Assembly (NCBI RefSeq): GCF_002155265.1
Contig: NZ_CP021251.1
Location: 186,001-250,000, forward strand
Reading direction: 5' to 3'
DNA: 64,000 nt
DNA from: Corynebacterium pseudotuberculosis
GTDB taxonomy: Bacteria; Actinomycetota; Actinomycetes; Mycobacteriales; Mycobacteriaceae
Shown here: positions 1 through 64,000 of the stretch, in pieces
How the letters are laid out: every line of letters begins with the position of its first letter
Position numbering within the stretch: position 1 is the first letter of the stretch
Program-made: the position numbers and the translations under genes
The notes under the pieces: generated by a model
Told to the model about the DNA's origin: nothing
Databases searched by the model: none
Seen by the model: only the letters and a program-made list of their open reading frames with translations

Positions 1-81
1 GAGCGCGTGTACTGGTACTGGACGCAGGTTGACGCGAACCTTGGTGCGGAAATTAAGCGTGTCTTTGCCACCAAGAAGTAA
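1..81 (+). CDS. C-terminal end of a truncated protein, possibly a corynomycolyltransferase
   Basis: The window opens inside a reading frame that runs to TAA at 79-81 and gives 26 residues (starting ERVYWYWTQVD, ending RVFATKK). Mycolyltransferases of the antigen-85/Cmt type end in a His-Trp/Tyr-Trp segment followed by an amphipathic helix, and the VYWYW-TQVDANLGAEIK pattern is compatible with that. The catalytic part lies outside the window, so the family is a guess. A strong terminator follows 25 bases after the stop. Confidence 0.4.
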   Translation, partial: ERVYWYWTQVDANLGAEIKRVFATKK

Positions 82-105
82 CAACTAAGCATTTAAGCTT
101 TACGA

Positions 106-156
106 CGCCTACCCCTTCGAGCTTCCCTGTGAAGTTTGAAGGGGTAGGCGTTTTTT
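106..156 (+). terminator. Rho-independent terminator of the first gene
   Basis: A perfect 13-bp stem, 106-118 pairing with 138-150, encloses a 19-nt loop and is followed by six T at 151-156. It lies just after the truncated gene. Confidence 0.9.
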
Positions 157-415
157 GGTTTGGGAAACGCAAAAATTGGCGCAATCGTGTCAGAAGTGTA
201 AAAATACCCCATTTATTAATATAGCAATAATCTTAAATATTGTTTTACTGGGGAAATTCTTTTAGTAAATGGCTAATTTACCCTATTTTAGGTAGTAAAA
301 ATTCAAAACAAGTACAGGGCAAGTCTCATCGTGTTAGCTTCCATTTAAACAAAACTTCTTTATTAGGTGAGGTGCGCATGTTTCGAGCCATCTATCTGCT
401 GCTTTGAGGAATCAC
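157..415. other. AT-rich intergenic stretch without a recognisable gene
   Basis: This segment is clearly richer in A+T than the flanking core genes (runs such as ATTTATTAATATAGC). It contains many stops in all frames. An ATG at 378 opens only a nine-residue frame. I see no RNA gene or clear promoter. Confidence 0.5.
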
Positions 416-723
416 GTGCAGCCAAACTCGCTGGTGCGGCCGTCGCACCTCCTGCCCGATGCTGATTGCAAAGTTATTGAAGCGCCCAATGGCAGGGACT
501 ATAGATTAGCTATTGGAAAGTAAAGGCAAGTGACGTTTTGGATCTGATAACGAGACGGGATCCGTCCTCGGAGGTTGCAAATCCTCAGGTAAAAAAGGTC
601 GTAATTTTGCAAAAGACCAGAAGAATAGGGTTCTTGAACATTTAGTTGATGGAAGAAGCCTCTTTACCTCCTGCAGCAAAGAAAGCAATTGCTGAGTTTG
701 CATTGCAGCGTGCAAAACAGTGA
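416..723 (+). pseudogene. Decayed coding remnant, possibly a toxin C-terminus
   Basis: Three short overlapping frames each read like protein but none is a whole gene. 416-523 (GTG start) encodes 35 residues including LPDADCKVIEAPNGRDY. 576-695 encodes SGKKGRNFAKDQKNRVLEHL. 649-723 encodes MEEASLPPAAKKAIAEFALQ and stops at TGA 721-723. The lysine/glycine-rich GKKGRNF-AKDQKNRV stretch resembles the linker that often precedes nuclease domains in polymorphic toxins; this is a weak similarity recalled from family patterns. Its place directly upstream of unknown genes would fit a dead toxin left next to immunity-type genes. The frame changes show it is no longer functional. Confidence 0.4.
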
Positions 724-748
724 ATTCATAAAATGGGAGCTGGTTATT

Positions 749-1450
749 TTGGAATTTAAAGAAGATATTTTCCCTGAGCATAAGGATAAAATTGGTGGCC
801 TTGTTCAGTTTGTGAATCTTCCATATGAGAGCGCCGTTGAGTATGCATGGGATCAATTAAACGTGAACCAGGGGACGACTCGAAAGTTTCCCTCTAGATA
901 TGATTTAACAGTAAAATCGGGAGATTTTGTTAATGCGATTCCGCAAGGTGGAAGGGTATTTATAACTGTAGAGACGGAGAATCCGCGTTGGATAGCGGTT
1001 ATGGGGGTTAATGAGCTTGCGGACTCTGCGATTGCATTTCTTCCTAGGAACCGCGCTTTTGGAGGACTGATCTTCCCAATTGTCAAAAACTCTGAGGTTG
1101 TATCGGTTAGTCAAGCTTCAGATTACAATTCCTGTAGCTTTGATTATTCAAAACTTGATTACCCTTGGGGCGGCTATTTTGGTGAAGGAGATTTTTATAT
1201 TAATCCAGCCAGGCTCAGTATTTTTTGTGAAAATGTAGAGGGCTGGCATTTTGAAAGGTCATCGAATGATGAGCGCGGGGAAAACGACGTAATATTCGAT
1301 TTTGAAGAGCCTGAATTTTATAGTTGTCGTTTGAAAAAAGAGCGATTCAATCCAGATATGATGCTTCGTTATTTGGACCGTCTGGATATAAGATTGCGTG
1401 ATTTGAATTTTTATTCAGGCAGAATGACTATTCTGCAAAGGGCTGACTAA
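749..1450 (+). CDS. Hypothetical protein, first gene of the unknown cluster
   Basis: I do not recognise the family. The TTG at 749 is chosen because GGGAG at 735-739 lies nine bases upstream; in-frame upstream starts (TTG 689, GTG 710) overlap the decayed remnant and lack a ribosome binding site. The protein has about 233 residues and is acidic and soluble, with no signal peptide or membrane segment, and is rich in aromatic residues (for example DYPWGGYFGEGDFY). It ends two bases before the next gene, so it is probably co-translated with it. Codon use is more A+T-rich than in the core genes downstream, which suggests acquired DNA. The size, solubility and position after a possible toxin remnant would suit an immunity protein, but no motif proves that. 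Confidence 0.6.
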   Translation: MEFKEDIFPEHKDKIGGLVQFVNLPYESAVEYAWDQLNVNQGTTRKFPSRYDLTVKSGDFVNAIPQGGRVFITVETENPRWIAVMGVNELADSAIAFLPRNRAFGGLIFPIVKNSEVVSVSQASDYNSCSFDYSKLDYPWGGYFGEGDFYINPARLSIFCENVEGWHFERSSNDERGENDVIFDFEEPEFYSCRLKKERFNPDMMLRYLDRLDIRLRDLNFYSGRMTILQRAD

Positions 1451-1452
1451 TA

Positions 1453-2402
1453 ATGTCAATAGTTGATATGCGGAAAACGCAGCCGTTAGATTCTCAAATC
1501 TATTATATAAATATGTCTTTTGATCAGCTCATGGGGTATGTCCGTGAATACATAGACGGCCTTGATGATCAATTTCCAGCGACTTTATTTGAAGTGGGTA
1601 GGGGGGACGTGAGAAATGGCTACATCTACAGCGCGGCTGGGAATACGGGAATGTCTTAATCCAGGAAGTGGCCAATCCGGATTGGGTTGCGATTATTGAT
1701 CCTTACATTGACCATACGATGTCGTATTTCTCGGAGGTTAATCGGCCAAATTACGTCTTGCTGGGAGCCGGTTCAACGATGTATTCCAGTATTGAGAAAA
1801 TAAGCGATGCTGATGGATTTGGAATGCCTCAAACTTTCTCCGTGATCGCATGCGCAATCTTCCTGAAGGACCCTTTCTTTCCTGCTCATGGAAGATTACG
1901 TCCTACTTTTTTGTCGTGCAGCTGGGGGCCGCATGTTGAGGCGGGGTGGCTCTCTGTAGAACAAAGTAGGTTTTATGACGATGTTCGGAGATCCCTGTGG
2001 GCATCGAATGAGCTCGGTACGCAGGGGCTCACTAAGTTCGCAGTGAACTTATGGCCTGAAAAAGAAAAAACTTTCGGACGGAAGACATATAACCATCTTG
2101 ATCTCGATTGGAATGGATGGGGACCCGATCCCACTTTCCGCCCTGATCCTCAGCGTCCGGTGTATGAGTGGTTTAACCATCGTGTTGTTGATGGCTGGGG
2201 AAAAAATTTGGGTTTAGAAGTCTTTGACACCAAATTCCATGTAGGTCGGCAGGCAATATTTAAAAAAATGCAGCGTAAAGATAATCCATATATCAATGCA
2301 CCATTGCTGTATGAAGATTTTCGCCCGTTTGAAGAACGTCAGAAAATGATGGGCTTTAGCCCTGACCATATGCAATGGTTGGTCGAACAGGGATTGTACT
2401 GA
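1453..2402 (+). pseudogene. Hypothetical protein with a frameshift at a G6 tract
   Basis: The first part starts at ATG 1453 (MSIVDMRKTQPLDSQIYYIN) and stops at TAA 1657-1659. The rest continues in another frame to TGA 2400-2402. That second frame is open from 1602, immediately after a run of six G at 1601-1606. A one-base change in this tract would join FEVGR directly to EKWLHLQRGWEYGNVLIQEV and give one protein of about 315 residues. Alternatively the downstream part could restart at GTG 1668, five bases after AGGAA. The C-terminal part is rich in Trp, Tyr and Pro and lacks membrane segments. Family not recognised. A sequencing error or phase variation in the homopolymer is possible. Confidence 0.55.
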
Positions 2403-2416
2403 GAGAACAAGAGAAA

Positions 2417-3040
2417 ATGGCTAAGTGGAATAACGGTTCTATTGGAATTGATGTCTGCGCGGATCAAGAGCTTTTTGTTCCCACCGCAGCATCATTATCC
2501 TCTGCTCCCGGGCATGTGACTATTTCAGATTCCGCAGCAGAATCTTTAGAAGATCAGATCGTTGAAGGCGATATGGCTGAGATTGTTGAGGTCATTGACT
2601 CTTTTGCGGCTTGCTCGGTAGCGGAGGCTGCGCAATCGTTTGGTTTGCCGGAGTCGGGATACTTTGAAGCAGTTAGGCCGGGTTCTCATGCCAGGTATCC
2701 CGCTGCCGAAGAAACAGATAGTGAACTCGCCGATCTTGCGGGGATCTCCGTAGAAATTGGGGGTTTCTCCTGGAGCGCAGTGTTGTTTACTCGGTGGGAA
2801 GGCTGCGTAAATGTTGCCCTGCCATGGGAACTTGCTCGGATGCTCTACTTCTGGAACAAGAGGTGGGGGATGGAGTTGGTGGCGCTTTCAGAAGATACTG
2901 AAGCCACAATGCTGGTTCACGTGAGTGAGCCGGGAAAAAACCGTGAGGAGATCGTCGCAACGCTCGCAGCTGCGGGCGACGAACTTGTTGTTATTCCGGG
3001 GTCACACGGCTCTCTGATATTGAAAGTATGGTGGGACTAG
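2417..3040 (+). CDS. Hypothetical protein, possibly DUF4253-like
   Basis: ATG 2417 is preferred (MAKWNNGSIGIDVCADQELF) because AGAACAAGAG precedes it and the longer frame would overlap the previous gene. The product has about 207 residues, is acidic and soluble, and has no signal peptide. The C-terminal stretch YFWNKRWGMELVALSEDT, followed by a Glu-rich helix, recalls DUF4253 proteins, where a substrate-free WxxxYGAELV segment is common; this is an unverified resemblance. It overlaps the start of the YbjN gene by 13 bases, implying translational coupling. Base composition moves back to the core average within this gene. Confidence 0.6.
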   Translation: MAKWNNGSIGIDVCADQELFVPTAASLSSAPGHVTISDSAAESLEDQIVEGDMAEIVEVIDSFAACSVAEAAQSFGLPESGYFEAVRPGSHARYPAAEETDSELADLAGISVEIGGFSWSAVLFTRWEGCVNVALPWELARMLYFWNKRWGMELVALSEDTEATMLVHVSEPGKNREEIVATLAAAGDELVVIPGSHGSLILKVWWD

Positions 3041-3984
3041 TGGGATTTTTTGGGTTTGGAAAGAAGAAACAGCAGCAGCCGCAGACTCCGGTGATCCGGA
3101 TGGCGCTTATGGCGCTGGGATACTCCACAGATATTGCCCCCGACGGCAACGGTGGAGAAGTGAACGTGGTGACGCTGGGAGACCTGACGGTTTACTTTTG
3201 GAATGATCCCAGCCTGTATCACGCGCAAATCGAATGGCCGTTAACCTTCGGCCAAGAAGACACTATGCATGCGGTGGTGGGCGCACACATGCTGAACGTG
3301 AATTCCTCTACCGGTGTCTTCCGCGTAGATACCTCTAAAGGACACACAGCAGTTGTGTGCCGCACGTGGCTACGCGCCGAGGACGGAGCAACGTTTGATC
3401 AGTATCTTCGTTTTGTTCAGGCGGCGCTTCAGGACGTGTTGCCCGAGGCTTCAGCACTATATGACGACATGTTTGGGACAAACTTTGAGGTTCCAGAGCC
3501 ACCTGAGCAGCACCCGCTCTTCGCAGAAATTCCAGCTCACCTAGACACTCCGAAATTTGAGACACCAGAGGTAACAGCGGATCGGATTGCGGCGCTGTAC
3601 TCGGGGACGGTATCTGAAAATACTGCACATATGACCGTGAAAGGTCGGGAATTTGTCGCAGAGGTTCATACAGCGGAAACCCCAACAGGATCCGCCCGCG
3701 TCCTGGAGATCTCCAGCTTTAAAGATCTGCCAGCCAGCGGTCCTAACGATATCGCAGCGCTGATAAACGCAACGGCACAGTTCAACGACTCCATGGACCT
3801 CATCTGTGCTGTTCTCGATGAAGAGGGGCAAAAAGTAGCGTCGGAGAATCTGGGGCAGCCTGCAGCGCGGATGGTTATTCGCGCGCGTTGCGACGCCACC
3901 GTGGGGCTCTCAGATTCCCAACTCAAAGGCTATGTCGATGAGGCGATGCACACCATCGCAGGCCTGCTCAAAGCCATTAATTAG
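3028..3984 (+). CDS. YbjN-domain protein
   Basis: 318 residues from ATG 3028; GTG 3031 or 3040 are alternative starts. The N-terminus (GFFGFGKKKQQQPQTPV) is a flexible basic leader. Two alpha/beta segments follow, about 25-150 and 185-318. The pattern LGDLTVYFWNDPSLYHAQIEW and the ending YVDEAMHTIAGLLKAIN match the YbjN/type III-chaperone-like fold found in many actinobacterial proteins of unknown role, proposed to be chaperone- or sensor-like. It is the last gene of the 749-3984 cluster and converges on the ABC ATPase gene. Specific function unknown. Confidence 0.65.
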   Translation: MVGLVGFFGFGKKKQQQPQTPVIRMALMALGYSTDIAPDGNGGEVNVVTLGDLTVYFWNDPSLYHAQIEWPLTFGQEDTMHAVVGAHMLNVNSSTGVFRVDTSKGHTAVVCRTWLRAEDGATFDQYLRFVQAALQDVLPEASALYDDMFGTNFEVPEPPEQHPLFAEIPAHLDTPKFETPEVTADRIAALYSGTVSENTAHMTVKGREFVAEVHTAETPTGSARVLEISSFKDLPASGPNDIAALINATAQFNDSMDLICAVLDEEGQKVASENLGQPAARMVIRARCDATVGLSDSQLKGYVDEAMHTIAGLLKAIN

Positions 3985-3986
3985 AA

Positions 3987-4016
3987 CTATCCCTGGTTTA
4001 GTGCGCCTCTAAGAAG
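3987..4016. repeat. Dispersed 30-bp repeat, copy 1
   Basis: This 30-bp segment matches 10765-10794 at 26 of 30 positions; all four differences are C/T transitions. The shared core is AGTGCGCCTCTAAGAAG. It lies between convergent genes. The similarity continues loosely for about 15 more bases (GCCGGA is shared). Confidence 0.75.
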
Positions 4017-4037
4017 TAGCAGCTCGCCGGAAGTAGC

Positions 4038-5090
4038 CTAGGCAGGAAGCACCCACATTTTCTCTAGGTCGCAGTGGATGAGGACTTCGTCGCCAATCGC
4101 GGCGAATGCCAGCTCGTTGTCCGGCGAACAGTGCAACACGATGCGTCCCTGTGATGTTTCGATGGCCACCTCGTGGTGGTCGCCCATGTAGATATTGCGG
4201 ATCACCTGGCCCGTTGCACCCATCAGGTGGCGAGCCTGATGGCCAGTCGGGGTGGCCGTGGCACTCGTGGGATAACCCACCACTACCATCGCATCATCAG
4301 AATGTAGATCAGGGTGGGCATCGATCATCAGGTTGGCACCCAAGGCGGTGACCGCAGCGGTGGCAGTGCCAAAGGGGGAGTAGGTGACAGCGCCGGTGGT
4401 AGGGACAAAAATCGAGGCACCAAGATGCCGCGCAATATCCAAACAAGCAGGCTGCTCACGCATATCCTGCGGTGAAGCATCTTGGATAATCTCCCCACGG
4501 GAGAGGAAAATAATCCGATCGGCGATAGAAAACGCCTCGTTGATGTCATGGGTAACGTAGAACGTGGTACAACCCAAGCGGCGGTGCGTCCGCAAAATCT
4601 GGCTCTTGAGTTGCTCGGAAGAGTACGTATCCACGTGAGCCAGAGGTTCGTCGAAAGACATTAATGTTGGTTGTTTAATCAGCGCGCGGGCAAGCGCAAC
4701 CTTCTGCTGCTGACCAGTGGATAATTGATGCGGGTAGCGCAGCGCAAGATGATCGATACCAAGGCTGAGCATAGCAACGTGCGTCCCAGAATCCCCAGCA
4801 AACCGAATATTGTCCTCCACCGTCATGTGTGGGAACAACGAGGGCTGATCCATCATCATGGCAATCGGGCGCTGGTGCGGTGGGAGCCCCGAAAGAGACT
4901 CCCCATCCACCTCAACAACCCCCGTGGCGGGAATCAAACCAGCCAACGCACGCAATAATGTGGACTTGCCAGCCCCGGAGCGCCCGAGGATCACAATGAG
5001 CTCACCAGGATCGGCATCCAAAGAGACATTGTTTAACAGCTGCGTCCCGCGACTAGTCACACTGAGATTCTGAATATGTACTAACGCCAT
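4038..5090 (-). CDS. ABC transporter ATP-binding protein, FbpC/AfuC type
   Basis: 350 residues. Walker A is GRSGAGKST (about 36-44), the signature LSTGQQQKVALARAL is near residue 120, Walker B is LMSFDEP, and the switch His is in FYVTHD. The C-terminal part from about 235 is a TOBE-like regulatory domain, as in FbpC, AfuC and PotA ATPases. It would power import of the ligand captured by the binding protein at 6632-7633. Its ATG overlaps the end of the permease gene by 10 bases, so it is the third gene of a binding protein-permease-ATPase operon. FbpC homologues are usually labelled iron(III) transporters. The adjacent glpT and two-component genes argue for a phosphorylated organic substrate as in AfuABC. 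The protein itself looks intact. Confidence 0.85.
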   Translation of the reverse strand: MALVHIQNLSVTSRGTQLLNNVSLDADPGELIVILGRSGAGKSTLLRALAGLIPATGVVEVDGESLSGLPPHQRPIAMMMDQPSLFPHMTVEDNIRFAGDSGTHVAMLSLGIDHLALRYPHQLSTGQQQKVALARALIKQPTLMSFDEPLAHVDTYSSEQLKSQILRTHRRLGCTTFYVTHDINEAFSIADRIIFLSRGEIIQDASPQDMREQPACLDIARHLGASIFVPTTGAVTYSPFGTATAAVTALGANLMIDAHPDLHSDDAMVVVGYPTSATATPTGHQARHLMGATGQVIRNIYMGDHHEVAIETSQGRIVLHCSPDNELAFAAIGDEVLIHCDLEKMWVLPA

Positions 5091-6635
5091 GGTGTTACCT
5101 GTTTCCTAGCGAAGGCACCCAGACCCACGCCATTAATGCTCACAACGATAGCCCCGGCAAGGGACACGATAAAAAGAGACACAGTCATGCTGATGTAGAG
5201 CGCTGCGGGGTAGTTGGCGGCGTCGAGAAGCGTAAAAAGGCGCAGCATAAGAAGGGGAGTATCGGGCGAACCGACCCACAACAATGGCATCGCCAGCACC
5301 GACGCATTAGAAAAGACCATCAAAAAGCCCAAAATGACCACATTTGTTGAGCGCGGCAACACAATCGACGCCACCGCGCGCAGCGGGCTAACGCCTTGCA
5401 ATAAGGACACCATATACTCCGAACGCGACATCAATGGCCCAATATAGACCATCAAAAAATACGTCATAGCCAGCGAAGTTGGCAGACACGCCAGTAACAC
5501 CAGGCTTAACGACGCCCACGGCCCATGCACTCCCGGATGATGCGCAGTAATCCGCAGGCCGCAACCAATCGCAGCTCCCGGCAGCAACGCTAACAACGCA
5601 AACACCGCGTCGATACTACGATGGCCCAACCGCCCCCACCGTAGGCCGCATGAACGCCGTGCCCCCAATGCAACCGCCGACAACAACAAGGAACACAGCA
5701 GCACTAAAAACGCCAAGCCCACCGTGTTCACCACTGCATTACCCATAGGCGTCTCTGAACCGTGCACAAACCCGCGATAAGCCGCGACCACTACAAATAA
5801 CCCCGCCACCGCGCCCAATAGACGCAGTACCATTTGTGGTGCACGCACCTGTGCGCCTACGGCATGATGCGGCTGACCCGGGGTATCGATAGTGCGGTGA
5901 AGTAACTCAACCAATGCCGGGTTACCGCGCAACAAACGCATATACGTTAGTCCTGCCACAACCACTGCAAGCGCTACCGGTAGGGTGAGCGCCAACGCCG
6001 TCCACGCCTGATCGCTCTGGAACCACACTCGCGTTGCCGCCAAGGAGGCCCGCGGCGCCATCACATTCGGGGTGACAGGATCGGACAATGCCGCACTGAA
6101 AATAAACGCACCGAGGGCCGGAGCAAACAACACCAAACGCGGTTGGTATACTGTGCGGAACAATGCCCAGCCGTGAAGGCCAGCCACCCGAGCCGCATCA
6201 ACCTCGCGGGGAGACACAGAACGCAGTGCAGTGCGTTGTCCGAAGTACACCAACGGAGTAAAAGCCATCGTAAAAGTGAACAACAGCGGCATAAGGCCCG
6301 AAAAATTGCATTGTGAACAGAGCTGAATGCCGGTGCGGCCCACAATAGTCTTCCAGTCAGCGCCAATAACAAAATGCGGGATAGTGAGCTGGAATAACAA
6401 GATGACGTCTAGGAGCACCACGGAGGCGCGAGAAAACTGTGCTGCTGCCAACGCTCCCAACGTGCCAATGCACAGTGCCAATATAAGTTGTGCACAATGC
6501 AATGCTGCTGCTTAATGCGATGGAGTGTACTGCTACTACGCCCATATCGGCTGTGCTGAACAGCATGGCATAGGGGATGCCCACGGCAACAGCGGCTATC
6601 ACCGCTACCGAAAAAATCCACAACCCAGTCCTCAT
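5081..6635 (-). pseudogene. ABC transporter permease, two-domain FbpB/AfuB type, frameshifted
   Basis: The gene starts at ATG 6635, which overlaps the binding-protein stop as ATGA. It reads MRTGLWIFSVAVIAAVAVG and continues to about 6490, where the frame is lost. The rest (HCAQLILALCIGTLGALAAA onward, about 470 residues) is open in the next frame to TAG 5081. Both parts are strongly hydrophobic, with about 12 membrane segments in total, the usual double-permease layout. The ATP-coupling EAA-like loops are visible as DAARVAGLHGWALFRTVYQP and YMVSLLQGVSPLRAVASIVLP. A one-base shift between about 6485 and 6510 explains the break. If real, the transporter is dead or needs frameshifting; a sequencing error is the alternative. 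Confidence 0.8.
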
Positions 6636-7633
6636 ATGCGCCGCTCCGAAAACCAGCTCATCCACTGTTCACGCTCAGAATCGGCAACCGTTGGATCGAC
6701 TGCAACAATGCCGTGTGAGTCTTTCAAGCGCGTAGAAATATTGTCCGCAACCAAATTGTTTGTAGGAATCTGCGGCAATCCTGCTCTTAGAGCAGAAGTT
6801 TGGCCCGACGGCGATAACAACCAATTCATCACCTCATACGCCGCCGACTTAGTATGTCTCTGCACCACTACGCCACCAGAGGCAATCTCAAATGACGTTC
6901 CTTCTGCAGGGTAAGATATCTCCATATCCCGTCCCAAACGCGTGGTCTTATTTTGACAATACGGCTCATAAGAAATCGCCACTGCAGCTTCACCGTGCGC
7001 TACCACGTCACTAGGCGCATTACCTGATCGTGTAAAACGATCTACATTATCCACAATCCTGGCAATCTGTTCTTGAGACAATCCGGCTGCCTGCATGCTC
7101 AGCAACATCGCATATCCAGTTCCAGAGGACACTGGTGACGGCGCCGATACCCAACCGCGTAGCTCAGGGCGCATCACGTCTGCCCACGAACGCGGAACTG
7201 GAACCCCTAAGCGGTCCAATGCATCACGATCACTGCACACACTCAACACCGACGCATACACCCCAAACCACCGATTTTGTGGATCTTTAAACTGCGCCGG
7301 AATAGCGTCCGCCGCTGGCAAATCCGCTGCCTGCAATAGACCCAACCGGGCAGCCAGGCGATAATTCTCCGAGGGTCCCCCAACCCAGACATCAAATTCA
7401 TGAGACCCCGTCTGCAGCCGCTTCAATGCTTCCTGGGTGGGCAGACTAACGTAACGAACCTTCAGTCCCAGCTCATGGGCAATATCATGCTTCCACTGCT
7501 CACACACTGTTACATCATTCGAGCACATGATAGTCACAGCAGTTTTTGTAGGAAACAAAGTCCGATACACCGTAACCGCTGACACTATCGCCACAACGCA
7601 GACAGCAAGCAATCGCAGCCATCTAGATAACAC
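6632..7633 (-). CDS. Periplasmic-type substrate-binding protein, AfuA/FbpA/PgtC type
   Basis: 333 residues from GTG 7633, with AAGGAG seven bases upstream. An N-terminal hydrophobic segment (LLAVCVVAIVSAVTVYRTLF) acts as an anchor; no lipobox cysteine is seen. The core has the type 2 binding-protein fold of the iron/organophosphate cluster: FDVWVGGPSENYRLAARLGLL, the hinge SWADVMRPELRGWVSAPSPVSSGTG, and ending in APLL-like repeats. The family includes FbpA (Fe3+), AfuA (hexose phosphates) and the sensor-type proteins PgtC and HptA. The paired tyrosines typical of FbpA iron binding are not obvious. It is followed by permease and ATPase with overlapping ends. Organophosphate capture or sensing is inferred from the neighbouring glpT and two-component genes. 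Confidence 0.8.
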   Translation of the reverse strand: MLSRWLRLLAVCVVAIVSAVTVYRTLFPTKTAVTIMCSNDVTVCEQWKHDIAHELGLKVRYVSLPTQEALKRLQTGSHEFDVWVGGPSENYRLAARLGLLQAADLPAADAIPAQFKDPQNRWFGVYASVLSVCSDRDALDRLGVPVPRSWADVMRPELRGWVSAPSPVSSGTGYAMLLSMQAAGLSQEQIARIVDNVDRFTRSGNAPSDVVAHGEAAVAISYEPYCQNKTTRLGRDMEISYPAEGTSFEIASGGVVVQRHTKSAAYEVMNWLLSPSGQTSALRAGLPQIPTNNLVADNISTRLKDSHGIVAVDPTVADSEREQWMSWFSERRI

Positions 7634-7667
7634 TATGGTTCTCCTTCGCGTCTACGCTCAACGATAA

Positions 7668-7700
7668 CAAAAGCGCTGGGAATGACTCCCCAGCGCTTTT
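7668..7700 (-). terminator. Terminator downstream of glpT
   Basis: A nine-bp perfect stem (AGCGCTGGG 7672-7680 with 7689-7697) has an eight-nt loop and, on the minus strand, is followed by TTTTGTT. It ends 13 bases downstream of the glpT stop and separates glpT from the ABC operon. Confidence 0.85.
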
Positions 7701-7712
7701 CCTCATTAGGAG

Positions 7713-9083
7713 CTACACGCCCTGCTCAAGCTGCAAAGCGCGATCATGTACCAGCTTCTTCTCCTCACGCCAGATCACCTGGAAAATAACCAGAATCAAA
7801 ACGGTAAAGACCAAGAACACAATAAACGTAACATTCCAACCAGCGAACTTAACCAAGAAGCCCACGCCCGTAGAAGCTAGCGTGGCGCCCAACAGGTATC
7901 CGAACAAGCCCGTGAAACCAGCAGCAGTACCTGCCACATTACGAGGAGAAAGGTCCAAGGCTTGCAGACCGATCAGACCCACTGGGCCATAAATGAAGCC
8001 ACCGATAAGAGCCACAAAGATCACCATTAGCCAGAACGGTGTGCCCACGGGGGCCAACCAGTATGCAGCAATAGACAAACCAGCGCCTAGCGTGAACAAC
8101 GAAATAGCAGCAGAACGATTGCCCTTAAACATGTTGTCTGACAACCAACCACACAGCACGGTGCCAATAAAGCCAGCCAACTCAAAGGCAGCAAAACCAA
8201 TCAAACCGCTACCAATACTCATATGGTGCTGCTCGGACAAATAGGTGGTAATCCAGTGCAAAACACCATAACGCAAGGCATAAACAAACACATTTGCAAT
8301 GGCCAACAGCATGATAATGCGATTGTGCAAAATATGCTTGAATACCAAATCCTTTGTGGAAATCTTCTCGCCCGTATCCTCCGCAACCTTGGCCGGATCG
8401 TTGCGGTAGTCGTCGATAGGCGGCAAGCCAACAGATTGTGGATTATCACGGATCAGGAAGAACGCAACCACCGCAACCAACAACGCAACCAAAGCAGGAA
8501 GCCAGTACGCAGCACGCCAGTTCTGTCCCGTGATGCTCAAACCAATACCGACGAGGATCGGCAGCCCAAAAGCACCCAAATTGTGAGAGGTATTCCACAA
8601 TGAACCCTTCCAACCGCGCTCACTTGTAGAGAACCACTGCACCACGATGCGGCCACAAGGAGGGTAACCCATGCCCTGGAACCAGCCATTTAGGAACATC
8701 ACCGTAGCAAATAGACCCACGCTGGCGGACACCCACGGCGCAAACGCAACTATCAAGTTCATCAGCGCGGACAAAGCCAAGCCCAACGGCAAGAAGTAAC
8801 GCGCATTGGAACGATCCGAAACCATGGCACTAAAGAACTTAGAAAGGCCATAGCTCACCAGCACAGCGTTGCCGATAATGCCGATCGCCGGCTTATCAAT
8901 CGCACCGCTTTCATCAATAAGCAATGGGGCAATCGCTGAAATATTATTACGGATCAAATAAAAACCCGCATATCCCAAGAAAATACCCATGAACACCTGC
9001 AGGCGCATCCGTGGGTAGATGCGGTCCGCCTGCTCCGCCGGCAACGGAGCCGCAGGACCGGGGGCTTGCAACCAAGCAAACAT
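7713..9083 (-). CDS. glpT: Glycerol-3-phosphate/organophosphate:phosphate antiporter, GlpT family
   Basis: 456 residues from ATG 9083, which has AAAGGAG eight bases upstream; the longer frame to 9119 has no site. It has twelve membrane segments with a central loop near residue 220-255. Diagnostic stretches are shared with the GlpT/UhpC branch: LIRNN in helix 1, SDRSNARYFLPLGL, GWFQGMGYPPCGR and RDNPQSVGLPPIDDY. These motifs fit GlpT better than UhpT. The family exchanges inorganic phosphate for organophosphates across the inner membrane. The gene lies downstream of the two-component genes and a repeat operator, so it is probably their target. Exact substrate is inferred, not proven. Confidence 0.85.
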   Translation of the reverse strand: MFAWLQAPGPAAPLPAEQADRIYPRMRLQVFMGIFLGYAGFYLIRNNISAIAPLLIDESGAIDKPAIGIIGNAVLVSYGLSKFFSAMVSDRSNARYFLPLGLALSALMNLIVAFAPWVSASVGLFATVMFLNGWFQGMGYPPCGRIVVQWFSTSERGWKGSLWNTSHNLGAFGLPILVGIGLSITGQNWRAAYWLPALVALLVAVVAFFLIRDNPQSVGLPPIDDYRNDPAKVAEDTGEKISTKDLVFKHILHNRIIMLLAIANVFVYALRYGVLHWITTYLSEQHHMSIGSGLIGFAAFELAGFIGTVLCGWLSDNMFKGNRSAAISLFTLGAGLSIAAYWLAPVGTPFWLMVIFVALIGGFIYGPVGLIGLQALDLSPRNVAGTAAGFTGLFGYLLGATLASTGVGFLVKFAGWNVTFIVFLVFTVLILVIFQVIWREEKKLVHDRALQLEQGV

Positions 9084-9166
9084 ACGAGGCACTCCTTTGT
9101 GCACAATCATTTTTATCAACTAGCTTCGATTGTGCTCTGAGCTCGGTAACCATAGTGCCCGTAGCG

Positions 9167-9202
9167 GTAACAGTCAGTAACAGTGCTGTTACCTACTGTT
9201 AT
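9167..9202. promoter_or_regulatory. Nested repeat operator upstream of glpT
   Basis: There are four half-sites: GTAACAG at 9167 and 9177, CTGTTAC at 9186 and CTGTTAT at 9196. The inner pair forms a perfect 16-bp palindrome and the outer pair is a near-perfect repeat; same-direction copies are 10 bp apart, about one helical turn. The block lies 84-119 bp upstream of the glpT start, between the response-regulator gene and glpT. Direct repeats of this spacing are typical for OmpR/PhoB-type regulators, so binding by the adjacent response regulator is inferred. Confidence 0.7.
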
Positions 9203-9211
9203 TAGGGGCAG

Positions 9212-9913
9212 TTATTTGTGATGGAAAATATATCCCTGGCCCCGTACTGACAGGATTGAATCTGCAGGTAAACCGGCATTTTCTAATTTCTTACGGAGGC
9301 GATACGTTGTTGACTTCACCATATTTCGGCCGCCCTGAGTCGCCGTGGTATCCCATACCTGATTAAGCAGACGTTTCACGCTAACCACCTCGTTCGGGTG
9401 TGAAACCAACGCCTGCAATAACTTTCCCTCTGTAGCCGTTGTATCCACCTTGCGACCATCAATCGCTACGGCATGCGTTATTGGATTTACCGATACCTTG
9501 CCAACAACAATCTCTTGAGACTCCTGTTGCACAATTCCACCGCTACGACGCACCACTGCTTGAGCACGCAACACCAGCTCCTTTGGTGAAAACGGCTTAG
9601 CCACATAATCATCCGCGCCTGCTTCAAGCCCCTCCACTCGATTATCCGTATCGCCAAGCGCAGTCAGCATAATCACCGGAGTTGCAGCAACATCCCCCGA
9701 AGCACGAATCCGCTCACATAATGCATAGCCGGAAGCGTCGGGAAGCATCACGTCTAAAATCACTAAATCGCACCGATATTCTCCAAGTAACTGCCAGCCC
9801 TTCTGTGCTGAGGCCGCCGACAACACCTCCCATCCCTCCAGCTCCAAGGCATAGGAAATAATCTGAACCATTTGTGGCTCATCATCAACAACAAGAACAC
9901 GGCGCCTATGCAT
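9212..9913 (-). CDS. OmpR/PhoB-family response regulator
   Basis: 233 residues. The receiver domain (about 4-118) shows the acidic pocket in VVDDEPQ, the phosphoacceptor Asp in DLVILDVMLP, Thr in MLTAL and Lys in YVAKPFSPKEL. A winged-helix DNA-binding domain follows (about 133-230, ending in the YRLRKKLENAG and VRGQGYIF segments). It overlaps the kinase gene by eight bases. It probably controls glpT through the repeats at 9167-9202. Confidence 0.9.
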   Translation of the reverse strand: MHRRRVLVVDDEPQMVQIISYALELEGWEVLSAASAQKGWQLLGEYRCDLVILDVMLPDASGYALCERIRASGDVAATPVIMLTALGDTDNRVEGLEAGADDYVAKPFSPKELVLRAQAVVRRSGGIVQQESQEIVVGKVSVNPITHAVAIDGRKVDTTATEGKLLQALVSHPNEVVSVKRLLNQVWDTTATQGGRNMVKSTTYRLRKKLENAGLPADSILSVRGQGYIFHHK

Positions 9914-10691
9914 GATAATTCTTAGGAAGAGTAATCAACACTGATGTTCCATGATCAGCGATAGAATCTACTAGCACCGACCCGCGATGCAACTGCACAA
10001 TTTTTTGGGTAATTGCCATCCCCAAACCCGCACCAGAGGGCACCCCAACCGGGCCCTGGCCTTGCGACTGCTCCTGACCAAATTGCGCAAACGGCACAAA
10101 CATATTCTGCCGCTGCCGTGCCGTCATTCCCGGCCCATAATCTGCCACAGTCACAATCACCCCAGTAGAACTCTCTTCAACCCCCACCACAATATCGCTA
10201 TCAGAGCCGGCATAACGTGCAGCATTATTCAATACATTCCACAACGCATGTCGCAATAACTGTGGATCGCCGTCAATCATCAAAGGATCCCCAGGGTCAT
10301 CCACCACAATTGGTACCTCACTCATAGCTCGCAACTCCTGGGCAGTACTACGCACCAACCCCCGTACGTCACACTGCGATACCTGCAAGGTTAGGGAACC
10401 GCTATTAAGCTTCGTCTGCAATAAAAAGGACTCTGCTACCTCAATCGCGCGCGTAGAATTCGCCCCAATGGTGGCCGCCAAGCGCTCACACTTCCTCGGA
10501 TCAGTCTCCTGACCCAATAGCTCTGCCGCCCCCTTAATTAAAGACAACGGAGTGCGGATCTCATGAGCTAAGATCTGCTCATCAGTGATCGCAGCCGTGT
10601 GGCCCCTGGCACGCCGGCGTATCACCACAGCCGTAACCAATGAGGCAACGCACGCCGAAGCACACGCAGTGAGAACCAGAGCCGCAAACAT
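9906..10691 (-). CDS. Sensor histidine kinase with a single membrane anchor and no sensor domain
   Basis: 261 residues. One N-terminal hydrophobic helix (about 2-24, LVLTACASACVASLVTAVVI) is followed directly by the dimerisation/phosphoacceptor helix HEIRTPLSLIKGAAELLG (His near residue 43). The ATPase motifs are the N box ALWNVLNNAARYA, G1 VADYGPGM, and the G2 stretch GAGLGMAITQKIV. No extracytoplasmic, PAS or HAMP region fits into this length; most such kinases have at least one. It therefore likely senses through a partner, for which the binding protein or GlpT encoded nearby are candidates. First gene of the kinase-regulator pair. Confidence 0.88.
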   Translation of the reverse strand: MFAALVLTACASACVASLVTAVVIRRRARGHTAAITDEQILAHEIRTPLSLIKGAAELLGQETDPRKCERLAATIGANSTRAIEVAESFLLQTKLNSGSLTLQVSQCDVRGLVRSTAQELRAMSEVPIVVDDPGDPLMIDGDPQLLRHALWNVLNNAARYAGSDSDIVVGVEESSTGVIVTVADYGPGMTARQRQNMFVPFAQFGQEQSQGQGPVGVPSGAGLGMAITQKIVQLHRGSVLVDSIADHGTSVLITLPKNYHA

Positions 10692-10764
10692 ACTAGATAA
10701 CCCTACCGGGGACCATCCGATTTGTTTCTGTTTAGGCGGAAAAGGAGCTTTGGATAATGGATGG

Positions 10765-10810
10765 TTATCCCCGGCTCAGTGCGCCTCTAAGAAGAAGGAC
10801 TGAGCCGGAG
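10765..10810. repeat. Dispersed repeat copy 2, forming a 10-bp-stem hairpin
   Basis: 10765-10794 is the second copy of the 30-bp repeat at 3987-4016. Here CCGGCTCAGT (10771-10780) pairs perfectly with ACTGAGCCGG (10799-10808) around an 18-nt loop. It lies between mrpG and the histidine kinase gene. On the plus strand GAGTTTTAG follows, so it can resemble a terminator in that direction. Confidence 0.7.
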
Positions 10811-10812
10811 TT

Positions 10813-11121
10813 TTAGTCTTGTTGTTCTTTAGCTACCCCATAGAGGGCCCGGCCCATGAGAAAGCTGCCGATAGCTAGGACGATGAGCAAACCGGCGATC
10901 GTGATGATCACGCGGATCAGGTTTCCCCACCAGAAGGTGCCGTTGCCGATGTCATTGATCAGGGAGGCGATCAGGATAAGGGGCAGCGCGATGCTTGTCG
11001 CAGTGCCCATAAGATTGGCTCGGGTGAGAGCATCTGGGGCGCGGAGCAAAGCGATGAGCGTGGTGATGATCAAAAATGACGCTATGAGAATCAACGCGCT
11101 TGCTGTTAAGTCATAAAACAT
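10813..11121 (-). CDS. mrpG: Mrp/Mnh Na+/H+ antiporter subunit G
   Basis: 102 residues with three membrane helices. The ALLRAPDALTRANLMGTATS segment between helices 1 and 2 is characteristic of MnhG/PhaG. It is the last gene of the six-gene Mrp operon; its start overlaps the mrpF stop by one base. The complex exchanges cytoplasmic Na+ for protons and supports pH and salt tolerance. Confidence 0.92.
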   Translation of the reverse strand: MFYDLTASALILIASFLIITTLIALLRAPDALTRANLMGTATSIALPLILIASLINDIGNGTFWWGNLIRVIITIAGLLIVLAIGSFLMGRALYGVAKEQQD

Positions 11122-11387
11122 TAGCGACGTCCCTTCGAGATGATGCGGGCTACCGACATCGTGGGCAAGATGCCGCCAACCAGTGCAGCGAGTAACGCTA
11201 TCTCATAATTGATCTGGGTGTGGTTGGCCATGCACCAGATTATGTAGAAGCCGATCATCGAATAAAACACCATGTCTGAGATCACTGCTCGAGTGAGCTG
11301 ATCTTTAGTACGGATCATCAGGATAATCGTGGCAATAATACCTATTGTGGTGGCAGCCATACCGATAGAGGAGGCGATGAGAAACAT
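11121..11387 (-). CDS. mrpF: Mrp/Mnh Na+/H+ antiporter subunit F
   Basis: 88 residues with three membrane helices. IRTKDQLTRAVISDMVFYSMIG after helix 1 corresponds to the conserved RxxDRxxAxD region of MnhF, and ILPTMSVARIISKGRR is the expected C-terminus. One-base overlaps connect it to mrpE and mrpG, so translation is coupled. Confidence 0.9.
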   Translation of the reverse strand: MFLIASSIGMAATTIGIIATIILMIRTKDQLTRAVISDMVFYSMIGFYIIWCMANHTQINYEIALLAALVGGILPTMSVARIISKGRR

Positions 11388-11806
11388 TAGTTGTCCTCCT
11401 TAAACACTGGTTTAGGTGAAGGATACTCCCATGTAGCCCGATCAAGGACTGCAGAAAAGTCAGGGTGCAGATCTTTAACATGAGGCGCAAGGGTCTCTTC
11501 CATATGCGCGAGATCCGCGAGCACCGAACGAGGATCCGCGCCGGCAACCGCATGAACAAGAAGGTAGCGCTGGTCGGAGGACTCTGCGGAGTCGTCTTCT
11601 TCCAGCGTGATCGACATGGTTCCAGGGGTGGCCGTAATCGACGCCGCAAAAACCGTAATCTGCCAATCCTTGGTTACTCGCAGTGGGTAGCGGACTACGC
11701 AAGGGTCTAGGTTCTTGCTGCCCGTGAGAGTGTCCTTAGTAAGAACCCAACCTGCTATGAGAACTTGGCCGACAAGCCAAAACGCGTATTTTATGGCGTG
11801 CAACAT
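11387..11806 (-). CDS. mrpE: Mrp/Mnh Na+/H+ antiporter subunit E
   Basis: 139 residues. One or two N-terminal membrane helices (YAFWLVGQVLIAGWVL) precede a soluble domain with TVFAASITATPGTMSITLEE, the conserved TPGT signature of MnhE. It probably helps assemble the complex rather than conduct ions. One-base overlaps on both sides. Confidence 0.9.
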   Translation of the reverse strand: MLHAIKYAFWLVGQVLIAGWVLTKDTLTGSKNLDPCVVRYPLRVTKDWQITVFAASITATPGTMSITLEEDDSAESSDQRYLLVHAVAGADPRSVLADLAHMEETLAPHVKDLHPDFSAVLDRATWEYPSPKPVFKEDN

Positions 11807-13344
11807 TAGCGGCCTCCTTGCAGTGTGTTATTAGTGGCAACACCTACCGGCGCGTCCTCTCCTTGGTGGAGGACGGCAGTGGAATAGGAGTGGACGTCGA
11901 GAAGCGACTCTGATGCGTCGTTTGTAGCAGTCACGAGCGGGCCTGCGAATAGGAACATCCCAAAAGAGATAACAATGAGAAAAGCGCCGGGGGCCAGCCG
12001 CAGCCACGGCACCCGCAGACTTTCGGGGATACGCTGGGGGTTCATCGGAGCACCCCAATAGACTTCGCGCCAGAGCCGCAGCATGGAGAGAAACGCCCCA
12101 AAACTAGCCAGGATAATGATCGCGATGACCAGCCAAGCCTGCCAAGATGCAGAATCCGCGATTCCTAGGATCAGGAATACCTTGCCCCAGAGCCCAGAAA
12201 ATGGTGGGAATCCAACAACTGAGAACGCTCCGGCCGCAAAGACCGCGGCCACCCAGGGATCGCGATGAGCGATCCCGGAGAGCTTAGACATCTTGTCTGT
12301 GCCATAGGTTTCCTCGACAGAGCCAGACGTGAGGATCAGGGAACCCACGGTGATCATGTGGTGCAAAGCATAGAGAATACCTGCTGCAATCACAGTCTTG
12401 GCGTTGTGAGATGCAAAGGCAAGAACAACAAGGATCATTGGCATGCCGTTGACCATCTGATAAGCCAAAACCCTGCGCATGGCGCCTTCTCCCAAACCGG
12501 AAAACGCTCCCACGATCATGGACAAGATGCAGATCGTGATAATGAGCCACACCCAGCGTGTATCCAAATCAAAAATCACCACGTAGATGCGCATCAGCAT
12601 GTACACAGCAACTTTGGTGTGCATGCTGGAGAATAATCCCATCACGCTGGAGGAGGTTGCAGGATAGGAACGCGGCAGCCAGGTATGAACCGGGAAAATA
12701 CCGGCTTTGATCACCATGGCTACAACGACGATCCCCATGGCTACCGTCACAGGGCCGTTTCCAGCGGCCGCACCAGCCAACGCGGCAATGTTTACTGCGC
12801 CTACAACGCCGTAAACGATAGCAACACCGATGAGCAGCAATGTGGAAGTGGCCAGATTGACCAGGACAAACGTGCGTCCAGCGCTTAACCGTGCCCACGT
12901 TCCGGTCATAGCCATCAGGCCATAGCTTGGCAGCAACATGACTTCAATGAACACAAAGAAGTTAAAGAGATCGGCGGTGAGCAACGCACCCATCACGCCG
13001 GTGAGCAGCATGAGCGACAGGGAAGAATAAAAACGCGATCGGGTTTCACCAACAACAATGGCAAACCAGTTGGAGGCAAAGGCTACGACGGAACACGTGA
13101 TGATCATGATCGCTGAGAAATGATCGCCAACAAAGGGGATAGCTACGCCGCCAACATACTTACCCACAGAGTGCGCAATGGTTCCGTGCTCAGATACATA
13201 AGCGAATAGCCACACACCTGCGGCTCCGGTTCCTATCGGCGTGATGAGGGCAAGAATATCGCGGAGTACACGCCACGGTGCGATCGCTGAGACAGCGACC
13301 AAAGCAAGCGGGATACCAACAAACAATGGAAGCACGTAATCCAT
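11806..13344 (-). CDS. mrpD: Mrp/Mnh Na+/H+ antiporter subunit D
   Basis: 512 residues with about 14 membrane helices, homologous to the NuoM/NuoN proton-pumping subunits. Visible signatures are the Glu in FNFFVFIEVMLLPSYGLMA, the Lys in VVAMVIKAGIFPVHTWLPRSYP and RRVLAYQMVNGMPMI. It is an ion-conducting subunit. ATG 13344 overlaps the mrpC stop (TAATG). The hydrophilic tail of about 45 residues is unremarkable. Confidence 0.93.
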   Translation of the reverse strand: MDYVLPLFVGIPLALVAVSAIAPWRVLRDILALITPIGTGAAGVWLFAYVSEHGTIAHSVGKYVGGVAIPFVGDHFSAIMIITCSVVAFASNWFAIVVGETRSRFYSSLSLMLLTGVMGALLTADLFNFFVFIEVMLLPSYGLMAMTGTWARLSAGRTFVLVNLATSTLLLIGVAIVYGVVGAVNIAALAGAAAGNGPVTVAMGIVVVAMVIKAGIFPVHTWLPRSYPATSSSVMGLFSSMHTKVAVYMLMRIYVVIFDLDTRWVWLIITICILSMIVGAFSGLGEGAMRRVLAYQMVNGMPMILVVLAFASHNAKTVIAAGILYALHHMITVGSLILTSGSVEETYGTDKMSKLSGIAHRDPWVAAVFAAGAFSVVGFPPFSGLWGKVFLILGIADSASWQAWLVIAIIILASFGAFLSMLRLWREVYWGAPMNPQRIPESLRVPWLRLAPGAFLIVISFGMFLFAGPLVTATNDASESLLDVHSYSTAVLHQGEDAPVGVATNNTLQGGR

Positions 13345-13799
13345 TAGTGAGCCTCCTTATTTATGTCATTGTCCGCATGGTGCTGGTGTGCGCGACGGGC
13401 GCGTTCGCGTACAAGGTGGGCCTCATCCTCGGCTAGTTCAGCGTTGGTGGTGGAGCGCCCTAGAGTCTGCAAAGGGGAGTCCTCATCGGCGACTTCTTCT
13501 GGTTCAGTATCGTCGGAGCGCCCCAGGCCAGACAGCGTAAGCATGTATGTGGTGGTTGCCATGGCAATGACAATGGCGGTGAGAACAAACGCCTGGGGGA
13601 CAGGGTCGGCTGCCACGCTGAGATCAGTGATGCTAGGGAAAGGTTCCCCGCGCCAAGCGGGTATTCCGATAGCCACGATCAGGAGGTTTGCGGCATGGCT
13701 AATCAGAGTCATGCCAATGACGATGCGCAACATGCCACGCTGGAGCACAAGGTACACACCACCGGCGGCAAGGATAGCGATTGTGAGTGCGAGGATCAC
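13344..13799 (-). CDS. mrpC: Mrp/Mnh Na+/H+ antiporter subunit C
   Basis: 151 residues starting at GTG 13799, directly after the mrpA stop. It has three NuoK-like membrane helices; GMTLISHAANLLIVAIG and QAFVLTAIVIAMATTTYML are the conserved segments. The charged C-terminal tail (about 105-151, rich in Glu, Asp, His, Arg) is longer than usual and probably cytoplasmic. Confidence 0.9.
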   Translation of the reverse strand: MILALTIAILAAGGVYLVLQRGMLRIVIGMTLISHAANLLIVAIGIPAWRGEPFPSITDLSVAADPVPQAFVLTAIVIAMATTTYMLTLSGLGRSDDTEPEEVADEDSPLQTLGRSTTNAELAEDEAHLVRERARRAHQHHADNDINKEAH

Positions 13800-16790
13800 T
13801 TACTTCTCCTCCTCTGCGGTAGATGATGCAGCGTTGAGATGGCGGTCGTTGTCTTCTCGGAGAGCTTTGGAAGCACGCTCTGCTTGCTTGGCCAATCGAA
13901 CACGTTCCGGCTCAGATGGCGGCAGATGAGGCTCGCCCCCGAAATCATCCAGGTGGCCAACCTTGGGCAGGGGAGTCAAAGGCGAATCCTCCCGGTTGTA
14001 GTTCAGATTCTCATAATCCAAGCCGGGGCGGAGGTAGCCACCTAGAGCGTTGATAGCCATGCTGACCATGCCCAGTACCGCAAGGTACACACCAACGTCA
14101 AAGATCATGGAGGTAGTCCAGTGTTGGCCAGCCCAATGCCCATGAATCGCATAGAGGAAGGAACCATGACTCAATCCCAGGAAACCTGCAAAAATAGCGG
14201 TTAAAATCCCTATGCCCGTGAGGTAAATGGGCGTGCGTACTGGGAAAATATGTTTATCGCGTGGGAATGAGAGATAGCTCAGCATCATGGCGGTACTTGC
14301 AACAAGAGCCGCGATAAAGCCGCCGCCTGGCGCATTATGGCCGCGCCAGAAGATCATGACAGACAGCACTATCAGCACTGGCACCAGTACTTTGAGCAGG
14401 ATGCGAAGAGGAATTGAATTGAGGTCCGAGCCGCTGAAAGGCGCCGGATGAGTGCCTTTGGCAAAAGGATAGCGAGGCATAGACGTAATCACTGCGGCAA
14501 TCACGATAGCGGCCATACCAAGGACCGAGAGCTCGCCTAAGGTATCAAACCCACGGAACTCAACCAGGATGGTGTTTACTACGTTATCCCCACCAGAAAT
14601 CTTGGGAGCCTCGTTGAGATACCACAGGGCTAGCTCACTGCGTTCATGCCGCGACAACAGCACCCACACTGAGAGGAACGCAAATAGGCCTACTCCAGTT
14701 GCCATAGCAATGCCAAGGGCCTTCTGGCTCTTGCGCGGTTTATGAAAGTGACTGGGCTGCTGGCGTACCACCATCATCATGATGACCACGGTCAGAGCCT
14801 CAACCATAAACTGAGTCATCGCGACGTCGGGAGCACCGAGCATGAAAACCTGCAGCGTTACGCCGGCGCCGACTACGCCGATCAGAACCACGCCGCTAAG
14901 ACGTTTCTTAGTACGAACCAGGGCAATCACGCCGAGCAGAACTATGGCCAAAGGTATGGCGTCATACCAGCGATCCGTAGAGATTCGGGCAGGTGCCGGA
15001 ATGCCATCTACGCCGCCACCCACAAGACCCGGCAATACGTAGAAAGCACCAAAAATAATAATGGTCAGGAACATATATGCCAGGTGGCGGGTAGGAGCAA
15101 TAGAATCCGCCATCGCGCCCATCGCACGACCCAGGCTAGAGGATCCTTGGTGCATGAGACGGAGTACATCATTGCCACTAGTTGGGAACAGCGGTCGACT
15201 ACCCAAAGCCATCCAAATTTGTTTGCGGAAGACAACTCCCACGATTCCTAAGACAAAAACCACCAGGGAAATAATGAAGACGAGTGATAGACCGTGCCAC
15301 AAGGCAAGGTGCGTGTGAGGGTCTTCTGCGACTACGTCCACGGCCTCAGAAATCGGAAGATTGAGATACCCCAGGGCAAATGCCAAGGGCAGTGAGAGCG
15401 CGCCGGGGAGCGCTGCGGGAAGCCATAGGGACACGGGTGCTTCTTTTACATGCGACATATCGCGGTCGCCGTCGATAAAGCCGTCGGCAACAATGCGTAC
15501 GGAGTACGTAAAGGTGAAGAGAGCACCGATACCCGCGGTGAGCAGGAGGACTACGATGCCAGCTTTGCCCAGAGGGGCTTCAGCCAAGGCTGCGAGAAGT
15601 CCTTCTTTGGACACAAAGCCCAGCATGGGGGGCACCGCGGCCATCGATGACGCCGCCAGAATGACAGATCCAAAGGTGAATGGTAGCTGCCTCCAGGAAG
15701 AACCTAGGCGGGATGCATCTCGCGTCCCGGTTTGGTGATCGATAACGCCGATGAGCATAAAAAGCGATGACTTAAACAGCGCGTGCGCAAGCGTATGCAC
15801 GAGTGCGGCAGCCAAGGCAAAAGGTGTGCCTACGCCGATGGTGGCTACGATCCAACCGAGATGGGAAACAGTGGAGTATGCGGTGAGTTTTTTTAGATCT
15901 GTCTTTTGAATCGCAAAGAATGCCGCCATGACAGCGGTCAGCATGCCCACCGTTATGAGCAGGAGGTTCCACGTTTGGTTGTTATGGAATACCGCGCTGA
16001 AGCGCATCAACACATAAATGCCGGCCTTTACCACGGCTGCAGCGTGTAGGAATGCAGAAACCGGGGTAGCTGCTGCCATTGCCTCGGGCAACCAGAAGTG
16101 GAAGGGGAACTGCGCAGATTTAGTAAACGCGGAGACTGCCACGAGCACACCCAAGACGGTGGTGAGCGCCGGTTTTTCTGCCCAGAAATCAGATACCAGG
16201 ATCTCATGAATGTTGGTGGTACCCGCTTGGGTGGCAGCAATTGCCATAGATACCAACAGCGTAAGGCCACCGATGAACGTCAATATCAGTGTGCGTTGCG
16301 AGCCTAATTCACCACCGCTGCCGCCAGACCTGGCGATGAGCATGAAGGAAGCAAGAGAAACGAGCTCCCATGCGATGAAGAGGGTGAAGACGTCGTCGGC
16401 AAGCACCAGCATAAGGATGGCTGCCATGAACGCAGTCATCAGGGTATAAAAGCTGGTATTCCCCGTTTTTTTAGGGAGGTAAGACGCAGAATAGATAAAG
16501 ACGATGGAGCCAATGACAAGGGCGAGGAGCGCAAAGAAAACGCTGAGGGCATCGGCTCGCAAAGCTAGCTGTATGTCGATGCCGTGGCCGAGCGCGTCGG
16601 GTATCCACGTGTACGTCCAGACGATCGGAGTCTCATCGAGTACAGCAGGGAGTTCCTTACAAAGGAGTCCAGCCGCGATGAGAAGCAGGGCAGCCAGCGG
16701 CCACCCGGCCTTTCTCTCGCAGACTCGGACGGCTACAGGTGCGCAGGATACCGTAAAGGCAGCCAGCACGAGAACTAACAATAAGGTCAC
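13800..16790 (-). CDS. mrpA: Mrp/Mnh Na+/H+ antiporter subunit A fused to subunit B
   Basis: 996 residues from GTG 16790. Residues 1-500 form the NuoL-like channel (FIAWELVSLASFMLI, TKSAQFPFHFWLPEAMAAATPVSAFLHAAAVVKAG as separate conserved blocks, LKKLTAYSTVSHLGW). About 600-760 is the extra MrpA domain. The C-terminal part, about 800-920 (VLIVLSVMIFWRGHNAPGGG and following helices), corresponds to the separate MrpB protein of Bacillus. This A-B fusion is usual in actinobacteria and explains the missing mrpB. It is the first gene of the operon mrpA-C-D-E-F-G. The tail after 925 is soluble and charged. About 185 bp upstream separate it from the divergent gene and should hold the operon promoter. 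Confidence 0.92.
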   Translation of the reverse strand: MTLLLVLVLAAFTVSCAPVAVRVCERKAGWPLAALLLIAAGLLCKELPAVLDETPIVWTYTWIPDALGHGIDIQLALRADALSVFFALLALVIGSIVFIYSASYLPKKTGNTSFYTLMTAFMAAILMLVLADDVFTLFIAWELVSLASFMLIARSGGSGGELGSQRTLILTFIGGLTLLVSMAIAATQAGTTNIHEILVSDFWAEKPALTTVLGVLVAVSAFTKSAQFPFHFWLPEAMAAATPVSAFLHAAAVVKAGIYVLMRFSAVFHNNQTWNLLLITVGMLTAVMAAFFAIQKTDLKKLTAYSTVSHLGWIVATIGVGTPFALAAALVHTLAHALFKSSLFMLIGVIDHQTGTRDASRLGSSWRQLPFTFGSVILAASSMAAVPPMLGFVSKEGLLAALAEAPLGKAGIVVLLLTAGIGALFTFTYSVRIVADGFIDGDRDMSHVKEAPVSLWLPAALPGALSLPLAFALGYLNLPISEAVDVVAEDPHTHLALWHGLSLVFIISLVVFVLGIVGVVFRKQIWMALGSRPLFPTSGNDVLRLMHQGSSSLGRAMGAMADSIAPTRHLAYMFLTIIIFGAFYVLPGLVGGGVDGIPAPARISTDRWYDAIPLAIVLLGVIALVRTKKRLSGVVLIGVVGAGVTLQVFMLGAPDVAMTQFMVEALTVVIMMMVVRQQPSHFHKPRKSQKALGIAMATGVGLFAFLSVWVLLSRHERSELALWYLNEAPKISGGDNVVNTILVEFRGFDTLGELSVLGMAAIVIAAVITSMPRYPFAKGTHPAPFSGSDLNSIPLRILLKVLVPVLIVLSVMIFWRGHNAPGGGFIAALVASTAMMLSYLSFPRDKHIFPVRTPIYLTGIGILTAIFAGFLGLSHGSFLYAIHGHWAGQHWTTSMIFDVGVYLAVLGMVSMAINALGGYLRPGLDYENLNYNREDSPLTPLPKVGHLDDFGGEPHLPPSEPERVRLAKQAERASKALREDNDRHLNAASSTAEEEK

Positions 16791-16974
16791 AGATCACTCA
16801 CACCCACAGATTCGGGGAATTTTTAGGTTTTGGTCAACTTTTTTCACGTTACCAGTGTTTGCTGTGTTTACTATGGTCAGGTAGGGCTTATGGTATATAA
16901 GTTTCTTATGCTTATTGGGGTGTTTCGGTGGGTCGTTAGCCGAAAAATCAGCTGGCTAAGTACATTTTTATAGT

Positions 16975-18408
16975 ATGAGTCGATTTGCCGTTCGCCACCT
17001 CAGCGCAGCTATTCTCCTGGCTGCTCCACTGATCGCCGGCACTGTTTACGCAGTGAGCACTGATTACGATCTTGCCAGTTCCTGGTCCACGGGGGAGGAA
17101 TCAGCTGGTGCCCCCGCAGTGCATGACGATGCAGCGCTTGTCGACGCCCGCCGCGCAGCCGGAGAAGCCGGTGCCCAAGCAGGACTGCTCAAAGGCGGAA
17201 CCAAGCAGCTTGCCGACGGCACACACAAGCTCGCCGAAGGATCCAAACAACTCGGCGCAGGAACAACATCCGCCCGCGATGGGGCCGCAAAGCTTGCCGA
17301 CGGCATGAACCAACTTCAGGCCGCCACCGGCCAGCTCGGAAATGGTGCAACAGAGATAGCCAATGGGGTAGACCATGCGGTTGGACAACTCTTTGCTCTG
17401 GAAGCAGTTCGTGGACAAATCCTTGGGGCGATTGATCGAACCATCGGAGACATTGCCAAAAGCAAAGATCCTAAGGCTGCCGAGTTCAAACCGGAGCTAG
17501 AGGAATTCCGCAATCAAGTAGACACTTTCCAAGTAGACAAAAGCATTACTGATCAGCTGACTAAACTCCGTGATGGCTCGCGTGAACTGGCCAACCAGCT
17601 CCATGTTCCGGGTTATGGCTTCCACGATGGCATCTATTCAGCCACTAAAGGCTCTAAAGAACTTTCTGCCGGCCTTAACGAGCTCGCCGCTGGCGTCGAT
17701 GAGGCTCTCAAAGGGGTAGAACAGCTTGACCAGGGTGCTCAAAAAGTCGATGGGATGGCTAAAACCAACCAGGACCGTGTTGGCGCAGTCTCGCGCGCGC
17801 TGCCTGTTATCCAAGCGGGAACTCCAGAAGCTAAAGAAGCAGGGATAACTAAGACGCTTGCTCCCATGTATGCCTTCCTAGTCGCCGCGGGAGTCATGCT
17901 TGCCGCCGGTACCTACGGGCGTGGCCGGGCATGGGTAGTAAGCCTTGTCGGAGGCATAGCGCTCGCAGCTCTAGGTGGCTCACTCGTGGCGATTCTAGGC
18001 AGCGAGCTGGGGGCGGCGGAAGCAGCTGCGGCTGCTGGAATATGCGCCCTGCTCGTCTTAGCCTCTGGCTTGGGGACGGCCGTCCTTATTCGGGCATTTG
18101 GCGCTACATGGGGCTATCTGGCTGCACTTGTGGGAATTATCGCGCAGGTGGGCGTTGTGGGATGGGTATGGAATTCTGCGGCAACAGCGCAGATCGGTAC
18201 AACTGCTCAGGCCTTAGTGAACCTTATGCCGTTGAACTACCCCACGCTGGCGTTAAGCTCACTTGGCAATGGAACGCATTCCCCAGCCTTGTGGGTTGCC
18301 ATTGTGGTCACCGCTGGTCTAGCGGCTGTCGGAGCAGCGGCACTGAAGCTGCTAGGTAAGCGAGAACCCTCAGGTGCTCATGCAACACCTGAGGACATCA
18401 TCCGCTAG
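16975..18408 (+). CDS. YhgE/Pip-like membrane protein with Leu/Gly heptad repeats
   Basis: 477 residues. It has an N-terminal membrane helix (LSAAILLAAPLIAGTVYA), then an extracytoplasmic helical region (about 60-290) built of LADG/LAEG/LGAG repeats such as GTKQLADGTHKLAEGSKQLG, and finally five or six membrane helices (about 295-460). This is the layout of YhgE/Pip proteins, related to ABC-2 permeases and to phage-receptor Pip; substrates are unknown, but several relatives act in envelope or ESX-type secretion. TATAGT abuts the ATG at 16969-16974, so a transcript from that -10 would start inside the frame; a different promoter or start is possible. The stop overlaps the convergent gene by four bases. 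Confidence 0.75.
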   Translation: MSRFAVRHLSAAILLAAPLIAGTVYAVSTDYDLASSWSTGEESAGAPAVHDDAALVDARRAAGEAGAQAGLLKGGTKQLADGTHKLAEGSKQLGAGTTSARDGAAKLADGMNQLQAATGQLGNGATEIANGVDHAVGQLFALEAVRGQILGAIDRTIGDIAKSKDPKAAEFKPELEEFRNQVDTFQVDKSITDQLTKLRDGSRELANQLHVPGYGFHDGIYSATKGSKELSAGLNELAAGVDEALKGVEQLDQGAQKVDGMAKTNQDRVGAVSRALPVIQAGTPEAKEAGITKTLAPMYAFLVAAGVMLAAGTYGRGRAWVVSLVGGIALAALGGSLVAILGSELGAAEAAAAAGICALLVLASGLGTAVLIRAFGATWGYLAALVGIIAQVGVVGWVWNSAATAQIGTTAQALVNLMPLNYPTLALSSLGNGTHSPALWVAIVVTAGLAAVGAAALKLLGKREPSGAHATPEDIIR

Positions 18409-19811
18409 TTTTTCTGTGAATCAAGCGCGCCGGTAAGGGGTAGCACCTCTACCGGCGCGACGCTTTCTATAATCTCTTGTTCTGGCGTGGCGGCCTTATC
18501 GGAATCTGCTGGTGCTACCTCAGATACCTCAATCACGCTTTGATCCGCAGTCTGATCTGCAGTAACTGCTCGTGGCGTCGGCTGAGCGTCGGCAGGCTTA
18601 GGCGTGATGTTGAAGAACTTATCCAAGCCCTTGACGTTAAACTGCGTGGAGTTATAGCGGCTGTTGTTAGAAGTATTCCACTGTGACACCACAATGTTCA
18701 TGTCAGCGAGGGTGGAAAAAGGCGTGATATAGCCGCCGTAGAGCTGGGTGAAGTTATTTTCATTTTGTTTAGCTCCCCAGCCGCCGGTGCCCGCGACCAC
18801 CACATTGGCTGGTTTAATCTTGTCCCAGCTTTGGTCGAGTTTCTCGGAGATCCGTACCTCGATGGCCCAGGTCTCTTCATTGAACATACTGAGTACCCAA
18901 TGCCCCTCTATGCGGCGCAGGGACATTTCACCGGCCTTAACCGAATTGCTGAGGATCGGTGTGAGATGTGCACCGTCGACATGCTTGGACCAGGTGTTTG
19001 CAGTGGGGTTATAGTGCTCCCACTGCTGTTCATCGCCGATCTGTTCAGGGCGGAAACGGGTGAGATAGACGCTGTGTGCGCGGCCGAATTTAGAGGAGAC
19101 CATATATACGTAGCCGTCATCGCCGTTTTCCCAGGAGAGAAGGCTGCCGAACTCGTTCATGTAACTAGCGGGTATCTCGTTGACGCTAGACCAGGTCTTT
19201 CCCTGATCGGTGGACTTCCAGATCTGAGTTTTTATGACGTTGCCTAGGCCCTGATGCCACATGGCCTGCATGTAGATTGTCCCGTCGATGTTAATGACGT
19301 CCGAGGGGAGGAGCGTGAGGCGATCTTTATGCTCGTACTTAATAAGCTGCTCGGCTTTTTCCCCCTCGTTGAGTGGGCGAACAATCTGTATTTTTCCGTC
19401 TTCTCCCAGCTTGGCCACTAAACCGATGGGACTTTTCCACTCACCCTGTAGCCCTTCGCCTGTGAAGGAGTCCCCGAAAATGATGGCAAATTCTTTGCCG
19501 TCCTTGGCTAGTCGGACCATTTCCCCTAGATCACCGGAGAGGATACCGACCTTGTCGGATTTACCACGCCCGAAAAGATCGTCGAGCATAGTAACTGTGA
19601 GGCCTTCGGAGATTCGGTTTGGGCGCTGTGGGGCAGGCTTAGCGTCTGGGGCCGAGGAGCCAGAAGAACCAGAGGATAAGGCTGAAGATAAAGCGGAAGG
19701 CAATCGCATGATATTCCCAAAGTCGATGGCGTGTCCGGTGCTTACACTGGTGAACGAGCTAAGAGTAACTAGGGTGGCAACCGTCAGGGCTTTTCGACGG
19801 GTCATTCTCAT
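18405..19811 (-). CDS. Secreted DUF4185 protein, GH183-like (possible endo-D-arabinanase)
   Basis: 468 residues. The N-terminus MRMTRRKALTVATLVTLSSF is Tat-like (twin arginine, hydrophobic core) and cleavage would follow STGHA. After a Ser/Gly/Pro linker (40-65) comes the DUF4185 domain, about 68-400, beginning with FAIIFGDSFTGEG and containing QIWKSTDQGKTWSSVNEIP, a beta-propeller blade. DUF4185 members have been assigned to GH183, endo-D-arabinanases of mycobacteria and gut bacteria, so remodelling of cell-wall arabinan is plausible. The catalytic acids were not verified. The acidic tail ends with LPLTGALDSQKN: an LPxTG sortase motif, but without the hydrophobic segment and basic end that sorting needs. 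Confidence 0.75.
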   Translation of the reverse strand: MRMTRRKALTVATLVTLSSFTSVSTGHAIDFGNIMRLPSALSSALSSGSSGSSAPDAKPAPQRPNRISEGLTVTMLDDLFGRGKSDKVGILSGDLGEMVRLAKDGKEFAIIFGDSFTGEGLQGEWKSPIGLVAKLGEDGKIQIVRPLNEGEKAEQLIKYEHKDRLTLLPSDVINIDGTIYMQAMWHQGLGNVIKTQIWKSTDQGKTWSSVNEIPASYMNEFGSLLSWENGDDGYVYMVSSKFGRAHSVYLTRFRPEQIGDEQQWEHYNPTANTWSKHVDGAHLTPILSNSVKAGEMSLRRIEGHWVLSMFNEETWAIEVRISEKLDQSWDKIKPANVVVAGTGGWGAKQNENNFTQLYGGYITPFSTLADMNIVVSQWNTSNNSRYNSTQFNVKGLDKFFNITPKPADAQPTPRAVTADQTADQSVIEVSEVAPADSDKAATPEQEIIESVAPVEVLPLTGALDSQKN

Positions 19812-20069
19812 TGCATGCCTTCCTGTCTATGTTCCACATGAAGTAAATGAGCATACCAGCAATAGAATCTGATATTTTTATGTGACAGGGGCGGGTCTGG
19901 CCGGGGTCTGGGGTTGCGATCCTGCATTTCCATAGACAAAGAGGCGTTATGGGGCATGATTTTGGGCTTTTGTCTATGGAAATGCAGGATCTGTCGGTGG
20001 TAAGGATGACAGGGCGGCGCGGTAACACACAGAAAAACAGGCCAGCAATCCAATGGGTCACTAGCCTGC
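19812..20069. other. Intergenic region holding a strong inverted repeat
   Basis: No plausible gene is seen between the DUF4185 start and the island boundary. The only structured element is the inverted repeat at 19918-19991. The promoter of the DUF4185 gene should lie in the first 100 bases. Confidence 0.5.
19918..19991. repeat. Perfect 23-bp inverted repeat
   Basis: 19918-19940 and 19969-19991 are exact reverse complements (arms begin GATCCTGCATTTCC) separated by 28 nt. No T tract follows in either direction, so it is not a normal terminator. No flanking target duplication is seen. It could be a small RNA hairpin, a protein-binding cruciform, or a miniature element. Confidence 0.8.
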
Positions 20070-20097
20070 TCTCAATGGTCGGGATAACAGGATTTGA
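20070..20097. other. Distal attachment-site copy of the tRNA-Pro island
   Basis: These 28 bases are identical to 24539-24566, which is the last 22 bases of tRNA-Pro plus six downstream bases. The match stops sharply at 20098 (G here, A at the tRNA). A perfect copy of a tRNA 3' end away from the tRNA is the classic mark of site-specific integration by a tyrosine recombinase. Confidence 0.85.
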
Positions 20098-20205
20098 GTC
20101 AGCTCCAAACTGACACTTTTGGCACTGCTCGACTGCGGCGGTGATAGGTGACAAGTCAGTTGGCATACGCCGAGGGATTTGCCAATTATTCTGCGCTACA
20201 TAGTT

Positions 20206-21033
20206 CTACTTCAGAATATTTTTCTTAAAAGTAAGGGCGCCCAGGAAGAAGAGAAAAGCAGATAAAACCAGCAGTAAAATCCATGAAATTACTACTACCC
20301 AGTTGGGTTCCCCAATATAGATTTCCCTAACCGGAGTAGCCACCATGGACAGTGGTGGAATCCAAGAAACTGCTGGAAGCCAACCACTTTCAAAAGAGCC
20401 AATTTTGATCAACGGCAAAAACGGGACAAATAGCGTGACAAAAAAGAGGATAAGGATCGGAAGTTGCGCAGCTAAGTAGTCTTCATTTCTTGAAACAAGA
20501 GCACCTGCCATGCCAAATAAAGCAGTAAAAACAAGGTAGCCAGGAAACATAAACAAGAGCACTATGAATGTTCTTGACCATGGAAAACTAGCAAAATCCG
20601 ACAATCCAAATAAAATAGAAGAAACTGCTGTAATTCCCCAAAGGGCAGTTAGTTGAAATAGTCCGATAATAACGTGGCCAAACACCTTTCCTAGGTATAA
20701 CTCATCAGCACGAATCGAAGAAAGAAGAATCTCAACAACTTTGTTATCTTTCTCGTCAACCATGGAAGCGCCTAGTAGAGGTGAGCTCATCATGATGGAC
20801 ATCGACAACGCAACCAGCATAAATAACCCCACGACAACACTTACATCGTGTGGATTGAAATCTTTGCCGGAATTAACAACTTGTTTCGAAGAAAAGCCGA
20901 CTAAGGCAATCGCTCCCAAGGCAACTACAGCAAAAACTATCGAGACTGATTTACTTCTAACGCTAAGAAGTGCCTCTCTTTGGGCCACCAGAAATACAAG
21001 AGAATATCGAAAAGAATCGTTTGCAATTATCAT
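20206..21033 (-). CDS. ABC-2 type transporter permease, NatB-like
   Basis: 275 residues with an N-terminal helix (VSIVFAVVALGAIALVGF) and five more membrane helices. The central segment LGASMVDEKDNKVVEILLSS is the conserved ExxxxxxEILL-type motif of ABC-2/NatB exporters, where it contacts the ATPase. It follows the ATPase gene by three bases on the same strand, so the two form an exporter. With the peptide gene upstream and divergent, export of, or self-protection against, that peptide is a reasonable guess. The partner ATPase gene is broken. Confidence 0.8.
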   Translation of the reverse strand: MIIANDSFRYSLVFLVAQREALLSVRSKSVSIVFAVVALGAIALVGFSSKQVVNSGKDFNPHDVSVVVGLFMLVALSMSIMMSSPLLGASMVDEKDNKVVEILLSSIRADELYLGKVFGHVIIGLFQLTALWGITAVSSILFGLSDFASFPWSRTFIVLLFMFPGYLVFTALFGMAGALVSRNEDYLAAQLPILILFFVTLFVPFLPLIKIGSFESGWLPAVSWIPPLSMVATPVREIYIGEPNWVVVISWILLLVLSAFLFFLGALTFKKNILK

Positions 21034-21036
21034 TGA

Positions 21037-21951
21037 TCAGGTATCCTTGCCATAAATGCTCGATAGGGTGTCAAGAAGCGAATTTTTCTCGTATCGCATT
21101 TCGCGTATTTCTTCGGGTTTCAATCCGCATTGCATCAACTCGCCAACAGAAATTTCCCCGGATTTCAAGATCAATTTCACGCCATCAATAACAGCCTGAG
21201 CTGATTCTATTCTCTCGTTATTGTCAAAAGTAATATCCTCGATTTTTCTACCTTTACTAAGGTTCAGTGATACATGGACCAAATACTTTATCCTCTGGCG
21301 AGGAAATGCCAGATGCAGTTCCGTCATATGAAACTATCCCGTCTTTCATAATGACTACACGATCGGATATTTTTCTACGATTTCGATCTGGTGCGAGCTG
21401 AACAATATTGCGGCACCGCTGGCAGCGTATTCCCGTAGAAGATACTGAAAACGATCAACAGCTAAAGGATCAAGGCCTGAAAAGGGTTCGTCTAAAACCA
21501 ACAACTCTGGCGAATGAATTAAAGCAGAAGCAATCTGGATCCGTTGCTTGTTTCCTAGCGACAGTTCCTTAACTTTTGAGTCGGCGAATTGGGATACTTC
21601 AAGCTTATCCAGGAGTTCTTTAATTCGAGGCTTCATTTTCTCCTTCGGTATTCGGTGTAGTCGCGCAAAGTAGCGGAGCTGGTTGACCACAGTCTCATCA
21701 GAGTAAAGTCCACGTTCTTCAGGCATATATCCGACACCTCGAACTGAATCGGGAGCAATTTTCTGCCCCGCAACTAAGACCTCACCTATGTCTGGTTTCA
21801 TGAGCCCGAGTGCGATTCTCATCGAAGTAGTCTTGCCCCCACCGTTTGAAGCAAGCAGGCCAACTATCTCGCCGCGATCCACGGAAAAATTTACGCCTTT
21901 GAGCACCTGTTTTGAGCCGAAACTCTTCTGTACGTTATCGAATTTAAGCAA
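21037..21951 (-). pseudogene. ABC transporter ATP-binding protein, NatA-like, with two compensating frameshifts
   Basis: The first part (21951 to TAG 21355) has Walker A ASNGGGKTTSMR, signature ELSLGNKQRIQIASALI, Walker B ELLVLDEPFSGLDPLA and SSHQ. Then the frame is lost at a five-T run (21370-21374, five A in the gene). Adding one base restores EKISDRVVIMKDGIVSYDG in the other frame. A second shift near 21290-21330 returns to the first frame, which then reads KYLVHVSLNLSKGRKIEDI to the end at 21037 (DTLSSIYGKDT). The intact protein would have about 305 residues, normal for NatA/bacitracin-type ATPases. The Walker A has Asn-Gly-Gly-Gly rather than the usual Asn-Gly-Ala-Gly, still acceptable. 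Confidence 0.82.
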
Positions 21952-22170
21952 GCTATATCCTTGTTTCTGGCTGATTGTCGTACGAAAGTAGGGGCCACTG
22001 TGGCACAGCAGAAATATTTCTTTAGATAATTTTTTGATTAAAACCGAGCACGATTCTAACTTTCTTTACAGCTATCATCGTCAGCAACATCCCTTACTTG
22101 AAACTATAACCAATAGTGTTCAATGCGGGGGTGTACCCTCTTTAGCTCTAACTCATTAAAAGGACCCATT
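21952..22170. other. Divergent intergenic region between the ABC genes and the peptide gene
   Basis: 219 bp without a gene. It should carry promoters for both directions. TTGAAA at about 22099 on the plus strand could be a -35 box for the peptide gene. I see no clear operator. Confidence 0.4.
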
Positions 22171-22370
22171 ATGCAGGTTTCCGAGTATCTAAACTCATAG
22201 AGCATCGATTTTGATGCAAATGAATACTCACGTCCCGTCACTCACGTCCCGTCACCTCGGCTGCAGCTGCTCCTGTTGTTGCAACATGCTGGCAGGTTGC
22301 CGGCGGTGTAGCTGGCTTCACTGCCGTCATCGGAGGAGCCGTGGCAGCTTACACTGCCACCAAGAGATAG
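22171..22370 (+). pseudogene. Inactivated bacteriocin-like hydrophobic peptide gene
   Basis: ATG 22171 has AAAAGGA seven bases upstream and reads MQVSEYLNS, then TAG at 22198, then in the same frame SIDFDANEYSRPV. A 14-bp tandem duplication (22226-22239 and 22240-22253, ACTCACGTCCCGTC) then shifts the frame. Removing one copy gives EYSRPVTSAAAAPVVATCW followed by QVAGGVAGFTAVIGGAVAAY and TATKR, with stop at 22368-22370. The ancestral product had about 66 residues: an acidic leader-like half and a glycine/alanine-rich hydrophobic half with GxxxG-like spacings (GGVAG, GGAVAA), as in unmodified class II bacteriocins. An ABC exporter lies divergent next to it. Family assignment is by pattern only. 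Confidence 0.65.
22226..22253. repeat. 14-bp tandem duplication that breaks the peptide gene
   Basis: Two exact adjacent copies of ACTCACGTCCCGTC. Fourteen is not a multiple of three, so the duplication moves the downstream part out of frame. Confidence 0.9.
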
Positions 22371-22400
22371 TCCCTTTCATATTCCAGCAGCGATACTTCT

Positions 22401-22419
22401 ATAGGTAAGGTTAACCTAT
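22401..22419. promoter_or_regulatory. DtxR-box-like palindrome
   Basis: ATAGGTAAGGTTAACCTAT matches the 19-bp DtxR consensus (TTAGGTTAGSCTAACCTAA) at 15 positions, with symmetric ATAGGT/ACCTAT arms. It overlaps the ATG (22418) of a 19-residue frame, MKSISDVLSASTFPSSIQK, ending at 22477. DtxR is the iron-dependent repressor of corynebacteria. Functional binding is inferred. Confidence 0.45.
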
Positions 22420-22477
22420 GAAATCTATCTCCGATGTCCTGAGTGCATCTACTTTTCCGAGCTCGATTCAGAAGTAA
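22418..22477 (+). CDS. Possible short leader peptide or gene fragment
   Basis: ATG 22418 to TAA 22475-22477 encodes 19 residues (MKSISDVLSASTFPSSIQK). GTAAGG lies about ten bases upstream. Just after it another frame stays open to about 22540 (SELDSEVNHEVAKTDHPKRM), so this may be the start of a second small gene disrupted by a frameshift. Function unknown; it may equally be chance. Confidence 0.25.
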   Translation: MKSISDVLSASTFPSSIQK

Positions 22478-22596
22478 ATCATGAAGTAGCCAAAACCGAT
22501 CATCCGAAGAGAATGCAACGTTGCGTTAAACGAACGAGACGTTGAAGCTGGTATCTGTTTTTCGCTGCAGAGTCTCGGACGACCCCTACTGCAAGA

Positions 22597-22634
22597 AGCG
22601 ATCTCCTTTATCGACTGATATAGAGATCGTTTTT
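22597..22634 (+). terminator. Rho-independent terminator in the island
   Basis: CGATCTC (22599-22605) pairs with GAGATCG (22623-22629), extended by G-T and A-T pairs, and is followed by a five-T run. It would end the transcript of the peptide gene region. Confidence 0.65.
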
Positions 22635-22965
22635 CGGTCAAGTGTTTATGCCGTGTCGTGGGCGATATCCTGAAGACGGCTTCCTTATCCTGCGTGGTTA
22701 CGGGATGACCAAGGCGCGCCCAGTTTCGTCGAGGCCGCTGCGCAATGAAGAGAAATCGGTAGATCCATGCAGAGAACTATGGTGTTTGAATATGGTATGT
22801 CGTGGCTCGTGTTGGCTGGGGTGTTCCTATGCTTTTGTGAAGCCTTTCCATCATCTTGGATAGTGGAAACTGGGGGGTATTTCGGCCGTATGTGTAAGGC
22901 GCCGGTGAGTCTTAGCCCGCTGGCCTTTGCTTTTGTTTCAAGTAGTGATTGTGTGGCGATATTTC
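22635..22965. other. Unassigned stretch left of the IS element
   Basis: 331 bp between the terminator and the outer inverted repeat. Short frames exist on both strands but none has a ribosome binding site or a recognisable motif. It is probably decayed mobile DNA. Confidence 0.4.
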
Positions 22966-23065
22966 GGGTTAAGCAGCAAAAGTGTGTCTGCTTTTGATGA
23001 TTGCTACTGGTCAACGCACACAAATCGGCGTGGAATAGGCCTTTGGGAGTTATTTCACATCGATT
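22966..23065. repeat. Outer inverted repeat, left arm
   Basis: About 100 bp resembling the reverse complement of 24396-24490. Shared blocks include GGGTTAAG, GCAAAA, GTGTGTC, TACTGGT and GGCGTGGAATAG. It lies just outside the IS256-type terminal repeat at 23066. Confidence 0.65.
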
Positions 23066-24395
23066 GAGGGTGTCAGTCCGTTTGCGTACGGGGGCTGATT
23101 TGCAAGTATAAAGCGAACCAGCCGGGGTATACCACGGAAAGCTGATTGATAGCCTGCTTCCCATTAGTCGCCCTACTACCTTCGATCAGCCGCTTGGCTG
23201 AAACAAAAACCTTGGCTCCTTCTCTGGCACGGCGGACAGCTCGATGGAATTCGTGGTGTAGATAACCTTCCTAGCTGACGGCGGGAACTGCAGGAACGGG
23301 ATGAATTTATCCCATGCCTCGCGCCATACTTTCATTGATTGCGGATACTTCTGACCAAGCTCACTGGCTTCGAACTCCTCGAGTGCTGCGCGGGCCTTAT
23401 CGTCATTAACAGCGGTATAGATTGCTCGGCAGATACTTCGCACTGCTTTTCGGTTACCGTAGACTACCCACCGGTTGGCGGCACGAATCAGATGGACAAC
23501 GCAGGTCTAGATCATCGAATCTGGCTACGTTGCTTGGATTGCCTCAGGAAAGCCTTTGAGCCCGTCGCAGCAAACGATAAAGACATCGCTGACACCGCGG
23601 TTGGCAATTTTCTGCACACACCTGCGGCCAGAACGTTGCTCCCTCATTGGTGGTACCCCATAGCCCCAAAATGTGTTTGATGCCTTCCATGTTCACACCA
23701 ACAGCCATGTAAACGGCCTTGTTGACTACGCGCCGGTTGTCGCGGATCTTCACGCGTAGCGCGTCAAGGAAAATTACTGGGTAGAACTCGTTGAGTTGCC
23801 TGGTCTGCCACACGGTGACTTCTTCAAGGACTGCATCGGTGACTGCGCTGATGGTATCCGGCGACAGATTTACCCCCGTGGTTGTGGCCAGGTGGTGTTC
23901 GATGCCGCGCACGGTCATTGCACCGGCGTACAGGCTGATGATCATGTCATCAAGGTCGGTGAGTCTGCGGCTGCCTTTGGGGACCATACGCGGCATGTAG
24001 GTGCCAGACCTATCGTGAGGAACACTACTATCGACAGGTCCGTAGGCTGAGTCCACCGTCATGAGATACGAGCCGTTGCAACTGTTGCCTGACCAACAGC
24101 GTCTTTGCCCGCGCGGTCACCATGTTCGTAGCTAAGGTGAGCATCCATTTCTGTATTCAACCCGGTGTTGATCGTGGCCTGCAGCAAACCACGCACTAGC
24201 TCGTTAGCGTCGGAGGTTGATTCGCCCAGCTCTTGGATGAGCTTGGTGGTTTCGGGATTGTTCATCAGCCGGCGGCTGATGTCAGCGACGCGCTCAGTGT
24301 CAGCATGTTTCTTCGGGGGACGCAACAGTCATTGTTGCGTACTCTCCTTCGTGATTGGGGTTTTAACCCTCATGCACAAAGAGTCCGACACCCTC
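23066..24395 (-). mobile_element. Degenerate IS256-family insertion sequence
   Basis: Terminal repeats start with GAGGGTGTC at 23066 and at 24395 (reverse strand). The 1330-bp length fits the IS256/Mutator family. The left-end sequence recurs as a scar at 39290-39385. No perfect target-site duplication is visible. Confidence 0.7.
23186..24325 (-). pseudogene. IS256/Mutator-family transposase, broken by several frameshifts
   Basis: The N-terminal piece (24325-24059, ending in HLSYEHGDRAGKD) is followed in another frame by 24062-23544 (RRLTDLDDMIISLYAGAMTV, FLDALRVKIRD with the first catalytic Asp, VYMAVGVNMEGIKHILGLW). The next block encodes a VCCDGLKG-like segment with the second Asp in a further frame. 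Then 23443-23186 carries VWREAWDKFIPFLQFPP and YTTNSIE with the catalytic Glu. All DDE residues are recognisable but lie in at least three frames, so the enzyme is inactive. The overall length matches an intact transposase of about 400 residues. Confidence 0.85.
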
Positions 24396-24490
24396 GCGTG
24401 GAATAACCCCTGGGAGCTATTCCACGCCGTTTTAGATAGGTTCACCAGTAACAACCGCTAGAAACGGACACACTTTTTGCTACTTAACCC
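24396..24490. repeat. Outer inverted repeat, right arm
   Basis: This is the inverted counterpart of 22966-23065. It contains its own hairpin, CGTGGAATA with TATTCCACG (24397-24405 and 24418-24426). The nested arrangement suggests that the true element is longer than the GAGGGTGTC-bounded part, or that one element sits inside another. Confidence 0.6.
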
Positions 24491-24501
24491 CAAACAAAGG
24501 A

Positions 24502-24538
24502 ATAAGCTGGGACATGGTGTACACCATGTCCCAGCTTA

Positions 24539-24539
<1 letters not shown>
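24502..24539 (-). terminator. tRNA-Pro terminator, a perfect 38-bp palindrome
   Basis: The two 19-bp arms are exact (24502-24520 and 24521-24539). On the minus strand it begins five bases past the tRNA 3' end and is followed by TATTCCTTTGTTTGG. Its last base overlaps the att repeat. Confidence 0.75.
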
Positions 24540-24621
<82 letters not shown>

Positions 24622-24677
24622 TTGATACGGGAAATACTCTAGTTGATCAATGTAGTAAACAACAAAACTGCATTGTC

Positions 24678-25616
24678 TTAACGCTCGGTGACGCGGATTA
24701 ATGTGGCGGAGGGCCGGCAGAAAAGGCGAATGGGGGCAAATTTAGAGGTGCCCAGGCCATTGGAAACATGCATCCACATCTTTCCAAAGGTATGTAGGCC
24801 CTGCACTCTTCGGGTATCAATCCCGCAATTGGTCACAAGGGCTCGAGAACCGGGCAAGCAAACCTGGCCACCGTGGGTGTGGCCGGAAAGCGACAACATA
24901 TAACCATCGCGTTCAAAGCGCTCTAGTACGCGTGGCTCCGGAGCATGCAGCAGCGCAATGCTGAGGTCTGCGTCCGGGTTCGGGGGCCCGGCTATTTCTT
25001 CATAGTCGTCGAGGTCGTGGTGGGGGTCGTCGACACCGCCTACGGCGATGCGCACATGGTTGATTTGGAACTCGTGACGGGCCTGGTTAGCATCGCGCCA
25101 TCCGTGTTCTATGAAGGCAGCGCGCATTCCTTTCCAAGGCAGCGGCACCTCGCTGGGCTTACGCTTTTTGCCAAAGAGATAGAGGAAAGGATTGACCATA
25201 CTTGGGGCAAAATAATCGTTGGTGCCAAAAACGAAGAGCCCGGGGCGCCGTAGCAGTGGGCCGAGAGCCCGCAACACTCCAGGTACTCCCTTAGGATCAC
25301 TGAGATTATCTCCCGTGTTAATAACGAGGTCTGGGGAAAGCCTATCCAGCTGTGCTACCCATTCTTGTTTCTTCACCTGGTTGGGCGTCATATGGAGATC
25401 GCTGAGGTGCAGGATCCTAAATTCATCTGCATTTCTTAAGACTCCAGGCTCCAGGATGGGAAGCTCCACAATCTTGAGCTCAAAGTTAGAGCATTCGCGA
25501 TACGCCCATGCGAGGGCGGAGAATCCAGTGAGTCCTAGCACACCGGTTGCCGTGAGAAGAGTCTTTGTCAATGAAGCCACTCGTATAGCGTACCTGCGAG
25601 TAGGCTTAACAACCAT
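24678..25616 (-). CDS. Membrane-anchored metallophosphoesterase
   Basis: About 313 residues. A membrane helix (TLLTATGVLGLTGFSALAWA) precedes a calcineurin-type domain. Metal ligands are visible in LHLSDLHM (DxH), INTGDNL (GDN), FGTNDYF (GND instead of the usual GNHD, unusual but seen in this subfamily), and SGHTHGGQVCLPG (GHTH). M. tuberculosis has the orthologue next to ponA2. Substrate unknown; relatives include YkuE-like and UDP-diacylglucosamine or cyclic-nucleotide hydrolases. ATG 25616 overlaps the divergent ATG of the next gene (CATG at 25614-25617), so GTG 25580 or TTG 25571 may be the true start. Confidence 0.82.
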   Translation of the reverse strand: MVVKPTRRYAIRVASLTKTLLTATGVLGLTGFSALAWAYRECSNFELKIVELPILEPGVLRNADEFRILHLSDLHMTPNQVKKQEWVAQLDRLSPDLVINTGDNLSDPKGVPGVLRALGPLLRRPGLFVFGTNDYFAPSMVNPFLYLFGKKRKPSEVPLPWKGMRAAFIEHGWRDANQARHEFQINHVRIAVGGVDDPHHDLDDYEEIAGPPNPDADLSIALLHAPEPRVLERFERDGYMLSLSGHTHGGQVCLPGSRALVTNCGIDTRRVQGLHTFGKMWMHVSNGLGTSKFAPIRLFCRPSATLIRVTER

Positions 25617-26076
25617 GAGTGAACTCAAAAAGAAGATCCGTGCAGATTTGACCACCGCCATGAAAGCTAGGGAAAAGGAGCGTACGGGCACGTTGCGTAT
25701 GCTGTTAGCGGCAATCCAGACGGAGGAGACAAGTGGAACAAAGCATGAGTTAACTGATGGAGATGTGCTCAAGGTCATCGCTCGCGAGATTAAAAAGCGT
25801 CGCGAATCCGCAGAAGTGTATGCGGGAGCAGGCCGACAAGAACTAGCCGACGCAGAAACTCAGGAAGCAGATATTCTCGCGGAATACCAGCCTGCACAGC
25901 TTGACGACGCCCAACTCGCCGCACTCGTTGCCCAAGCAGTTGAAGAAGTCGCTGCGGAGCACGGCGAGGCCACGATGAAGCAGATGGGCCAGGTTATGAA
26001 GATAGCTACGGCTAAAGCTGCAGGCCAGGCCGACGGCAAGCGCCTGTCCACGGCAGTTCGTGCGGCGCTAGCCTAG
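25615..26076 (+). CDS. GatB/YqeY domain protein
   Basis: 153 residues. The LKKKIRADLTTAMKAREKERTGTLRMLLAAI start block (two helices) and the IAREIKKRRESAEVYAGAGR segment are typical for YqeY, the stand-alone version of the GatB C-terminal helical domain. The ending TAKAAGQADGKRLSTAVRAAL is also conserved. The role is unclear; the fold can bind tRNA in GatB. Divergent from the metallophosphoesterase and convergent with the PBP gene. The hairpin GCTGCTTGG/CCAAGCAGC (26088-26117) near the convergent ends lacks a T run. Confidence 0.88.
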   Translation: MSELKKKIRADLTTAMKAREKERTGTLRMLLAAIQTEETSGTKHELTDGDVLKVIAREIKKRRESAEVYAGAGRQELADAETQEADILAEYQPAQLDDAQLAALVAQAVEEVAAEHGEATMKQMGQVMKIATAKAAGQADGKRLSTAVRAALA

Positions 26077-26101
26077 GTTGTATTCAGGCTGCTTGGTAAG
26101 G

Positions 26102-28474
26102 CTACCTGCCAAGCAGCTGTTGTAGCAGGTTTGCCAGGTCGTCCCCTCCCGGGTTGCGGTTGTTATCGGAGGGGCCTTCGTCCCGCGGTATCAGAGGGCT
26201 GGTGGTTCGCCGAGGGGGAGTGCCGTCTGAAAGGACGAGCTTGATGGTTGAATCTGATTTGAGAGGAACGGGAACCTCCGTACGGACCACATGATCCTTG
26301 GGTAAGCCATTGCCCGCGGTGTATTCGGTGACAACTTTGTATCCCTTGCCGCTAAGCTCACGTTTTACGTCATCGCCATTGCGGCCGACATAGGAGCTAC
26401 CTAGGTCTTCTGAGGATCCGCGGTTGTACTTTGTATTGTAAGCCGGCAGGGCGCCGGTTGCTGCTCGGCCGGTTGCTGTTGCGGCGGTAAACCAGGTACG
26501 GGCGGGCTCGTCGCCGCCGAAGAGCGTGCCTTTTCCACACTGAGAGACCGGAGAGGTACACAGCGGGGAGACGGTTGTTCCATCGTTGTAAATATATGCC
26601 GCAGACGCAAAGTTGGAGTTAAAGCCGAGGAAGGCAGCTGACTGGTGAGATTCCGTGGTGCCTGTCTTGGCGGCCGTTGGCGCACGGAATCCTGCGGCCT
26701 TTGCCGCGGCCGAGCCAGTTCCCTTGATGATGTCCTGACTTAGTCCGTTGGATAGTGCATTGGCAATTTCTTTGCTGAGGGCCTGCTCACATGCGGGGCG
26801 CTCTATGTAGACCTCGTTGCCATTGTGGTCGGTCACGGATTCGATAGGGCTTGGCTCGCACCACATGCCATCGGAGGCTAGGGAAGCAGCGACGTTGGAG
26901 AGCTCGAGAGCATTAACGGCTGTGGGGCCTAGGGTATAGGAACCCAGGTTGTGCTCCTTGAAATAGTCTGCGATGGAGTTGTCCTGGTCAAAGGACCCTT
27001 TTTCGGAGTAGCTACGCAATCCCAAAGCTACAGAAATGTCAACCACGTCGCGTACGCCAACGGATTCGATGAGCTTAACAAACGGGGTGTTGGGTGAATA
27101 AGCTAGGGCATCGCGTAGAGACATCTGTGGGGCGTAGGAACCAGAGTTTTCCACGCAGTAGGTTCCGGGGGCGCATCCCGCGGCGCCGCCGTCGCCAAGC
27201 CCCTTGGCCTCATAACGGCGAGGAACCTGCAAAACGGTGTCCAAGCCATAACCCTGCTTGAGGGCGGCAGCGGCTGTGAAAATCTTGAATATGGATCCGG
27301 CGCCTGCGCCCACCAGGGAGGAAGTCTGTGGAAGAACCGTTTGACCTGCATTGAGATCTAGGCCGTAATCGCGGGAAGAAGTCATTGCCAGGATCTTGCG
27401 CGAATTTGTGCCGGGCTCGATGATATTCATAACATCGGCGACCCCGGGGGACTGCGAATTGACCTGACTAGTCACCGCATTATGCGCAGCCAACTGAGTC
27501 TGTGGGTCAAGGGTGGTTTTAATGGTGTAAGCGCCTTTGGTGATTTGTTCGGTGCTCAAACCTTTTTTGTTGAGGTAGCTGAGGACATGGTCGCAAAAGA
27601 ACCCACTATCGCCAGCGGCGATACAACCATTTGCCAAGCCCTGGGGGGCGTCTAGCACTCCGAGGGGCTCGGCTTTGGCTAGGTCGGCTTCTTCTTGGTT
27701 GATGTAGCCGTTCATCACCATAGAGTCCAAAACTGTGTTACGGCGCTCAATAACGGCAGGCGCATTGGTGAAGGGATTGAGGTAGGAGGACGACTGCACC
27801 ATGCCGGCAAACATTGCAGATTGAGCCAAAGACAGTTCTGAGGCGGATATACCAAAGTAAGTCCTTGCTGCTGCCTCGATGCCAAAGGAGTTGTTTCCAA
27901 AGGGCACCAGATTGAGATAGCGGGTAAGGATCTCATCTTTAGAAAGCATCTTGTCGATGGTCGAGGCCATCCGCATCTCGCGCAATTTACGCGGGATAGA
28001 TGTCTCCGTAGCGGCGGCTTGCTCGTCGGCATTGTTAGATGTGACAAGAAGCAGATAATTCTTTACATATTGCTGATCCAGGGTGGACGCGCCTTGCGCC
28101 ACGCCTCCAGCAAAAAGGTTGGCAGCGATCGCGCGGAGATTGCCTTGTAAATCCACGCCCTTATGTTCATAAAAGCGTCGGTCTTCGATGGAGACGACCG
28201 CATCCTTCACTGTCTGTGGGATTGCTTCCGACGGCACTGAGTATCTGCGCTGGGAATACAGCCATGCGATAGGTGAGCCCTGATTGTCTAAAATGGTGGA
28301 GACCCCGGGAGCGGACCCGTCGGTCAAATCTTGAAGATTGGACTGCATTGTTGCACTAGTGCGTGCAGCTGCAACGCCTGTAATGGCAGCTATGGGGGAG
28401 AGCGCTAGGGCGCTGGCAGCCCCTGCTGCTACGGCAGCGGCGACGATCCTGTTGAGTGAATTCCACTTTGACAC
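26102..28474 (-). CDS. Bifunctional class A penicillin-binding protein with a PASTA domain (PBP1a/PonA2-like)
   Basis: 790 residues from GTG 28474. A signal-anchor helix (about 10-36) is followed by a GT51 glycosyltransferase domain (SIEDRRFYEH, catalytic Glu97; QGASTLDQQYVKN) and a transpeptidase domain with SIFK (Ser394), SPN (460-462) and KTG (603-605). One PASTA domain covers about 695-760, followed by a Pro/Asn-rich tail. It polymerises and cross-links peptidoglycan. The neighbouring whiB-type gene corresponds to the C. glutamicum pbp1a-whcA and the M. tuberculosis ponA2-whiB4 arrangements. Motifs are complete. Several extra cysteines in the transpeptidase region (for example CIAAGDSGFFC, CAPGTYC) could form disulfides. 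Confidence 0.93.
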   Translation of the reverse strand: MSKWNSLNRIVAAAVAAGAASALALSPIAAITGVAAARTSATMQSNLQDLTDGSAPGVSTILDNQGSPIAWLYSQRRYSVPSEAIPQTVKDAVVSIEDRRFYEHKGVDLQGNLRAIAANLFAGGVAQGASTLDQQYVKNYLLLVTSNNADEQAAATETSIPRKLREMRMASTIDKMLSKDEILTRYLNLVPFGNNSFGIEAAARTYFGISASELSLAQSAMFAGMVQSSSYLNPFTNAPAVIERRNTVLDSMVMNGYINQEEADLAKAEPLGVLDAPQGLANGCIAAGDSGFFCDHVLSYLNKKGLSTEQITKGAYTIKTTLDPQTQLAAHNAVTSQVNSQSPGVADVMNIIEPGTNSRKILAMTSSRDYGLDLNAGQTVLPQTSSLVGAGAGSIFKIFTAAAALKQGYGLDTVLQVPRRYEAKGLGDGGAAGCAPGTYCVENSGSYAPQMSLRDALAYSPNTPFVKLIESVGVRDVVDISVALGLRSYSEKGSFDQDNSIADYFKEHNLGSYTLGPTAVNALELSNVAASLASDGMWCEPSPIESVTDHNGNEVYIERPACEQALSKEIANALSNGLSQDIIKGTGSAAAKAAGFRAPTAAKTGTTESHQSAAFLGFNSNFASAAYIYNDGTTVSPLCTSPVSQCGKGTLFGGDEPARTWFTAATATGRAATGALPAYNTKYNRGSSEDLGSSYVGRNGDDVKRELSGKGYKVVTEYTAGNGLPKDHVVRTEVPVPLKSDSTIKLVLSDGTPPRRTTSPLIPRDEGPSDNNRNPGGDDLANLLQQLLGR

Positions 28475-28666
28475 CCCTTTACCCTAGCTAAGCAACCGTT
28501 GTAGGGGGAAGTAGGAAATATCCCCACAAAGTGTGATGCATTCGACTTATGCAACTTTCTGTGAATAGACTTACATGAGTTCACGTTGGGCGCCTATAAA
28601 AAGGCGCAGAGGCTTGGTTTTTAAGCCTCTAGTTCGTTCCAAGATTTATGTCAGGAGGAGTTCATC
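28475..28666. other. Divergent promoter region between the PBP and whcA
   Basis: 192 bp. It contains the tandem hairpins described separately. GTGTGATG at about 28530 resembles one half of a GlxR/CRP site, but a matching second half is missing. Confidence 0.4.
28590..28630 (+). promoter_or_regulatory. Two adjacent hairpins in the whcA leader
   Basis: GCGCCT (28590-28595) pairs with AGGCGC (28602-28607). Directly after it AGAGGCTT (28608-28615) pairs with AAGCCTCT (28623-28630). There is no gap between the two. The second resembles an intrinsic terminator with a short pyrimidine-poor tail. They lie 37 bases before the whcA start, ahead of an AGGAGGAG ribosome binding site. An attenuation or RNA-stability role is possible. 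Confidence 0.55.
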
Positions 28667-29014
28667 ATGACAACTTCGTTGATGAACGTACGTAAGATCA
28701 GCCCCCTAGAGGAAGATTCATTGGGGTCACTTCAGGCATTGGATCGTGGAGACTGGGTTATGCACGCCCACTGCCGGCATGAAGACCCGGACGCTCTTTT
28801 TGTTCGCGGCGCTGCGCAGCGCCGTGCCGCAGCTATTTGTAGCGAGTGCCCCGTGATGATGCGTTGCCGTGCAGATGCCCTGGACAATCGCGTGGAATTC
28901 GGCGTGTGGGGAGGCTTAACGGAGCGGCAAAGGCGTTCCATTCTGCGCAACAATCCTGACGTTAAAAGTTGGCGAGATTTCTTTGCACGCGGAGGCGAAC
29001 TCTCCGGGGTGTAA
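28667..29014 (+). CDS. whcA: WhiB-family iron-sulfur regulator, WhcA/WhiB4-like
   Basis: 115 residues from ATG 28667 with a strong AGGAGGAG site. The four cluster-binding cysteines are C36, C58, C61 and C67 (HCRHED and CSECPVMMRC). The turn GVWGG is at 79-83, followed by the basic helix LTERQRRSILR, which binds DNA. WhiB proteins carry an oxygen- and NO-sensitive [4Fe-4S] cluster. In C. glutamicum, WhcA next to pbp1a represses oxidative-stress genes; WhiB4 is the syntenic M. tuberculosis protein. Placement and size match both. Confidence 0.92.
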   Translation: MTTSLMNVRKISPLEEDSLGSLQALDRGDWVMHAHCRHEDPDALFVRGAAQRRAAAICSECPVMMRCRADALDNRVEFGVWGGLTERQRRSILRNNPDVKSWRDFFARGGELSGV

Positions 29015-29115
29015 GGGGGCGGCCTGCGTACTGTGTTTGTAGTGCGGGGCGGTGTGAATCCCTTGCGTCGATAAGCCCTTATCGTGGGTTTGCAGTAGCA
29101 GGTACAGTTATAGAC

Positions 29116-29271
29116 ATGACTAAATGGGAATATGCCACTGTGCCTCTGCTAACTCACGCGACTAAGCAGATTTTGGATACCTGGGGCGAGGACGGCTGGG
29201 AGCTGGTTAACGTTGTGCCGGGGCCAAATCCTGAGAACGTTGTTGCTTATATGAAGCGTGAGGTTGAGTAA
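29116..29271 (+). CDS. Small DUF4177-like protein
   Basis: 51 residues from ATG 29116 (MTKWEYATVPLLTHATKQIL). The pattern WEY, LDTWGEDGWELVNVVPG and a final short strand is that of DUF4177 proteins, which are small beta-rich proteins of unknown function. Its stop overlaps the RidA start (TAATG), so they are co-translated. A -10-like TTATAG lies just before the start, suggesting a nearly leaderless transcript. Confidence 0.8.
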   Translation: MTKWEYATVPLLTHATKQILDTWGEDGWELVNVVPGPNPENVVAYMKREVE

Positions 29272-29729
29272 TGACGGCAAGCGAGAATCTTAAAAACTTA
29301 GGCATAGAGCTGCCAAAAGTTGCGGCACCTGTGGCTGTTTATATCCCAGCAACAAAGGTGGGAAACCAGGTTTGGACCTCTGGGCAGCTTCCTTTTATCG
29401 ATGGCTCCTTGCCAGCAGTGGGCAAAGTCGGGGCGGAAGTCTCCGCGGAACAGGCTGAATCCTATGCCCGCGTGGCTGCTTTAAACGCTCTGGCCGCCAT
29501 CGATGCGCTGGTCGGCATTGATAAGGTGACCCGAGTCCTTAAGGTCGTGGGGTTTGTGGCCTCTGCACAGGATTTTGGCGGACAGCCTGGGGTGGTCAAC
29601 GGCGCCTCAAACCTTATGGGAGAAGTCTTTGGCGCAGCCGGTGAGCATGTGCGTAGTGCTGTAGGGGTAGCGGAATTGCCCTTGAATTCCCCCGTTGAAA
29701 TCGAAGTTATTGTTGAGGTTGCTGAGTAA
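29271..29729 (+). CDS. RidA/YjgF-family protein
   Basis: 152 residues. It has the RidA fold signature GNQVWTSGQLPFIDG near the N-terminus and VGVAELPLNSPVEIEVIVE at the C-terminus. Canonical RidA hydrolyses reactive enamines and imines using an Arg in the IEI(E/D)AIA region; here the segment is VEIEVIVEVAE and the canonical RxG/Arg105 is replaced, as in the Rid4-7 type subgroups, so deaminase activity is uncertain. It follows the DUF4177 gene with a one-base overlap. The M. tuberculosis counterpart is Rv3678c. Confidence 0.85.
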   Translation: MTASENLKNLGIELPKVAAPVAVYIPATKVGNQVWTSGQLPFIDGSLPAVGKVGAEVSAEQAESYARVAALNALAAIDALVGIDKVTRVLKVVGFVASAQDFGGQPGVVNGASNLMGEVFGAAGEHVRSAVGVAELPLNSPVEIEVIVEVAE

Positions 29730-29801
29730 GAAGCTTTAACGGTTCTCTATGCAAACGGACCCTGCAAAACTAATGGCGGGGTCTCGTTTAAGTAGTTTGG
29801 C

Positions 29802-30644
29802 ATGGCGAGAATGGCTAAGCTGATGGGCATGGAGCATCCTGCTTACAGTCAGCTGCGGCCGGTTAGTCCGTCCGTTTCGGTGGTACTTTGTCCTAATCCG
29901 GGGTACGCCGCTCTCGAAGGAACCAATTCGTGGGTTGTGCGTGCTGAGGGGGACGCGCGCAGCATAGTTATTGATCCCGGCCCTGAGGATGAGGGGCACC
30001 TCAATGTCTTAAATAGCAAGGCTAATGAGGTCGGCCTGATACTGCTCACTCATAGGCATCATGATCACGCTGATGGCGCGCCGCGCTTCTACCAGCTCAC
30101 GGGGGGTGCTCCCATTCGGGCTCAGGACCCGGCTTATTGCAAAGGCGGAGCGCCGCTTGTCGACGGTGAAGTGATCACAGTGGATGGGGTTACTCCGCAA
30201 GTGGAAGTTGTTTTTACCCCAGGGCATACTGCCGACTCTGTGTGTTTTTTTGTGTGGAGCGGGGAGCCTCACGCATCGGAGTTAGAGGGGATTATCACTG
30301 GCGATACTATCGCTGGGCGCCATACCACGATGATTTCCGAGACTGATGGGGATTTGGGGGACTACCTTAGCACTCTTGCGCTTTTGGAAGATCGAGGTAA
30401 AGACGTACGTCTTATGCCGGGGCACGGGCCGGATGGGGATGACGTTGCAAGCTTTGCGCATTGGTATACCCAGCGGCGCCGCCAACGGCTTGATCAGATT
30501 CGTGCTGCGCGTGCTGAACTCGGTGAGGATGTTCCCATCAAGCAGCTTATCGACGCTGTCTATGATGACGTAGACCCAGTTCTTCGAGGCGCTGCGGAAC
30601 AGTCGACCCGCGTGGCCCTGCGCTATCTCGCAGAACAAGAATAA
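29802..30644 (+). CDS. Metallo-beta-lactamase-fold hydrolase
   Basis: 280 residues; ATG 29802 or 29814 could start it. The zinc motif THRHHDHADGA, the ligand-bearing VVFTPGHTADS and the Asp in IITGDTIAGRHTT are complete. The C-terminal helical part (about 210-280, with AHWYTQRRRQRLDQIRAA) is typical of LACTB2-like hydrolases and Rv3677c. Substrate unknown; LACTB2-like members cleave thioesters or RNA. It converges with glxR at a shared terminator. Confidence 0.88.
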   Translation: MARMAKLMGMEHPAYSQLRPVSPSVSVVLCPNPGYAALEGTNSWVVRAEGDARSIVIDPGPEDEGHLNVLNSKANEVGLILLTHRHHDHADGAPRFYQLTGGAPIRAQDPAYCKGGAPLVDGEVITVDGVTPQVEVVFTPGHTADSVCFFVWSGEPHASELEGIITGDTIAGRHTTMISETDGDLGDYLSTLALLEDRGKDVRLMPGHGPDGDDVASFAHWYTQRRRQRLDQIRAARAELGEDVPIKQLIDAVYDDVDPVLRGAAEQSTRVALRYLAEQE

Positions 30645-30654
30645 GTTGCCTTCA

Positions 30655-30715
30655 ATAAAGGCCTGTGGCCCCGGTTCTCATATGAGGGGGAACCGGGGCC
30701 ACAGGCCCTTTATAG
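30655..30715. terminator. Bidirectional terminator between the MBL gene and glxR
   Basis: An 18-bp perfect stem (30660-30677 with 30690-30707) flanked by AATAAA on the left and CTTTATA on the right. It serves both convergent genes. Confidence 0.88.
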
Positions 30716-30723
30716 GGAAAGCG

Positions 30724-31407
30724 TTAGCGTGCGCGCTTTGCCAGGTGCTCAGTGTCTACGATCAGGACTGACTTGCCTTCGAGTCGGATCCAGCCGCGGT
30801 GAGCGAACGTAGCTAGGGCCTTGTTCACGGTCTCACGGCTGGCGCCTACGAGCTGGGCGATCTCTTCCTGGGTGAGATCGTGATTTACCCGGAGTGCTCC
30901 GCCTTCTTGAGTACCAAAGCGGTTTGCTAGTTGCAGGAGCGTCTTAGCGACGCGACCAGGTACGTCTGTGAAGATCAGATCAGCGAGAGAAGCATTCGTG
31001 CGGCGCAGGCGGCGGGCCAAAACGCGAAGCAGCTGCTCGGAAATTTCTGGGTGGTCGCTGATCCACTGGCGAAGCATCTCTGAATTCATGGTGGCGGCAT
31101 GGACTTCGGTGACGCAGACGGCAGAAGAAGTACGTGGGCCTGGATCGAAGATAGAGAGCTCACCGAACATGTCGGAAGGGCCCATGACTGTTAAGAGGTT
31201 TTCACGGCCATCGAGTGAATGACGGGCTAGCTTCACTTTTCCGGAAGTGATTATGTACAAACGATCGCCAGGCTCACCCTCTTCAAAGATTGTTGCCCCG
31301 CGCGGGAATCGGACGCTTTCAAGCTCCTGAATCAGGTTGCCAACTGCAACTGGGTCTACACCCTGAAAAATTCCGGCGCGGGAGAGAATATCCTGCACAC
31401 CATCCAC
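30724..31407 (-). CDS. glxR: cAMP-responsive global regulator GlxR (Crp/Fnr family)
   Basis: 227 residues from GTG 31407 with AGGAG eight bases upstream. The cyclic-nucleotide-binding domain (about 8-125) contains the cAMP pocket [15 protein letters not shown] (81-95), with Arg92. The dimer helix follows, then a winged HTH (about 150-222) with recognition segment [13 protein letters not shown]. GlxR is the master regulator of carbon use, respiration and adhesion in corynebacteria and is orthologous to Rv3676/Crp. The adenylate cyclase at 52238-53764 probably supplies its cAMP. Confidence 0.96.
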
Positions 31408-31708
31408 GTCAATACTCCTCTAGTAGGCCGCGCTAGGAATCTCTTCAATTCAGAGCTATAGCTAGTGCGGTGTTATACCGGATCTTGGCGCGATTGTGGA
31501 AAACACCTTCGCATTGCCTTTGACCGGTCTAGTTAATGTTTCCTAGATCACCATACTATGTACTGCGTCACTTTTGCACCTTCAAAATGGATTAGTCACA
31601 GATTGAGGGGTTTGCTCACTGAATGGGGGTGAAATTTTTGAATTATCGAGAGAGATCCGTCCCATCGTGGGGTTCGGGGTCCGCAGCGGGGGTGCTAAAA
31701 AGGTGGGG
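31408..31708. other. Region upstream of glxR
   Basis: 301 bp without a gene. GGTATAACA on the minus strand near 31475 is a candidate -10 for glxR. A partial dyad GTG-N5-CAC (about 31495-31506) recalls a GlxR site but does not fit the TGTGA-N6-TCACA spacing. Confidence 0.4.
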
Positions 31709-32017
31709 TTATTTTTCTTCGCTAGATAAAAAATTCTTAGCATTATCCGTAGAGTCGGATCCTTCTTCCGCTGTTCCTGTTCGAGGAAGGTCGGTGATGT
31801 CTGCTGCAGCGTTATTTTTCTCGGGGATTCCATGCGGATGGAGAACCTTGATCTCTAGGCGATCCATCCATAAGAGGAACAGTGCCAAGGCAAGGGGAAC
31901 AAAAAATACTAACAGGAAGCTCATGCTGTCACTGTAGTCTCGTATTCGTTGGTATGCAGTGCGGTTTTGGGCCAATGTCGGAGCAATGTCATAGGCCTGG
32001 AATAATGTAGGTGCCAT
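31709..32017 (-). CDS. Small single-pass membrane protein upstream of nth
   Basis: 102 residues if started at ATG 32017, or 71 from ATG 31924 ([20 protein letters not shown]). It has one strong membrane helix followed by an acidic soluble tail with Asp/Thr/Glu. M. tuberculosis has a small membrane protein, Rv3675, in exactly this place between crp and nth, which supports a real gene. No function is known. ATG 32017 shares bases with the divergent nth ATG (CATG), so the shorter form may be correct. Confidence 0.65.
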
Positions 32018-32822
32018 GTCGAGTCAGTATCTGTCAGAGTTGCCCACTTCTCCGCCGGCCGCCCGGATCAAAGTGGGTAGGCATAGGGCTACGCGCGGAC
32101 AGGAGACTCCCCTGGGTAAGAAGCGGCGAGCACGTAGAATTAACAGGCTTCTGAGCATAGGTTACCCAGAGGCTCATTGTGAGCTGGACTTTAAAACCCC
32201 GTTAGAGCTCACTGTAGCCACGGTATTGAGCGCACAATGCACTGATGTGCGAGTTAATCAGGTAACTCCTCGGCTCTTCTCCAGATACCCCACAGCATGG
32301 GATTACGCCAACGCAAATGAGCTTGAGCTGCAAGAGCTCATCCGGCCTACCGGATTCTATAAAGCAAAAGCCGCACACCTCATTGGTTTGGGACAGAAAC
32401 TTGTGACGGACTTCGGCGGAGAAATCCCGCAGAGCATCCAGGACCTGGTGAGCCTACCGGGCGTAGGAAGAAAAACTGCCAATGTAGTTCGAGGGAATGC
32501 TTTTGGTATTCCGGGGCTTACCGTGGATACGCACTTTGGCAGGCTGGTGCGGCGCATGGGCCTGAGCTCTCACACCGATCCGCTGAAAGTAGAGGCTGAG
32601 CTCGCGGAACTCATAGAAAAGAAAGAATGGACGATGTTTTCCCATCGCATCATCTTTCATGGTCGCCGAGTGTGTCATTCACGTAAAGCTGCGTGCGGAG
32701 CCTGTTTCTTAGCCGCGGAATGCCCAAGCTTTGGGCTTGAAGGTCCGATAGATCCCGAGCTGGCATCTGCTTTAGTGGTAGGGGATAATCGTGAAGCGTT
32801 ATTGGAGTTGGCAGGAGCTTAG
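32016..32822 (+). CDS. nth: Endonuclease III, DNA glycosylase/AP lyase
   Basis: 268 residues. The N-terminal extension of about 35 basic residues is typical for actinobacteria. The helix-hairpin-helix [12 protein letters not shown] contains the catalytic Lys, and the catalytic Asp is in [10 protein letters not shown]. The [4Fe-4S] ligands follow C-X6-C-X2-C-X5-C ([17 protein letters not shown]). It removes oxidised pyrimidines. It begins the nth-TlpA-NUDIX-MarP series, all in the same direction and conserved with M. tuberculosis. TAATGT just upstream is a possible -10 for a leaderless transcript. Confidence 0.95.
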
Positions 32823-32825
32823 AGC

Positions 32826-33431
32826 ATGAAAAAGACAATCGCTGCTTCCTTTGGCGTTTTTGTTGTGATGCTTGTGTTCCTGCTCGCGGTAGTTCCACAG
32901 CTTCTGCGTGGAGATAACTCGGGCAATCAGAATGGCAGCACCGGGGCTGAAGGTACCGAAGCGACAGCACAGAATGTACAGAATCGCCCGGAGTGTCCTA
33001 TCGCAGACTTAGGTGGTGTTTCCCTCCCGTGTCTGGGTGCTCAGCATCGCGCCCGTCCTATGCCTGCCGTTACGGTGGTATCGCTGTGGGCGTGGTGGTG
33101 CGAGCCGTGCCGCAAAGAACTACCGCTCTTTGATGAACTCGCCGCCAAACATCCAGAGTTTTCTGTGATAGGAGTTCATGCGGACCCCAATGCCGCTAAT
33201 GGCGCTGCCCTGCTCAATGACCTTGGCATTCAGATGCCATCGCTACAAGACAACAACAATAATTTCGCAGCCTCACTCGGGTTGCCTAAGGTAGTGCCCA
33301 TCACCCTTGTTTTTGATCAGAATGGAAAGCTCATCTCGACGATCCCTAAGCCCTTTGAACACTATGGAGAGCTTGAGTCCGCAGTGTTAGGAAAACTTCC
33401 CGCAACCGTTACCCCCACGGAGGCCTCTTGA
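32826..33431 (+). CDS. TlpA/ResA-like membrane-anchored thiol-disulfide oxidoreductase
   Basis: 201 residues. An N-terminal signal anchor (about 5-27), a Gly/Ala/Asn linker to 55, then a thioredoxin fold with the active site WCEPC (91-95) and the cis-Pro loop KVVPITLVFD. An extra Cys pair (C57 and C69) is also present. It would act outside the membrane in reducing or oxidising exported proteins or haem-maturation substrates. It starts three bases after the nth stop and overlaps the NUDIX gene. Orthologue of Rv3673c. Confidence 0.9.
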   Translation: MKKTIAASFGVFVVMLVFLLAVVPQLLRGDNSGNQNGSTGAEGTEATAQNVQNRPECPIADLGGVSLPCLGAQHRARPMPAVTVVSLWAWWCEPCRKELPLFDELAAKHPEFSVIGVHADPNAANGAALLNDLGIQMPSLQDNNNNFAASLGLPKVVPITLVFDQNGKLISTIPKPFEHYGELESAVLGKLPATVTPTEAS

Positions 33432-34210
33432 TGGATAGCAACGAGAAGCAGGGTAGCGATTTTCCACGGCCGGATATGCCGGGAGAGAACATCACGCTGC
33501 GCCCAGAACGCGCTCCCATATGGATGCGACGTCTCGTAGGAGATGTCACCGGCGGTGTTATAGACGGAAGGATCCGAAGGGCATTACGCCCTGAGTCCTC
33601 TCCAGATTCTACTAGGCGCGCCGCAGTGCTTGTTCTTCTCGCCGGGGCAGAAACCTCGGCAGAGATGCCTAATGACGCCTCCGTGCTTCTTACGCATCGT
33701 TCACCGCGAATGAGAGCGCACTCCGGGCAGATAGCTTTTCCTGGAGGACGCCTAGATAAGACTGACGCTAATGCTGTGGACTGTGCTCTCAGAGAAGCAT
33801 GGGAGGAAACGGGATTGGATCGTCGGACGGTGACCCCTCTGGCGCAGCTTCCTGAGGTGCATATTCGTGCCACAGGTTACCCGGTGCTTCCTGTATTAGC
33901 CCACTGGCATAGCGTTAGTCCCATTGGCGTGGTCAGCCCGCAAGAAGCCGACTCAGTAGCTAATATTCCAGTGCTGGCTCTGACGGATCCCGCTAATCGG
34001 TTTGTGGTGCAGCACCAGGACTGGACAGGGCCGGCATTTCGGGTAAACGATTATGTGATCTGGGGGTTCACCGGAGGGCTGCTTGATGCTCTTATCGCTC
34101 ATGCAGGATGGGAGCAGCCGTGGGATAAAACTACCCGCTACGATTTGCACAAGACACTGTCTGAATCGCGAAATAACGAGCGGCTTGGCCAGTTATACCC
34201 GCGTAGGTAA
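33428..34210 (+). CDS. NUDIX hydrolase, CoA pyrophosphatase-like
   Basis: 260 residues; ATG 33428 overlaps the TlpA stop (33431 is an alternative). The NUDIX box is FPGGRLDKTDANAVDCALRE followed by AWEETGLD. The preceding LLTHRSPRMRAHSGQIAFPGG is the extended motif found in CoA diphosphatases of the NudL type. It would hydrolyse CoA or related nucleotide diphosphates in the cytoplasm. Same gene order as Rv3672c. Confidence 0.88.
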   Translation: MMDSNEKQGSDFPRPDMPGENITLRPERAPIWMRRLVGDVTGGVIDGRIRRALRPESSPDSTRRAAVLVLLAGAETSAEMPNDASVLLTHRSPRMRAHSGQIAFPGGRLDKTDANAVDCALREAWEETGLDRRTVTPLAQLPEVHIRATGYPVLPVLAHWHSVSPIGVVSPQEADSVANIPVLALTDPANRFVVQHQDWTGPAFRVNDYVIWGFTGGLLDALIAHAGWEQPWDKTTRYDLHKTLSESRNNERLGQLYPRR

Positions 34211-34281
34211 ACCACCAATTGCGGCCAAGCTCTCAGGTATCGCGCCTAGCGCGCTTTAGTTCATAGGAAGGTCCTCCAGAC

Positions 34282-35481
34282 GTGACTCCAGGAACAGTCG
34301 TGGACATAATCATCGGGCTGGCGCTCATCTTTGCTATCTTTTCCGGATGGCGACAGGGTGCCTTTGCCTCGGTGCTTTCCACATTGGGTGTGATAGCAGG
34401 TCTGATATGCGGTGCTGCCCTTGCCCCGGTGGTAATGGAACAGACGGAATCCACAGCACTGCGCTTCCTACTCGCTTTGGGCACGGTGATTCTTCTTGTC
34501 GGGATAGGAAACCTCGTTGGTGGGCTTATCGGCTCATCCTTACGGGATCGGGCTCAGTGGCGCAGAACTCTGGCGATAGACTCAATGGTGGGCGCTTTAT
34601 TTCAGGCCTTTGCCACATTGATCGTTGCATGGCTAGGTGCTATTCCGTTGGCTACCAGCCTGAGTGGTTCGGTATCCCAGGGGATTAAAAATTCTACAAT
34701 CCTGGGATTTGTTGATCGCAATATTCCGGCTGCCTTCTCAACATTGCCGTCTCGTATCTCAGCGATGCTTAACGAGTCCGGGTTGCCGCCTTTGATTTCT
34801 CCTTTTGTAGAGGGATCACAATCAAAGAACGTAGAGGCGCCTGCAATTAAAGTCGCTGATACAGCTCTTGTAGAGCGCTTACGTCCTTCAGTTATTCATG
34901 TGCTGGGAGAGTCTGAAGAATGTAGCCGGCGGCTCATGGGATCTGGCTTTGTCATTGATGAATCTCACGTGATCACTAATGCTCACGTAGTGGCGGGTAC
35001 CAATAAAGTTAGCTTGGATACCGTCGAGGGAGTCTTCCCTGCCGAAGTCGTGTACTACAACGCACAGCTGGACATAGCAGTGCTAAAGTCCGACAAGATC
35101 AGCCTTCCTGCGCTTTCCTGGGCTCAAGAACCAGCCGAGTCTGGCGAGGACGCCATAGTCATGGGATTCCCGGAGTCTGGTCCCTTTGAAGCCGCCCCTG
35201 CCCGCGTGAGCGACCGCATTAAAATCTCGGGTGCAGATATTTATTCCAACGGCAGGGTTGAGCGAGAGGCATACACCGTGCGCGGCAGTATCCGTAAAGG
35301 AAATTCCGGTGGCCCCATGGTGGACACTGAAGGCAACGTGCTCGGTGTGGTCTTTGGCGCATCCGTAGACAGCAGCGACATCGGTTATGTACTTACTGCT
35401 CAAGAAGTACAAAACATGGTGGGAGATATCGCAGCGCTGGAGACTCCGGTGGATACTCAAAAATGTGTGACAGCTAGATAG
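34282..35481 (+). CDS. Membrane serine protease, MarP-like
   Basis: 399 residues from GTG 34282, with AGGAAGG upstream. Four membrane helices form a CvpA-like domain (about 5-130), followed by a linker and a chymotrypsin-like protease domain (about 195-390). The catalytic triad is H234 (TNAHVV), D263 (QLDIAVL) and S341 (GNSGGP). C213 and C395 correspond to the regulatory disulfide of M. tuberculosis MarP (Rv3671c). MarP protects against acid and oxidative stress by activating the hydrolase RipA. It overlaps the convergent hydrolase gene by eight bases. Confidence 0.92.
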   Translation: MTPGTVVDIIIGLALIFAIFSGWRQGAFASVLSTLGVIAGLICGAALAPVVMEQTESTALRFLLALGTVILLVGIGNLVGGLIGSSLRDRAQWRRTLAIDSMVGALFQAFATLIVAWLGAIPLATSLSGSVSQGIKNSTILGFVDRNIPAAFSTLPSRISAMLNESGLPPLISPFVEGSQSKNVEAPAIKVADTALVERLRPSVIHVLGESEECSRRLMGSGFVIDESHVITNAHVVAGTNKVSLDTVEGVFPAEVVYYNAQLDIAVLKSDKISLPALSWAQEPAESGEDAIVMGFPESGPFEAAPARVSDRIKISGADIYSNGRVEREAYTVRGSIRKGNSGGPMVDTEGNVLGVVFGASVDSSDIGYVLTAQEVQNMVGDIAALETPVDTQKCVTAR

Positions 35482-36391
35482 TAGAGCGGATAAAACGCAG
35501 CACCTCGGAAACAAAACCCTCAGGATTTTCCAGGTGTGGGCGTTGGCCTGTACCTCCGACAGTGGAGGTACTTAGTCCCGCTGCCGACCGCGAGTGTGCT
35601 CGGCGAGCTAGCCATGCGGATGTGGCGGAGGCGTCGACAAGCATGTGCACAGGTACCTGAACCTTAGGCAGTGTCCATTTCGAGGGAGGAACGTTAACGC
35701 TGTAACGAGAGGTTTTTGTCACCGGGAGGAATGTGGAGTCGATCGACATAGCCTTACGACGTAGGCGCAGTTCTTGCGAGAAACGCTCGCTGACGTGGAA
35801 TCTAAGGCCGGTGGTCAGTCTCAGATCGCGCTCAATAAGCAGGTCGCGCCGGGACCAGCACCAGGAACGCAGAAAATGGGGGAGACGAAACATCATGGTC
35901 AGCGGAAGAATGTGGGAAAAAAGCCAGGGGCGAAGGCCAATTGCGCGACGCATATCGGCGGGATGAAGCGCACCCATGGTTAGCAACGAATCCACGTGGT
36001 CGGGATAATTAGCGGCCAGCAACCATGCGATGGACGCGCCAGAGCCCGCTCCGATGACGTGGGCAGAGTTATGCCCCAGGGTTCGGATGGAACCCGCGAT
36101 GTCTCCGGTGACAAAGCGGTGCTCGTAGCCGCTTGGGGGCTTATCTGAAAGCCCGTATCCGCGCATGTCTAGCGCTGCGACATGAAAACCAGCTGCCGCT
36201 AATGGCTCAATGACGTGTCGGAAATCGAACCAGCCACCAAAAGAGTCATGCAGAAGCACGATAGCAGGATTCTGCGGGTCGCCCGCTGTCGCAGCGTGCA
36301 GGCGCAGCCCGCGCGTATGCAGCATCTGGTGGTGGAATGGGCCCTCCAATGCGACTACAGAGGGCGACAGCGGCTGCCGGTGTTTCTTCAA
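35474..36391 (-). CDS. Alpha/beta hydrolase, epoxide-hydrolase-like (EphE position)
   Basis: 305 residues. The oxyanion-hole stretch is LLHDSFGGWFDFRHV, followed by DMRGYGLSDKP. At the nucleophile elbow it reads VIGAGSGASIAW, where epoxide hydrolases have Asp; the central residue here is Gly or Ser depending on alignment, so epoxide hydrolysis is doubtful. A C-terminal His is in RPHLENPEGF. The central cap is Arg-rich. Syntenic with Rv3670 (EphE) beside MarP. Function uncertain. Confidence 0.75.
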   Translation of the reverse strand: MKKHRQPLSPSVVALEGPFHHQMLHTRGLRLHAATAGDPQNPAIVLLHDSFGGWFDFRHVIEPLAAAGFHVAALDMRGYGLSDKPPSGYEHRFVTGDIAGSIRTLGHNSAHVIGAGSGASIAWLLAANYPDHVDSLLTMGALHPADMRRAIGLRPWLFSHILPLTMMFRLPHFLRSWCWSRRDLLIERDLRLTTGLRFHVSERFSQELRLRRKAMSIDSTFLPVTKTSRYSVNVPPSKWTLPKVQVPVHMLVDASATSAWLARRAHSRSAAGLSTSTVGGTGQRPHLENPEGFVSEVLRFIRSTI

Positions 36392-36421
36392 TCTTTTACT
36401 TCCTTATGACGCTCGTAGGAC

Positions 36422-36455
36422 GAAAAACGCCCCGCACAACGACGTGTGAGGGGCG
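36422..36455 (-). terminator. Terminator downstream of the holin-like gene
   Basis: On the minus strand GCGCCCC ... GGGGCG forms a stem with an inner CACACG/CGTTGTG extension, followed by TTTTTCG. It lies 26 bases past the stop at 36481. Confidence 0.8.
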
Positions 36456-36480
36456 CAAGTGCTTCCACGTATTAAGGGCG

Positions 36481-36981
36481 TTAGCTGTACATTCCGTGCT
36501 GTTTAGCCTCTAAGTTGGCCTGTGCTTTTCCCGGAACGAGATTCTTAAGCTCTGTGACGGATTGAATGGTCTGCTTTGGCTTGCCGATCTTCTTGACCTT
36601 CTTAAACCCTACTAAGGCAAGAAGTGCCGCGAGGACGATCATTATGAGGAAGACAATGAGGAATGCGGCCCAACGGTCTAGCCAGACGCTGAGTAGCTCT
36701 GCAAGGAAGAAGAAAAAGAAGAAGGAGCTATATAGGGCGATAGTGCCGGCGACACCAAATAGGCCACCGCCGATAACGCCTTTTTTAGCCTCTGCAGCAA
36801 GTTCGGTCTTAGCAAGCTCCACCTCTGCACGGAACAACGAGGACATCTGTGCGGTAGCGTCACTTACGAGGGAACCGATGGAGCCTTTGTTGGTGGCATC
36901 GACATCAGTCAGGGGGATTCCATTAACCTTTGCGTCGAATTGATCCGCGCCATCAGTGAAAAAGCCGTTGTCCTTGCTCAC
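36481..36981 (-). CDS. Actinobacterial holin-X/phage-holin-family membrane protein
   Basis: 166 residues. An amphipathic helix (LFRAEVELAKTELAAEAKKG) precedes two membrane helices (about 75-97, with a run of seven Phe, and 103-125), followed by a basic tail (FKKVKKIGKPKQ). This is the pattern of the PF07332-type actinobacterial holin-like family, which is chromosomal and not part of a phage. Role unknown, probably envelope-related. Same position as Rv3669. Confidence 0.85.
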   Translation of the reverse strand: MSKDNGFFTDGADQFDAKVNGIPLTDVDATNKGSIGSLVSDATAQMSSLFRAEVELAKTELAAEAKKGVIGGGLFGVAGTIALYSSFFFFFFLAELLSVWLDRWAAFLIVFLIMIVLAALLALVGFKKVKKIGKPKQTIQSVTELKNLVPGKAQANLEAKQHGMYS

Positions 36982-37097
36982 AGGTTGATCCCTTCAGATC
37001 GAATTCATTTAAAACAGTTATCTTCAATCGTGCCACGAAACGCGCGTGAAGGTGAATTTACTAGATAGATTGTTGTGCATTTGTAGTATTAAAACTC

Positions 37098-37763
37098 ATG
37101 GCAACCCTGGACCACCTACTCGCATCCGGTGAAATTAAAGCACTCTCTCAACGTGCTACAGATGGCATCGCTGCAGTTCATCGTAGGCCAGTTAACCTGC
37201 GCAAGTATGACGTTACCTCCTCGGAATCAATACTGCGGGGCGCGCGGACTAGTGCTGCGCTTGATCCCAAAGTAGGGGAGAAGTACCACATCAGTGGGTA
37301 CAGTGTGCTCGCGCCAGCTGTGATCGAACAAACATCGAGAACCTTTCTCCGTGCGCCACTCCAAGTCCTTGCCCGCATAGACGCTCTGGCGGGAGGGCCA
37401 GGCAGGCCTACCTCTGCGTCCATGGAACTTGAAGTCCTAGCTCGCGTGATCACATCGGGCCCCAATCCGGCTCTGCTACCGGCTGTTGTGCATGGGGAGA
37501 TCATCGGACGTGCAGCTTTTGGTCCTAGAAGCGCGCTCGTGGCACGCGTTGCAGCTCGTAGCGCAGCGGTCACTTTTGGTCTTGATCCTCGTGGTTTATG
37601 CGTACCAGAAACCTATCTGCGCAGGCACCGAGTTGAGTATCAAGCGAGTGCAGCGCACTTCACAGCAGGCCAGGAACAAGCGGTGAAATTTATAGAGCTG
37701 TATCTCAAAGCGATGATAGCCGGCGCGGAGGAAGCAGAATCCATCGCAGCTGCGGCTCGGTGA
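37098..37763 (+). CDS. Conserved hypothetical protein (Rv3662c-like position)
   Basis: 221 residues, soluble, Ala-rich, mostly helical. No catalytic motif is recognised. Conserved-looking stretches are HRRPVNLRKYDVTSSESILRG and VVHGEIIGRAAFGPRSALVARVAAR. M. tuberculosis has an unassigned protein of similar size between the corresponding neighbours. It starts at ATG 37098, preceded by a possible -10 TAGTATT; no clear ribosome binding site, so it may be leaderless. Confidence 0.75.
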   Translation: MATLDHLLASGEIKALSQRATDGIAAVHRRPVNLRKYDVTSSESILRGARTSAALDPKVGEKYHISGYSVLAPAVIEQTSRTFLRAPLQVLARIDALAGGPGRPTSASMELEVLARVITSGPNPALLPAVVHGEIIGRAAFGPRSALVARVAARSAAVTFGLDPRGLCVPETYLRRHRVEYQASAAHFTAGQEQAVKFIELYLKAMIAGAEEAESIAAAAR

Positions 37764-37806
37764 TGGATCTGCGGGAAGGAGAGGGGCGTCGGCAAGCTAA
37801 GTGCGT

Positions 37807-38679
37807 TTAGGTGCGCTTATCTGTCCGCTTATTCCACCACACCACGCCTCCCAGCATCGCGGCGACTCCGGCAGCGACACCCGTGCCGATCTGGACTTCC
37901 CGCATCGTGGGCTTTGGAAAAAGGGGAACAGGGTTTTTGAACGTGCGGATTTCCCAGCCCTTCTCCGTAGCTATTCGACGCAGCGCCCGGTCCGGGTTCA
38001 CCACAATCGGGTGGCCGACAGCTTCGAGCATCGGAAGATCCGTGACCGAATCAGAATACGCAAAGCTAGAATCTAGGTCGTATCCCCGTTGTTGTGTGAG
38101 TTCTGCAATCGCCTGTGCTTTCATCTCTCCCTTGCAATAAAAGGGCATCTCTCCAGTAAATTTGCCGTCTTCAACCACTAGCTCTGTGGCGACCACGTTT
38201 TCCACTCCCAGTTCCTGGGCGATTGGCTCCACCAAAATACGAGCTGACGCGGAGATGATCACCACATCGTGGCCGGCCTCCTGATGCATGCGGATGAGCT
38301 CGCGGGCTTCTGCATAGAAGGTGGGAGTGACCAATGAATGCATCGTTTCCGTTGCGATGGCTTTTACCTGCTCCTCGCTCCAGCCAACAATCATCTGAGC
38401 TAATTGATCCCGAGTCGTATCCATCTGCTCGCTACTGTGGCCGGCGATCATGTAGGTGGCTTTTGCTATGGAAATCTGCAAAGCGGTGACGGGGGAGATC
38501 AATCCTGAATGGAGAAACTCTCGGCCGTACACATAGACGGAGGAAGTCGCGATGATTGTCTTATCTAAGTCAAAAAAAGCGACAACTTTGGAAGAATCGG
38601 CGGGAAATATCATGCCGGAACCAGGGGTGGAATCATCGTGTGATGCTCCGGGGCGGGGGTGCTCGGATGAATGTGCCAT
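37807..38679 (-). CDS. HAD-IB phosphatase (SerB/CicA-like) with a C-terminal membrane helix
   Basis: 290 residues. HAD motif I is VAFFDLDKTIIATSS (nucleophile Asp and DxD replaced by DLDKT), motif II is VVIISASARILV, Lys follows in KGEMKAQA, and motif IV is FAYSDSVTDLPMLEAVG. A C-terminal helix (IGTGVAAGVAAMLGGVVWW) anchors it. Family members dephosphorylate phosphoserine or lipid phosphates. Orthologue of Rv3661. Divergent from the 6C RNA and ssd. Confidence 0.88.
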   Translation of the reverse strand: MAHSSEHPRPGASHDDSTPGSGMIFPADSSKVVAFFDLDKTIIATSSVYVYGREFLHSGLISPVTALQISIAKATYMIAGHSSEQMDTTRDQLAQMIVGWSEEQVKAIATETMHSLVTPTFYAEARELIRMHQEAGHDVVIISASARILVEPIAQELGVENVVATELVVEDGKFTGEMPFYCKGEMKAQAIAELTQQRGYDLDSSFAYSDSVTDLPMLEAVGHPIVVNPDRALRRIATEKGWEIRTFKNPVPLFPKPTMREVQIGTGVAAGVAAMLGGVVWWNKRTDKRT

Positions 38680-38879
38680 AGTGTCAGCGATTGTAGCTGT
38701 TTTTATGCCGTTACGAGCAAAAATGTCAGGCGTGTGATGCGGCGACGACGCTTTAGCGGCTGACTAGAGGTGTACTGAAGGTGTATTGAAAAGAAAAAAT
38801 GCGCTCGATGTCTCGCGGAGTATTGCCTGTTGCTGTGGTTTGTGCAATAATTGCGAGTGCAAGGCCCCGATATACAGTG

Positions 38880-38955
38880 TGGCCTGCCCCGGCCCGCCCC
38901 CCCTGTGGCCGGGTGGCGGCTCGTCCTTACCCCCCTAGCGCGAGCCGCCCTTTTG
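38880..38955 (+). ncRNA. 6C small RNA
   Basis: Two hairpins with at least six consecutive C in each loop define the actinobacterial 6C motif. The first has stem CCCGGCC/GGCCGGG around a C7 run. The second has GGCGGCTCG (38915-38923) paired with CGAGCCGCC (38941-38949) around a C6 run, then CTTTTGT as terminator. TATACA at 38871-38876 is a likely -10, giving a start near 38882. Its place between the HAD gene and ssd is that of ncRv13660c (Mcr/B11) in M. tuberculosis, a regulator of virulence-related mRNAs through its C-rich loops. The 5' end is approximate. Confidence 0.85.
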
Positions 38956-38960
38956 TATGT

Positions 38961-39263
38961 TTAAGCGACCGTTGTATGGAAATCTTGATCCCACCCCTCA
39001 TTGAAAGAACAACCATTAAAATAGACGGGAATTTCGCCCGGCAAGCTGGAAGAATGAGAGGACTTGTCTAGTGGGATTTCCTCGTACCAAATTTCATGGT
39101 TTACCTTTTTCCCCTTCTCAGTCCACCTTAAAATCTCTTTCTCATTAAAACTGGCCTCTGCCAAAACCTGCAGCACCTGATTCGGGGAGTCTAGAAAGTA
39201 GCGCTTGACGTAGGCGAGATAAATAGTAGATATGTCTATCAGATCGAAAGTCTGTCTTAGTCG
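38961..39263 (-). pseudogene. Truncated gene fragment without a start
   Basis: The minus strand is open from 39263, after TAG 39264-39266, to TAA 38961-38963, giving 101 codons that read like protein (RLRQTFDLIDISTIYLAYVK, EILRWTEKGKKVNHEIWYEE, CSFNEGWDQDFHTTVA). The fragment may have lost its N-terminus when the IS scar immediately upstream (39290-39385) formed. Family not recognised. An internal ATG at 39176 could in principle start a 71-residue protein, but it has no clear ribosome binding site. Confidence 0.5.
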
Positions 39264-39289
39264 CTACCAGGGATTTTACAGTTAGCGCG

Positions 39290-39385
39290 ACGCATGGGAG
39301 AAGTTTGTTCCGTGGTATGCCCCGACCGGTTTGCCTCGTACTTGTAAATCAGCCCCCGTACACAAACGGACTAACACCCTCCCAT
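39290..39385. mobile_element. Terminal scar of the IS256-type element
   Basis: About 95 bp match the left end of the IS at 23066-24395 in reverse orientation, including the transposase 3' end region and the terminal repeat (AAATCAGCCCCCGTAC, CAAACGGACT, ACACCCTC). The rest of the element is absent. Confidence 0.75.
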
Positions 39386-39405
39386 TACGCAACCCGGTCG
39401 GGGAG

Positions 39406-39453
39406 TTATCCACAGAAATTAGAAAAATCGAGACGAGAATCGTGTTATCCACA
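39406..39453. promoter_or_regulatory. Two perfect DnaA boxes upstream of ssd
   Basis: TTATCCACA occurs at 39406-39414 and 39445-39453 in the same orientation, 39 bp apart and 55-100 bp before the ssd start. Each is the exact consensus for DnaA. The sequence around them is AT-rich. Confidence 0.65.
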
Positions 39454-39507
39454 GAAGCCCTTTACACACACTCGTCGTAAGCCGGCGTTGCATGAAAGCT
39501 ATCAGCT

Positions 39508-40536
39508 ATGAAGCCAGCACCAGTACTCATAGCAGTAACGGATCCCATTGTTCACCCTGAAGCCGTGCATATAGTCGCAGCTACGGGGCGACCCATGATC
39601 GATAGCACTGACCCCCGGGAAATTACTCGCCATGCTCATCGGGCTGCTGCCGTGCTTGTCGACGCAACAACGGCTCCGCACGCAGCAACGCTTCCCGCTG
39701 GTACTCGGCGTTTTCTTCTCGCTGCAGAACCTGGACCCATCGATTGGCAACTAGCCATGGCGTGCCATGCAGAGGCAGCATACGTTGTGCCGGCGCAAGC
39801 GCCAGAATTACTCAAAGCGCTTGGTAGAGACGATGATCCGCCACCAGCGGAAGGCATTGTGATAGCGGTTATGGGTGCCGTCGGTGGGTCGGGGACATCA
39901 ACTCTTGCCAGCGCTATAGCGCTCAATTGTGAGAACGCTGTGCTCATTGATGCAGATCCTTCTTCTGGAGGTGTGGATCTTCTCCTAGGCATAGAGGAAT
40001 CACCGGGTATGAGGTGGAATGACCTGGCATTACGCCAAGGTGATGTGCGTTCTGACGACCTCATTGCGGCGTTTCCTAAGACCTCTCAGGGGCTTCCCGT
40101 CCTCACGGTGGCCCGTGGCAATGACGCGCACACTATTGATGACGCAACATTCAATGCAGTTATTCGGAGCCTGCATGGCCACACCAGCGTGGTTGTGGAC
40201 CTTTTACGCGAAACGAGTATTGCCGATTCCGCTCTCGACGCCGCCGATTGCGTAGTGCTGTGCATCCCCGCCGAAATTCGCGCGGTCGCAGCAGAAAGAT
40301 TGGTTCAACAGATGCGCGCCCGCAACATCAAAGTCGTCGGCGTGCTGCGGCACCGCTTATGGTCATCGGTGGATGCCAGTGATGTTGAACGAGCAGCGCA
40401 CCTCGATGTTGTAGCGGAGATAGGAAATCTGTCGCGGCTGACAAAAACCACCGAATACACGGGTCTTTCGTCGCCTTTGCCACGCAGCCTCAAGGCTGCA
40501 GCGACGGCAGTGCTGGAAGAAGCTCAGGCAGCATGA
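39508..40536 (+). CDS. ssd: Septum-site/CpaE-like ATPase (Ssd)
   Basis: 342 residues. An N-terminal receiver-like region (1-105) without an obvious phosphorylation site is followed by a MinD/ParA-type domain with the deviant Walker A in AVMGAVGGSGTSTLAS, where the usual KGGxGKT lysines are missing, then LIDADPSSGGVDLLLG and VVVDLLRET. This is typical for Rv3660c/Ssd, which inhibits septation when overproduced, and for CpaE in Tad loci. Its stop overlaps tadA (ATGA). It may position the Tad machinery or link it with division. Confidence 0.88.
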   Translation: MKPAPVLIAVTDPIVHPEAVHIVAATGRPMIDSTDPREITRHAHRAAAVLVDATTAPHAATLPAGTRRFLLAAEPGPIDWQLAMACHAEAAYVVPAQAPELLKALGRDDDPPPAEGIVIAVMGAVGGSGTSTLASAIALNCENAVLIDADPSSGGVDLLLGIEESPGMRWNDLALRQGDVRSDDLIAAFPKTSQGLPVLTVARGNDAHTIDDATFNAVIRSLHGHTSVVVDLLRETSIADSALDAADCVVLCIPAEIRAVAAERLVQQMRARNIKVVGVLRHRLWSSVDASDVERAAHLDVVAEIGNLSRLTKTTEYTGLSSPLPRSLKAAATAVLEEAQAA

Positions 40537-41657
40537 TGAACCATCAAGACGTGGTAGCACGCGTTCAGCGCAGAATCGCTGAAGATCCAGGGTTGGCAGA
40601 TTCTGCATCGCTTGCGAGTCTGGTCAGACAAGAAGCACACGGAGTAATAAGCGACGTAGACATGATCTCGTTGCTTAGACAACTGAGATACGACTCCGTT
40701 GGGATCGGCCAACTAGAGAGACTTCTGGTTATCCCCGGAGTGACCGATATCGTGGTCAACGGAACCACGGGAGTGTGGTTTGATCGCGGACAGGGACTGG
40801 AACGCGCCGACGTAGCTTTTGCCTCGGATGATGAAGTCAGGCGATTGGCCACCAGATTCTTAGTAGCATCCGGCAGCAGGCTTGATCATTCACATTGCTT
40901 TGGCGACGGACGAATCACCAGGGATGACGCCACAAGTATTCGTGTTCATGCGGTATTGAGCCCGCCGTCGGAAAGCGGTACCTGCCTTTCCCTCAGGGTC
41001 CTCAGACAAGCAACAACGACGATAAAACAGCTCACCGCAACGGGAACTTTTAGCCCAGAAGTAGCTGGTGGTCTGCAAGAGATGATTGCGCTGCGCAAAC
41101 CCTTTTTGGTTGTTGGTGGGACGGGAAGCGGGAAAACGACACTGCTGAGCGCCCTGCTTGCTCAAGTAGACCCAGGAGAACGCATAGTGTGCATTGAAGA
41201 TACTGCGGAACTCCGACCCGCACATCCTCACGTGGTGTCGCTTGTCTCTAGGGCTAAAAACACTGAAGGTAGCGGCGAGATAACAATGACCACTTTGTTG
41301 CGTCAGGCTCTTCGGATGAGGCCAGATCGCATTGTTCTCGGAGAAATACGTGGTCCAGAGGTGGTCGATTTGCTCGCGGCCCTCAATACCGGACACGAGG
41401 GATGCGCAGGAACCCTGCACGCCAATTCGCTGCAAGAAGTGCCAGCCCGGATTGAAGCTCTAGCAGCTCTTGGCGGTCTTGATCGGCAAGCTTTGCATTC
41501 CCAACTCGCAGCGGCTTCACCTGTGGTCTTGGCCATGAAGCGAACCCGGCAGGGGAGACGGCTTCAGCAGATCGGTGTTCTTCGGGGATACCCGCTTGAA
41601 GTGCATCTGGTGTGGGACGACACAATGCAAGGAGCGCCCTCGTGGAATCTTTCATAA
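40533..41657 (+). CDS. tadA: Tad/Flp pilus secretion ATPase, TadA/CpaF
   Basis: 374 residues. Walker A is VVGGTGSGKTTLLSAL, the Asp box is VCIEDTAELRP, Walker B is DRIVLGEIRGPEVVDL, and the His box is HEGCAGTLHAN. The N-terminal domain, about 1-130, precedes the core. It powers assembly of the Flp pilus. It overlaps ssd and tadB by a few bases, so the locus is a tight operon. Orthologue of Rv3659c. Confidence 0.93.
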   Translation: MMNHQDVVARVQRRIAEDPGLADSASLASLVRQEAHGVISDVDMISLLRQLRYDSVGIGQLERLLVIPGVTDIVVNGTTGVWFDRGQGLERADVAFASDDEVRRLATRFLVASGSRLDHSHCFGDGRITRDDATSIRVHAVLSPPSESGTCLSLRVLRQATTTIKQLTATGTFSPEVAGGLQEMIALRKPFLVVGGTGSGKTTLLSALLAQVDPGERIVCIEDTAELRPAHPHVVSLVSRAKNTEGSGEITMTTLLRQALRMRPDRIVLGEIRGPEVVDLLAALNTGHEGCAGTLHANSLQEVPARIEALAALGGLDRQALHSQLAAASPVVLAMKRTRQGRRLQQIGVLRGYPLEVHLVWDDTMQGAPSWNLS

Positions 41658-42412
41658 TGCTTGCAGCTGCCGCCTGGGTATCAGCATCTCCCTCCCCGAA
41701 ACGGCGGGTTGTAGGCAAGAAAGCCACACGACAATGGCAGAAGAAAGCTATAAGCGTGATCCTTGTAGTGGCCCTAATTTTTCCTCTTCGGCATCACATT
41801 CCCCTCGTGGTTTCAGGAGCTCTCATCGTGGCTACAATCGTGAATTCCTGGAATAAGCGGAGATTAGAGGCATCTCAACGCCGGGAACAAGAGGAAATAT
41901 CAACTGCATTGGGGAGTCTCGCCGGGGATCTACGGGCGGGGGTTGAAGCTTCTGTTGCTTTAGAAAACGTGGCTCAGAACCTTCCTGAATCGGCATTGAA
42001 AGATACCCTCATGGCGGCGTCGAGAAGCTCGCGCATTGGGGGATCCGCATCCGCATATTGGCAGCAACGTGCTCTTGCTATCCATGGCATTGAGAAAATA
42101 ACCCATGCCTGGCGCTTGAGTGAACGGTACGGGATTGCGCTGGCGCCTTTATTAGAGAAAAACAGGGCCTCACTGGATGAAGATCTGCGCCATGCAGAAC
42201 GCACCCAAGCTGCCCTGCAAGGTGCTAAGGCCACGGCTTACATCCTCACTGCACTGCCTTTTGTAGGGATTCTTTTAGGTCGAGGAATGGGCGTGAATGC
42301 TTTGGGATTTTTGTTTCACACACGTATCGGAGCAGTGCTTTTAATACTGGGAACTCTATTGGTCTGCGTAGGGAACCTGTGGAGCCAGGCGATTATGGAG
42401 AAAGCGCGATGA
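41657..42412 (+). CDS. tadB: Tad/Flp pilus inner-membrane protein, TadB-like
   Basis: 251 residues from ATG 41657, which overlaps the tadA stop (TAATG). Membrane helices lie at the N-terminus and at about 195-250. The central T2SSF domain contains GSLAGDLRAGVEASVALENV and WRLSERYGIALAPLLEKNRA. It forms the inner-membrane platform with TadC. Confidence 0.88.
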   Translation: MLAAAAWVSASPSPKRRVVGKKATRQWQKKAISVILVVALIFPLRHHIPLVVSGALIVATIVNSWNKRRLEASQRREQEEISTALGSLAGDLRAGVEASVALENVAQNLPESALKDTLMAASRSSRIGGSASAYWQQRALAIHGIEKITHAWRLSERYGIALAPLLEKNRASLDEDLRHAERTQAALQGAKATAYILTALPFVGILLGRGMGVNALGFLFHTRIGAVLLILGTLLVCVGNLWSQAIMEKAR

Positions 42413-43032
42413 TCACGGTTATTGCGATGGCATTAATAGCATTAGCGGCCAGCATCAAACGGCCCGATGTTGTACAGCGAATCTATCGTGCGCGTGATGG
42501 TCCTCAGAAAATACCTTGCGGGGTACAAAGATACTGGGATGCACTACTGCACAAGCTTTTCGCAGATCGGTTATCGAGTGATTTTCTCCGTAAAAGCGCC
42601 TACCAGCTGGATCTTTTCGCCGCTTGTGTGCAATCAGGTTTGACACCTTCACAATCCGCTTTTGCCGTTGCAGCGACAGAGGAATCATCACCCAGAGACG
42701 CTCGGGTCAGAAGCGGTTGGCTGGAGGTAGCAATGATGCTGGAGATGGGGATGCCCGCTGAGCGCGCATGGCAGAGCCTTGCAGAGCATCCCGCGTTAGG
42801 GGACCTGGTAACAGTGGCGCGAGCTTCAGAGAGATCGGGAGCGACTTTGGCTGAGGCGTGTGAGAGATTGGCACGACAATTACGCGCACGGGCATCAGAT
42901 CTAAGTCTCGCCCGAGCAGAACGTGCGGGAGTGCTCATTGCATTGCCGTTGACCGTATGTTTTCTTCCCGCATTCTTCTTGCTCGGACTTGCACCAGTGG
43001 TCATCAGCTTGGGAATTGGGATTTTTTCTTGA
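42409..43032 (+). CDS. tadC: Tad/Flp pilus inner-membrane protein, TadC-like
   Basis: 207 residues from ATG 42409, overlapping the tadB stop as ATGA. The T2SSF segment includes LFAACVQSGLTPSQSAFAVA and VARASERSGATLAEACERLA, followed by a C-terminal membrane helix pair (VLIALPLTVCFLPAFFLLGLAP split over two helices). Rv3657c-like. A 64-base A-rich gap separates it from the pilin gene. Confidence 0.87.
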   Translation: MITVIAMALIALAASIKRPDVVQRIYRARDGPQKIPCGVQRYWDALLHKLFADRLSSDFLRKSAYQLDLFAACVQSGLTPSQSAFAVAATEESSPRDARVRSGWLEVAMMLEMGMPAERAWQSLAEHPALGDLVTVARASERSGATLAEACERLARQLRARASDLSLARAERAGVLIALPLTVCFLPAFFLLGLAPVVISLGIGIFS

Positions 43033-43096
43033 TCCATCAAAGGCGATTGGCAAAACAAAAAACTGAACAACCAAAAGAACAAAGAAAAGGAACAAC

Positions 43097-43291
43097 ATGT
43101 TTACTGCTTTTATCCATAACTGTCACAAACTCGTTGATAACGAAGACGGGATGACCACTATCGAGTACGCCATGGGTGCACTGGCCGCCGCAGCTTTGGC
43201 GGGTGCGCTGTATTTAGTTGCTACGAGTGGCTCGGTATCAACCGCTCTGGAAGGCATAATCACGAATGCTTTGAACAAAACTCCAGGTTAA
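43097..43291 (+). CDS. flp: Flp-type pilin precursor
   Basis: 64 residues with AAAGGAAC before the ATG. The leader NCHKLVDNEDG is followed by MTTIEYAMGALAAAALAGAL; prepilin peptidase would cleave after G18, leaving Glu at mature position 5, as in Flp and Rv3656c. The short hydrophobic mature part is typical of Flp pilins, which form adhesive pili. The prepilin peptidase gene is not in this window. Confidence 0.92.
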   Translation: MFTAFIHNCHKLVDNEDGMTTIEYAMGALAAAALAGALYLVATSGSVSTALEGIITNALNKTPG

Positions 43292-43301
43292 TTAAGCGCT
43301 C

Positions 43302-43574
43302 ATGAGCACCATAGAAACAGCAATCGTGTCAGCGGCACTCATTATTCTTGCAGCAGCGATGTGCAGCGGGATTGTTAGTGTCGCTGCACAATTAACTGCG
43401 ATTGATAATGCGGGTGCTGCTGCACGGGCTCGTGCCATAGGCGTGGAGTTTACAGCTCCGCGAGGAACAATTGATTTCTCCGAATCCGGTGGATTGATTA
43501 CTGCTACAGCGCGTGTTCCGAGCCCGTTGGGAACCCGAACCGCCACTGCGATTTTTCCCAAGGAGCAGCCATGA
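43302..43574 (+). CDS. TadE-like pseudopilin
   Basis: 90 residues. The N-terminus MSTIETAIVSAALIILAAAM is a pilin-like helix with Glu at position 5, followed by a small soluble part. It matches the position of Rv3655c. It overlaps the next gene (ATGA). Probably a minor pseudopilin. Confidence 0.82.
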   Translation: MSTIETAIVSAALIILAAAMCSGIVSVAAQLTAIDNAGAAARARAIGVEFTAPRGTIDFSESGGLITATARVPSPLGTRTATAIFPKEQP

Positions 43575-43903
43575 AAAAACTTCGACTAGCTATCTCCAAT
43601 CAGGATGGAAATGCAACAATTCTAGGAGCAGGAATAATGGTGGCATTCTCTGCTGTGTTGTTGTGCTTTGTAATAATCGCCAATTCCGTTTTAGATCAGC
43701 ACACCGCCCAAAATACGGCAGATCTCTCCGCAATCGCAGGGGCGACTGCCGCAACGCAAGGACTAGTCGCCTGTGAACAAACACAGAGAGTAGCAGCGCT
43801 TAATGATGCAGTGCTTATTGACTGTATTCAGATCCACAATGACGTCATCGTGGAAACCAAGGTAGGACAACAAACAGCGAAAGCACGAGCGGGGCCCTTA
43901 TGA
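43571..43903 (+). CDS. TadF/Rv3654c-like minor pseudopilin-type protein
   Basis: 110 residues. NQDGNATILGAGIMVAFSAVLL is the pilin-like start (Gly before Asn-Ala, hydrophobic helix), followed by NTADLSAIAGATAATQG, typical for Flp-associated DUF2134/Tad-like proteins, and two cysteines that could pair. Last gene of the Tad operon; it converges with the helicase gene. Confidence 0.8.
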   Translation: MKKLRLAISNQDGNATILGAGIMVAFSAVLLCFVIIANSVLDQHTAQNTADLSAIAGATAATQGLVACEQTQRVAALNDAVLIDCIQIHNDVIVETKVGQQTAKARAGPL

Positions 43904-43934
43904 GCAGGGACCCGATAAACGCAGAGAACTTTGG

Positions 43935-46292
43935 CTAAGGAGTGACACCGAGCATCGTGCATATGGAACCAAGCAGTGCGACTGCGCCACCTTTGTCCAA
44001 TGGACTGTTTCCGTTGCCGCACTTAGGCGACTGAACGCATGATGGGCATCCAGACTCACAGGAGCATGATCGGATCGCGTCAAAGGTGGTGGCAATCCAC
44101 TCGGGAAAGCGCTCATAACCGCAATCGGTAAACCCCGCGCCGCCAGGGTGTCCGTCGTAAACGAATACGGTGGGTAGCCCAGTGTCTGGGTGCATCTCTG
44201 TGGACACACCGCCAATATCCCAGCGGTCGCAGGTAGCAATAAGTGGAAGGATGCCGATCGCCGCATGCTCAGCGGCGTGCAGCGCGCCGGGAACATCGGT
44301 GATGCCTAATTGATCCAAAATAAGTGGATCAATCGTGTAAGCAACTGCGCGTGTGATGAGCGTTTGCGGAGGCATCTGGAGTGATACTACGTCTAGAACC
44401 GATCCGTCTGGCGCTTTAACCACGTAGCCTGTGACTCTGTCGGTGACTTCCACATTTAAGTTGGAAACCCACAGGCCAGGTGCGGGATTGGCAACCTTGT
44501 CTACCTCACCTAATATGCGGATGTCTGTGGTACTTCGGGCGTAGGTGCTGTGATCAGGGGCATCAGGGTGGGCTAGCGCAAGGTGTTGCTCAAGGTCGAG
44601 GCTGCTAATGATAAAACTCTCTCCCCGGTGGAGGTAAACAGCACCAGGATGAACTTGAGAGACCGCCCGAGTCTGTTCGATGGTGCCCAAGACCCGGCCG
44701 TCGGTTTCATCCACAATGGTGATGGCAGATCCGGACCCTCGTAGGCTTACCAACTCATGTGCGGATGGCTCACCAGGTTTTTCAACAGCAAACCATCCGT
44801 GGCGACGGTGTTTCAGCAATCCTTCGCGCTCTAAGCGTTCAGCTACCTGCTGCGCCCCGAGGGAGTTAATCTCCGCGTCGGAAAGCGGAGCTTCTAACGC
44901 GGCGCAACAGAGATGGCCTGCCAGAATATGTGGATTGTGTGGGTTGAATACAGTGCGCTCGATAGGCCTGCCAAGAAGGGCCTCTGGATGATGGACCAAA
45001 TACGTGTCCATGGGTTCATCACGAGCTACGAGAGTGACTAAGGACCCTTGACCACGCCGACCAGCTCGACCTGCTTGCTGCCAAAAGCTAGCGACGGTTC
45101 CAGGGAAGCCCGCGGTTACTACTGCGTCGAGCCCGCCTACGTCTATACCGAGTTCTAATGCATTGGTACTGGCTACGCCGAGCAGCTGGCCATTATCTAA
45201 CTGCTCTTCGATTCTGCGGCGATCTTCGGCCAGATAGCCGGCTCGATAAGCTGAGATACGAGGCGCCAGATCAGGGCGTCCGTGGTAAGAAAGTTCCTCT
45301 GCGCAACGCAAAGCGGTGAGTTCGGCTTGGCGTCGGGAGCGAACAAAAGTAAGGGTTCGTGCGCCTTCTGCGATGAGAGTAGCCATGATGCTGGCGGCTT
45401 CCGACGACGCTGCGCGTCGCACGGGAGCACCATGCTCGCCTTCCACGCCATCGAGAAAGCCTGGTTCCCACAACATGATGGTGCGTGCACCGGTGGGGGC
45501 TGAATCTGTGGTGACTGCGCATACGGGACGCCCGAGGAGCAACTCGGCATGTTCGGCAGGGTTGTTGCTCGTAGCTGATGCCAAGATCACTGTGGGAGTG
45601 CTTCCATAGCGGGAAGCTATCCGGAGGAGCCGCCGTAGCACAAGGGAGACTCCAGCGCCGAAGACTCCTCGGTAAGAGTGGCATTCGTCGATCACGATAA
45701 ATCGCAGATGCCGGAATAGCCGTGCCCAACGCTGATGATTGGGGAGAATCCCGGCGTGGAGCATGTCAGGATTGGTGAAGATGAAGCGGGACTGCTCGCG
45801 GATACCGGAGCGGGCATCGGAGGGCGTGTCGCCGTCGTAAGGCGCGGGGTGAACAGAGTCTAGTGCGTCGCCCCCTAAGGTTTGGGCTTCTTGCAATAGC
45901 GCTGTTACTGCATTGAGCTGATCTGAGCCGAGTGCCTTTGTAGGGGTGAGATAAATAGCGCATGCGGTGGAGTCGTATGCAAGACAAGAAAGTATGGGGA
46001 GCTGATAACCCAGTGATTTACCGGAGGAGGTACCTGTTGCAATGACGGTGTCTATTTTCTCCCATGCATTGTGTGCGACTTCTTGCTGGTGAGCGTACAA
46101 CCGTTGGATGCCTCGGCTTATAAGGGCTTCTTTAACCGGGGGATAGACCCATTCTGGCCAATCTGCGTAGCGCGCTGGCTTGGCTGGGGTGGTTTCGAGG
46201 TGCGTACACGTGGAGTTGGGATACCTGTCTGCCACGATGGAAGCGAGCTCTTGGCCCAATTGATACCCCATATTGGGGTTAGCTTCGGCCAT
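43935..46292 (-). CDS. DEAD/DEAH-box helicase with C-terminal DUF1998 domain (MrfA/YprA-like)
   Basis: 785 residues. Walker A is IATGTSSGKSLGYQLP, Walker B is FIVIDECHSYRGVFG, motif III is ILASATSNNP, motif VI is QQAGRAGRRGQG. The C-terminal domain ends in CSCESGCPSCVQSPKCGNGN, the four-Cys DUF1998 zinc motif of MrfA and yeast Hrq1. Such helicases act in mitomycin-crosslink repair. Orthologue of Rv3649. It is divergent from cspA and convergent with the Tad operon. Confidence 0.9.
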   Translation of the reverse strand: MAEANPNMGYQLGQELASIVADRYPNSTCTHLETTPAKPARYADWPEWVYPPVKEALISRGIQRLYAHQQEVAHNAWEKIDTVIATGTSSGKSLGYQLPILSCLAYDSTACAIYLTPTKALGSDQLNAVTALLQEAQTLGGDALDSVHPAPYDGDTPSDARSGIREQSRFIFTNPDMLHAGILPNHQRWARLFRHLRFIVIDECHSYRGVFGAGVSLVLRRLLRIASRYGSTPTVILASATSNNPAEHAELLLGRPVCAVTTDSAPTGARTIMLWEPGFLDGVEGEHGAPVRRAASSEAASIMATLIAEGARTLTFVRSRRQAELTALRCAEELSYHGRPDLAPRISAYRAGYLAEDRRRIEEQLDNGQLLGVASTNALELGIDVGGLDAVVTAGFPGTVASFWQQAGRAGRRGQGSLVTLVARDEPMDTYLVHHPEALLGRPIERTVFNPHNPHILAGHLCCAALEAPLSDAEINSLGAQQVAERLEREGLLKHRRHGWFAVEKPGEPSAHELVSLRGSGSAITIVDETDGRVLGTIEQTRAVSQVHPGAVYLHRGESFIISSLDLEQHLALAHPDAPDHSTYARSTTDIRILGEVDKVANPAPGLWVSNLNVEVTDRVTGYVVKAPDGSVLDVVSLQMPPQTLITRAVAYTIDPLILDQLGITDVPGALHAAEHAAIGILPLIATCDRWDIGGVSTEMHPDTGLPTVFVYDGHPGGAGFTDCGYERFPEWIATTFDAIRSCSCESGCPSCVQSPKCGNGNSPLDKGGAVALLGSICTMLGVTP

Positions 46293-46540
46293 GGGAAATC
46301 CTTAATTATTTTAGTGCGACCTGCAATAATCTAGCATTTTTTAAATAACCTATCGCTGAGCGCTTAAACATGACACACTAGGCAGTGGTCGCCGAATCCA
46401 GCTAACGGTTGGTGGCATTTTTACAGAGGTGATCTGCGGGCTTTCCAACATGAAAGTTCGTGGTGTTTCCGAGGTGTGAGGATGAACGGCTCCACTGCAA
46501 TTCGGTATTCACCGAAAATTCTAGAAGTAAGGTTTTAAAT
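46293..46540. other. Divergent region between the helicase and cspA
   Basis: 248 bp. It holds the cspA promoter and leader. A small hairpin TTCGGT/ACCGAA (46501-46516) sits about 25 bases before the cspA ATG and could influence ribosome access at low temperature; this is inferred. Confidence 0.4.
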
Positions 46541-46744
46541 ATGGCACAGGGAACTGTGAAGTGGTTCAACGCTGAAAAAGGTTTCGGCTTCATCGCACCG
46601 GACGATGGCTCCGCTGATGTTTTCGTTCATTACTCTGAGATTCAGGGCAATGGCTTCCGCACACTCGAAGAGAACCAGAAGGTTGAGTTCGAGATCGGCG
46701 AGGGAGCTAAAGGTCCTCAGGCTCAGCAGGTTCACGCTCTGTAA
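46541..46744 (+). CDS. cspA: Cold-shock protein
   Basis: 67 residues from ATG 46541. RNP1 is KGFGFIAP and RNP2 is DVFVHYSEI; the protein starts with [17 protein letters not shown]. It is an OB-fold nucleic-acid chaperone. The same gene precedes topA in M. tuberculosis and C. glutamicum. Confidence 0.95.
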
Positions 46745-46781
46745 TTCCTCTTAAGAGGAGTGTGTAGCGCCTACAAGCTTT

Positions 46782-46830
46782 AGTGCCTCTGGTGGTCATA
46801 AGATGACCGCCGGGGGTACTTTTTTATAAT
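46782..46830 (+). terminator. Terminator downstream of cspA
   Basis: GTGCCTCTGGTGGTCAT pairs with ATGACCGCCGGGGGTAC through G-T pairs around an AAG loop, followed by six T. Confidence 0.8.
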
Positions 46831-46985
46831 CGAGCCATCCGATAAGGGGGGAAGGAGAAATGCCTTTTCCTGCCTTATTAGTGTTTTTGGATGCTTGCGT
46901 TGGACAAAGGTGCGTAGTAGACCCGTACTATAAGGTGCCAACGCATTTTTATCGTGCTTTTTGTGAATTGAGGTTTTCACCTTTT

Positions 46986-49922
46986 ATGGCTGAAAAGAGC
47001 GGACCTAAGCGCCTTGTGATCGTCGAGTCTGCGACGAAGGCTAAGAAAATTGCCCCTTACTTAGGCGACGACTACATAGTCGAGGCCTCCGTGGGGCACA
47101 TTCGCGATCTCCCGCGAGGCGCTGCAGATGTTCCCACTAAGTACAAAAAGGAGCCGTGGGCCCGGCTTGGTGTGAACACAGAGAACGGCTTTGCGCCTTT
47201 GTATGTGGTTAGCCCGGACAAGAAGAAGAAAGTCGCCGATCTCAAGCAAAAGCTTAAGCTTGTCGACGAACTCCTACTGGCCACAGACCCCGACCGCGAG
47301 GGGGAAGCCATCGCGTGGCACTTGCTTGAGGTTCTCAAGCCTAAAGTGCCCGTGAAGCGCATGGTGTTCAATGAGATCACTAAACCGGCGATTCTGGCTG
47401 CTGCGGAGAACACTCGTGAGTTGGACGCGAACCTGGTCGACGCGCAGGAGACTCGTCGTATCCTCGATCGTCTCTATGGCTATGAGGTCTCCCCTGTGCT
47501 GTGGAAGAAAGTCATGCCGCGGCTTTCTGCTGGCCGCGTTCAGTCGGTGGCTACCCGCGTGATCGTTGAGCGGGAGCGTGAGCGTATGGCTTTTGTATCC
47601 GCCGAATACTGGGACATTGAGGCGGAATTTGATACGGGTAAGCCTGATACGGATGGCAATCCACATCAATTCACTGGCCGTCTTACCTCTGTCGACGGCA
47701 AACGCGTGGCTACGGGCCGCGATTTTAACGACCGTGGCGAGCTTAAAGGCGACGCGGTGGTCGTGAATAAGCAACGCGCTGAGGCATTGGTTGCGGAGCT
47801 GACAGGCGCTCCAATGAACGTGGCCAAGGTAGAAGAAAAGCCTTACACTCGTCGCCCTTATGCGCCGTTTATGACTTCAACTTTGCAGCAAGAAGCTGGA
47901 CGCAAGCTGCACTTTACCTCTGAGCGCACGATGCGTATCGCGCAACGTCTGTATGAAAACGGCCATATCACTTATATGCGTACGGATTCCACGACGCTGT
48001 CGGAGCAAGGCTTAAAAGCGGCTCGGGAACAAGCTATTTCGCTTTACGGGAATGATTATGTGGCAGAAGGGCCGCGTCGTTATGACCGAAAAGTAAAGAA
48101 CTCACAGGAGGCTCACGAGGCTATCCGTCCGGCAGGAGAGCATTTTGCTACCCCTGGAGAGCTGCACGCCCAGCTCGATGCCGAGGAATTTAAACTCTAC
48201 GAGCTCATCTGGCAGCGCACCGTAGCTTCCCAAATGGCAGACGCCAAGGGCACATCCATGAAGGTGACCATTGCGGGAAAGAACGCTGAGTTCTCCGCTA
48301 CTGGACGAACAATCACGTTCCCCGGCTTCCTGCGCGCATACGTGGAAATCACCAAGCTTTCCGACGGCCGCGACCTTGCCGATAACGCCGAGCGTCACCT
48401 GCCTCGTCTCGCTGAGGGCGATGCCTTAGACGTGAACAAGCTGGAAGTCGACGAGCACTCCACCAATCCGCCTGCGCGCTATACAGAGGCGTCGTTGGTG
48501 AAAAAAATGGAGGAGCTGGGCATCGGACGCCCATCGACGTATGCCTCGATCATCAAGACCATTCAAGATCGCGGATACGTTTACTCCCGCGGTAATGCTC
48601 TGGTCCCAAGCTGGGTAGCTTTTGCGGTTGTCGGTCTTTTAGAGAAGAGCTTCTCTGCTCTTGTCGACTACGATTTCACCTCGTCGATGGAAGATGAGCT
48701 GGATGATATCGCCGCAGGACGAGAAGACGGTACTGAGTGGCTCACTGGCTTCTATTTTGGAGATGCCGCAGCCTCCGATGCCACCGCAGAATCTATTGCA
48801 CGTCACGGCGGGCTTAAAGCACTTGTCGGCGACAACCTCGAGCATATTGACGCGCGTTTGGTTAACTCCTTAGAACTCTTCCAAGACTCAGAAGGCCGTG
48901 CCGTTAATGTCCGCGTTGGTCGGTACGGCCCCTATATCGAACGGCAGATCGGCGTCAGTGCTGATGGCGAGGCCGAGTATCAGCGCGCCAATCTCTCAGA
49001 CACCACCACCCCAGACGAGCTGACCCTCGATGTGGCGGAGAAACTGTTTGCGACTCCGCAATCTGGCCGTGAGCTGGGCAGAAACCCCAAGAACGATCGC
49101 ATGATTGTGGCCAAGGAAGGGCGTTTTGGGCCTTACGTCACCGAGTTGGTTAACGATGATGAGCGTGCTCAGGTGGAAGCCAAAGCAGAGGAGATCGTCG
49201 CCTCTGAGCGCAAAGCTGAGGATGAGCAGCGTGCTGCCGAAGGCAAACGCGCCAAGAACTGGGAGACTAAAACTGCAGTTAAGCAGAAAGAAAAGCGGAT
49301 CGCTGAGATCGTCGATGAGACTCTGAAGCCAGGCACCGCCTCACTGTTCAAGGATATGGAGCCAGCCACAGTTACGCTTGAGCAAGCCCTCCAGCTTTTG
49401 TCCTTGCCACGCGAGGTGGGAGTTGATCCTAGCGATAATGCACCCATTACCGCGCAGAACGGTCGCTATGGCCCCTACCTGAAAAAGGGTAATGACTCGC
49501 GCTCGCTGGCCAGCGAAGAGCAAATCTTTACTATCACTCTGGATGAGGCCCGCCGAATTTACGCTGAGCCTAAACGACGCGGCCGAGGCGCTACCTCCCA
49601 GTCTGTGATTAAAGAACTAGGCGATAATGACGTCTCCGGCAAGCCAATGTCCGTGCGTGATGGACGTTTTGGGCCTTATGTAACCGATGGCACTACCAAT
49701 GCTTCTTTGCGACGAGGCGACGACCCCACGGAGCTTACAGACGCTCGTGCTAACGAGCTACTTTCGGAACGCCGTGCCAAGGAGGCTGCGGACGGTGGCG
49801 CAGAAAAGAAAGCTACGAAAAAAGCTGCGAAGAAGTCCACCAAGAAAACCACGGCGAAAAAAGCCGTGAAAAAACCTGCAAAGACTACAAAACGAGTGGT
49901 CAAAGCTGGACGTAAGAAATAG
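46986..49922 (+). CDS. topA: DNA topoisomerase I
   Basis: 978 residues from ATG 46986 (MAEKSGPKRLVIVESATKAK); the longer upstream frame lacks support. The TOPRIM domain shows IVESATKAKKI and the DxDxxxE of LATDPDREGEAIAW. The active-site Tyr is in NGHITYMRTDST (about residue 330). In place of zinc fingers the C-terminal half has repeated domains with FGPYV/YGPYL motifs, as in actinobacterial enzymes. A Lys/Ala/Thr-rich tail from about residue 938 aids DNA binding and processivity. It relaxes negative supercoils. Confidence 0.96.
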   Translation: MAEKSGPKRLVIVESATKAKKIAPYLGDDYIVEASVGHIRDLPRGAADVPTKYKKEPWARLGVNTENGFAPLYVVSPDKKKKVADLKQKLKLVDELLLATDPDREGEAIAWHLLEVLKPKVPVKRMVFNEITKPAILAAAENTRELDANLVDAQETRRILDRLYGYEVSPVLWKKVMPRLSAGRVQSVATRVIVERERERMAFVSAEYWDIEAEFDTGKPDTDGNPHQFTGRLTSVDGKRVATGRDFNDRGELKGDAVVVNKQRAEALVAELTGAPMNVAKVEEKPYTRRPYAPFMTSTLQQEAGRKLHFTSERTMRIAQRLYENGHITYMRTDSTTLSEQGLKAAREQAISLYGNDYVAEGPRRYDRKVKNSQEAHEAIRPAGEHFATPGELHAQLDAEEFKLYELIWQRTVASQMADAKGTSMKVTIAGKNAEFSATGRTITFPGFLRAYVEITKLSDGRDLADNAERHLPRLAEGDALDVNKLEVDEHSTNPPARYTEASLVKKMEELGIGRPSTYASIIKTIQDRGYVYSRGNALVPSWVAFAVVGLLEKSFSALVDYDFTSSMEDELDDIAAGREDGTEWLTGFYFGDAAASDATAESIARHGGLKALVGDNLEHIDARLVNSLELFQDSEGRAVNVRVGRYGPYIERQIGVSADGEAEYQRANLSDTTTPDELTLDVAEKLFATPQSGRELGRNPKNDRMIVAKEGRFGPYVTELVNDDERAQVEAKAEEIVASERKAEDEQRAAEGKRAKNWETKTAVKQKEKRIAEIVDETLKPGTASLFKDMEPATVTLEQALQLLSLPREVGVDPSDNAPITAQNGRYGPYLKKGNDSRSLASEEQIFTITLDEARRIYAEPKRRGRGATSQSVIKELGDNDVSGKPMSVRDGRFGPYVTDGTTNASLRRGDDPTELTDARANELLSERRAKEAADGGAEKKATKKAAKKSTKKTTAKKAVKKPAKTTKRVVKAGRKK

Positions 49923-49929
49923 GTTACTG

Positions 49930-49963
49930 AAATTAGCCCCTTTGTAAGAGGGGCTAATTTTAT
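49930..49963 (+). terminator. Terminator downstream of topA
   Basis: AAATTAGCCCCT (49930-49941) pairs with AGGGGCTAATTT (49949-49960), followed by TATA. Confidence 0.82.
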
Positions 49964-50001
49964 ATCTAGGCATGTACGCTCTTTGGCTTCCCGGCGAATG
50001 C

Positions 50002-50046
50002 AAAAAGCCCCTCTGATAGAACTATAGAAGTTCATTCAGAGGGGCC
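50002..50046 (-). terminator. Terminator downstream of the OPT gene
   Basis: GCCCCTCTGA on each arm encloses a loop of about 20 nt; on the minus strand it is followed by TTTTTG. It lies just past the stop at 50057. Confidence 0.78.
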
Positions 50047-50056
50047 CTCTTATGTT

Positions 50057-52030
50057 TTATTCTGAGGCTTTGCTGCGTACCCAGCGGTAGAGTGAAACTA
50101 CCAGGAGAACGAACACTATGATGCCTACGCCGGTGGCAACATTTTCGCCATAACCAAAGATCGCAAGTGGCGCTTCCATACCGGTTCCTCCGACCATAGC
50201 GGCATTGAGCACGCTAAAGAGGGACTCACCTACGATCACGCCGGTGGCAAGTAGAATGCCCATGCGCTTGGAAAACTCCGGATTACTTTGTTTCTTTGCC
50301 CACTTATCGTAGAAGTAGCCGATGAATGCACCTACCGGAATGATGGCAGTGAGCGCGATGGGGAGATAGATGCCCATGCCCACGGAGAGAGCAGGAAGGC
50401 TCCAGCCTTTGGTGCGCTTGAGCAACTCGTCGATGATGATGACGATGACCCCGATAATGGCGCCGAGCCCGATGCGGTTCCAGTTGAGGGAATCGCCGAA
50501 GATGCCCTCTGCTACAGAGGAAAGTAGTGCCGCCTGAGGAGCTGCTAGGGCGTTGTCACCTGCTCCTTCCATACCTACAAAGCCAAAGCCGTCGAGCATG
50601 AGTTGTAGAACGGGAGGGATGATGATTGAGCCGAAGATAACACCGATGATCAGTGCTACCTGCTGCTTCCACGGGGTGGCATTAACAAGCTGACCAGTTT
50701 TAAGATCTTGCAGATTGTCATTTGAGATCGTAGCGATGCCAAAGACCACCGCAGAAGTGAAGAGCGTGTATGCAACTAGAGCTGGGGCATTGGTATCAGA
50801 CTCAGATCCGGTGACCACCTTGATTAGCAAGGCTGATGCTAGAACAACGATGATGCCTACACCAGAGATCGGGGAGTTGGGTGCGCCAATGAGTCCAGCC
50901 ATGTAACCGCATACAGAGGCAACGATGAGACCAATGAGCAGAACGAATACGATGCTGAAGATAACGAGCGTTGCTGTGTGATGAGCAATCTCTGATGCGT
51001 GAATGAAGAGATAGAGCAAGGCGCTCACTGGCAGCATGGAGGCCAAGATGGTGCCAACAACTAACTTGAACGGAATATCGCGTTCGGTGAGATCGACGTC
51101 GCCTCCTGCGGCACGTGTGCGAGAGGAAGCCAGGGATTCTTTGATTCCCTTGACAATGGGGCCGATGATCTTGATCAGAGTCCATACTGCAGCTACTGCC
51201 ATAGCACCGGCACCGACAAAGCGAACCTCACCGACGAAAGTCGAATTGACTACGCTAGCAAGCTCGCCGCCTTCCGCTAAAGGAGCAGCAGAGAAATAAG
51301 GAAATAATACGCCGTAGGAGATCAGAAGTCCAACGATCATAGAGATACCGACGGCAGGGCCAACCAGGTGTCCTACTCCAATGAGGGCGAGGGACAGGCT
51401 GGAACCAAACATGGTTCCACCAGCACCTACTTTAAAAGTAGTGGAGACTTCCCCTGCTACTCCCTTCATCGCTGTCAGCAGAGAGTAACCAACAGAAGCG
51501 ATACCGCCCCAGACGATTACGGCGAGGCCTTTTTTATTGCCTTCGTATTCTTCAGCGTTGCCGGCGTCGTTACCAACTTTAAGGACCTCGGCTGCGGCTA
51601 CGCCCTCGGGGTAGGGAAGATCAGAGCCGGTGACCAGAGCGCGACGCAACGGAATGGAGTACATAACGCCAAGGACGCCGCCAATTGCGCAGACAAAAGC
51701 TGTAGTCCAATAAGGAAAACCGCTCCACCATCCGACCATGATGAGACCGGGGAGGACAAAGATAATGGCGGACAGTGTGCCAGCTGCAGATGCGATCGTT
51801 TGAACGACGTTGTTTTCTTGGATGGTGTGCCCTGCAAAACGACGCAGAATCGCCATCGAGATAACAGCAGCGGGGATAGATGTGGCAAAAGTAATACCAA
51901 CTTTTAGCCCCAGATAAACATTGGCGGCCGTAAAGACAAGAGTAATGAGGCCGCCGATGATTACGGCGCGCAAAGTAAGTTCGCGGATGCTGGAACCCGT
52001 CGATGGTTTCGCAATGTCGGTGTCAGACAC
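50057..52030 (-). CDS. OPT-family oligopeptide transporter
   Basis: 657 residues with about 16 membrane helices. Typical OPT features are the opening LTLRAVIIGGLITLVFTAAN, GLKVGITFATSIPAAVISM, and NNVVQTIASAAGTLSAIIFV. This branch takes up peptides or metal chelates by proton coupling; the substrate is unknown. It is monocistronic, convergent with topA. A cluster of such transporters is common in corynebacteria. The MFS-unrelated length and helix count are normal for the family. Confidence 0.9.
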   Translation of the reverse strand: MSDTDIAKPSTGSSIRELTLRAVIIGGLITLVFTAANVYLGLKVGITFATSIPAAVISMAILRRFAGHTIQENNVVQTIASAAGTLSAIIFVLPGLIMVGWWSGFPYWTTAFVCAIGGVLGVMYSIPLRRALVTGSDLPYPEGVAAAEVLKVGNDAGNAEEYEGNKKGLAVIVWGGIASVGYSLLTAMKGVAGEVSTTFKVGAGGTMFGSSLSLALIGVGHLVGPAVGISMIVGLLISYGVLFPYFSAAPLAEGGELASVVNSTFVGEVRFVGAGAMAVAAVWTLIKIIGPIVKGIKESLASSRTRAAGGDVDLTERDIPFKLVVGTILASMLPVSALLYLFIHASEIAHHTATLVIFSIVFVLLIGLIVASVCGYMAGLIGAPNSPISGVGIIVVLASALLIKVVTGSESDTNAPALVAYTLFTSAVVFGIATISNDNLQDLKTGQLVNATPWKQQVALIIGVIFGSIIIPPVLQLMLDGFGFVGMEGAGDNALAAPQAALLSSVAEGIFGDSLNWNRIGLGAIIGVIVIIIDELLKRTKGWSLPALSVGMGIYLPIALTAIIPVGAFIGYFYDKWAKKQSNPEFSKRMGILLATGVIVGESLFSVLNAAMVGGTGMEAPLAIFGYGENVATGVGIIVFVLLVVSLYRWVRSKASE

Positions 52031-52162
52031 GACATTTCCTTCCTAGTATGTGGGGAAAGATGCGCGGTTCACAGAAAGCTGACAAACACGCAAGAATCAC
52101 AAAAGATCGGATTTAGCGTAGAACTGAGGCCCGGTAAAAGTCCATTCGGTTGATAGATAAAC

Positions 52163-52204
52163 AATGTAGGTAGGAATGTTTTTGAGGAAACATGCCTACC
52201 TACA
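52163..52204 (-). terminator. Terminator downstream of the adenylate cyclase
   Basis: 52165-52181 and 52188-52204 form a 17-bp stem with one mismatch and a six-nt loop. On the minus strand TTGTTTATC follows. Confidence 0.72.
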
Positions 52205-52237
52205 CGGGAGAATGAACAGTGTATGGATATTTTTGGG

Positions 52238-53764
52238 TTAAGAACGATCCGCGAGCGTAGGTCGGATGGGACGTGCAAGCTGTGTCATCATGCTGCGTCC
52301 TCGGAGTTCTACGGACTTCATAAGCGTCCAGCGCGCTTGCTCCGCCTCGTTGGCCTTCTTTAACGTTGCAGCGTTGGTCAGAACACGGCCAGGAGTGTTC
52401 TTGGCTATCTCGGTGAGACGGGCTGCGGTATTCACGGCGTCTCCGATAACTGTGTATTCAAAACGATCAAGACCGCCGATATTTCCTGCAACAACGTGAC
52501 CAGACGCAACCCCAATGCCGGCTTCAAGGCGCAGCCCACTGAGTTCTTGCCGCAGCTCGCGTGCGGCGGTGAGCGCATGCCCCGTGGCGTCGGAAAGCGT
52601 AATAGGGGCTCCGAAAACCGCCAGTGCGGCGTCTCCTTGGAATTTATTAATGCTGCCTTTGTTCCGGTGAACTACACCGACTACATGTTCAAAAAACTTG
52701 TTTAATTCTGCCACGACCTCTTCCGGGTCATGGTTGACGGCAAAGGTGGTGGAGCCGATGACGTCGACAAAGATCACCGCTACTTCTCTGTCCTCGCCAC
52801 CCAGCTGGGGTTTTTCTTCAAGCGCTCGACGGGCGACTTCAGTACCCACATAGCGCCCAAAGATGTCGCGGACGCGCTGGCGCTCGTTGAGACCTCGCAT
52901 CATCTCGTTGAAGCCTGCCTGCAGTACGCCGAGCTCGGAACCATCGTAGATGTCTACCTGGACGTCGCTTTCTCCTCGACGCACTCTGTTGATTGCCCCC
53001 TGTAACTCCAGGATGGGGTCTACAACACTCATAATGGACAAGGTTGTACCTAGGAATCCAGTAACAAGTGCCACAAGGGAGAGCGTGAGAACAGCCGGGA
53101 TAATGTCTCGGATGTTATTGCCAAAGAGCCCCGCGTAGTAGCCCGCGATCATGAGAAGCACTCCGACGATGGGGACAGCTGAAGTTAACAACCACGTGAG
53201 CCGCAGACGAGAAGCGATGGGCGGCTCAAGAGTAGAGTCTTCAAACCGGCGGGCCAGCGCAGTAGCTGCTACAGGCCGTACCAGGCGCTCGGCCTCAAGA
53301 TACGTCAAAACAATGACAACAGACCCGCTCAAGGCCGTGGCGACGATAATGGCCAAAGACAAACGTAGCGAGGTTTGCGCGGAAGCTACCGCCAGGATCA
53401 CGATGCCAATAAGCCATACCAAGGCGCACAGAGTTGATTGGTAAAAGGGAATGCGCATGACAAGGTTTCGGACCATGTTGGGGTCGTGAATCTCTGGGTG
53501 GCGTTGCCAATCCAGGACCGGGCGGAACAACCTGAACGTCACCACGATGCCAAAGGCGACCGCCACCACTAAGTAACTGATTCCCAGGGTGGGGAGGTAA
53601 CTGGTTCCTTTGGTAAAAGCCGCAAATTCTGGCAGGGGTACGAGGTATCGCAAAAACAGCATGACACCAACTGCGCCCAGCACATTAGAGCCGAGGACGG
53701 TGGTGGCGTACAGCGGCCACGATGTGCCAAAGAGCCATTTAAAGGCGCGCCACATTCTGGTCAT
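52238..53764 (-). CDS. cyaB: Membrane class III adenylate cyclase
   Basis: 508 residues. Six membrane helices (about 15-250) are followed by a HAMP domain (VDPILELQGAINRVRRGESD to about 305) and a cyclase homology domain (about 330-490). It has the metal-binding Asp in VIFVDVIGSTTF and FQGDAALAVFGAP, and the transition-state Asn/Arg in GDAVNTAARLTEIA. It makes cAMP for GlxR. The layout and position match C. glutamicum CyaB and Rv3645. Confidence 0.93.
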   Translation of the reverse strand: MTRMWRAFKWLFGTSWPLYATTVLGSNVLGAVGVMLFLRYLVPLPEFAAFTKGTSYLPTLGISYLVVAVAFGIVVTFRLFRPVLDWQRHPEIHDPNMVRNLVMRIPFYQSTLCALVWLIGIVILAVASAQTSLRLSLAIIVATALSGSVVIVLTYLEAERLVRPVAATALARRFEDSTLEPPIASRLRLTWLLTSAVPIVGVLLMIAGYYAGLFGNNIRDIIPAVLTLSLVALVTGFLGTTLSIMSVVDPILELQGAINRVRRGESDVQVDIYDGSELGVLQAGFNEMMRGLNERQRVRDIFGRYVGTEVARRALEEKPQLGGEDREVAVIFVDVIGSTTFAVNHDPEEVVAELNKFFEHVVGVVHRNKGSINKFQGDAALAVFGAPITLSDATGHALTAARELRQELSGLRLEAGIGVASGHVVAGNIGGLDRFEYTVIGDAVNTAARLTEIAKNTPGRVLTNAATLKKANEAEQARWTLMKSVELRGRSMMTQLARPIRPTLADRS

Positions 53765-53811
53765 GCCACTACTTTAACGGTCATACAAAACTAGCGATAC
53801 TCTTGTTAACG

Positions 53812-55014
53812 ATGAGCACCAACGACATCTTCTCGCATATGGGCGTGAGCGAGCACATTGCACCGGCCCTCCGAACTGCGGCGTATGCGGCGCGAGCGCA
53901 TGAGGACGGCAGTGCAATGACTCATGCCTGGTTGTTCACGGGGGCTCCTGGCTCAGGGCGTTCGGTGGCGGCGGTAGCGTTTGCAGCGGCACTGGAATGC
54001 GAGGATCCCCATGTGGCCGGTTGCGGTCGGTGCCCGCAGTGCCGTTCAGTGATGGCAAACGCGCATGCCGATGTAGTGCATATTGTTCCCCGCGAGCTGT
54101 CTATCTCTGTGGAAACGATGCGTGCGGAAGTCGTTGAACCAGCTGCAAAACGTCCCACGGTAGGACGATGGCGCGTGGTAATCCTGGATAATGCGGACAG
54201 GCTTACCGACGGCGCCGCCAACGCCCTTCTCAAAACTGTAGAAGAGCCCCCCGCGCATACCGTGATCATGCTGTGCGCCCCCTCCACGGATCCAACAGAC
54301 ATTATCCCAACGCTGCTTTCTAGAAGCCGCCACGTGTATGTTCCGCAACCGACCACGGAGCAAGTAGTGGCTGTGCTTACCCGCGATGGGTCAATTACAG
54401 AAGAAGACGCACGGCTGGCAGCAGCTTCCTCCGGCGGTCACATTGGGCGGGCTCGCTGGTTGGCCCGCGATGTTGAGGCGCAGCGCCGCCGCGCGAGCAT
54501 ATTGAACATGGCTGAGCTTGTTTTCCACGGTGACCAGGCATTCCAAGCGGTGACCGGAATCGTGAAAACTGTGACAAAGCAAGTAGAGGAGCAATTGTCG
54601 CAAGAAAACGACGCAGAGCTAGATAAACTACGCAACTCACTGGGCATGGGCGCCCGAGGCAAAGGCGTGCATAAGGCTTTGCGAGGATATGAAGCTTTCG
54701 TGCGCGATTTAGAGGAAAAACAGAAAAAACGGAGGACGCGAGCAATTCGCGACAGTCTGGATCTGTCTCTTGTGGACCTAGCGGGGTTGTATCGTGACGC
54801 TATCATGATCAGCTCGCACGCAGACGTGCCTCGGACTCATCCCGATATGGTCGGCCTAGCAGAGGAATTGGCGCAGCGGGTAAGCGCCGAAGGGCTGGTT
54901 GCCTGTGTAGATGCGATAAATCTATGCCGGGAGCACATTAATCACAATGTTCGCCCAGAAGTGGCTTTCGATGCAATGATCGGACGTATTCGGCTGGCCT
55001 GTGGAGCGCACTAA
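53812..55014 (+). CDS. holB: DNA polymerase III subunit delta'
   Basis: 400 residues from ATG 53812 (an in-frame TTG at 53803 has no site). The ATPase fold has FTGAPGSGRSVAAVAF as P-loop (degenerate), a zinc-binding group CEDPHVAGCGRCPQCRS, and LTDGAANALLKTVEEPPAH, the conserved delta-prime/RuvB-like sensor helix. It is part of the clamp loader. A possible -10 TACTCT lies within 20 bases of the start. The tRNA-Thr gene follows. Confidence 0.92.
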   Translation: MSTNDIFSHMGVSEHIAPALRTAAYAARAHEDGSAMTHAWLFTGAPGSGRSVAAVAFAAALECEDPHVAGCGRCPQCRSVMANAHADVVHIVPRELSISVETMRAEVVEPAAKRPTVGRWRVVILDNADRLTDGAANALLKTVEEPPAHTVIMLCAPSTDPTDIIPTLLSRSRHVYVPQPTTEQVVAVLTRDGSITEEDARLAAASSGGHIGRARWLARDVEAQRRRASILNMAELVFHGDQAFQAVTGIVKTVTKQVEEQLSQENDAELDKLRNSLGMGARGKGVHKALRGYEAFVRDLEEKQKKRRTRAIRDSLDLSLVDLAGLYRDAIMISSHADVPRTHPDMVGLAEELAQRVSAEGLVACVDAINLCREHINHNVRPEVAFDAMIGRIRLACGAH

Positions 55015-55117
55015 GTGAGAAATGAGCGAAGATTGTGACACCTACGCACTTCGTTTTAAAGTTTTGACCGCTATGTTGTAAGCTTATCCGCGGACGTGAC
55101 GCTATTGCGTTAAGCCA

Positions 55118-55193
55118 GCCGCCTTAGCTCAGTCGGTAGAGCGCTTCACTCGTAATGAAAAGGTCGCGAGTTCGATTCTCGCAGGCGGCTCCA
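55118..55193 (+). tRNA. tRNA-Thr (anticodon CGT)
   Basis: 76 nt. The acceptor stem GCCGCCT pairs with AGGCGGC, the D-arm is GCTC-AGTCGGTA-GAGC, and the anticodon loop CTCGTAA gives CGT. The T-arm is GCGAG-TTCGATT-CTCGC and CCA is encoded. It decodes ACG. Confidence 0.97.
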
Positions 55194-55194
55194 C

Positions 55195-55237
55195 AAAATC
55201 CCAGCTAGATTAACCTTTCTAGCTGGGATTTTCTTTT
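55195..55237 (+). terminator. tRNA-Thr terminator
   Basis: AAAATCCCAGCTAG (55195-55208) pairs perfectly with CTAGCTGGGATTTT (55219-55232), followed by CTTTTG. Confidence 0.88.
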
Positions 55238-55333
55238 GTATAGGCTTAGTTCTGCTACATAAAACAGCGACTATTTTCGCACAAGCCTCAGAATGGATCT
55301 TTCAGTGCGCACCTAAAGATATTTAGGCGCAGA

Positions 55334-55570
55334 TTAGTTGTTTCGCCGGCGGTTAACCCCGCAGATTGCCACCCAGATTCCGGTGGCTGCTACGGCAATG
55401 AAGCTAAGCCCTATGATCTGCTCCGAAAAGTGGCCATTTTTGAATGCAAAGAAGCACACCAGGATGAGAGCGATCCAGGAGAGAGCATGAAGAGCACCTG
55501 CCACTATGGACGCAGTGGAATGGGTCTTTTTGTTTTGCGGCAAGGAACATTGCGAGCGAGACGAGGCCAT
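55334..55570 (-). CDS. Small membrane protein of unknown function
   Basis: 78 residues with two membrane helices (about 22-42 and 52-71) and a basic end (NRRRNN). No family is recognised. The start at ATG 55570 gives a polar Ser/Gln/Lys-rich N-terminus. It is isolated between tRNA-Thr and the AMP-ligase gene. Confidence 0.6.
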   Translation of the reverse strand: MASSRSQCSLPQNKKTHSTASIVAGALHALSWIALILVCFFAFKNGHFSEQIIGLSFIAVAATGIWVAICGVNRRRNN

Positions 55571-55661
55571 GGGAAAAACTCTACTAGAGCAGGATGTTTT
55601 CTGTGCAGGAGGCGGGTGTTTGCACAGGTAGGCTTTTCGACGCCCACCGCATGTTAGTATT

Positions 55662-55692
55662 CAGCCGCCACAGCTTTCTACTGTGGTGGCTG
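55662..55692. terminator. Hairpin between the small membrane gene and the AMP ligase
   Basis: CAGCCGCCACAG pairs with CTGTGGTGGCTG (one G-T) around seven bases. It follows the ligase stop (55704) on the minus strand. There is no strong T run, so termination is probable but not certain. Confidence 0.55.
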
Positions 55693-55703
55693 ACCTATGC
55701 CTT

Positions 55704-57350
55704 TTAGGGCTTGAGCATGCGGGGGATTACTTTGCCCGTGGCATTGCGGGGGAGAGAGTCTACAAAGTGGACATCGCGAGGGATGGAGTGTTCCGCGAGA
55801 TTATTTTTTACCCAGTCGCGGATGGAATCCTCGGTGAGGGCTGCCCCTTCAGGAGAATCTGAGCGAACGACCCATACCGCGATGCGCTCAAACATGTCCT
55901 CGTCTTCCACGCCGCTTGCGTAGAGATCAGCGATGCCTGCCATGGGCTCAAGGACTTCTTCGACGGAGCGAGGATACACATTTTCGCCTCCAACGATGAT
56001 CATGTCATCTGCACGGCCGAGCACAAAGAGGTAATTGTTCTCATCGATATAACCGCGGTCGCCGATTTGGACCAGGTCTCCGACGCGTGGGATAGGGATG
56101 TTGGGGTCGGTGTATCCGGTGAGCGACAAGTTGTTATGGCAGAAGATACGGCCGGGGACTCCGGGTCCCACTGGATTGTCATTGTCATCGAGGATGACCA
56201 GCTGGGTACCCTTGCAGATTTTCCCAGCCACGGCCGGGTTTTCTGCGATTTCTTCCATACTGGCGATCGCGGCCGCAGAAATTTCAGTGCTGCCGTAGAG
56301 GTTGCAAAGGATTTTTCCAAAGCGCTCGTGGACGGCGTCGACAAGCCACGGTGAGAGCGAGTGGCCGGAGGAGAAGATGAATTTGAGGCTGGAGCAGTCG
56401 TAGTTTTCTTGGCCCTCGACCGCAAAGAATTGCTTCAGGAAGATGGGGGAGGAGATCATTGCGTCGATCTTGTGTTTTTGGACGTCTGCAAGCGCTTCTT
56501 GGGGGTCGAACTTACGGCGAGTAATAACCGTACAACGCAGGCCGAAGGCAATGTTCAGGCATGCCCATCCCCATGTGTGGAAGATGGAACCTGTGAGTTG
56601 GATTGTCATGTTTGCGCGCCACGGAACTTGTGTGAGCACGCTTTCTAACACCGTGGGAGCCGTGAGCTCTTTACGCATAACGCCTTTAGGAATGCCTGTG
56701 GTGCCGGAAGACATGAGCACGATGCTGCCGTGCTTGGGGAATGTAGGCAAAGAAATATCTGCGGTTTCCCACGGTTTTCTTACAATATCGTCCAGAGTGA
56801 TCAATTCTGCGGTGCGCTGGGAGGAGACTTTTTCACGGTGTCCAACGATGACATGCAGGCCGGTGAGATCGGTGGGGAGGCGGTCTACAAATTCCTCATC
56901 GATCACCAGTACATTGATGCCATCGCGTTTAATACAGCCAACTAGCTGCTCGGGTGAAGACCCAATATTGAGGAGGTAGATCGAGGCCCCCACGTAGCCT
57001 TTAGCAGCAAGAGGATAAATGGATGCGCGGCCGTTGCGTGCCATGACGCCGATTCTTAAATCATTGATGCCGAGGGATGCAAAGTGCCGGGCGACGGTAA
57101 GCGAATCATTGCGTAACTGGCTGAAGGTCAGGGTGCCGTCGTCGTCGATAAGCGCTATGCGATTGGGGCAAATGCGATAGGCCTGCTCAACCTCGCGTGC
57201 GGTAGTAAACCTATAGCGAGCAAGAAGCTGAGGAATGGAAAAAATGGCGGAGGAGTTGCCTTCTACGTTGAGAATTCCTGAAGAAATAAGCGTTGGGGCA
57301 AGCTGGACCATTGCTTTAAGCGTTGATGGAACTCCACGTCGTGCTTTCAT
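55704..57350 (-). CDS. AMP-dependent acyl-CoA synthetase/ligase
   Basis: 548 residues with AGGAG nine bases before ATG 57350. The phosphate loop is VLMSSGTTGIPKGVMRKE, motif A5 is NLYGSTEIS, the ATP-binding Asp is in VQIGDRGYIDENN, and the C-terminal catalytic Lys is in PRNATGKVIPR. It activates a carboxylic acid, probably a fatty acid, as acyl-AMP and transfers it to CoA. There are no obvious partner genes. Similar FadD-type enzymes are frequent in mycolic-acid bacteria. The substrate is unknown. Confidence 0.88.
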   Translation of the reverse strand: MKARRGVPSTLKAMVQLAPTLISSGILNVEGNSSAIFSIPQLLARYRFTTAREVEQAYRICPNRIALIDDDGTLTFSQLRNDSLTVARHFASLGINDLRIGVMARNGRASIYPLAAKGYVGASIYLLNIGSSPEQLVGCIKRDGINVLVIDEEFVDRLPTDLTGLHVIVGHREKVSSQRTAELITLDDIVRKPWETADISLPTFPKHGSIVLMSSGTTGIPKGVMRKELTAPTVLESVLTQVPWRANMTIQLTGSIFHTWGWACLNIAFGLRCTVITRRKFDPQEALADVQKHKIDAMISSPIFLKQFFAVEGQENYDCSSLKFIFSSGHSLSPWLVDAVHERFGKILCNLYGSTEISAAAIASMEEIAENPAVAGKICKGTQLVILDDNDNPVGPGVPGRIFCHNNLSLTGYTDPNIPIPRVGDLVQIGDRGYIDENNYLFVLGRADDMIIVGGENVYPRSVEEVLEPMAGIADLYASGVEDEDMFERIAVWVVRSDSPEGAALTEDSIRDWVKNNLAEHSIPRDVHFVDSLPRNATGKVIPRMLKP

Positions 57351-57558
57351 TGTAGGGAAACTCCTTGTAGAAGCGCAGGTTGTAATAAAAAAGGTTTATT
57401 TACCGATGATCAAAAAAGAATATTGGTTTAGCTGTGGATTCTGAAGATCTATTAATGAATATCGTTAAGAACTACTAAAACGTTAGCCATATCAGTAACA
57501 TCTGTAACTTAATACTGAATATTTGCCTTGGCAAAACTAAGTCTCTATTAGGAAGAAT
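57351..57558. other. AT-rich divergent promoter region
   Basis: 208 bp, clearly AT-rich, between the ligase and the secreted hydrolase. No operator or small gene is evident. Confidence 0.4.
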
Positions 57559-58368
57559 ATGCTTCGTAAACTTGTCACCGCCCTTACTTCAGCAGCGATC
57601 GTGGTTTCGCTGACCACGGCTCCCCAAGCACTCGCAGCTGAACGCAACATGGTAGTCCTTGGAGACTCTATTATTGCGGATTCCCCGGCGACACAGTTGC
57701 TAGCAGATCGTTTCACCTCATCGAGGAATTGTCGACGCTCCCCTGATAGCTATGCGGAACAAGCCGGGCGTCGCTTGGGGCTTCCTGTACGCAATTTCTC
57801 ATGTCCGGGAGTGCAATCTATTTCCACAGGTTCCTTTTCCGGCGGACCCTTCAACGTAGAGGTAGATTCGGCCCTTAACAGTGGCGCTTTGAATACGGCT
57901 ACCGCGCGAGTAGTGATCACCCATGGGTTCAACGACACATACTTCAACGGAGGTGAATCTGAGGGCGCTACGCGTGCACGTTTTGTCGCTGCTATGCGCC
58001 CGCAGATTGATCGAATCCGTGCAGCAGCCCCGCATGCGCGGATCCAGATCGTTGGCTATCCGACCATCGTTACTGGCAGCCGTATCTGTCCACTACACAT
58101 CATTCCTAATATCACCCTTCCGGTGCCGGCGGGAGCGATGGAGCGCTGGGAGAACCTTGCACAGTGGATGAACGTAGACCTTGCTCATGCGACCGGGGTG
58201 GAATTTCTAGATTTAAAGCCGCACACCCGGAATAACGGCATGTGCGCTCCTGATGCAGACCGCTACTTCTCTGGCGTTATTGACTTCACCGCTGGCAGAG
58301 GCAATATGCCGCTCCATATCAATGCCCGCGGACATGAACGTATCGGCGAGATCCTAGCCAACAGCTAA
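57559..58368 (+). CDS. Secreted SGNH/GDSL hydrolase
   Basis: 269 residues. A signal peptide (1-26, cleavage after ALA in TTAPQALA-AERN) precedes the GDSL block NMVVLGDSIIAD with the nucleophile Ser, then HGFNDTY (block III Asn). The catalytic His is in PLHINARGHERIGE. Four or more Cys may form extracellular disulfides (NCRRS, NFSCPG, RICPLH, GMCAPD). Secreted GDSL lipases and esterases of this size are common in C. diphtheriae relatives. The start is supported by AGGAAG. A terminator follows at 58394. Confidence 0.88.
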   Translation: MLRKLVTALTSAAIVVSLTTAPQALAAERNMVVLGDSIIADSPATQLLADRFTSSRNCRRSPDSYAEQAGRRLGLPVRNFSCPGVQSISTGSFSGGPFNVEVDSALNSGALNTATARVVITHGFNDTYFNGGESEGATRARFVAAMRPQIDRIRAAAPHARIQIVGYPTIVTGSRICPLHIIPNITLPVPAGAMERWENLAQWMNVDLAHATGVEFLDLKPHTRNNGMCAPDADRYFSGVIDFTAGRGNMPLHINARGHERIGEILANS

Positions 58369-58393
58369 ATTATTGGTCAGTTCTTAAACATAT

Positions 58394-58427
58394 AGTGCCT
58401 TCCTCGGAGTGAGGAAGGCACTTTTTG
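58394..58427. terminator. Terminator between the SGNH hydrolase and rmlA
   Basis: AGTGCCTTCCTC pairs with GAGGAAGGCACT around five bases, followed by TTTTT on the plus strand. It may serve both convergent genes. Confidence 0.85.
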
Positions 58428-58472
58428 CTAGGTACTGAGCTGAAGCGTAGCGGGCTTAACCTAGCTTATCCG

Positions 58473-59342
58473 CTACCAGCCTTCGCCTAGGGCACGCAGC
58501 AAATATTTGCCGTAGCCAGACTTCAGCTGAGCATGACCCAATGCGCGTAGCTGGGAGTCGTTGATAAACCCGGCGCGCCACGCAGCCACCTCAGGGGATC
58601 CGATGATTGAGCCGGTGCGTTTTTGTAAAACCTCAACATAGGAGGAGGCCTCACTCATAGAGTCGATCGTGCCGGTGTCCAGCCATACACTTCCGCGCTC
58701 TAGCTTGTGGACGCGCAGCCGTCCTTGCTCCAAATAAGCGCTGTTAAGCGCGGTTATTTCTAATTCTCCGCGCTCGCTGGGGGTCAGGCGTTCTGCGAGT
58801 GTAGCAGCGTCATTGGGATAAAAGTAGAGTCCGACTACAGCAAAATTGGATGTTGGGTGAGTTGGTTTTTCTTCGATCGCGGTGGCCATGCCATGGGAAT
58901 CAAAATTAACTACTCCGTAGCGTTGAGGGTCGGAGACCTCATAAGCAAAAACGGTGGCTTTACCGGGGGTGTAGCAATTTTGAAGAGAGGCATCTAGGTC
59001 ATTGCCATCAAAGATGTTATCGCCGAGGACCAGCGCTACGTCGTCATTGCCAATGAAATCGCGGCCGATCACTAATGCTTGTGCAAGCCCATCGGGAGAC
59101 GGTTGCACCGCGTAGCTTAGGGAAATACCCCATTGCTCGCCGGTGCCCAGGAGACGCTGAAAGGCCTGCTGATCCTCAGGAGTTGTGATGATCAGGATCT
59201 CAGAGATACCTGCCTGAATGAGCGTGGTAAGTGGATAGTAGATCATCGGCTTGTCATAAATCGGCATGAGCTGCTTGGAAATGCCGAAAGTTATGGGGTG
59301 TAGCCGGGTACCTGACCCGCCTGCCAAGATGATTCCCTTCAA
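58473..59342 (-). CDS. rmlA: Glucose-1-phosphate thymidylyltransferase
   Basis: 289 residues. The nucleotide-binding loop ILAGGSGTRLHPIT is at the start, followed by SKQLMPIYDKPMIYYPL and VLGDNIFDG. It makes dTDP-glucose from dTTP and glucose-1-phosphate, step one of dTDP-rhamnose synthesis. It follows rmlCD by three bases. Rhamnose is needed for the linker between peptidoglycan and arabinogalactan. Confidence 0.96.
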   Translation of the reverse strand: MKGIILAGGSGTRLHPITFGISKQLMPIYDKPMIYYPLTTLIQAGISEILIITTPEDQQAFQRLLGTGEQWGISLSYAVQPSPDGLAQALVIGRDFIGNDDVALVLGDNIFDGNDLDASLQNCYTPGKATVFAYEVSDPQRYGVVNFDSHGMATAIEEKPTHPTSNFAVVGLYFYPNDAATLAERLTPSERGELEITALNSAYLEQGRLRVHKLERGSVWLDTGTIDSMSEASSYVEVLQKRTGSIIGSPEVAAWRAGFINDSQLRALGHAQLKSGYGKYLLRALGEGW

Positions 59343-59345
59343 GGC

Positions 59346-60727
59346 TTAGCCTTCCTTTGCATCCAGTGTGGTGCAGTAGCTCGCGAGTGCATCCTGCCAA
59401 TCACGTGGGGTGAACCCGAGTCCCGTGATTTTACTCAAGTCCAAGGCTGAGTGGCGGGGACGCGGGGCAGCGGGTGCTTTTCCTGCAAAATATTCGGTTG
59501 TGCTTACTGGTTGAACGTCGGAAGCCGAACGCCCCGCCAGCGTAAATACCCGTTGTGCTAGTTGCGCCCAGGACACAATCTCCCCAGAATTGCTGAGGTT
59601 ATACACCCCATAAGGGGCATGATTATCGAGCAAAAATCGGATACCTGCGGCCAGGTCCTCAGTAAAGGTGAGCCTGCCTAGCTGATCGTTTACCACCTGG
59701 GGAGAGATCCTGCGTGCGGCAAGGGAGAGCATCGTGGATACAAAGTTATTCCCTTCTCCCACCACCCAGCTGGTGCGCACTACATAATGCTGTGGGGCAA
59801 CGCTTACAGCAGTATCGCCAGCAGCTTTCGACTGCCCATAGACGCTCAGCGGGCTGAAGGGTTCTTGTTCACTGTGAACAGGGAGTTCGCCGTCAAAGAC
59901 ATAGTCGCTAGAGAGATGCACCAGTGTGATCCCGTATCGAGCAGCAATCGCGGCAAGGCGAGCAGGAGCTTCCGCGTTGGTACGCCAAGCAGCAGTTGAA
60001 TCAGTTTCAGCGGCGTCGACAGCTGTGTAGGCCGCGGCGTTGATAATTACGCTGTAGTCAGCCCAGCGACGCGCCTCTGTAATGTCTGTAGTGATGTCTA
60101 AGTCGGTGCGAGAGCAGAACTCGGCATGGGGGAAGACCTTTTTTAGAGTCCTGCCAAGCTGCCCGTTTGCCCCGGTAACCAGTACTTTCTTGGGTGGTAC
60201 GGGTACCGCTGATGCTAGCGGAGGGTGCGCCGTGTCTTTCTTGGAAAGGGTCGCTTGATCGAGGGGGATCGGCCAAGAAATGTTTAATGCAGGATCAGCA
60301 AGATTGACAAAAGAATAATGAGCGTCTGGTGCCCAGTGGTCGTTGACTAAATAGGTGTATGCGGTAGCTTCAAGAGCCTGGAATCCGTTGGCCACCCCCC
60401 GCGGAACAAAGACAGCGGTCTCAGGGGTAATGGTGATGGTAAATGTGGCGCCAAACGTTGCGGACCCTTCGCGTAAATCGCACCAGGCGCCAAAGACTGA
60501 GCCGGTTGCTACGGAGACGTATTTATCCCATGGTTCTGCGTGTAAACCGCGGGTTACTCCGGCCTCAGCATTAAAGGAAATATTGTTTTGCACTGGTCGG
60601 AAACCGGTGAATCCTAAGCCGACAAGCTTGGACTCTTGCCAATTTTCTTTGAACCAGCCGCGAGAGTCCTCATGCAAGTCGAGATGGATGACCATCATGC
60701 CCTGGATAGGGCAGGTTTCTATGTTCA

Positions 60728-60728
<1 letters not shown>
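59346..60728 (-). CDS. rmlCD: dTDP-4-dehydrorhamnose 3,5-epimerase/reductase fusion
   Basis: 460 residues from ATG 60728, which overlaps the rmlB stop (TGATG); a longer frame runs into rmlB and is not used. Residues 1-185 are RmlC, with the catalytic His in TRGLHAEPWDKYVSV and the Tyr in AYTYLVNDHWAP. From about 200 RmlD begins with VTGANGQLGRTLKK (NADPH loop); YxxxK is YGQSK. The fusion is known from C. glutamicum. It carries out steps three and four of dTDP-rhamnose synthesis. Confidence 0.94.
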
Positions 60729-63121
<2,393 letters not shown>

Positions 63122-63129
<8 letters not shown>

Positions 63130-64000
63130 GATGAGAACCTTCCTCAGTAAAGATCGAGCGAGAAGGGGAAGCTTGGTCTGCATGTTTCTGCAACCATGTG
63201 AAAATCAAGGCCTCCATGAAAGCTACCTGCTCATTATCGGCAGCTCCTGCGTGGCCACCTTCAACATTCTCGTAGTAATCAACCGGTTGCCCGCAATCGG
63301 CTAGCGCCGCAGCGAATAACCGAGCATGCGCGGGGTGGACGCGATCGTCCCTGGTAGAAGTGGTAACCAGCGCCGGTGGATAAGAAACTTCCGAGTGCTC
63401 GCGGATGTTATGCAGCGGGGAGTAGCTTTCCAAGACTTCACGTTCTTGTGGATCTGAAGGGTCGCCATATTCCGCAATCCACGATGACCCAGCGGACCAC
63501 TGGTGATACCGCAGCATATCAGTCAACGGCACTTGAACAACAGCCCCTTGAATAAGCTCAGGGTAGGAAGTGAGCGCCACTGACGTGAGCAAACCACCAT
63601 TAGAACCTCCTCGTACAAAGATAGAGGAAGCGTATCCGCGGGAGAGGACGTCTTTAAGCACAGCTTGATGATCCTGATAAATAAGCGGTCGGTTCATCCT
63701 GATAACGCTTTCATGCCATGCGGGACCGAACTCGCCACCGCCACGGAGATTGGGTTGGACATAAAAATTACCTTGTTCTAGCCACCCTAAGCCTCTCGTA
63801 GCTGAATAGCCGGGGACCAGGGAGACCTCAAATCCTCCGTAGCCGCCCACGAGCGTGGGGCGCGGCCCTTGGGAAAAATCGCCGACGATAAAGTACGGGA
63901 TCTTTGTCCCATCCGCAGAGATCGCCCAGTGCTGTCGAGTCTCCATGCCATGGGCGTTGAAAAGTGCTGGGGCATGACGGACTTCAACAGGAATAAGAGA
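63122..64000 (-). CDS. Prolyl oligopeptidase family S9 serine peptidase, N-terminus outside the window
   Basis: The frame is open to the window edge, so at least 292 residues are present and the true start lies beyond 64000. The catalytic domain has the nucleophile Ser in RGGSNGGLLTS, Asp in STRDDRVHPAHA, and His in VEGGHAGA. Upstream, WAISADGTKIPYFIVGD is the start of the hydrolase domain after the propeller, which would lie outside. Overlaps the M1 peptidase gene, suggesting co-expression. Confidence 0.9.

What the first reader, a model, noticed from the sequence alone, without database searches (positions are those of the whole stretch)
22171..22370. Fossil of a bacteriocin-like peptide gene, killed by a 14-bp tandem duplication and an amber codon
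Deleting one copy of the 14-bp repeat restores a peptide of about 66 residues with an acidic leader-like half and a Gly/Ala-rich hydrophobic half with GxxxG-like spacing. It has a good ribosome binding site. It is too broken for normal gene finders. A divergent ABC exporter adjoins it.
Basis: partly seen in the sequence, partly recalled or inferred. Interest (0 to 1): 0.75.

Follow-up and report, generated by a model that had tools for sequence, protein, structure and literature searches.

The report
Relic of a corynebacterial bacteriocin gene
A short broken gene beside a proline tRNA looks like the remains of an antimicrobial-peptide gene related to intact ones in other actinobacteria, left behind after most of its production machinery was lost.

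Summary
In detail: a perfect 14-bp tandem duplication (22226-22253), an amber codon (22198-22200), a good ribosome-binding site before ATG 22171, and a Gly/Ala-rich open frame at 22224-22367.

That unaltered 48-residue piece ranks first of 1892 six-frame window pieces against a profile of an actinobacterial precursor-peptide family built without it. It also aligns with an intact Streptomyces californicus peptide better than all 20000 shuffles. The family sits in linaridin-type clusters (HTTM protein, alpha/beta hydrolase, LinL-like protein, exporter), one of which matches published corynaridin. So this is most likely a dead linaridin-type precursor. Its own PxxxTP motif is missing, and HTTM and LinL-like genes were not found in its genome.

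It lies between perfect 28-bp repeats of the tRNA-Pro 3' end, with an ABC-2 pair (ATPase gene frameshifted, permease intact) and a decayed IS256-type element. A sister species keeps the intact ABC pair without the peptide.

One database protein of undisclosed source fits an allele with one more 14-bp unit, so the duplication may belong to a variable array rather than a single killing event. Verdict: a degenerate new member of a known kind, of modest interest.

The parts
20070..20097 (.). left copy of a perfect 28-bp direct repeat of the tRNA-Pro 3' end (att-like border of the island)
   Evidence: shorter copy (19 bp shared) at the same border in the sister locus L053
20206..21033 (-). ABC-2 permease gene (275 aa), intact
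   Evidence: PF12698; 99% identical protein in sister G067; dN/dS 0.027 against the sister
21037..21951 (-). ABC ATPase gene, frameshifted into two open pieces (21355-21951 and 21037-21327)
   Evidence: two single-base differences from the intact sister gene
22159..22164 (+). Shine-Dalgarno-like AAAGGA before ATG 22171
22171..22200 (+). start of the precursor relic: nine codons and the amber codon at 22198-22200
   Evidence: resemblance to family leaders only weak (rank 31 of 4913 starts)
22226..22253 (+). two perfect copies of the 14-nt unit
22224..22370 (+). core frame of the precursor relic (48 residues, stop to stop) with its stop codon
22418..22477 (+). 19-codon frame that may be the leader of a second precursor
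   Evidence: rank 20 of 4913 starts; suggestive only
22978..24477 (-). decayed IS256-type element: transposase in three frames (23186-23443, 23544-24062, 24059-24325) between 61-nt, 75% complementary inverted repeats
24539..24566 (.). right copy of the 28-bp direct repeat, overlapping the tRNA 3' end
24545..24621 (-). tRNA-Pro (CGG)

Best explanation
The locus is the relic of a linaridin-type bacteriocin cluster on a small tRNA-Pro genomic island. When whole, such clusters encode one or more precursor peptides, membrane and hydrolase-type proteins thought to mature them, and an exporter; a separate ABC-2 pair probably protects the producer. Here one precursor gene remains, broken by an amber codon and by a 14-bp array that puts leader and core out of frame. 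A possible second leader and the ABC-2 pair also remain, the ATPase frameshifted and the permease intact. HTTM and LinL-like genes are gone from the genome, and a decayed IS256-type element lies next to the relic. Shown here: the lesions, the homology of the core piece, the cluster context in relatives, the flanking repeats, and no HTTM or LinL-like match in this genome. Inferred: the protective role of the ABC-2 pair, the order of decay, and any part played by the insertion element.
For: The core piece ranks first of 1892 window pieces against a profile of 20 relatives built without it (15.3 bits; next 6.4); 4 of 20000 shuffles are as good. Against an intact S. californicus precursor it scores 77, with 0 of 20000 shuffles as good and the next window piece at 46. 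The relatives were reached through the neighbouring permease, not through the peptide. The permease orthologue in G031 sits in a cluster of two such peptides with HTTM, hydrolase, methyltransferase and exporter genes. G055 matches the published corynaridin cluster. Perfect 28-bp repeats overlap tRNA-Pro. Island genes have dS 0.118-0.18 against 0.548-0.929 for four flanking genes.
Against: The PxxxTP motif of linaridin precursors is absent (best is PVVATC). Plain BLASTP between P0001 and the two G031 peptides is not significant (E 0.26 and 0.17). The profile of the 59-aa type does not recognise the piece (2918 of 20000 shuffles as good). The open-database search with the piece found only P0001. 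A direct search of 242 genus genomes gave only weak matches outside the own genome (best E 6.4e-4), and the 13 of them that I inspected did not look like small peptide genes. In G031 the ABC-2 pair lies downstream and in the same direction, not divergent.
Confidence: 0.8

Rival explanations
1. The relic comes from an unmodified (class II or leaderless) bacteriocin, or from another kind of modified peptide, rather than from a linaridin-type precursor.
For: Gly/Ala-rich hydrophobic core; no PxxxTP motif; no maturation genes left in the window; no Pfam or NCBIfam family matched the peptide. In two Streptomyces plasmids the HTTM/hydrolase genes lie beside lantibiotic dehydratase genes, so that gene set is not tied to one peptide type.
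Against: The closest intact relatives found lie in clusters with HTTM, hydrolase and LinL-like genes.
Confidence: 0.1
2. The 14-bp array is a length-variable switch and the locus is a phase-variable bacteriocin gene rather than a fossil.
For: P0001 fits one more unit of the array; the unit length is not a multiple of three.
Against: An amber codon lies upstream in this genome; HTTM and LinL-like genes are absent; P0001 is a single protein of undisclosed source and could be another assembly of a near-identical strain.
Confidence: 0.05
3. The Ala/Gly-rich frame is a chance open frame, and no peptide gene was ever there.
For: It is short, and the open-database search with it finds only P0001.
Against: Profile and pairwise tests against shuffles and against all other window frames; strong ribosome-binding site; permease-linked clusters with the same kind of peptide.
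Confidence: 0.03

Closest known systems
Corynaridin (CrdA) of Corynebacterium lactis, a type B linaridin (PMC9927463: abstract, introduction and passages seen)
   Same: Same genus; small precursor beside HTTM, alpha/beta hydrolase, LinL and ABC transporter genes; the cluster is visible here in G055 (L064)
   Different: Intact; carries PxxxTP and a Thr-rich core; no NatAB-type pair seen in the stretch fetched; active against other corynebacteria according to the paper
Two-peptide cluster of G031 (L054), whose 65-aa peptide is identical to P0002, labelled Corynebacterium propinquum
   Same: Orthologous ABC-2 pair (permease 43% identical) and two small Gly/Ala-rich precursors
   Different: Peptides intact with PVTATP and PVMATP; maturation and export genes present; ABC-2 pair downstream in the same direction
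Streptomyces californicus plasmid precursor (L069:3849-4040, minus strand)
   Same: 18 of 30 aligned core residues identical, including ATCW
   Different: Intact, with PVLATP and neighbouring hydrolase, LinL-like and methyltransferase genes

Membership tests
linaridin-type precursor | PxxxTP motif at the leader/core border (as described in PMC9927463) | tested here: not met
   best candidates in the core frame are PVVATC and PVTSAA
linaridin-type precursor | homology to precursors of such clusters | tested here: met
linaridin-type precursor | LinL, HTTM and alpha/beta hydrolase genes in the cluster | tested here: not met
   no HTTM (E <= 1e-6) or LinL-like/methyltransferase (E <= 1e-8) match in the own genome; hydrolase not searched in the whole genome, only in the window
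linaridin-type precursor | dedicated ABC exporter in the cluster | tested here: not met
   none between the repeats; 15 ABC matches elsewhere in the genome, best 27% identical, not distinguishable from general ABC proteins
linaridin-type precursor | dehydrated Thr/Ser in the product | not testable with these tools
   needs mass spectrometry of a product
tRNA-targeted genomic island | direct repeats, one at the tRNA 3' end | tested here: met
   perfect 28-bp repeats, 4469 bp apart
tRNA-targeted genomic island | own integrase gene | tested here: inconclusive
   no integrase domain among the seven island protein pieces scanned; not every open frame was scanned
class II bacteriocin with double-glycine leader | GG cleavage site and peptidase-type exporter | not tested
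   no dedicated search was made; the adjoining ABC genes are ABC-2 type

The most novel reading that the evidence does not exclude
The 14-bp array at the leader/core border is a length-variable switch that places a linaridin-type precursor in or out of frame in different strains, so that bacteriocin production would be phase-variable in this species while the ABC-2 pair stays on as constant protection.
Probability: 0.05. Interest if true: 0.6.

Novelty: new member of a known kind. Interest (0 to 1): 0.35.

Why it matters
It adds a decayed linaridin-type precursor on a tRNA island to a genus in which bacteriocin production has been called a neglected trait (PMC9927463, abstract). It also gives a testable picture of decay: peptide broken, HTTM and LinL-like genes gone, ABC-2 permease still strongly constrained (dN/dS 0.027 against the sister), and a sister species that keeps the intact ABC pair alone. 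If the pair is the self-protection system, this is protection outliving its bacteriocin. Of the 59 related peptides, 31 carry a source name, and each of those names is a 'hypothetical protein' one.

Tried and rejected
Empty or rejected. The window's own frame 22214-22405 has no homologue. Permease and P0001 searches of genome contigs and viral contigs gave no relatives; the tool warns that records near the window's genome may be left out. The S. californicus peptide gave no match in 396 genomes of the phylum at E <= 1e-6; that says little, since the own genome with the relic is not found at that cut-off either. It matched only 2 S. californicus records among the plasmids. The locus DNA was found in 1 of 201 genus genomes, the own one. 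In the direct protein search of 242 genus genomes, 204 had a match at E <= 1; I inspected 13 of the weak ones and judged them unrelated. RNA folding around the array is unremarkable (z -0.63); no promoter consensus was found, and the one terminator-like site is no more than chance gives. My first label for the HTTM/LinL-like module was 'SDP-like' (working notes); I replaced it after reading PMC9927463. Of 17 plasmid records with an HTTM match I fetched 10. Two of the 10 have a divergent ABC ATPase/permease pair upstream of tandem small genes, one of them with a sigma-factor gene in between; two have no annotation in the stretch. From the 59 proteins I left out 5 (P0003, P0006, P0015, P0027, P0035) when building the two profiles, of 20 and 34 sequences. 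The first hmmsearch run failed on an option clash and was repeated. A first test of the second leader used a start off by one and was redone.

Full report
WHAT IS THERE. The sequence carries ATG 22171 with AAAGGA upstream, TAG after nine codons (22198-22200), two perfect copies of a 14-nt unit at 22226-22253, and a Gly/Ala-rich open frame at 22224-22367 ending in TAG. The duplication is the only exact one with a unit of 8-59 nt in the window; 0 of 200 simulated windows had one with a unit of 14-59 nt. The ribosome-binding site is among the best 19 of 1107 plus-strand ATGs.

WHERE IT IS. The window is part of a single-contig genome of 2,337,763 bases. The genus is Corynebacterium by inference. 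Same-genus genome G031 encodes a peptide identical to P0002, labelled Corynebacterium propinquum, and same-genus G055 carries the cluster described for C. lactis.

ISLAND. A perfect 28-bp direct repeat lies at 20070-20097 and 24539-24566; the right copy overlaps the 3' end of tRNA-Pro, 24545-24621 minus. Between the repeats are an ABC-2 permease and ATPase (minus strand), the peptide relic, and an IS256-type transposase in three frames between 61-nt imperfect inverted repeats. No integrase domain appeared among the seven island protein pieces scanned. In the nearest genome, G067, the ABC pair is present at 93.7% DNA identity between shorter copies of the repeat (19 bp shared), while window 22035-24495 is missing; the chromosome on either side is 84.6-86.5% identical. 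The permease differs from the sister's by dS 0.118 and dN 0.0032 (ratio 0.027), the first part of the ATPase by dS 0.18; four flanking genes have dS 0.548-0.929. The ABC part of the island therefore has a younger common origin than the chromosome around it, and the permease has stayed under constraint. In the window the ATPase gene has two single-base differences that break its frame, whereas the sister's is intact. They lie in short runs of one base, so sequencing error is possible.

FINDING RELATIVES WITHOUT USING THE PEPTIDE. A search of 242 genus genomes with the permease gave G067 (99% identical), G196 (45%) and G031 (43%) before a drop to 34%. In G031 the pair belongs to a cluster of two small peptides (65 and 59 aa), an HTTM protein, an alpha/beta hydrolase, a methyltransferase with an N-terminal domain that stands alone in other clusters, and an ABC exporter. 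The HTTM protein and that N-terminal domain occur together in 4 of 242 genus genomes (G031, G055, G203, G066) and not in the own genome. In G196 I saw no such cluster beside the pair. The two G031 peptides retrieve 59 proteins with E from 2.6e-30 to 0.051; the named ones come from Corynebacterium, Streptomyces, Kitasatospora, Clavibacter, Modestobacter, Micromonospora and Glutamicibacter.

IS THE WINDOW PIECE A RELATIVE? A profile of 20 peptides of the 66-aa type, with neither the window nor P0001 in it, puts the window core first among 1892 six-frame pieces (15.3 bits, E 0.0019; next 6.4 bits); 4 of 20000 residue shuffles score as high. The profile of 34 peptides of the 59-aa type does not recognise it (1.0 bit; 2918 of 20000 shuffles as good). 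Plain BLASTP of P0001 against the two G031 peptides is not significant (E 0.26 and 0.17). The strongest test came later: an intact S. californicus plasmid precursor aligns with score 77, where 0 of 20000 shuffles reach that (maximum 65) and the next-best window piece scores 46; 18 of 30 aligned residues are identical, including ATCW. With the same query, among 7613 six-frame pieces of the genus loci the own-genome copy of the core scores 77, the G031 peptides 73 and 58, and the next unrelated piece 49. The S. californicus peptide lies beside a long alpha/beta-hydrolase gene, a LinL-like protein, a methyltransferase and an ABC gene.

WHAT FAMILY. PMC9927463 (abstract, introduction and passages) describes corynaridin of C. 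lactis: a 69-aa precursor with PxxxTP at 29-34 in a six-gene cluster with HTTM, alpha/beta hydrolase, LinL, ABC transporter and short-chain oxidoreductase genes. G055 shows a 69-aa peptide with PMTCTP at 29-34, then HTTM, hydrolase, a 186-aa protein without a Pfam family, an ABC transporter and an oxidoreductase-like gene. 'LinL-like' rests on this position and on sequence similarity between these proteins, as no library model named it. So the family is linaridin-type. The window relic lacks PxxxTP (PVVATC at best) and lacks HTTM and LinL-like genes, so I call it a linaridin-type relic by homology, not a linaridin. Two of 10 plasmid stretches fetched (S. globosus, S. flavofungini) have a divergent ABC ATPase/permease pair before tandem small genes, the layout of the window. 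Their permeases gave no match to the window's at E <= 0.01, so that likeness may be convergent. In two other stretches the HTTM/hydrolase genes lie beside lantibiotic dehydratase genes.

THE ARRAY. P0001 is the only database protein matching the core piece. Its first 14 residues match the window frame from 22214 in 13 of 14, and its last 42 match the core frame in 42 of 42, as if one more 14-nt unit were present. Copy number thus seems to differ between at least two sequences. The source of P0001 is not shown; it may be another assembly of a near-identical strain. With an amber codon upstream and the maturation genes gone, a working switch is unlikely here; I keep it as the most novel reading at 5%.

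LEADERS. The nine codons before the TAG rank 31 of 4913 starts for likeness to three Streptomyces leaders. The 19-codon frame at 22418-22477 ranks 20 of 4913 for likeness to four leaders of second peptides; the best single comparison is reached by 92 of 20000 shuffles, another by 1218, and two are at chance level. Both are hints, not results.

NOVELTY. No paper in the held library contains the string APVMATP. One paper holds both 'linaridin' and 'Corynebacterium pseudotuberculosis'; its only mention of linaridin is the corynaridin reference. 29 papers hold 'Corynebacterium pseudotuberculosis' and 'bacteriocin'; I saw passages of two, and neither describes this locus. Linaridin clusters in Corynebacterium are in print, and the main survey of linaridins is not held. 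This is therefore a degenerate new member of a known kind.

Noticed in passing
window 20070-20097 and 24539-24566: Perfect 28-bp direct repeat, one copy overlapping the tRNA-Pro 3' end, bounding a 4.5-kb segment shared in part with a sister species at unusually low dS.
   Followed up: yes
window 22978-24477: Decayed IS256-type element: transposase in three frames between 61-nt, 75% complementary inverted repeats.
   Followed up: partly
window 19918-19991: Perfect 23-nt inverted repeat with a 28-nt loop just outside the left island border.
   Followed up: no
L067, L069, L073, L074 (Streptomyces plasmids): Intact tandem small-peptide genes next to HTTM/hydrolase, LinL-like and methyltransferase genes, annotated as hypothetical proteins; apparently linaridin-type clusters with two or three precursors.
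   Followed up: partly
L072 and L075: HTTM and alpha/beta hydrolase genes beside lantibiotic dehydratase and lanthionine synthetase C genes, so the gene set also accompanies other peptide types.
   Followed up: no
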